Assembly: GCA_944363755.1 (NCBI GenBank)
Contig: CALVVC010000025.1
Span: 1-12,735 of the forward strand
Source of the DNA: an uncultured Bacilli bacterium
GTDB lineage: Bacteria; Bacillota_I; Bacilli_A; RF39; UBA660
Direction of reading: 5' to 3'
DNA length: 12,735 nucleotides
A program made the position numbers and the translations under genes. The notes under the pieces are model-generated. The model was given only the letters and a program-made list of their open reading frames with translations. It did no database searches and was not told the DNA's origin. Positions 1 through 12,735 of this stretch are shown here, one piece after another (within the stretch, counting starts at the first letter, position 1; every line of letters begins with the position of its first letter).

Positions 1-1022
1 TTATCTGCTTCCTCATAAATACATGATATAACAATTTTCCCAGTTTTATCAATATATCCATATTTTCGATTGATTTCAATAGAAGCTAAACTTTCACTAA
101 AATATGTTTTATATTTATAAGTACAAGGAATAACTAAATTTCCAGTTGTATCAATATACCCATATTGTCCGTTTTCATTAACACGAGCTAAACCATTATG
201 AAAGTCATCAGCATGAGTATAAATGCATGGTATTGACTCATTCCCATTTTTATTAATATATCCATATTTCTCATTTTTCTTAACCTTAGCCAAACCTTCA
301 TAAAAATCTTCTGCTTCTTCATAAATACAAGGTGCAATATATTTTCCATTTTTATCAATATATCCATATTTTCCATTTTCTCTAACACGAGCTAAACCAT
401 CATGAAAGTTATATGCTTCCTCATAAACGCAAGGGATGGTCAAATTTCCGTTTGTATCAATATACCCATATTGTGCGTGATGAACACGAGCTAAACCGTC
501 ATGAAAGTCTTCTGCTATTTCATAGAAATAAGGAACAATCATCTTGCCAGTTGTATCAATATACCCACATTTTAGAGGCATTATACCTTCAGTAAGAGAA
601 AAACCGCCACCTTTTTCAACACGAGCTAAACCGTCATGAAAGTTATATGCTTTCTCATAAATGCAAGGGATAGCTAAATTTCCAGTTGTATCAATATACC
701 CATATTGTCCGTTTTCATTAACACGAGCTAAACCATCATGAAAGTTATATGCTTCCTCATAAACGCAAGGGATAGCTAAATTTCCAGTTGTATCAATATA
801 TCCATATTTTTCATTTTCATAAACACGAGCTAAACCATTATGAAAATCATGTGACCATTCATAAATACAAGGAATAACTAATTTCCCGGTTGTATCAATA
901 TATCCATATTTTTCATTTTCATAAACACGAGCTAAACCATTACTAAAATTATATGCTTTCTCATAAATACAAGGTATAATTAGTTCTCCAAATTTATTGA
1001 TAAAACCATATCGACCATTTTG
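1..1022 (-). repeat. Tandem ~102-bp repeats encoding ten WG units
   Basis: In-frame tandem units cover residues 82 to 421 and beyond. Unit lengths in residues, from the N-terminus, are 33, 34, 34, 34, 45, 33, 34, 34, 34, and a tenth that is cut. At DNA level the array is a mosaic: 134-195 equals 674-735 over 62 identical bases (540 bp apart), and 383-437 equals 719-773 over 55 identical bases (336 bp apart). Both offsets equal whole numbers of units, which points to recent unit duplication or gene conversion. The left end of the array is outside the window. Confidence 0.9.
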
Positions 1023-1265
1023 TGAAATAAGTTTTAAGTCATCATAATGAGGCTTTATATTTTTGCTTTCTTCTAATATACCATTCATAAAGTTAAGTCT
1101 TTCATCATCACTTTTGAATGTAATTTCATTATCATTATAAGATAATATGTATTTATATCCTATTATTTCATATCCCATATAATTTTTTATATCAAATTCA
1201 CTGTCATTAATTTCTATTATTTTGTTGTCTTTTTTTAAAACAATTTTATCTAAGGCTTTAAACAT
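1..1265 (-). CDS. WG-repeat (WG beta-repeat) protein, 3' end cut by window edge
   Basis: No stop codon is reached before the left edge, so 421 codons are visible and the C-terminus is missing. Residues 1-81 are a non-repeat N-terminal region with no signal peptide. From about residue 82 there are ten tandem units, mostly of 34 residues, with the pattern YGYID-T-GNL-IPCIYE-A-FHDGLARV. This matches the WG-repeat family (bacterial beta-rich repeats, usually assigned to binding or scaffolding; no enzymatic role is known to me). Nearly every unit has a Cys after IP. Unit 5 is lengthened, and unit 10 is cut by the edge. The ATG at 1265 has a G-rich ribosome site about 9 nt upstream. Its Arg codons are mainly CGT and CGA, unlike the AGA-rich neighbours, which may reflect repeat homogenisation or transfer. 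It lies 144 nt beyond the DUF1653 gene with no obvious terminator between. The family call is firm; the function is unknown. Confidence 0.9.
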   Translation of the reverse strand, partial: MFKALDKIVLKKDNKIIEINDSEFDIKNYMGYEIIGYKYILSYNDNEITFKSDDERLNFMNGILEESKNIKPHYDDLKLISQNGRYGFINKFGELIIPCIYEKAYNFSNGLARVYENEKYGYIDTTGKLVIPCIYEWSHDFHNGLARVYENEKYGYIDTTGNLAIPCVYEEAYNFHDGLARVNENGQYGYIDTTGNLAIPCIYEKAYNFHDGLARVEKGGGFSLTEGIMPLKCGYIDTTGKMIVPYFYEIAEDFHDGLARVHHAQYGYIDTNGNLTIPCVYEEAYNFHDGLARVRENGKYGYIDKNGKYIAPCIYEEAEDFYEGLAKVKKNEKYGYINKNGNESIPCIYTHADDFHNGLARVNENGQYGYIDTTGNLVIPCTYKYKTYFSESLASIEINRKYGYIDKTGKIVISCIYEEAD

Positions 1266-1409
1266 AAATCTATTCCCCCACATTTTTAATATCTAAATAT
1301 TTTTTCTATATTCTTTAGAAAACTTACTTTTCCTATCTATATACTTAATTAATTTTATATAAACAAATATTGATAATACGCAACTTAACCAGTATATTAT
1401 ATATCTTTT

Positions 1410-1670
1410 CTATTCTCCTTTAAAATTACCTCTAACGCTAACAGGCTCTATAAATTCAAACTTGTATTTCTGCTTAACATTAGGATATTTATCATGATTT
1501 ACTTCTCCTATAAAATCAGTTAATGGTCTTACAAAGCATGAGCCATCTTCATATAGCTTTCTATAAATAACAACATCTTCTAAGGTTTCACTGTCTTTAG
1601 CAAGTTCTTCAACTAAATAGTAATCTCCTTTAAAGTGCTTATATATACCATGTATTTTAATCTCTCTCAT
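1410..1670 (-). CDS. DUF1653 family protein
   Basis: This is a small soluble protein of 86 residues. It carries the DUF1653 signature: GIYKHFKGDYYLVEELA near the N-terminus (residues about 8-24), then SETLEDVVIYRKLYEDG, then FVRPL, and a C-terminal KYKFEF where family members often have a QRF-like ending. The family is widespread in bacteria and its biochemical role is unknown. The ATG lies two bases after the xseB stop. The only good ribosome site, AAAGGAG in the end of xseB, is about 16 nt upstream, so coupling to xseB translation is likely. It ends in TAG, and the same reading frame stays open for another 38 codons that would encode a hydrophobic segment (see findings). Confidence 0.88.
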   Translation of the reverse strand: MREIKIHGIYKHFKGDYYLVEELAKDSETLEDVVIYRKLYEDGSCFVRPLTDFIGEVNHDKYPNVKQKYKFEFIEPVSVRGNFKGE

Positions 1671-1672
1671 AA

Positions 1673-1903
1673 TTACGCTTCTACTTCTCCTTTAAATTCT
1701 GAAAGAGTTCCATCTTCATTTACAATAGATGTTAATGCTTTTTCAGCTTCTTTTAAGTCATTATCACAAGATAAAGCAAGTTTTGTAGCTTTTGTAAAAT
1801 AATCTATCGCTTTATCTAGTTCTACATCTCCATTCTCTAAGGCTTTAACAAGTGTTTCTAATTCCTCTATTTTTTCTTCAAATTTTTTTTCTTTCTTTTC
1901 CAT
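1673..1903 (-). CDS. xseB: Exodeoxyribonuclease VII small subunit
   Basis: This is the regulatory small subunit of exonuclease VII, which binds the C-terminal helices of XseA to form the enzyme that degrades single-stranded DNA. It has 76 residues, normal for the family. The protein is one helical hairpin with FEEKIEELETLVKALENGDVELDKAIDYF near the N-terminus, the usual XseB pattern (E-LE-IV--LE-G---L-----F). I prefer the ATG at 1903 to the ATG at 1909. The AGGAGG at 1912-1917 is 8 nt from the former and only 2 nt from the latter. That AGGAGG overlaps the xseA stop codon, so the two subunits are probably made in coupled fashion. Confidence 0.95.
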   Translation of the reverse strand: MEKKEKKFEEKIEELETLVKALENGDVELDKAIDYFTKATKLALSCDNDLKEAEKALTSIVNEDGTLSEFKGEVEA

Positions 1904-1915
1904 AATCATTTCCTC

Positions 1916-3169
1916 CTACTTTATGATAGCAGAAACACTACCATCTTTTAATTCTATATTTATTAAATCATCTTTCTTTAAGTCTTTTATACTAGTAATG
2001 GCCTTTTCATTAATTTTAATAATACCATAACCTCGCTCTAATGTTTTTAAAGGAGATAAGGCATCTAATTTACTAAGTAATAAGGTATACTTTTGTTTTG
2101 TCTTATCTAATATTACTAAGGGATTACTAAATAATGGTCTTGTTTTAATGTTATTTAATTTAATTTTCTTTTTATCAATAATAACTTTATAATTTTTAAC
2201 TAGGCTCTCTGTTAAATAATCAAGTTTTTGAATTTTAGCAGAGTATAAGTCTAAAGGATTATTTAAGATATAGTGACTTTTAATACTATCTAATCTTTTT
2301 TTCTTTAATTCAAGAATTGTTTTTATATTCTTTTGACATCTTAAATTCAACTGATTAATATAATTTATAACATCACTTTTATTAGGCACAGCAATCTCAG
2401 CTGCTCCTGTTGGAGTTGGTGCTCTAAGGTCTGCCACAAAGTCTGCAATAGTAAAGTCTATTTCATGACCTACGGCACTAATTATTGGTATAGGACAATC
2501 AAATATAGCGCGTGCTACTATCTCTTCATTAAAGGCCCATAAATCTTCAATAGAACCTCCTCCTCTACCTACTATTAGAACATCAAGATTATAGTCTCTT
2601 GCCCTATTTATTTGCCTTACAATATCTTCTTTAGCACCTTCCCCTTGTACTAAACTTGGAAAAAGTATTACTTCAGTTAGTGGAAATCTTCTATTAATAG
2701 TAGATATTATATCACGAATAGCAGCCCCTGTTGGAGCGGTAATTACCCCTACTTTCTTAGGTATTTTAGGAATAGGTTTTTTTCTTCTTTCATCAAATAA
2801 ACCTTCACTAGCAAGTTTTTTCTTTAACTGTTCAAAAGCAACATAAAGATTTCCTACTCCATCTTCCATCATTTCATTAACATAGATTTGGTACCCACCT
2901 GTCGCTTCATAAACAGATATTCTTCCCGTTACAAGTATCTTCATTCCATCTTCTGGGGTAAACTTAACTTTACTAGCACTACTTGCAAACATAACAGCGT
3001 TAATCCTACTACCTTCATCTTTAATAGTAAAATAAAAGTGTCCTCTAGTATGAGCTTTAAAGTTAGATATTTCTCCTTTTAAATAAACTTCTCTTAAGTT
3101 AACATCATTATCTAACTTATATTTTATATATTTAGTTAATTGACTAACAGTTAAATATTCTTTATTCAT
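1916..3169 (-). CDS. xseA: Exodeoxyribonuclease VII large subunit
   Basis: This is the catalytic subunit of exonuclease VII, a cytoplasmic nuclease acting on single-stranded DNA in both directions during repair. It has 417 residues from the chosen start. An N-terminal OB-fold covers about residues 5-100 (LTVSQLTKYIK, then LKGEISNFK, then GHFYFTIKD). The catalytic domain follows, with VGVITAPTGAAIRDI at 140-154, GRGGGS at 201-206, EDLWAFN at 208-214, and AVGHEIDFTIAD near 232-243. The C-terminal region is Lys-rich and helical and ends in the family's LSPLKTLERGYGI element. The frame can begin at a GTG (3181) or at ATG 3172 or 3169. ATG 3169 has GAGG 6 nt upstream and gives the usual short lead-in, so I chose it. 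It overlaps the end of nusB, indicating translational coupling. Confidence 0.96.
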   Translation of the reverse strand: MNKEYLTVSQLTKYIKYKLDNDVNLREVYLKGEISNFKAHTRGHFYFTIKDEGSRINAVMFASSASKVKFTPEDGMKILVTGRISVYEATGGYQIYVNEMMEDGVGNLYVAFEQLKKKLASEGLFDERRKKPIPKIPKKVGVITAPTGAAIRDIISTINRRFPLTEVILFPSLVQGEGAKEDIVRQINRARDYNLDVLIVGRGGGSIEDLWAFNEEIVARAIFDCPIPIISAVGHEIDFTIADFVADLRAPTPTGAAEIAVPNKSDVINYINQLNLRCQKNIKTILELKKKRLDSIKSHYILNNPLDLYSAKIQKLDYLTESLVKNYKVIIDKKKIKLNNIKTRPLFSNPLVILDKTKQKYTLLLSKLDALSPLKTLERGYGIIKINEKAITSIKDLKKDDLINIELKDGSVSAIIK

Positions 3170-3569
3170 CATTTTCCTCACTATGATAAATATTATCTAA
3201 AACACCATTTAACATTTTTGTAACTTTTTCATCACTATATTTTTTAGAAATCTCTACCCATTCATTAATACTAACAATACTAGGAGTCTTTTCATATTTT
3301 AACTCATAACTAGCAAGTAAAAATAAGGCTTGATCTACTTTATTTAATCTATTTAAAGTCCAATCTGTCATATATTTATTAACTAAAGTAGTTAATTCAT
3401 CTTTTTTTTCTATAACACCATTAACTAGAGAATTAATAAACTCATTTTCTACTTCATATTCTTCTTTGATCAAATCATTTACATCATAATAAACGTGTGC
3501 AGCATCAAAAATATTTATTTTATAAATTATACGAAGAGCTATTTCTCTTACTTCATTTCTTGTTTTCAA
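3162..3569 (-). CDS. nusB: Transcription antitermination factor NusB
   Basis: NusB binds boxA RNA with NusE (S10) and supports antitermination on rRNA operons. The protein is 135 residues, all helical. It shows the NusB pattern: REIALRIIYKI at the start, DWTLNRLNKVDQALFLLASYEL in the middle, and then SINEWVEISKKYSDEKV with MLNGVLDNI near the end. I chose TTG 3569 (MKTRNEVREIALR), which aligns with the short N-terminus normal for NusB. An upstream GTG at 3578 would add three residues and lacks a well-spaced ribosome site, whereas GAGTGAT sits just before the TTG. It is the first gene of the nusB-xseA-xseB cluster, a common Bacillota order; the ispA often found next to it is absent. Confidence 0.95.
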   Translation of the reverse strand: MKTRNEVREIALRIIYKINIFDAAHVYYDVNDLIKEEYEVENEFINSLVNGVIEKKDELTTLVNKYMTDWTLNRLNKVDQALFLLASYELKYEKTPSIVSINEWVEISKKYSDEKVTKMLNGVLDNIYHSEENDE

Positions 3570-3593
3570 AAGTATCACTCGCTTTCTTACTTT

Positions 3594-3622
3594 ATTTTAT
3601 CAAAAAATGTCACATATGAAAA
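3594..3622 (-). promoter_or_regulatory. Candidate sigma-A promoter for nusB operon
   Basis: Read on the minus strand, TTTTCA (3617-3622) is followed after exactly 17 nt by TAAAAT (3594-3599), about 25 nt before the nusB start. Matches to consensus are 4/6 and 5/6. The region is AT-rich, so chance matches are common, but position and spacing are right. Confidence 0.45.
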
Positions 3623-3649
3623 GAACAAATATCAAAAAACATTTGTTCT
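3622..3649. terminator. Inverted repeat, possible minus-strand terminator
   Basis: AGAACAAAT (3622-3630) and ATTTGTTCT (3641-3649) form a perfect 9-bp stem with a 10-nt A-rich loop. Read on the minus strand the stem is followed by TTTTC, so it could stop minus-strand transcripts arriving from the right before the nusB promoter. It is low in GC, and it could instead be an operator between the divergent nusB and micro-gene promoters. Confidence 0.4.
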
Positions 3650-3672
3650 ATTAAAAAATGTATCTTGTTCGA

Positions 3673-3701
3673 TTGATTATCTATATCATATGTGTTAATA
3701 T
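3673..3701 (+). promoter_or_regulatory. Candidate extended -10 promoter for the micro-gene
   Basis: TTGATT (3673-3678) is followed after 17 nt by TAATAT (3696-3701), which is preceded by TGT, an extended -10 element. Transcription would begin near 3708-3711 and give a leader of about 70 nt before the micro-gene ATG. Matches are 4/6 in each box plus the TG dinucleotide. Confidence 0.45.
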
Positions 3702-3732
3702 ATCTGTTAGGAATACTTAGTAATGGGTGTTT

Positions 3733-3772
3733 GCTTCTTTCTAGCAACTGTTTTAGGGGGTTAGAAAGGAGT
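3733..3772 (+). promoter_or_regulatory. Leader hairpin that buries the micro-gene Shine-Dalgarno
   Basis: GCTTCTTTCTAGC (3733-3745) pairs with GTTAGAAAGGAGT (3760-3772) over 13 contiguous positions, three of them G-U. The right arm contains the whole AAAGGAG ribosome site (3765-3771). In the folded RNA the site would be closed to the ribosome. SD occlusion of this kind is a known feature of many type I toxin messengers; that it operates here is inference from base pairing. Confidence 0.65.
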
Positions 3773-3779
3773 CTTATTT

Positions 3780-3848
3780 ATGAGTAAAAAAGATTTTCTG
3801 GTAGTAATACTATTGATTATCATTATACTTTTAATACTATATAAATAG
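3780..3848 (+). CDS. 22-residue hydrophobic peptide, type I toxin-like
   Basis: The ORF has 22 codons from ATG to TAG. The peptide starts MSKKDFLVV, continues with an uninterrupted run of Ile, Leu and Val, and ends in LYK. It is a single predicted membrane helix flanked by lysines, so insertion in the cytoplasmic membrane is likely. A strong ribosome site, AAAGGAG, lies 8 nt upstream, and the gene has its own candidate promoter and terminator. Size and build resemble known short membrane toxins of type I systems such as Ibs, but I recognise no specific family by sequence. It stands alone between two minus-strand genes and reads opposite to both. The alternatives are a non-toxic small membrane protein or a chance ORF. 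The SD, its occluding hairpin and the 5'-3' complementarity argue against chance. Confidence 0.65.
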   Translation: MSKKDFLVVILLIIIILLILYK

Positions 3849-3879
3849 CACCCTTAACATCAATTGTGTAAGGGTGTTT
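3849..3879 (+). terminator. Hairpin directly after the micro-gene stop
   Basis: CACCCTTA (3849-3856) pairs perfectly with TAAGGGTG (3869-3876), with three further pairs beyond a bulged G. Only TTT follows, so it would be a weak terminator on the plus strand. It starts one base after the stop codon. It may serve as a stability element, or as the 3' end of an antisense RNA read from the right. Confidence 0.45.
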
Positions 3880-3891
3880 CCCAAATTTATT

Positions 3892-3934
3892 GAGGCAAAT
3901 ACCCATCTACCAAACTAGGTATTCCTCTTTTTTT
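3892..3934 (+). terminator. Strong intrinsic terminator of the micro-gene transcript
   Basis: GAGG plus AATACC (3892-3903, with a 2-nt bulge) pairs with GGTATT plus CCTC (3918-3927). The 10-bp stem is followed at once by seven T residues (3928-3934). This would end a transcript of roughly 225 nt started near 3709. Its left arm is also one side of the 15-bp 5'-3' complementarity. Confidence 0.65.
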
Positions 3935-3937
3935 ATA

Positions 3938-3960
3938 ATATGTAAAATTTCTTTACATAT
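3938..3960. repeat. 9-bp perfect palindrome downstream of the membrane gene
   Basis: ATATGTAAA (3938-3946) and TTTACATAT (3952-3960) form a perfect inverted repeat with a 5-nt loop. There is no T-run on the minus-strand side, so it is a poor terminator for the gene ending at 3978. It overlaps a possible minus-strand -10 (rc of 3935-3940) and could be an operator or a 3'-end stabilising hairpin. Confidence 0.4.
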
Positions 3961-3977
3961 ACATATTACCATAAATA

Positions 3978-4499
3978 TTACTTTCTAGCAAGTAGCTTTA
4001 ATAATCTAAAACTATTGACTGGTCTATATAAAAGAAATAAAAACGAAGTCATTATAGTACTTGTAAACAAAAGAAAATTAATAGTAGTAATGTTTTGGTA
4101 TAATATTAAATTTAAAACTGTTAAGATAAAGAAAGCAATTAGTAAGATAAAGCATTTTATTCTAAATGATTCATTCTTCTTATGCATTTCTCTTAGTTTA
4201 TATAAAGAAACTTTCTTACCTTTCTTTTTAAAGATGTTTTTAATAGTAGAGTTTGCAATCAGAGTTATAACTACACCAAAGATTATGCCAACTAAGACTA
4301 TAAATAGATATGAATATGGTAAATGATAACTAAAGCAAGCGAAAGCAAGATAGAAAATTAAGCCAATAATAATACCAATTACTCCTACTATATTACAATT
4401 ATTATTTTTATTATCACTAGTATAAACTAACTTATCATTAAAATTATAATGGTAGTTTATATTCTTTTTAGTATCTTTATATACTAATACATAATTCAT
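3978..4499 (-). CDS. Four-helix membrane protein, unknown family (paralogue A)
   Basis: The protein has 173 residues and no family I recognise. A conserved soluble N-terminus (MNYVLVYKDTKKNINYHYNF) precedes four predicted membrane helices at about 37-58, 63-83, 114-134 and 140-158. The loop between helices 2 and 3 is Lys/Arg-rich (KNIFKKKGKKVSLYKLREM), so it should be cytoplasmic, with both termini also inside. No catalytic motif is visible. Its ATG overlaps the TAA of the upstream gene by one base (TAATG), a clear sign of translational coupling. It is a close paralogue of the protein at 6477-7001, sharing long runs such as NDKLVYTSD, LPYSYLFI and ITLIANSTIK. The two gene starts and the sequence just upstream are similar at DNA level too. 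Confidence 0.85.
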   Translation of the reverse strand: MNYVLVYKDTKKNINYHYNFNDKLVYTSDNKNNNCNIVGVIGIIIGLIFYLAFACFSYHLPYSYLFIVLVGIIFGVVITLIANSTIKNIFKKKGKKVSLYKLREMHKKNESFRIKCFILLIAFFILTVLNLILYQNITTINFLLFTSTIMTSFLFLLYRPVNSFRLLKLLARK

Positions 4500-5323
4500 T
4501 AGTTACCATCCCTTTTATTTTTTCTACTACCATTAAGTAAAATATATTGCCTTTCTTTAGGAGTATAATTTTTTTCTAAAACATCATTAATTTTAAGTAA
4601 GATGTTAGTCATTTTTTGTTTTCTAGTATCAATATCACCACTAGTTTTAATATTATTAAATTTATTTATTAAAGTACAAATGTTACCATCAAATTCTTCC
4701 TCACTAGTAGCATTGTCTATATTAAGTGATACTTTATTTTCATTTGCATCTATAAATAGTTCTTTATAAGTATCTGGTAATATTCCTTCTCTCTTATATA
4801 TTCTTTCAACAATAGGGTATTTAATAATATCATAAAAATCACGATTATACTCCATAGCATATTCGTACAAAGCTGTTAATGTTTCGTAGAGATAATCTGT
4901 AATTTTAGGAGTTTTTCTACTGTATACCCATTCACCAATATTTTCTGATACAATTTTACCATTTGAAAATGACATTACAAAGCTTTGAATTACATGGTTA
5001 TTATTTGTTACAAAATATTTGCAATATGATAAACTAAAGCTATTATCTGATGAGAGAGTTAATTTAATATATTCACCTTCGTAAAAAAATTCGTTATTAT
5101 TATATATATCTACATCATTATTAATTAGGATATTATTATTTTCTATATAAACACCTTTCAGATCATCTTTTGCCGTACTTAACTCTATACAATCTGGACA
5201 TGGGGCATTAAAGAGAACACCATCTTTATCATCAAGCAAAGAAAGCAATATATCACTTGCTATGGGATTATCCTCTAATTGTTTGCACCTACGTTTTAAC
5301 AATTGTTCTAAATTATATTCCAT
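4499..5323 (-). CDS. Hypothetical soluble protein with CPDC motif
   Basis: The protein is 274 residues and I do not recognise the family. The N-terminal region is helical and basic (LEQLLKRRCKQLEDN). A CPDC pair, a possible redox or metal site, sits at 42-45. The middle (about 58-135) looks beta-rich with many Asn, and the C-terminal half looks helical, ending in a Lys/Arg-rich tail. No signal peptide or membrane helix is seen. The frame can start at GTG 5332, but AGGTGAT just upstream is spaced for ATG 5323, which I use. A strong promoter precedes it. It overlaps the start of the downstream membrane gene by one base, so the two are probably made together and may act together; that link is inference. 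Confidence 0.8.
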   Translation of the reverse strand: MEYNLEQLLKRRCKQLEDNPIASDILLSLLDDKDGVLFNAPCPDCIELSTAKDDLKGVYIENNNILINNDVDIYNNNEFFYEGEYIKLTLSSDNSFSLSYCKYFVTNNNHVIQSFVMSFSNGKIVSENIGEWVYSRKTPKITDYLYETLTALYEYAMEYNRDFYDIIKYPIVERIYKREGILPDTYKELFIDANENKVSLNIDNATSEEEFDGNICTLINKFNNIKTSGDIDTRKQKMTNILLKINDVLEKNYTPKERQYILLNGSRKNKRDGN

Positions 5324-5358
5324 TTTAATCACCTATTTCCTTCATAAATTTACTTTAT

Positions 5359-5387
5359 ATTATATATTTAAATATCGCAAAAAGCAA
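5359..5387 (-). promoter_or_regulatory. Strong promoter for the CPDC gene / membrane gene pair
   Basis: On the minus strand TTGCTT (5382-5387) is followed after exactly 17 nt by a perfect TATAAT (5359-5364). It lies about 36 nt upstream of the ATG at 5323. It is one of the best promoter matches in the window. Its -35 box touches the 26-bp tandem repeat in the leader of the divergent adenosine deaminase gene. Confidence 0.65.
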
Positions 5388-5438
5388 TTAAAAAATTGAT
5401 TTCTAGCAAGGGATTAAAAAATTGATTTCTAGCAAGGG
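5387..5438 (+). repeat. Perfect 26-bp tandem duplication in adenosine deaminase leader
   Basis: Two identical 26-bp copies (5387-5412 and 5413-5438) begin ATTAAAAAATTG and end in TTTCTAGCAAGGG. They sit about 50 nt upstream of the adenosine deaminase start and next to the -35 box of the divergent promoter. Each copy offers a TTGATT hexamer on the plus strand, but no convincing -10 follows at normal distance. Confidence 0.9.
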
Positions 5439-5487
5439 ATGGACAAGATTAATTAAAGTAATGTATATTAATTACAGGAGGATAAAT

Positions 5488-6480
5488 ATGGAAATTAAAG
5501 ATATTAAGAAAATAGTTTTACATCTTCATCTAGATGGTTCGCTTGATTTAGATCTTGCTAAAAGATATGCTAAAGAAGATGGTTATAATTTAACAGATGA
5601 AGAAATAGTTAAAGAATTACAAGTAGATAAAGATTGTCATAATTTAAATGACTATTTAGAAAAATTTGCTCTTCCCTCTTCTTTATTACAAACTAAAGAA
5701 AGATTAGAAGAAACTACTTATACTTTATTTAAAAAGTTATCTATGGAAAATGTTATCTATGCAGAAATAAGATTCGCTCCTATTAAACATATTGAAAAAG
5801 ATCTTAGTTTAGATGATGTAATAACAAGTGTGATAAAAGGAATGGAAAAAGCTAAAGATGAGTTTAATATTTTAGGAGGCATTATTTTATGCTGTATGAG
5901 AGATAGTAGTAAAGATGATAATATTAAAATAGTAAACTATGCTAAGAAATATTTAGGTAAAGGTGTAGTTGCGATTGACCTAGCAGGTGCAGAAAGTATT
6001 TATAAAACTAAAGACTTTAAATATATCTTTGATATGTGTAGGAATCTAAAAATTCCTTATACTATTCATGCAGGGGAAGCAGATGGTAAAGGAAGTATAA
6101 ATAGTGCTTTAGACTTTAAAACTAAAAGATTAGGTCATGGAATAAGATGTATAGAAGATAAAGATACTATGGAAAGAATAATTAATGATAGAATTCTTTT
6201 AGAAATATGTCCTACTAGTAACTTTCAAACAGAAGCGATTAAAGGAAAACATCCATTAGAATATTTATATAATAATAATATTTTAATATCTATAAATACT
6301 GATAATGATACAGTTTCTAATATAAATATTGAAGAAGAATATAGAAATGTTTTAAATAATACTAATTTAACTATTAAGGATTTAATAAAATGTAATTATA
6401 ATTCTATTCCCTATTTATTTACAACAGATGATATTAAAAATAAATTAAAAGAAATAATAGAAAAAGAAAACTTCATTTAA
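5488..6480 (+). CDS. add: Adenosine deaminase
   Basis: The enzyme hydrolytically deaminates adenosine and deoxyadenosine to inosine forms in purine salvage; it is cytoplasmic and zinc-dependent. It has 330 residues, typical for the family. Zinc and catalytic motifs appear in order: HLHLDG with H12 and H14, RFAP at 95-98, DLAGAE at 164-169, IHAGE with H194 and E197, RLGHGI with H217, CPTSN at 241-245, and NTDN with D272. The residue after the zinc Asp is Asn instead of the more usual second Asp; I believe some bacterial branches share this. ATG 5488 has AGGAGG 6 nt upstream; the frame is open from TTG 5422, but that start lacks support. It reads opposite to its neighbours, and its stop lies in a terminator shared with the convergent gene. 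A 6-methyladenine or other deaminase specificity cannot be excluded. Confidence 0.93.
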   Translation: MEIKDIKKIVLHLHLDGSLDLDLAKRYAKEDGYNLTDEEIVKELQVDKDCHNLNDYLEKFALPSSLLQTKERLEETTYTLFKKLSMENVIYAEIRFAPIKHIEKDLSLDDVITSVIKGMEKAKDEFNILGGIILCCMRDSSKDDNIKIVNYAKKYLGKGVVAIDLAGAESIYKTKDFKYIFDMCRNLKIPYTIHAGEADGKGSINSALDFKTKRLGHGIRCIEDKDTMERIINDRILLEICPTSNFQTEAIKGKHPLEYLYNNNILISINTDNDTVSNINIEEEYRNVLNNTNLTIKDLIKCNYNSIPYLFTTDDIKNKLKEIIEKENFI

Positions 6481-6492
6481 TGTGAAGTTTTC
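6466..6492. terminator. Bidirectional terminator holding both convergent stop codons
   Basis: GAAAACTTCA (6466-6475) and TGAAGTTTTC (6483-6492) are perfect reverse complements, giving a 10-bp stem and a 7-nt loop. Both stop codons lie in the loop: TAA of adenosine deaminase (6478-6480) and TAA of the convergent membrane gene (complement of 6477-6479). The minus-strand RNA is followed by a T-rich run (complement of 6461-6465). The plus-strand side has a weaker T-rich tail. Confidence 0.8.
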
Positions 6493-7001
6493 ATTAGTTT
6501 TACTAGTTTTAAATTGTTAATTGGTCTATATAACGTAAAAAGAAATGTAGTCATGATAATACTTGTAAATAATAGAAAATTAATAGCATTTTCATTTTGA
6601 TAGAAAAGTAAATGTAAAATAGAAAGAATAATAAAAGCTAGTGTTAAGATAAAATATTTTATTCTAAAAGATTTATTTTTATTATACATTTTTTCTAATT
6701 TTTTTAAAGAAAGTTTCTTACCTTTTGTTTTAAATATATCTTTAATAGTAGAGTTTGCTATTAATGTTATAACTATACCAAAGATAATACCTATTAATGT
6801 AATAAATAAATATGAATACGGTAAATAGTAACTAATTATTGCAAAAGTTAGATAGAAGATGAAACCTATCATAATACCAATTACTCCAAATATATTACAT
6901 CTATTATTTTTACTATCACTAGTATAAACTAACTTATCATTAAAGTTATAATAATAGTTTATATTCTTATTAGTATCTTTATATATTAAGACATAATCCA
7001 T
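6477..7001 (-). CDS. Four-helix membrane protein, unknown family (paralogue B)
   Basis: The protein has 174 residues and is a close paralogue of the protein at 3978-4499. The N-terminus is almost the same (MDYVLIYKDTNKNINYYYNF), there are again four membrane helices, and the loop between helices 2 and 3 is basic (FKTKGKKLSLKKLEKM). No known family or catalytic motif is evident. I chose ATG 7001 over ATG 7010. AAAGGA is 9 nt from the former and directly abuts the latter, and 7001 aligns with the paralogue's start. It follows mutS by 20 nt and is likely its operon partner. The last codons form one arm of the bidirectional terminator. Association with two unrelated operons suggests a mobile or general membrane role; no function can be given. 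Confidence 0.87.
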   Translation of the reverse strand: MDYVLIYKDTNKNINYYYNFNDKLVYTSDSKNNRCNIFGVIGIMIGFIFYLTFAIISYYLPYSYLFITLIGIIFGIVITLIANSTIKDIFKTKGKKLSLKKLEKMYNKNKSFRIKYFILTLAFIILSILHLLFYQNENAINFLLFTSIIMTTFLFTLYRPINNLKLVKLMKTSH

Positions 7002-7021
7002 TAGTACCATTCCTTTTCCTT

Positions 7022-9592
7022 TTAAATATCTTCTTTCTTTATTTTTTCTTTAAGTTCATATAAGAAATTTAAAGCATTAATTGGAGTCATATTTAAAGGA
7101 TCAACTTCTTTAACCATCTCTTCTATTTCATTAACTTTATCTTCACCTTTAATTTCTTCTTCATCAAGACTAAATAAACTAGTCTGAGTAAATTCTCTTT
7201 CTTTTACTCCTTCACTTTCATAGACATTAAGTATCTCTTCAGCCCTTTTAATTAAAGATGATGGTAAGCGGGCAAGAGAAGCTACATTAAGTCCATAACT
7301 TTTATCAACTGCTCCTAATTTTATTTTATGTAAGAAAGTTAACTTACCATCTTCTTCTACTGCAGAGACATGAACATTTTGTAAGTGTTTTAGACTATTA
7401 GAAAGATCAGTTAATTCATGATAATGGGTAGAAAACATAGTCTTAGCACCTATTTTATCATGAATATACTCAAGTATTGCTTGAGCTAAACTCATTCCAT
7501 CATATGTTGCAGTACCTCTACCTAGTTCATCAAATAAAATTAAACTGTTTTTAGTAGCTTCTTCTAAAGCAAGATTAGCTTCCTTCATTTCTACCATAAA
7601 AGTAGATTCTCCACTAACTAAATCATCACTTGCCCCTATTCTTGTAAATATTTTATCAAATATAGGTATAGAACAACTCTTAGCAGGTACAAAACAACCT
7701 ATTTGAGCCATTATAACCGTAATTGCCATTTGTCTCATATAAGTAGATTTACCAGCCATATTAGGACCTGTTATTAAAAGAATAGATGTATCTTCATCCA
7801 TAATAATATCATTAGATACATACTTTTTATCATTTCTAGCCATTACTTCTTCAATAACAGGATGACGTGACGCTATTATTTTAATAGAATGATTATCTGT
7901 TATAGTAGGTCTTACAAAATTATACATATCAGAAACAGTAGAGAATGCTTGTAACATATCAACTTCTGCTATTACACTAGCAGTTTTTTGTAATGAATGA
8001 ATATATCTTTTAATAGTTTCTCTTATCTTCATAAATAAATCATATTCTAAGTTTATAATCTTCTCTTCTGCCCCTAAAATAATATTTTCTTTTTCTTTAA
8101 GTAAGGGAGTAATAAATCTCTCACAGTTAGATAAAGTCTGTTTTCTAAGATAGCCATACTCTTCTTTTAACTCTTTAACTTGTCCTTTACTAATTTCTAT
8201 ATAATAGCCAAAAACTTTATTGAAACCTACTTTTAAGTTTTTAATACCAGTTCTTTCTTTTTCTTTCTGTTCAAGTTCTAAGATAAAATCTTTAGAGCCA
8301 CTAGAAATGTTTCTTAACTCATCTAATTCACTATTATAGCCATCTTTAATAAGATGACCTTCTCTTAAAGTAATTGGAGGATCTTCTACTATACTTTTAT
8401 CAAGCAAACTAAATACTTCAGGAAAGTCCTCTATTTCTTTATAGTAGTTTAACTCTTTTAAGATTCTCTTAATATCAGGTAATACTTTTAAACTATTCTT
8501 AAGTTGAAGTAAGTCTCTAGCATTTAAATTACCATAAGTAATTCTACTAGCAAGACGTTCTAAATCATAAACTTCACCTAAGTTATTTTTTAAATCATCT
8601 CTTAAAATAAACTCTACTCTTAATCTATCTACAAAGTCATATCTTTTCTCTATTTCTTTCTTATTAGTTAAAGGACTTTCTATATTTTGTTTTAATAGTC
8701 TACTACCCATAGCAGTTTTATTTTTATCTAAGAGCCATAAAAGACTATAAGTTCGCTCTCTTAATCTAACAGTTTCTGTTAACTCCAAATTTCTTTTAGT
8801 ATTATTATCTATTAATAGATGGTCTTTAATATTTTCCTTTTTCGCTTCTGTTAAATGTGATAAATCTCCTTTTTTCGTATTAGCAAGATATGAAAGTAAA
8901 TGTTTAATACCAGTCTCTTCTCTTATATCTTTTAAGTTTTTATAGACATAAGTATAATCAGTTCCCTTATATAATTCATCATAGATAGTAACATTCAAGT
9001 GATATGTACATCTTAAAGTATTAACAAACTCTCTATCTATCTTATCATTTACAATTATCTCACTAAAGTTATGTCTTAATACTTCTCTAAGTAAAGAATC
9101 TTTATCACCATTTTCTAATAAGACATAAATTTCTCCTGTTGATACATCAGAGTAAGATAGAACATAACAATATTCTAAATCATAAATAGATGCAATAAAG
9201 TTATTATCTTTAGCATTAATTGATGAATCTAATCTTGTACCTTTAGTAACTACTTGAATAACATCTCTTTTTACCATATCTTTAGTAGTTTTAGGATCTT
9301 CTAACTGCTCTACTATTGCAACTTTATAGCCTTTATCTATTAGTTTATCTAAATACCCTTGATAAGCTTTAAAAGGTACTCCACACATAGGAACACGTTC
9401 ATCAAGCCCTGCATTACGTCCTGTAAGAGTTAATTCTAACTCACGTGAGGCAATAATAGCATCTTCAAAAAACATTTCATAAAAGTCACCAAGTCTAAAA
9501 AAGATAATAGTATCTTCATAATTATCTTTTATCTCTAAATATTGTCTCATCATTGGACTAATTTTTTCTCTATCTACTTCACTACGTTTCAA
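7022..9592 (-). CDS. mutS: DNA mismatch repair protein MutS
   Basis: MutS recognises base mismatches and small loops behind the fork and recruits MutL. It has 856 residues, full length. The mismatch-recognition domain carries the Phe-x-Glu motif in RLGDFYEMFFEDA (F37, E39). Connector and lever/clamp regions follow. The C-terminal ATPase shows TGPNMAGKST (G609 onward, Walker A), SGESTFMVEM, ILFDELGRGTATYDG (D688-E689, Walker B) and STHYHELT. The tail ends in NALNFLYELKEKIK, as in MutS1. The start is a TTG at 9592 with AGGTAGTGAT upstream, overlapping the end of the previous gene. The next ATG (9553, MRQYLEIK) lacks a ribosome site. The first 13 residues are longer than in B. subtilis MutS by memory. 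It is third in the minus operon; mutL is not in the window. Confidence 0.97.
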   Translation of the reverse strand: MKRSEVDREKISPMMRQYLEIKDNYEDTIIFFRLGDFYEMFFEDAIIASRELELTLTGRNAGLDERVPMCGVPFKAYQGYLDKLIDKGYKVAIVEQLEDPKTTKDMVKRDVIQVVTKGTRLDSSINAKDNNFIASIYDLEYCYVLSYSDVSTGEIYVLLENGDKDSLLREVLRHNFSEIIVNDKIDREFVNTLRCTYHLNVTIYDELYKGTDYTYVYKNLKDIREETGIKHLLSYLANTKKGDLSHLTEAKKENIKDHLLIDNNTKRNLELTETVRLRERTYSLLWLLDKNKTAMGSRLLKQNIESPLTNKKEIEKRYDFVDRLRVEFILRDDLKNNLGEVYDLERLASRITYGNLNARDLLQLKNSLKVLPDIKRILKELNYYKEIEDFPEVFSLLDKSIVEDPPITLREGHLIKDGYNSELDELRNISSGSKDFILELEQKEKERTGIKNLKVGFNKVFGYYIEISKGQVKELKEEYGYLRKQTLSNCERFITPLLKEKENIILGAEEKIINLEYDLFMKIRETIKRYIHSLQKTASVIAEVDMLQAFSTVSDMYNFVRPTITDNHSIKIIASRHPVIEEVMARNDKKYVSNDIIMDEDTSILLITGPNMAGKSTYMRQMAITVIMAQIGCFVPAKSCSIPIFDKIFTRIGASDDLVSGESTFMVEMKEANLALEEATKNSLILFDELGRGTATYDGMSLAQAILEYIHDKIGAKTMFSTHYHELTDLSNSLKHLQNVHVSAVEEDGKLTFLHKIKLGAVDKSYGLNVASLARLPSSLIKRAEEILNVYESEGVKEREFTQTSLFSLDEEEIKGEDKVNEIEEMVKEVDPLNMTPINALNFLYELKEKIKKEDI

Positions 9593-9603
9593 ATTATCAC
9601 TAC

Positions 9604-10602
9604 CTATCTTTTCATCAATTTAAGAAGCCTTTTATTAATTTCTTTATTTCCTGTTTCATAATTTGCAAACATATAATTATTACCAGTATAATATCCACTA
9701 TTACGTCTAAAATCATCATCAATTAAATGATAATAAGCAGTAATTAGAGCATCTATTTCTATTTCTTTTTTTCTTCTCTCATGATTGTTTTTAACATCCA
9801 TAACACTTAATTTATTATAAATACTACTAATGTTTATTCCACTTAATAATTCAATCTCATAAAAAGCACATCTAATGGAAAATAGTAATAATTCTTTATT
9901 TTTACTATCGCTATTTAATACCCTCTGCTGCTGATTATATAATTTTTCATTCCATAGTTTAATCTTCCAAAGAGGAGCATAATTACATTGTAGTTCATCA
10001 TTACTAAATATATTTTTATCATGATTTTTAGCAACATAAGCATCATCATCAATATACACTGCTATTAATTTATTTATTGTTTTTATATCTACTATATCCT
10101 TATTTAAATTATCTTTATTTTTTAAATATAATACTTTTATTAAAGGTATATCATCTTCATTATAATCATTAGGATTATAATTATATACATTAACTATACT
10201 ATCATTTAAAAGCATATTTTCTTTATCACTTAACTCACTACTATCTAAATCTGTAATAGCATCAGTTAAATAATTATTTTTCCTAACAAAGAAATGAAAT
10301 TCATCTATTAAAAAAGGAAAAGCTTCACTTTTTATAAAGTCATCATATAAACTTTCAAGACCTTTCTCTAATTCATCTATCTTTGTTTGATTAAGTTTAT
10401 ATCTAATAAAATCTATATTACAATTAATATCATCAAAAATCTTTTTATCACTACTACTTAAATTATTATAAAAACTTATTGTTTTAGTTAATTTATCATC
10501 TTGTAAAAGTCCATTTATTATATTTTTAGTTTCTTCTATTCTATCTTTTATATCTTTATAATTACTATAATAATATTTAAATTCATCTTTATTGTACTGC
10601 AT
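9604..10602 (-). CDS. Hypothetical helical protein, tandem paralogue 2
   Basis: The protein has 332 residues, unknown family, acidic and Asn-rich, and predicted mostly helical, with no membrane segment or signal. It aligns along its length with the protein encoded just upstream (10616-11584). DDIPLIKVLY is at about 150 in both. A conserved C-terminal half has LLLFSIRCAFYEIELLSG, DALITAYYHL with FRR, and FANYETGN followed by INKRLLKLM. No enzyme motif is evident. AAGGAG at 10609-10614 directly follows the previous stop and is 6 nt from ATG 10602 (3 nt from ATG 10605), so I use 10602. mutS starts 11 nt after its stop, so it is surely co-transcribed with mutS. A link to repair is possible but unproven. 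Confidence 0.85.
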   Translation of the reverse strand: MQYNKDEFKYYYSNYKDIKDRIEETKNIINGLLQDDKLTKTISFYNNLSSSDKKIFDDINCNIDFIRYKLNQTKIDELEKGLESLYDDFIKSEAFPFLIDEFHFFVRKNNYLTDAITDLDSSELSDKENMLLNDSIVNVYNYNPNDYNEDDIPLIKVLYLKNKDNLNKDIVDIKTINKLIAVYIDDDAYVAKNHDKNIFSNDELQCNYAPLWKIKLWNEKLYNQQQRVLNSDSKNKELLLFSIRCAFYEIELLSGINISSIYNKLSVMDVKNNHERRKKEIEIDALITAYYHLIDDDFRRNSGYYTGNNYMFANYETGNKEINKRLLKLMKR

Positions 10603-10615
10603 CATTAACTCCTTA

Positions 10616-11584
10616 TTAATATAAATTTTTCATCTTTAGTATCTTACTATTTATAATGGGATTTGCTGTTTCAAAAGTAGCATAACAAATATCATTATCG
10701 TTATCAAAGTATTCACATTCTTTTCTAAAGTTAATATTAGTTAAATTATAATAAGCTTTAACTAAAGCATCTTTAAAGTAATCTTTATCACTTTCACTAA
10801 TATTACTTTCTTCTATTTCTTTTAAAAGAGCAGTAACTCTTTTACCTTCAAGCATAGATACCTCGTATTTAGCAGTATCAATTAAATATAAAAGTAAATA
10901 CTTAAAAGAACTATCACTATTTTTAATTTCTAAAGAAGTATTTAAAATAGATTCTTTTAATTCTTTAATAAGGGGACGTCTATTATCTTTATAAGTTAAA
11001 TGTTTTTTATCTAAAGTATGAATTCTTTTGACATTATCTATAATAAAATTTTGAACATATATAACAGAGTCTTTATTAGAATAATCATAATCTTTATTTT
11101 TTAATCTATCATAAATTACTTTAATTAATGGTATATCATCAACTGTAAGTTCATCATCAAATCCATACAAGTCATTTATAATATTTTGAATGAATAATTT
11201 AATTTCATTACTAACTTTTAAATCTTTTGTACTCTCACTTGTTATAGCATTATAAGTGTCTATATCATCTTTTATATAAATATTTATAAAATCTTCTTTA
11301 TTTAATGAAAAGAAATCACTAGTTGCAATAGCTAAAAATAAAATCATTTTATCTCTTTTATATTTTAAAATATTAGTATTACTATAATAATATTTTAAAA
11401 TATCACTATCACTATAAATATCTCTAAAACTTTCTTTTTGTTCTTCATTTAAACTAAAATACAATTTACCTACTTTAGTTTTAATTAATTTATTATATAA
11501 TATATCTTTTGTTTCCATCTCTTGTTTAATAAGAGCATTTATTACTTTATATTTTTTATAATATTCTTCTAACTTTTCTTCCAT
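10616..11584 (-). CDS. Hypothetical helical protein, tandem paralogue 1
   Basis: The protein has 322 residues, unknown family, charged and mostly helical. It is a diverged paralogue of the next gene. Shared blocks are DDIPLIKVIY (149-158), LLLYLIDTAKYEVSMLEG (about 230-247), DALVKAYYNL followed by FRKE (about 272-289), and YATFETANPIINSKILKM near the end. No catalytic or nucleic-acid-binding motif is visible. AGGAGG lies 7 nt before the ATG. It is the first gene of the operon that continues through the second paralogue, mutS and a membrane protein, and is transcribed divergently from rarA. The order rarA / unknown pair / mutS suggests, but does not show, a role in genome maintenance. Confidence 0.85.
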   Translation of the reverse strand: MEEKLEEYYKKYKVINALIKQEMETKDILYNKLIKTKVGKLYFSLNEEQKESFRDIYSDSDILKYYYSNTNILKYKRDKMILFLAIATSDFFSLNKEDFINIYIKDDIDTYNAITSESTKDLKVSNEIKLFIQNIINDLYGFDDELTVDDIPLIKVIYDRLKNKDYDYSNKDSVIYVQNFIIDNVKRIHTLDKKHLTYKDNRRPLIKELKESILNTSLEIKNSDSSFKYLLLYLIDTAKYEVSMLEGKRVTALLKEIEESNISESDKDYFKDALVKAYYNLTNINFRKECEYFDNDNDICYATFETANPIINSKILKMKNLY

Positions 11585-11604
11585 ACGAAACCCTCCTACT
11601 TAAA

Positions 11605-11613
11605 AGTATAACA
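11605..11613 (-). promoter_or_regulatory. Extended -10 element for the mutS operon
   Basis: On the minus strand TGT TATACT (11605-11613) is an extended -10, 5/6 in the hexamer plus the TG. It lies about 20 nt before the ribosome-site region of the gene starting at 11584. No good -35 is seen at 16-18 nt, as is common for extended -10 promoters. Confidence 0.45.
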
Positions 11614-11621
11614 TCAATATC

Positions 11622-11650
11622 TTTAAAATAATAGTTTTTTTTGATAAAAT
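11622..11650 (+). promoter_or_regulatory. Candidate promoter for rarA
   Basis: TTTAAA (11622-11627) and TAAAAT (11645-11650) are 17 nt apart, about 25 nt before the rarA ATG. Matches are 4/6 and 5/6. It sits back to back with the divergent extended -10 of the mutS operon. Confidence 0.4.
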
Positions 11651-11675
11651 AATCTAGTAGAAAGAAAGTGATTAT

Positions 11676-12735
11676 ATGGATAAACCATTAGCATTAAAAC
11701 TTGCTCCAACATCTTTAAGTGAAGTAATAGGTCAAAAACACTTAGTAGGAGAAGATAAAATATTAAGTAATTTAGTTAAGAATAAAAAAATATTTTCTAT
11801 GATTTTATATGGTAAACCTGGTATTGGTAAAACTTCTATCGCTAATGCTATTATTAATGATTTAGGAGTTAGACATAGATTTTTAAATGCTACAGTTAAC
11901 TCAAAAAAAGATTTAGATATAGTTATAGAAGAAGCGAAGATGTATGATGGATTAGTTCTTATTATGGATGAGATTCATAGACTTAATAAAGATAAACAAG
12001 ATATTTTACTGCCTTGTTTAGAAAGTGGTTTAATTACTTTAATAGGTATGACTACTAGTAATCCATATCATTCAATTAATCCTGCGATTAGATCAAGATG
12101 TCAATTATTTGAACTTAAAGAATTAGAAACAACTGATATTATAGAAGGATTAAAAAAAGCGGTCCAGTCTTCTTACTTATCTAATATAAAGATAAATGAT
12201 GATACTATTAACTATATTGCAAAGCTTTCAGGAAATGATTTAAGATATGCTTATAATCTTTTAGAAATAGCATACTACTCTACTAATGATTTTAAAGTAG
12301 ATTTAGATGTAGTTAAAAAGATAAATAGTAAACCTGTATTTAATGCTGATAAAAATGGGGATGGTTACTACGATATGTTATCTGCTTTTCAAAAATCTAT
12401 TAGAGGAAGTGATGTTGATGCATCTCTTCACTATTTAGCAAGATTAATTACTATAGGAGATTTAGATAGTATCTTTAGACGTATGTCTGTTATTGCCTAT
12501 GAAGATATAGGACTTGCTAATCCATCAATTGGTCCAAAAGTAATGGCAGCGATAGAGGCTGCTAAATTAGTAGGATTACCAGAAGCTAGAATCCCTTTAG
12601 GTACTATTGTTACAGAAATGGCACTATCTCCTAAAAGTAATACTGCTCACATTGCTTTAGATGATGCTTTAAGTGATATAGAAAAAGGAAATGTCGGTGA
12701 TATTCCAAAACACTTAAAAAATCCAAGTGATACTT
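11676..12735 (+). CDS. rarA: Replication-associated recombination protein RarA (MgsA-type AAA+ ATPase), 3' end cut
   Basis: RarA is a clamp-loader-like AAA+ ATPase that acts at stalled or gapped replication forks. In total 353 codons are visible, and the gene is still open at the right edge; family members are about 420 residues. The start MDKPLALKLAPTSLSEVIGQ is typical. Walker A is GKPGIGKT at 46-53, Walker B is LIMDEIHRL with D98-E99, TTSNP marks sensor 1, and RSRC at 139-142 carries the arginine finger. The C-terminal tetramerisation and Mgs domain shows the family signature RGSDVDASLHYLARL, then AYEDIGLANP and GLPEARIPL. The ribosome site is a modest AAGTGAT before ATG 11676. It reads away from the mutS operon and shares its upstream region. 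Confidence 0.94.
   Translation, partial: MDKPLALKLAPTSLSEVIGQKHLVGEDKILSNLVKNKKIFSMILYGKPGIGKTSIANAIINDLGVRHRFLNATVNSKKDLDIVIEEAKMYDGLVLIMDEIHRLNKDKQDILLPCLESGLITLIGMTTSNPYHSINPAIRSRCQLFELKELETTDIIEGLKKAVQSSYLSNIKINDDTINYIAKLSGNDLRYAYNLLEIAYYSTNDFKVDLDVVKKINSKPVFNADKNGDGYYDMLSAFQKSIRGSDVDASLHYLARLITIGDLDSIFRRMSVIAYEDIGLANPSIGPKVMAAIEAAKLVGLPEARIPLGTIVTEMALSPKSNTAHIALDDALSDIEKGNVGDIPKHLKNPSDT

What the first reader, a model, noticed from the sequence alone, without database searches (positions are those of the whole stretch)
3673..3934. Undescribed candidate type I toxin locus between nusB and a membrane gene
Seen: a 22-codon ORF for a single hydrophobic helix with flanking lysines. It has an AAAGGAG site at ideal distance, an extended -10 promoter, a 13-bp leader stem (3733-3745 with 3760-3772) that covers the whole ribosome site, and a 10-bp terminator with seven T residues. 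Known: SD occlusion in a short structured mRNA encoding a tiny membrane peptide is the hallmark of type I toxin genes. Inference: this is such a toxin, of a family I do not recognise.
Basis: partly seen in the sequence, partly recalled or inferred. Interest (0 to 1): 0.75.

Follow-up and report, generated by a model that had tools for sequence, protein, structure and literature searches.

The report
Order-wide family of hidden toxin-antitoxin genes
This stretch of a bacterial genome encodes a tiny hydrophobic peptide kept by selection, lies opposite a predicted silencing RNA, and is one of 21 related copies in the genome, likely members of an unrecognised family of toxin-antitoxin switches that was detected in most sampled genomes of its order.

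Summary
In detail: ORF, AAAGGAG site, extended -10, SD-occluding stem and T-run are where stated. But the locus is not solitary, and its other half was missed. It is one of 21 copies in its own 1.09-Mb genome; a model of its antisense half matches 34 of 35 genomes of its genus (Candidatus Onthousia), 214 of 288 sampled in its order, and 1 of 341 sampled in its class outside its family. On the opposite strand 77 of 77 assessable class-A copies keep an extended -10 and 75 a -35, and the hairpin after the stop codon has its T-rich tail on that strand, so a convergent antisense RNA of about 115 nt is predicted. The message's 5' and 3' ends pair, and their shared 'word' differs between peptide classes. 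The peptide is under purifying selection (pN/pS 0.15 to 0.49). Best reading: a new family of type I toxin-antitoxin loci without detected relatives among known families, working most like bsrG/SR4 with an AapA-like 5'-3' clamp. Transcripts, toxicity and neutralisation are untested.

The parts
3673..3701 (+). predicted toxin promoter: -35 TTGATT 3673-3678, 17-nt spacer, extended -10 TGT-TAATAT 3693-3701
   Evidence: sequence; -35 and -10 in 72 of 77 anchored class-A copies; not reported by the generic scan
3709..3737 (+). 5' arm of the predicted long-distance helix (anchor AGGAATAC and word GGGTGTTTGC)
   Evidence: inverted repeats I3/I4; MFE fold; class-matched pairing; anchor covariation; sense-strand bias
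3734..3771 (+). hairpin that occludes the Shine-Dalgarno site (3734-3745 with 3760-3771)
   Evidence: MFE fold; SD on average 0.22 unpaired in 141 copies
3765..3771 (+). Shine-Dalgarno AAAGGAG
   Evidence: sequence
3780..3848 (+). 22-codon ORF, hydrophobic peptide MSKKDFLVVILLIIIILLILYK (class A), candidate toxin
   Evidence: pN/pS 0.21 over 40 unique class-A sequences, 1.16 and 1.64 in the other frames
3849..3876 (-). hairpin after the stop codon, predicted terminator of the antisense RNA
   Evidence: T-richer tail on the antisense side in 28 of 32 evaluated copies; fold
3892..3934 (+). 3' arm of the long-distance helix (also a local terminator-like hairpin) and T-run 3928-3934
3842..3958 (-). 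predicted convergent antisense RNA (RNA II, about 115 nt; ends approximate), overlapping the toxin message from about 3842 to 3934
   Evidence: promoter and terminator signals; three hairpins, z -2.99, 2 of 200 shuffles as good (folded as 3841-3964)
3963..3991 (-). predicted antisense promoter: -35 TTGCTA 3991-3986, 17-nt spacer, extended -10 TGG-TAATAT 3971-3963
   Evidence: -35 TTG and extended -10 in 75 of 77 assessable class-A copies, extended -10 in 77 of 77; invariant columns in alignment A1 of 37 sequences

Best explanation
The locus is a repeated gene unit that encodes a conserved 22-residue hydrophobic peptide, and it most likely works as a type I toxin-antitoxin pair in which a predicted convergent antisense RNA silences the peptide's message. 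Shown: the unit recurs through the genus and order, the ORF is under purifying selection, the two message ends covary, and the opposite strand keeps promoter and terminator signals. Predicted: RNA I (about 3709-3934) folds with its Shine-Dalgarno site in a local hairpin and its 5' end clamped to its 3' end. RNA II (about 3956 to 3842, minus strand) is complementary to the 3' part, and its arm hairpin repeats the 5' arm of RNA I, so it can take the place of that arm on the 3' end and expose the duplex to RNase III. Inferred from known families: when RNA II runs short the message is translated and the peptide inserts in the membrane and slows or kills the cell. The word shared by the two arms differs between peptide classes, so distant classes such as A, B and C would not silence each other; copies within a class, and perhaps classes D, E and F, probably cross-talk.
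For: Copies: 21 model matches in the own genome, 34 of 35 genus genomes, 214 of 288 order genomes and 81 of 102 genera, against 1 of 341 class genomes outside the family (split counted from its table). Peptide: pN/pS 0.21 (A), 0.43 (B1), 0.31 (B2), 0.15 (C), 0.49 (D), 0.35 (E with F). Clamp: cognate arms pair at -34.1 kcal/mol on average, arms of different classes at -21.5; 7 of the 9 clamp pairs that RNAalifold predicts on 48 sequences have changes on both sides that keep the pair; the helix is stronger as sense RNA than as its complement in 47 of 48 copies; in the own genome the cognate mean of -34.5 lies below all 2000 permutations (lowest -28.3). Antisense unit: -35 and extended -10 in 75 of 77 class-A copies found with a query ending before that promoter; T-richer tail of the stop hairpin on the antisense side in 28 of 32. 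Site history: at nusB 2 of 27 loci with upstream sequence have lost the toxin's promoter and 5' half and keep the antisense unit.
Against: No transcript, toxicity or neutralisation data. A generic promoter scan misses both promoters. SD pairing is predicted to be the same with or without the 3' arm (0.22 against 0.21 unpaired), so folding does not show how the clamp or RNA II changes translation. RNAalifold's consensus on A2 pairs the 3' word with the hairpin after the stop codon, not with the 5' word, so the word helix rests on single folds and class-wise pairing energies. Energies do not separate classes D, E and F well, 12 of 80 5' arms pair better with some other-class 3' arm, and in the own genome only 8 of 17 pair best with their own. 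The ORF is not intact in 3 of 78 class-A copies; one copy (L095) keeps the ORF but its antisense promoter region is rearranged.
Confidence: 0.78

Rival explanations
1. The peptide is a small, non-toxic membrane regulator or stress protein whose message happens to be controlled by an antisense RNA.
For: Toxicity is untested; purifying selection fits any useful peptide.
Against: 21 matches in the own genome and up to 27 in the genus, several peptide classes on one RNA frame, decay or absence at the nusB site with the antisense part outliving the toxin part in 2 loci, and a structured message with the SD closed are, from general knowledge of type I loci, more typical of toxins than of housekeeping regulators.
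Confidence: 0.14
2. The unit is a selfish repeat (MITE-like) and the peptide is a passenger.
For: Dispersed copies; presence and absence at the nusB site; inverted arms.
Against: The conserved ends of the unit are two promoter regions; the inverted arms lie inside. The peptide and antisense signals are kept, the arms change together and the sense-strand helix is kept stronger. Two exact patterns had no match in viral contigs, the window copy none in phage records and one 36-bp match in plasmid records.
Confidence: 0.05
3. The RNAs are the functional part (for example a structured regulatory RNA) and the ORF is incidental.
For: Very strong RNA structure; some copies have lost the ORF start but keep the RNA II signals.
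Against: pN/pS well below 1 in the ORF frame and mostly near or above 1 in the other frames; 91 of 119 loci parse with an SD-preceded ORF.
Confidence: 0.03

Closest known systems
bsrG/SR4 and bsrE/SR5 (Bacillus subtilis)
   Same: Antitoxin and toxin message pair at their 3' ends, the message closes its own ribosome site, the antitoxin contacts the main helix of the message, and different toxins can sit on similar RNAs (passages of PMC6562991).
   Different: No Pfam relation of these peptides; peptides of 22-33 aa in the own genome; several classes and 21 matches in one 1.09-Mb genome.
par/Fst (pAD1)
   Same: RNA I of about 230 nt, convergent promoters, SD in a 5' stem-loop (passages of PMC7472228).
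   Different: par has DNA direct repeats crossed by both RNAs and a shared bidirectional terminator; here the arms are inverted repeats, the stop hairpin's T-rich tail is mainly on the antisense side, and RNA I is predicted to end beyond it.
aapA/IsoA (Helicobacter pylori)
   Same: Message of 225 nt (aapA3) held by a 5'-3' long-distance interaction, with SD-sequestering hairpins (passages of PMC6733600).
   Different: IsoA overlaps the 5' part of the message (recalled); here the antisense overlaps the 3' part, and removing the 3' arm is not predicted to open the SD.
CD2517.1-RCd8 and relatives (Clostridioides difficile)
   Different: Sequence relation was not tested directly; some of those lie on phage phiCD630-1 (abstract start of PMC7699646 in the listing), whereas no phage record matched here.

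Membership tests
type I toxin-antitoxin (functional kind) | short hydrophobic peptide under selection | tested here: met
   22 aa, GRAVY 2.07, net +2; class-A pN/pS 0.21
type I toxin-antitoxin (functional kind) | signals for an antisense RNA complementary to the toxin message | tested here: met
   (signals only; the RNA itself was not seen)
type I toxin-antitoxin (functional kind) | peptide toxic, and relieved by the RNA | not testable with these tools
   needs expression experiments
par/Fst | DNA direct repeats crossed by both RNAs | tested here: not met
   the 5' ends of the two RNAs are inverted repeats (I3, I4). One 11-nt direct repeat (D3, 3737-3747 and 3981-3991) has its second copy in the antisense -35 region, outside the predicted RNA II.
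par/Fst | shared bidirectional intrinsic terminator | tested here: not met
   T in the 8 nt after the stop hairpin: sense 2.3, antisense 5.3; antisense richer in 28 of 32, sense in 2
par/Fst | Fst-family peptide | tested here: not met
   no Pfam toxin family at E up to 1 for the window peptide and seven class representatives
bsrG/txpA group | convergent pair overlapping at the 3' ends | tested here: met
   predicted RNA II 3956-3842 and RNA I 3709-3934, from conserved signals
bsrG/txpA group | homologous toxin or antitoxin | tested here: not met
   no Pfam or Rfam match; no direct comparison with these sequences was made
bsrG/txpA group | antitoxin binding extends SD sequestration | tested here: inconclusive
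   window-type copy L009 goes from 0.33 to 0.02 unpaired when the 3' arm is cut off, but there is no family-wide shift
aapA/IsoA | 5'-3' long-distance interaction in the message | tested here: met
   (prediction with covariation in the anchor part)
aapA/IsoA | antisense RNA over the 5' region and ORF start | tested here: not met
   the conserved antisense unit lies over the 3' region; the feature itself is recalled

The most novel reading that the evidence does not exclude
One ancient two-RNA frame has been loaded with at least six classes of membrane peptide, each with its own matched pairing word, and has spread through most of a bacterial order, reaching twenty-odd loci per 1-1.5-Mb genome in one genus, so that one cell runs several parallel, mutually insulated toxin-antitoxin channels: perhaps the densest type I system yet seen and a built-in test of how antisense specificity diverges.
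Probability: 0.45. Interest if true: 0.85.

Novelty: new member of a known kind. Interest (0 to 1): 0.7.

Why it matters
Type I loci are reported from few phyla, a narrowness thought to reflect search bias (passages of PMC12390103). Here a covariance model of the antisense half finds a family that no tested library names in 214 of 288 sampled genomes of an order of small genomes. With many copies, several peptide classes and matched pairing words in one cell, it makes testable how antisense pairs diverge into separate channels, how many silenced toxins a small genome carries, and in what order toxin and antitoxin decay.

Tried and rejected
1) 'The clamp frees the Shine-Dalgarno site': I thought the 5' anti-SD would leave the SD for the 3' arm (note). 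Folding of 141 of 144 copies (start not located in 3) gave SD unpaired 0.22 with and 0.21 without the 3' arm; it was more open with the arm by over 0.2 in 8 copies and less open in 1. Dropped as a general rule.

2) 'Antisense -10 lost together with the toxin start' in the degenerate tandem copies (note): wrong. I had placed the antisense -10 too close to the arm; read by eye, the extended -10 of those copies is intact and only the T-run stretch is missing.

3) Strict one-to-one specificity: not supported within classes (8 of 17 in the own genome; 68 of 80 against other classes; classes D, E and F overlap in energy).

4) The first expression for the antisense promoter had the wrong spacer and returned 1 of 78; corrected. 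The first peptide grouping for pN/pS missed class A and mixed lengths; redone. In one search I read the minus-strand loci in the wrong orientation; put right.

5) Phage or plasmid carriage: two exact viral patterns without match, phage records no match, plasmid records one 36-bp match in a Fusobacterium record.

6) Literature: searches listed no title on this family (listings of at most 20 each). Three papers hold the word Onthousia; none of the titles concerns toxins, and the held part of PMC8035907 has no occurrence.

Rows dropped: one search parsed 91 of 119 loci; the rest lack the 5' part, lie at contig ends, were missed by the parser, or have a broken or degenerate ORF. One search used 80 of 83 arm pairs (L196, L202 and one unclassed left out). 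One search chose 50 of 144 copies less than 86% alike; one search used 48 (L260 and L301 dropped) and could evaluate the hairpin in 32; alignment A2 has the same 48 with the window's copy L001 in place of L009. One search examined 81 loci, all found through R1: 5 had no upstream sequence, and 64 gave an ORF after an SD-like motif and arm pairing of -26 kcal/mol or better. One search used the 30 held loci of 33 genomes with nusB; 3 of the 30 (L310, L319, L332) end too close to nusB to judge.

Full report
What is there. RNA 3708-3934 folds at -73.9 kcal/mol, z -6.94, 0 of 200 shuffles as good. The arms are inverted repeats.

It is a family. The DNA has two further near-full-length copies in its own 1.09-Mb, 146-contig genome and many in its genus. 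Two more places in the same genome share only the ends and carry another peptide, which revealed further classes on the same frame. By my grouping these are A (KKDFLIVILLIIIILLIIYR type), B (ending VPT and one more residue), C (KKDLLIS...), D (KTFIIKVLK...), E and F (KKD-type, 26-30 aa), and one own-genome copy (L256) fits none. A covariance model, R1, was built from 37 antisense-side sequences. It finds 21 matches in the own genome: 17 parse as complete loci, one has a broken ORF (C38), one is degenerate (C19), and two are cut by contig ends (C34, C51). It finds 34 of 35 genus genomes, with 0 to 27 matches each, and 214 of 288 order genomes in 81 of 102 genera, where stricter filters scored at most 13 candidates per genome. 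In a class sample of 395 genomes, 37 of the 54 listed as the family match and 1 of the other 341 does (I count the 54 from its table, whose unlisted rows follow the family's rows). E-values of R1 are rough (short calibration). The genus is Candidatus Onthousia: contigs DVKQ01000022.1 and DVHC01000037.1 have the lengths of G028:C96 and G008:C7; NCBI places it in Bacilli incertae sedis.

The peptide is real. pN/pS is 0.21 (class A, 40 unique sequences), 0.43 (B1, 14), 0.31 (B2, 5, no usable bootstrap), 0.15 (C, 13), 0.49 (D, 25) and 0.35 (E with F, 13). In the other two frames it lies between 0.61 and 3.31 where finite. The 17 own-genome peptides are hydrophobic (GRAVY 1.38 to 2.59) with net charge +1 to +6.

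The message clamps on itself. Cognate 5' and 3' arms pair at -34.1 kcal/mol on average, arms of different classes at -21.5; 68 of 80 5' arms prefer their own 3' arm to every other-class arm, 12 do not. Classes A, B and C stand apart; D, E and F overlap. On alignment A2 (48 sequences of all classes) RNAalifold predicts 17 pairs; 9 belong to the anchor part of the clamp and 7 of these have changes on both sides that keep the pair, though one pair is broken in 8 rows. Its other pairs do not show the word helix: it pairs the 3' word with the hairpin after the stop codon, which repeats the word. The helix is stronger as sense RNA than as its complement in 47 of 48 copies, p 4.7e-9, which places it in RNA I. 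Copies are related, so these counts are not independent events.

The other strand carries signals for an RNA. 78 class-A copies came from a query that ended before the antisense promoter. Of the 77 that can be assessed, 75 have a -35 TTG and an extended -10 of the form TGnTA at the right spacing, and all 77 the extended -10 (a loose pattern). After the stop codon a hairpin is followed by T-rich sequence on the antisense side: 5.3 against 2.3 T in 8 nt, antisense richer in 28 of 32, sense in 2. The stem is only modestly more stable on that side (-12.1 against -10.4, p 0.012, lower in 19 of 32). RNA II is thus predicted to start near 3956 and to form a 5' hairpin, an arm hairpin and the terminator hairpin. 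Its arm hairpin repeats the 5' arm of RNA I, so it can pair with the same 3' target.

One site through time. Of the 30 held loci around nusB (33 genomes have nusB), 27 have enough upstream sequence. R1 matches 11. By my reading, eight are intact, two (L313, L324) share a deletion of the toxin promoter, SD and ORF start with the antisense unit whole, one (L314) is an internal-deletion remnant, one more (L316) is a remnant without R1 match, and 15 show none. Toxin loss with antitoxin retention fits a toxin-antitoxin pair, but the two cases may be one event. L095 is a copy with an open ORF whose antisense promoter region has been replaced; another extended -10-like box lies there.

How it most likely works. 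Shown: family, selection, covariation of the anchor, conserved signals. Predicted: both RNAs and their folds. Inferred: as in bsrG/SR4 (passages of PMC6562991), RNA II meets the 3' part of the message, replaces the 5' arm there, keeps the SD closed and invites RNase III; when RNA II falls, the peptide is made and harms the membrane. Folding does not say that the clamp opens or closes the SD, so the exact switch is open.

What is known. The closest systems are bsrG/SR4, par/Fst (passages of PMC7472228) and aapA/IsoA (passages of PMC6733600). The locus works like them but I do not file it as a member of any: no direct repeats in both RNAs, no shared bidirectional terminator, antisense over the 3' part, and no family match near a cut-off. 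The literature searches listed no title on it.

Noticed in passing
3981-3992, 5400-5450: TTTCTAGCAAG, the antisense -35 end of the unit, recurs twice between 5400 and 5450. In G014 (L009) the copy directly abuts the adenosine deaminase gene, as if the two genes between (about 3993-5432) had been lost, or never gained, between these repeats.
   Followed up: partly
3978-4499 and 6477-7010: Two paralogous membrane proteins (73% identical over 170 residues) on either side of the adenosine deaminase gene; only sub-threshold DUF and Gpos_tandem_5TM matches for the first.
   Followed up: partly
9604-10605 and 10616-11584: Adjacent paralogues (30% identical) of 333 and 322 aa without a Pfam match near a cut-off.
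   Followed up: no
3-1265: Minus-strand protein of WG repeats (PF14903, ten stretches), cut by the window edge.
   Followed up: no
L040, L052, L060, L063, L097, L098, L125: A degenerate class-A-like copy without SD and with a TTG start lies in tandem before a class A or B copy in several genomes, its antisense extended -10 intact by eye; perhaps a stand-alone antisense RNA.
   Followed up: partly
3665-3675 and other copies: TTGTTCG(A/C)TTG, overlapping the start of the toxin -35, recurs in several classes and in other genera; possibly a regulator site.
   Followed up: no
L260 (G481:C32): The one R1 match outside the family in the class sample, close to a contig end: transfer or a misbinned contig.
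   Followed up: partly
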